A program made the position numbers and the translations under genes. Below the pieces are notes generated by a model that was not told the origin of the DNA, ran no database searches, and saw only the letters and a program-made list of their open reading frames with translations. This document shows, piece after piece, positions 1 to 7,825 of a stretch of DNA of 7,825 nt; position 1 is the first letter of the stretch; the number at the start of each line of letters is the position of its first letter. The stretch is taken from positions 1 through 7,825 of the forward strand of contig SLGR01000083.1 of the NCBI GenBank assembly GCA_007136585.1. Reading direction: 5' to 3'. Source of the stretch: Candidatus Sumerlaeota bacterium. Its GTDB lineage: Bacteria > CG03 > SLGR01.

Positions 1-1
1 C

Positions 2-850
2 GCGCAGGTGCTGATAAAGTTTCTTTTAAACCAGGTAACCCGGAGCGAGCTTGAGTATTTCCGGTCCTCGGCGGATGAGTTCGGGGAGAGGTTTGAGCGT
101 ATAAGCCGTTTGCGCCCGCGGCTCGGGAATCGCCTGGACGGTGTTTTACACTCACTTGCCCCGTATGTTGAGGAGATGAGCGTTTTTTATGAGCTTGCCC
201 TTGAGCGTGACGAGTATTTCGTTAATAACTTCATAAGTTCTCCGGGTAGGGGACTGGATCTTATGGTAATGGGAGGGTTTCACTCTGAGGGAGTGACGGA
301 GCTTCTGAGGGAGAAGGGTATCTCCTACAGCCTTGTTCTTCCGCGTGTGAGTTCGCACGAGAGCCATATAATAGAGACATACTACCGTTTCCTTAGGGGG
401 GACAATATACTTACCTACAATGAGCTCATAGACGAGCGTCTTGCTGTGAGCACGGCCTTCTCGCCGGTCCGTGAGAACAGCATCCTTGATAAACTTCCAG
501 TGAGTTTCGTAAACGAGCTTACCTTATATATAGAAGATAGCCGTAGAGCGCCCACCGCATCGGAAGTGGCGCGTGAGGCTCTTACCCTGATGGATGATTG
601 GCGTAAAGATTACGGTCGTGAGCGTGTGAGGGAAGATTTTGATTTCAGCGCGGAGGCGCAGGTATCGGAGGATTTAAACGAGGCGTATATTGCACTTGAT
701 CTAAACGGGCGCCGGCGTGTATGGCTCTCCTATATATCCGGGGAGCTCAGCCTTGCGGACCCTGCTGAGGGGGAGAGGTTTTTCAGTAGAGATGATGTAA
801 CGGAGGTTTCCCCGGCTGAGAGAGGTCTGGTGAGGCGCGCCGCGGAAATA
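2..850 (+). other. N-terminal module with GGFHSEG alpha/beta segment
   Basis: Residues 1-283 of the open frame. The first 80 residues look helical. Residues 87-94 (LMVMGGFH after LD) look like a beta strand ending in a glycine turn. They are followed by a helix (SEGVTELLREKG, 95-106) and a second strand (ISYSLVLPR, 107-115), which is a Rossmann-like beta-alpha-beta unit. H94 and E96 at the strand-to-helix turn are candidate functional residues. From memory, similar 'GGFHTEG...ISY...P' segments occur in very large uncharacterised proteins of Omnitrophota; I cannot confirm this here and know of no assigned activity. Arginine codon use (CGT-rich) differs from the rest of the gene. The upstream part of the module is cut off by the window edge. 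Confidence 0.4.
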
Positions 851-3800
851 TTCAGTTCCCGCCGCCGGCGTACTGTGGAAGAGGCGGCGGAGGTTGAAGC
901 TGCGGAAGAGTCAGAGGCGGAGTTCCTCCGGATTGAGCCCGCTCAAGATGATATCACCGACCGGGTCCGGGAGGCTATTGAAACTGCCCTGGAAGAAACG
1001 CGTGAGAATTACAGGGCCCAGAGCATACCCGAACTTCTCCGGATGCTGGGGAGGGATGATGAGAGCCGCCTGCACAGTCTTTTCCGTTACAACCTGGCCA
1101 GGGGTTTTACAGATGAACTGGTCCGCCGGGTTCCCGGAGTTATTAATGTCTGGGGTTTCGGAAGCACAGCAATGATGACAGCGGCCCGTAATTCAGATAT
1201 AGATATCCTTGTTGAAGTTGGCAGCGACTCTGCCCGCCGGGAGGCCTATGATTATTTTTCGCTGGTAAACAGCGCCGTGAAAACCAGGTTCGGAGATATA
1301 ATGCCGGGTCTTGAATTTGATATCTCCGGAAAGATAATGCTGCCGGAGGAAATACGGAGAGGAGAGGGTTTTGCCGCCGCGGCGCACAGTATTCACAGGC
1401 CGCCAGACAGACTTTACAGCGCTGACAGGGATATGGAGGAGGCGGAACCTGAATTCCTCCGCCTTGAGCCGGAAGAAGAGGTATATCCCGCGGAAGGCCT
1501 TCTTTATTCGGAGGTTGTTCTTACTCCCGGAGATATCGTAAGTAATATAACCGGAACCCGGCGCCCTCATGCTGGGGTAAGCGATACTTTAAGCGTAGTT
1601 GATCTGGGCAGGGAAGCGGTTTCGTATGCTTTTTCTGATTCAGTCCTTTCTTCACTTACCGGCATAAGAACCGGGAAAGAATCTTTCCTGGCGGGAAACT
1701 TCACTAACAGGGCCCTTATTACGGGAGCAAGAGAAGGTCATACGGATGACCTTAAAAGAGATATGACTCCCATAATCATAGTAAGGAGAGCTCCCCTTAT
1801 TGATATTTTAAGGGAAAGGCTGCAGACAGTGACGGAGGAGAGAATACATTTTTCCAGGGCCCTTAACCTTATCATAGAGAAGCTTTCAGCTGAAGACGGT
1901 TTAAACATTGACAGCGGGTACCTTGACAGGCTGCTTGAGGAGAACGGGTTAATTCTTTCAGAAGAAGAAAGATTTGAGATACTTATGATGGCGGAGGCTT
2001 CCGGGGAGAGTCAACACCCGCTGATAGAGGTGCTTCAGGCTGAGCTTGACAGGGGGAAGATACTTATAGGGTCACCGCTTTACAGAATAATAAGGGTTCT
2101 TATAGCCCAGCTCCAGGAAAATCCCGGCCTTGAAGTAACAGTTGAATATGTAGAGGAACTCCTTGAGAAGAATAACCTGGCCCTCTCCGCGGCAAACAGG
2201 ATCTATTTCTACAAGGAGCTCCTGGGCCTGGAACTGAAGGAGGAGTTCTGGGATTTTGATCTTAACAGGATAGGTGTCGTAAATGAGATCGCCCAGGAGC
2301 TAGACAAGCCCTACAGTATGATTACGGTTGAAGATTTCAAGGAAAGAGATTTTGCTTCGGTATTGGTTTATGAAGGAATTACAGTTCTGCCCGCCCTGGA
2401 TAGGCCCTTCGGAGAATTGGGAAAAGAAGATAATTTTTACCGCTGGATAAGAACCCAGGGGGACGAAGAACTATACGATAAACTCAAGGATATAAAAAAA
2501 CCCGTTAACAGGATAAGCTCCGGAGATATTGAAGGGTATAATATCAAGGGGATCATTCTCAAGTATCTTAAAGATAACGGTCTTCTTGAGCGGGTTGAGC
2601 GGTACGGCGCCGAGAAACTCACCACCATGGCAAGGGATTATAATAAAAAGACCAACCTTACCCCGGTTATACCGGCTATAATGGGATCTGACGGCGATCT
2701 TTACGGAAAATACGAGCTTCTTGCTGATAAATACTTTACAGAAGGGGTAATCAGTAATCTCAAGGAAGACTGGATCGCTGATAAGCATAGCCGCACCCAG
2801 ATCTTTTCACTCCTTTCTGACCTTCTCAGGGGAGAGTTTGCCGGACTGGCAGAGGAGATACTTAAAAACAGAGAGCTTATGGAACTTATATCCGAGGGAG
2901 AGGAACAGGCGGCTATATTCACCAACGCTTCTCTTATGCTGCTTCTTTCGGTGCACCCTTCGCTCTGGAGCGATATAATCCGGCACCCCATCTTTCTGGA
3001 CTCTCTGAAAGACAAGCAGTCGGCTAACAACTTCTACACTTTTGTATGCGGGAATAATTTCGGGGCGGGAAACCCCCTGCTCTACCTTATGGCGCTTTTA
3101 CCAGAAGAAGGACTGGAGGTTTTCAACCGGATAGATTTTCGCAGGGCCTTTTCACGTGAGGATCAAGGGGCTTACGCCGGGGCTGTGATGACCCTGGCTG
3201 CCGAAATGCTGGCAAACCGGAATATCCTTGAAACCGGGAGGGTCCCATCCGGAACAGTAGATATTTTCAGGGACTTCGGATTCACGGATAAGAGCGGTAA
3301 ATTGAATTACGAAGTTATTTTAAGGGATCCCTCTGATACCGAACTCTTTTCCGTTATGCTCTCCCTGGCCGGAAGTAATGCGGAGATGGCCTATTTTCTT
3401 CATTTAAACGAGATATTCTCAGAGGCGGCGCAGAGCCGCGAAAAAATGAGCTCACTGTATATGTTCTCAAAATCAGCGGGGCGCGTCGCGCGCGTTGATC
3501 TTGAGAGCGGCAGCGTGACAATAGCAGATAAGAGCTTTAAGCTTGAGACCCTGGAGGGTGATGCTCTTGATACACTGCGGCAGGTTGTTTTTAACCTGGG
3601 AACCTGGCAGATATACGCAAACCTGCTTTCATTCGGTAACATAGGAGAAGATCTGCTGAAAATGGTATTTCATATCTCATCCAGTTCCAGATACAGCGGA
3701 AGTCTTGAGGACTTCTTTAAAAACTTTAATCATTTTATTGAGTCTGCCTGGGTGCTGGATAATTTTTACAGTAAGGATCCCGAACTTGTAAGTATCCTGG

Positions 3801-6800
3801 TAAGCAGCCCTGACCTCCTTCTGAGTTTCGCGCTTCCCGGGACGGCCGAGAAGCTTGATATAGCACTGCCCGGCATATCCCAGTCCTCGGAAGTTGAGGT
3901 TAAAGAGGGGAAAGCCCGCCTGGCTGTTACTCCGGCGGCGCGGGAGAGCCTCGGGTATTTTACATCCGAGGAAGGGTATCTTCGGCTGGACAGGATACTG
4001 GAGGATCCGGATCAGGATGATTCGCAGGCCCAGGATGCGGCCGCGCTGGGTAGTATATTCGGAGGTGCCTTTAAATTTAAAACCAAGGTTACTTATACGG
4101 ATATTTTCAGCTCTATGAGCATGGTGGCTGCGCTTAACCCGGGGTTCGGAGAGTTCATTCTCAGAAACTATCCGGATATCGGGGAGTTCAAGGAGTTTCT
4201 TGACCAAAACCCCAACAGGATAGATAACCTTCTGCTTCTTGCCAGAACACTTAAGGATTTTGAGACAAAGACAGAGAAGATTGACCGTGATATCGAGAGC
4301 GCAGCTGGGGAGCTTTCAAAAGAGATACCTGAGGGAGAGACTCTTGCGGCCCGGTGGATGGCGATAAGGGAGACAATAAGCGGCGGGGTAAAAGCCCTTA
4401 AACCTGAGGAAATAAACAGGCTTATTAAGGAGACAGAGCATATAAACGAGGCTTTATCAGGTTCTGAAAAGAGCCAGGAGTTTTACCGGCTGGTAGAGAA
4501 GAGGCTGAAATTTGAAGAGGTTCGCCTTTATTTCTTTACCCCTGTAAAAGGAGATTTTAAGAAAAATCTCCTTACCGAGACGGAGCACCGGCCGGCCTTA
4601 ATAGACGGGACGAACGCTTTCTTCTTCTATACGGCTATCATAGACATATTATCCTCCAACGAAGAACTTGCCTATAAACTGCTGGATATGAAGGTTCCCC
4701 CGAAAATACTTGATATGGAGCTGTATAAGGAGGAACAGCATCCGGAAGGGATGAGTTTCAGGGAGTGGTTGGTTAATTATTCTCCCGGACCCCAAAACGC
4801 CCAGATTTTCAGCCGTTTCCTTACCTCAAATCTTGTGGATATGTATAAGGTCTCTCCCGGGATACTTGAGGCGCTTCCGTATATTATAGGGCATATGCAG
4901 GAGTTTCTTATAGCTTACGAGTTCTTTATGAAAGTTCCACTGAGAAAAGAGACCATACTCCATTTTCTCCAGCATCTGGATAAAATTTATGATCCCCGGG
5001 AAAACCTTGACAGGATCCGGGTTTTTGCCCCCGCAGTCTCCGTTTTTGCCGATCTTGTCGACAGGGGTATAATTAAGGGAGAGGAGGTGACCCTTCACGG
5101 GGTCAAGGACAGCTCAATAGAGCTCCTGGTAAAGAATCTCTGCGGAAGAGAAACCCCGGATGAGTATAGGCGGTGGATTAGCCGGGACCTGGTTGATGTC
5201 CTGAGGCAGGAGGGAAACCTCTCACCTTCGCTTCCCCTCAGCGTGCTTCTTATGCGTCTCGGATGGTCAAGGTTTAACGAGTGGCAGAATATACTTCTCA
5301 AGGCAGCCGTGGGGCGTCAGGGCCCGAGGGCAGGATTTCACGTTTACAAACCCAATCTTTTGAGAAGGGCTTACAGGTTTATGACCAAACTGGATGTAAA
5401 CAGGGATGAGAAAGAAGAGTATTTCGCGCTTGCCCTTCTTGGCGCCCAGCAGATGATGTATCACAGCCCCAGGCTTGACGAGACTTTTTATCCCGGGTGG
5501 CACCGCAGGCACCTTTTTTATTCAAATGCTGTCCACAAGATAGATAACCCCTGGAATAACGCTTTTTACAGTCCCCTGTTTGACCTGATAGGGCTGATGC
5601 CTCTGGCCTATGCCTCCGAGTTCGGGCACGCTCTCGGAGCGAGACTAAAGAACGCGTATGCCAATTTTGAGTTCCAGGACAGGATACAGGTTCTGATGGG
5701 GCGGCTTAGCCAGTCCCGGGTTATTGAGGTGGCTTGGGAGTCGGCGGACCTCGTAAGGGAGTTCGCCGAAGAGGTTTTTGAGGCAAAGGATGATTCGGGT
5801 CAGATGCTGCTCAAGGAGCAGGTTCTGAAAACCGCCGAAAGGTTTATCGCCACCAAAAGGAGACGGAAAAATTTCTCAGCTCTTATTGAGGCCGGAAGGC
5901 CCCGGGAGGCCTGGGAACTCTTTACGGACGGTGAGAAATACAGTATGGGTATCATGCTTTTAAATAGTGACCTGGACTTAGAAGAAGGAACCCGTCTTTA
6001 TCAGCTCCGGCGAATGGCCCTGGATGCCAGGGAGACCGCGGCCGGGGAAATTGAAACCAAGCTCGGTGTAATGCTTCTCTCTATAATAGGGTCTCTTTCC
6101 TTTAAGGATGTTCCTATACGGACCCACGATTTATTTGAAGACGCCGACGGGCCCCACATAATGGCTGAAGTTATTTCAAGGGACGTGGCGGTTAAGTTGG
6201 CGGACCTTGCTATAAAAACAAATGTAAGCGGGGAGGCCTTCCCCTTTGTAATTGCCCGCTTTATGGAATGGTTCCTTGAAACCCTTGTTCAGAAGCATAT
6301 AAACGACTGGCAGCCCGCTTCGGAACTCATTGAAAGCGTTGATGAGGAGATGGTCCTGAACTGGCTGAAACAGGGAGCCGCCGAGGGGATTATCTCTTCC
6401 GGGCCCCGCCCTTACAGGGGTTTTCGGGAAATATGGGAGTACTGCGCCGAAGCCGGGAAGAGCGTCGTTAAGTTTATCGGGGAAGATTCCTGGCCCGCCC
6501 GGCTGACGATTATGGTTTACCGTATACCCCTTAAGCTTATTAACCTTATTGGGACCGTGACAAGGGTTCCCTATACGGCCGGTAAAAGGATCCGGAGAGA
6601 GATATCAAGCGGAAGGTACAGATATGTATTATCCCGTGAGAACCTTTTTTATATCACCTCTCTCATCTCAGGAGCACGGGAAAGGGCCCTCTCTTCCAGA
6701 GTTGAGGATATTGAGAGAGATATATCCGCCCGCGGTTACGGGGATATAATTGAGTTTATGGATGCTTCCCTGAAAGATGCCGCTCCGGGGGAGAAAGAAA

Positions 6801-7825
6801 ATATAATACGGGAAATCTGGGTCTTTGCCGCAGGGAGACGGGAGGCGCCCCGGTGGCTGGCCTCGGCCCCGGTTATAATAAACGAAATACTTGAGATGCT
6901 TGCCGGCAGCCCCGCCGCTTCTTCCGAGGAAAGAACCGCCGCGGCCGAGCAGATATGGGAAAATATCACAGGCGGCGTAGCCCCCGCAGGATGGCTTGCC
7001 CGCATAACAATGGAAGCCTCTTCAGAGCTGGAGGGCTCGGGTGTAACGGATCCGGATGAGAGACTCGCTATTATAAGCGATGTAGTATCAGATAATTTCC
7101 GGGAGGTCTCGGCTGACCGGGAAAGCAGGGAAAACCGGAGGATAGCCCAGCGCCTCTGGGAGTCCGAAAGAGACGAGAGGGCCCCTCCGGTCTGGCTTAT
7201 AGAAGCGGCCCTGGATATATTTGAGCATACAGGAAGTTTTACCTCCGATATGAGCTACGAGTCCCGCAGGCGGGCCCTGAACAAGGCCTGGCTTGAGATA
7301 AACTCCCGCCGCGGCCCGCCCGAATGGATACTTGCCTACGCCTACCTGAAGTTGGGCGTCCCCGCCGGGGAGATAGCGCTCAAGGAGGCCTTTGCCCGGC
7401 TTGTACGGCAGGGGCAGCTCGGAAACTGGCCGGTTTACGAGGGAGAAAAAGAAAAGTTCATTGAGAGCCTCTCCGGAGAAAAGGAAAAAGAGGCGGTATC
7501 GGATTTCCTGAAGTTTCTAAAGGCTATAGAACACAACCTGAGCAGGGGAAGGATAATTATCCAGGGCGCCGCGGATTTAGGCCGGGAGACTCCTTTACTT
7601 CCTTCCGGGGATCTGCGCGGTTTAATAAGCGCCGATGAAGTGCCCGCCCCGTCATACGAGGTTCCTGCCGCGCACCCCCAGGAGGCAGCTCCCGCATCGT
7701 TTCTCCGGGGGGTATATGATTTCGCCCGGGGTGCTTTCGGGTCCCTGACGGCGAAAGCCTCTCTTATCACCGTGATGGTCTTTAATGTTATAACTCTCGG
7801 CCCCTCACTGTACTTTTTACCGGAA
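2..7825 (+). CDS. Internal part of a giant multidomain protein with a nucleotidyltransferase domain (both ends missing)
   Basis: One uninterrupted frame runs through the window, 2608 codons from GCG at base 2 to GAA at the last base, with no stop. Start and end lie outside. The first in-frame ATG (base 176) sits inside well-formed coding sequence with no spaced ribosome binding site, so it is not the start. The product is acidic and mostly helical. Domain order: alpha/beta GGFH segment (residues 87-116), acidic linker (287-313), nucleotidyltransferase core (G387-S388, D399, D401, probable D440), second acidic linker (478-493), helical repeats (618-780), long helical scaffold with P-x9-11-P units, W-x11-W repeats (2273-2442), Pro/Ala linker, and a hydrophobic segment (2586-2606). 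Residues about 1570-1800 and 1900-2260 are helical with no family I recognise. Catalysis of nucleotidyl transfer is inferred from the motif; the substrate is unknown. Giant genes of this style are known in Omnitrophota. I am very sure of the open frame and moderately sure of the domain call. Confidence 0.95.
857..940 (+). other. Basic-to-acidic linker 1 with EAEFLRIEP motif
   Basis: Residues 286-313. Four consecutive arginines (287-290) are followed at once by an Ala/Glu-rich run (293-307) and the motif EESEAEFLRIEP (302-313). The composition suggests an exposed, flexible joint between the N-terminal module and the nucleotidyltransferase domain. The last 12 residues recur at 479-490, on the other side of that domain, with 9 of 12 identical. 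Confidence 0.6.
1022..1398 (+). other. Minimal nucleotidyltransferase domain (pol-beta superfamily)
   Basis: Residues about 341-466. The segment VWGFGSTAMM (383-392) followed by NSDIDILVEV (397-406) fits the superfamily signature hG[GS]-x(9-13)-Dh[DE]h: G387-S388, ten residues, then D399-I400-D401 in a hydrophobic strand. In known members the two aspartates bind the metal ions that activate the nucleotide, and a third acid comes from a later strand. Here GLEFDISGKI (436-445) offers D440, or less likely E438. Two predicted helices (SIPELLRML and LFRYNLARGF) precede the core, as is common in minimal (MNT-type) enzymes. All key acids are present, so the domain may be active. Substrate could be a nucleotide, antibiotic-like small molecule, protein or RNA; nothing nearby decides this. 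Domain edges are approximate. Confidence 0.75.
1433..1480 (+). other. Acidic linker 2 with EPEFLRLEP motif
   Basis: Residues 478-493: EEAEPEFLRLEP (479-490) followed by EEE. It is a near copy of linker 1 and lies just past the nucleotidyltransferase domain. The two copies use different synonymous codons (for example CGG versus CGC for Arg and GAG versus GAA for Glu), so this is not a recent DNA duplication. It probably forms a flexible hinge or a short docking motif. Confidence 0.6.
1853..2344 (+). repeat. Tandem helical protein repeat, two clear copies and a divergent third
   Basis: Residues about 618-781. Copy 1 has GLNIDSGYLDRLLEENGLIL (633-652) and continues to I660. Copy 2 has GLEVTVEYVEELLEKNNLAL (709-728) and continues to F736. 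Over these 28 aligned positions I count 11 identities with no gap, at a period of 76 residues. Both copies are preceded by an amphipathic helix (LNLIIEKL and RVLIAQLQ). A third, weaker copy begins at I763: IAQ and then P770 and TVE (775-777) match IAQ (701-703), P708 and TVE (713-715) of copy 2 at a period of 62. The pattern suggests a helical bundle or a helix-turn-helix-like unit. I do not recognise the family. Confidence 0.6.
4001..4051 (+). other. Acidic Asp/Gln/Ala linker
   Basis: Residues 1334-1350 read EDPDQDDSQAQDAAALG. The stretch is polar, acidic and poor in large hydrophobics, and it separates helical blocks on either side. It probably marks a domain boundary. A short, more strand-like region lies before it (about 1284-1325), including SSEVEVKEG and ARLAVTP. 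Confidence 0.45.
4217..4525 (+). other. Charged coiled-coil-like helical stretch
   Basis: Residues about 1406-1508. Long runs rich in Glu, Lys, Arg, Leu and Ile, such as LLLLARTLKDFETKTEKIDR (1410-1429) and PEEINRLIKETEHINEAL, have hydrophobic residues spaced roughly three to four apart. A break at EIPEGE separates two helices, so an antiparallel hairpin is plausible. It may serve as a spacer or self-association surface. No function can be assigned. Confidence 0.35.
4548..4573. repeat. Perfect 11-bp inverted repeat (hairpin) inside the coding frame
   Basis: AAGGAGATTTT (4548-4558) is followed by a four-base loop AAGA (4559-4562) and its exact reverse complement AAAATCTCCTT (4563-4573). The next outer pair is A-A, so the stem stops at 11 bp. 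It encodes the end of VKGDFKKNLL. The bases after the stem (ACCGAGACGG) hold no T run, so this is not a standard intrinsic terminator. Confidence 0.6.
5459..5650 (+). other. His- and aromatic-rich patch with SEFGHALG segment
   Basis: Residues 1820-1883. Histidines at 1821, 1834, 1837 and 1845 and many Tyr, Trp and Phe residues are followed by a hydrophobic helix (LIGLMPLAYA) and then SEFGHALGARL (1872-1882). The last segment resembles the HEFGHALG form of the HExxH zinc-protease helix, with serine (TCC, 5615-5617) where the first zinc-binding histidine would be; E1873 and H1876 are kept. It could be a lost metalloprotease site or a chance match. No third zinc ligand is evident, so I do not call a protease. 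Confidence 0.25.
6788..7363 (+). repeat. Four protein repeats with fixed W-x11-W spacing
   Basis: Residues about 2263-2454. The pairs are W2273/W2285, W2319/W2331, W2386/W2398 and W2430/W2442, each exactly 12 residues apart. The units read IWVFAAGRREAPRWLAS, IWENITGGVAPAGWLAR, LWESERDERAPPVWLIE and AWLEINSRRGPPEWILA. Each has a charged Arg/Glu-rich helix before the first Trp, one or two prolines two or three residues before the second Trp, then Leu or Ile and an Ala/Ile/Leu helix. Distances between units are 46, 67 and 44 residues. This looks like a helix-turn-helix solenoid of a family I do not recognise. The scaffold role is inferred. Confidence 0.7.
7592..7699 (+). other. Pro/Ala/Glu-rich interdomain linker
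   Basis: Residues 2531-2566, including PLLPSG and EVPAPSYEVPAAHPQEAAPA. High Pro, Ala and Glu with few large hydrophobics indicates a flexible tether between the W-x11-W repeat block and the hydrophobic segment that follows. Confidence 0.6.
7757..7819 (+). other. Candidate transmembrane segment near the window end
   Basis: Residues 2586-2606 (ASLITVMVFNVITLGPSLYF plus L) form a 21-residue run with no charged residue, preceded by K2585 and an arginine-bearing stretch (FLRGVYDFARGAFG). Length and composition fit a membrane-spanning helix, although the Asn and the Gly-Pro make it imperfect. Being next to the truncated end, it may open a membrane-bound module further downstream. By the positive-inside rule the residues before it would lie in the cytoplasm. 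Confidence 0.5.

Follow-up and report, generated by a model that had tools for sequence, protein, structure and literature searches.

A stop-free contig of a Candidatus Sumerlaeota bacterium probably represents an internal part of a giant mosaic gene with a conserved TIKI-like head

The stretch of DNA analyzed here (the window) is 7,825 nucleotides long and represents the entire contig G000:C165 (length 7825) of a MAG of 1.88 Mb, which consists of 257 contigs and is 88% complete. A frame scan of the window revealed a stop-free frame of 2608 codons (2..7825, forward strand) that is open at both ends, for which a chance occurrence of log10 P ~ -58 was calculated from the base composition. The single frame of at least 2608 codons claimed by the first-pass annotation is thus confirmed, running from base 2 to 7825 without a stop. 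The annotation had also stated that there is no gene boundary. None is present in the window, but the sequence spans an entire contig, so that it stops at contig ends on both sides and the absence of boundaries reflects this. We regard the frame as the internal part of one giant gene with start and stop located off-contig. With 7.8 kb, cut by the contig ends, the window compares to a threshold of >20 kb in the giant-ORF definition of Seymour et al. An Rfam scan of the window and the head-bearing contigs gave no match, and no DNA direct repeats were found at window positions 700-1700.

The frame starts within a conserved N-terminal region of approximately 500 amino acids, which we term the head; window residues 1 to approximately 150 are its last third. 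This TIKI/Ere/ChaN-like C-terminal third (2..463, forward strand; residues 1-154) was delimited using alignment A1 (12 proteins from the same order and the window, all with the conserved head), a profile, of which the window matches positions 361-586, and the predicted fold of the homologues. A second alignment (A4) contains 44 heads from several phyla and is the basis of the head residue numbers given below. Two residues that are invariant in A4 (44/44) are located in the window: Arg69 (206..208, forward strand) is the head's Arg410, and His94 (281-283), the last residue of a GGFH motif (272..283, forward strand), is the active-site-like His437.

Complete heads start with a signal-like N-terminus, with lysine before a hydrophobic stretch and AxA-like residues after it, followed by a domain of approximately 450 amino acids. 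Pfam searches with ten in-order heads gave no match above the cut-offs, PF04187 (ChaN, Tiki) was weakly matched by 6 of the 44 heads (best E 0.0032), and NCBIfam yielded no consistent family for the heads. Comparison of the head profile to solved structures by sequence returned only chance matches to helical calcium-binding proteins. Two AlphaFold models of the head were calculated from different alignments, the second with a pLDDT of 85.8 and a pTM of 0.83. The core sheet of this model matches ChaN (2g5g, Z 9.4), EreC (6xcs, 8.7), HopBA1 (5t09, 8.1), Bcr135 (3b55, 7.8-7.9) and RRSP (5w6l, 6.4), which all belong to the TIKI/Ere/ChaN superfamily, whose core fold is a central parallel beta-sheet with helices on its flanks, and the model from the other alignment gives the same set of structural matches. 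Most of the other high-scoring structural matches use the helical insert of the head alone. Foldseek E-values are non-significant (>0.001), thus assignment of the fold rests on the cluster of Z-scores together with the residue pattern.

The active site of the TIKI superfamily consists of 2His/2Glu and a conserved basic residue; RRSP requires Glu3900, His3902, Glu3930, His4030 and Arg4001, and Bcr135 pairs His85 with Glu113 (PMC6254334). The heads contain a DxH motif (Asp54-x-His56), Glu84, Arg410 and His437 of the GGFH motif. His56, Glu84, Arg410 and His437 are present in all 44 heads and Asp54 in 43 of them, and the His-Glu spacing of 28 is identical to that of H3902-E3930 in RRSP and H85-E113 in Bcr135. 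Four of the five active-site residues therefore match the superfamily definition, and the fifth, the first Glu, is conservatively changed to Asp54. The head resembles the superfamily in its predicted core fold, the H...E pair 28 residues apart, the arginine and the second histidine; it differs in its first acidic residue (Asp instead of Glu), in a long helical insert and in its position at the N-terminus of giant proteins. On the basis of predicted fold and residue pattern, we regard the head as a probable TIKI-type hydrolase.

Downstream of the head, the window contains a segment with an acidic linker (741..981, forward strand) that shows 85-91% DNA identity to the ends of contigs C148, C163, C255 and C26. 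These four contigs start just past the head, in the segment that matches window residues 248-330, and the first 118-121 bases of C148, C255 and C26 are identical, as expected where an assembly graph branches from a repeated head. The acidic linker is shared by the window, C148, C255 and C26 up to an LEPEE or similar motif, after which the sequences are unrelated; C163 diverges from them slightly earlier. The body of C148 encodes glutamate dehydrogenase (GDH) after the linker, followed by MTTB, GlpX and PPDK domains. Other bodies contain SecA with intact Walker and DEAD-type motifs, adenylate kinase, GH65, GH94 and GH130, as well as PLD, VanW and glycosyltransferase domains. Residues 1073-2216 of C148 match 744-1893 of C163 at 77% while the preceding parts differ, showing that bodies exchange modules as well.

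In the window, the head/body junction carries the linker motif EAEFLRIEP (914..940, forward strand), and a second copy, EPEFLRLEP (1445..1471, forward strand), is located on the far side of a predicted nucleotidyltransferase domain. This domain (NTP_transf_2; 1106..1243, forward strand; residues 369-414, with GSTAMMTAARNSDIDILVEV) scores just above the Pfam gathering threshold (22 bits at a cut-off of 21, E 2.2e-4) and contains the GS...DxD motif (GSTAMMTAARNSDIDI), so that both profile and motif support it; a third Asp is possibly located in LEFDISGK. Neither this domain nor the linkers and the TIKI-like head had been recognized in the first-pass annotation. For most of the body, approximately residues 500-1570, no relatives were identified. 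An uncharacterised module (4709..6571, forward strand) shows 28-29% identity to C250 and partly matches an 11,860-codon frame on contig C25 of genome G003, the only relatives found; a comparison of the module to solved structures returned nothing. Further downstream, a W-x(n)-APxWL-like motif was detected by eye in four degenerate copies (6809..7330, forward strand; residues 2270-2443; significance not computed); this stretch probably forms helical repeats. A hydropathy scan predicts a single membrane-spanning segment in the window (7745..7801, forward strand; residues 2582-2600).

Window residues 2-271 recur, completely or in part, in contigs C110, C161, C178, C24 and C17 of the MAG and in three genomes from its family or order. 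In those copies that have a visible upstream stop, the segment matching window residue 2 is located 356-401 codons into the frame, which predicts the missing start of the window gene approximately 1.1-1.2 kb upstream. A head fragment on C243 (residues 1-208) was considered as the unique missing start and dropped, since C148, C163, C255 and C26 likewise have no heads and the pairing is ambiguous. At least five further giant genes of the MAG have the conserved head, and the head profile matches 7 places in the MAG and 13, 3 and 1 places in the three relatives. Of 56 sampled MAG contigs, seven consist almost entirely of one frame, the longest having 6000 codons and ending at a stop; the giant frames analyzed in the MAG amount to 50,087 codons or 8% of the assembly, which is a lower bound. 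Genome G003 contains two frames of at least 13,409 and 11,860 codons, one behind the other on the same strand, and a third of at least 9,931 codons, all free of masked bases; its frames that share head or tail measure 29.8, 35.6 and 40.2 kb. Outside the order, there are frames with 13,841 and 9,720 codons that contain no masked positions; the lengths of frames there beyond those checked for masking may be inflated by masked bases. A frame of 24,620 codons in G242, a genome from another phylum, was discarded, as 24,001 of its residues correspond to masked bases. The smallest member observed is a 1098-codon frame (L043 2239-5532) that consists essentially of head and tail.

Among paralogous heads, bodies and tails, dN/dS is 0.12-0.25 where synonymous sites are unsaturated, therefore the giant genes are not decaying but under purifying selection. 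Together with the conservation of parts of the C165 frame in paralogues and relatives, these values from elsewhere in the family indicate that the frame is protein-coding. The reading as a giant mosaic gene in the first-pass annotation is likewise supported.

A tail of approximately 300 amino acids is common to the giant frames that run to a stop, with 11 matches in the MAG, 12 in G001, 5 in G004 and 2 weak ones in G003; none was detected in 17 head-bearing genomes outside the phylum. Among family members the N-terminal head is constant, as is the C-terminal tail within this order of bacteria; the body between them varies. The tail is followed by the next head on the same strand, resulting in tandem units. 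Between tail and head there is usually a conserved gene for a membrane protein of approximately 180-200 amino acids that ends at or near the start of the giant gene and belongs to no Pfam family. This companion gene was located upstream of giant heads at L032 1411-1989, L088 3612-4211, L037 2039-2635, L042 2024-2575, L043 5563-6096 and L051 14755-15351. In most, not all, in-order heads a hairpin with a T-run is found around the 3' end of the companion, typically 12-35 bases before the start codon of the head; a comparable hairpin within 40 bases was present in none of 178 ordinary frames. This arrangement suggests that transcription is controlled between companion and giant gene. Reading the hairpins as a free attenuator leader was revised, since they are located within the 3' end of the companion gene or shortly behind it.

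Several other genes are encoded nearby. Response-regulator receiver proteins are located close to giant genes at L037 2639-3412, L042 1551-1934 and the end of C20 (L107), and an RHS/YD-repeat-like protein of 379-383 amino acids is encoded upstream of companion and giant gene in two genomes (L042 428-1564; L049). By eye, the region upstream of the 9,931-codon frame (G003:C42, 1-34 kb; L050, L051) encodes secreted-looking proteins and a cluster for carbohydrate uptake that includes an ABC transporter.

The amino acid composition of the giant frames differs from that of ordinary ones. Cysteine accounts for 0.13% of residues in giant frames of the MAG compared to 0.97% in its ordinary frames, and Glu and Asp are enriched 1.35-fold and 1.19-fold. 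G003 shows the same contrast (0.17-0.35% versus 1.06% Cys), which is weaker and more variable in G001 (0.14-0.70% Cys in giant frames). The Cys-poor, acidic composition and the signal-like N-terminus favour a location outside the cytoplasm, and the giant proteins are probably exported. Counter to this, the GDH, adenylate kinase, SecA and PPDK bodies normally need cytosolic ATP or NAD.

The head was detected in 4 of 16 genomes of the MAG's phylum, in 9 of 44 genomes of the phylum of G242 (approximately 30 scored copies across several genomes) and in 70 of 340 genomes of the phylum of G214. Neither of these last two phylum lists includes the head-bearing genomes G157 and G130, thus the head spans at least four phyla. 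Assignment of the DNA to Omnitrophota in the first-pass annotation did not hold: the MAG's phylum is represented by only 16 genomes, compared to 276 Omnitrophota species in 2023 (PMC10066038), and the named relatives of the window are MAGs deposited as 'Elusimicrobia bacterium', whose isolate names point to soda-lake sediment and Zodletone spring as habitats. The more general statement that giant mosaic genes of this type are known in such lineages agrees with the literature (PMC10066038; PMC12057145), where giant genes have been reported with Omnitrophota, Elusimicrobia and CG03 named (PMC12057145). For the MAG, a small phylum like CG03 would be a plausible placement.

On balance, we favour the explanation that C165 covers an internal portion of a gene from a family that encodes giant mosaic enzyme proteins, which are probably exported. 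The signal peptide would direct the chain through Sec, the head would act as a TIKI/Ere-type hydrolase outside the cytoplasm, and the tail may anchor or release the product. Bodies would be swapped at the linker behind the head, so that one delivery frame carries different enzymes; the cargo of the window would be the nucleotidyltransferase domain and the uncharacterised module. The most likely use of such proteins would be as surface or secreted machines acting on other cells or on extracellular polymers. A wider proposal, which we consider rather doubtful, is that in several candidate phyla exported giant mosaic proteins have the TIKI-like head in common as their N-terminal module for delivery or processing, working as a self-processing polyprotein or as an export frame that receives interchangeable, unrelated enzyme bodies.

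Where the enzymes act and whether they stay connected separates two further explanations. The proteins might be multi-enzyme scaffolds in the cytosol or tethered to the membrane, with the N-terminal hydrophobic segment a mere anchor and the enzymes inside the cell, as the intact motifs of ATP- and NAD-dependent body enzymes would suggest; this is unlikely, because positively charged residues in front of the hydrophobic segment predict that the body is located outside, and Cys is strongly depleted even in giant frames that bear such enzymes. We judge it quite improbable that the proteins are polyproteins whose TIKI-like head acts as a peptidase, cleaving the chain at the acidic linkers after export and thereby freeing the enzymes. 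TIKI enzymes do include endopeptidases (PMC6254334), the active-site pattern is kept in the heads, the bodies are strings of otherwise independent enzymes, and the nucleotidyltransferase domain is flanked by the near-identical linkers EAEFLRIEP and EPEFLRLEP; however, the doubled linker was seen in the window alone, and a regular linker repeat along other bodies was looked for and none was found.

Two other explanations fare worse. An open frame resulting from an erroneous join or a missed frameshift is very unlikely: the MAG is fragmented into 257 contigs with repeats at contig ends, but these repeats broke contigs within heads instead of joining genes, conserved modules are found at the expected places and under purifying selection, and a different genome assembly contains frames that have 9,931 to at least 13,409 codons. 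For an ordinary giant adhesin or modular synthase only the length speaks, and this identity is hardly credible, since adhesin, carrier, ketosynthase and adenylation domains are absent from the window and from the sampled giant frames. Pfam and NCBIfam scans of the window bear out the earlier observation of no adhesin repeats and no PKS/NRPS domain, and both candidates were rejected.

Among known giant genes, two groups come closest to the family. Giant ORFs of >20 kb from Omnitrophota and related candidate phyla (Seymour et al. 2023, PMC10066038) share very long single frames, small genomes, few annotated domains, predicted membrane segments and poorly conserved bodies, but the MAG's phylum is a different, small one, and in the family described here variable bodies are enclosed by a head and a tail that are both constant and defined, in units that are arranged in tandem and accompanied by a companion gene. 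Giant1-5 of Apilactobacillus kunkeei (PMC12863079) share, by description, consecutive giant genes, an N-terminal signal peptide, a conserved C-terminal segment, purifying selection and a share of several % of the genome; they differ in having beta-solenoid N-termini and repeats, not enzyme-mosaic bodies. In the giant-ORF literature, the West-Roberts preprint aside, we found no description of the constant head and tail, tandem units or companion. As far as checked, it is new that a constant TIKI-like head marks long proteins in several phyla and is joined to variable bodies at a defined junction.

Giant bacterial genes are known, but have been described as poorly conserved and obscure in function. 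A constant head, here together with tail, companion and linker, makes them findable by profile even in broken assemblies, so that they can be counted and their module junctions mapped, and a small head domain with a predicted active site can be assayed in place of a megadalton protein. The findings also raise the question why GDH, adenylate kinase or SecA should be part of Cys-poor, probably exported proteins. Divergent SecA domains are reportedly present in most giant genes (West-Roberts et al. 2023 bioRxiv), and one giant frame of the MAG likewise carries SecA domains. These SecA-like ATPase domains are located at approximately 12796-13995 of C226 (L137) in a giant frame of 6000 codons; besides them, the MAG encodes an ordinary secA on C1.
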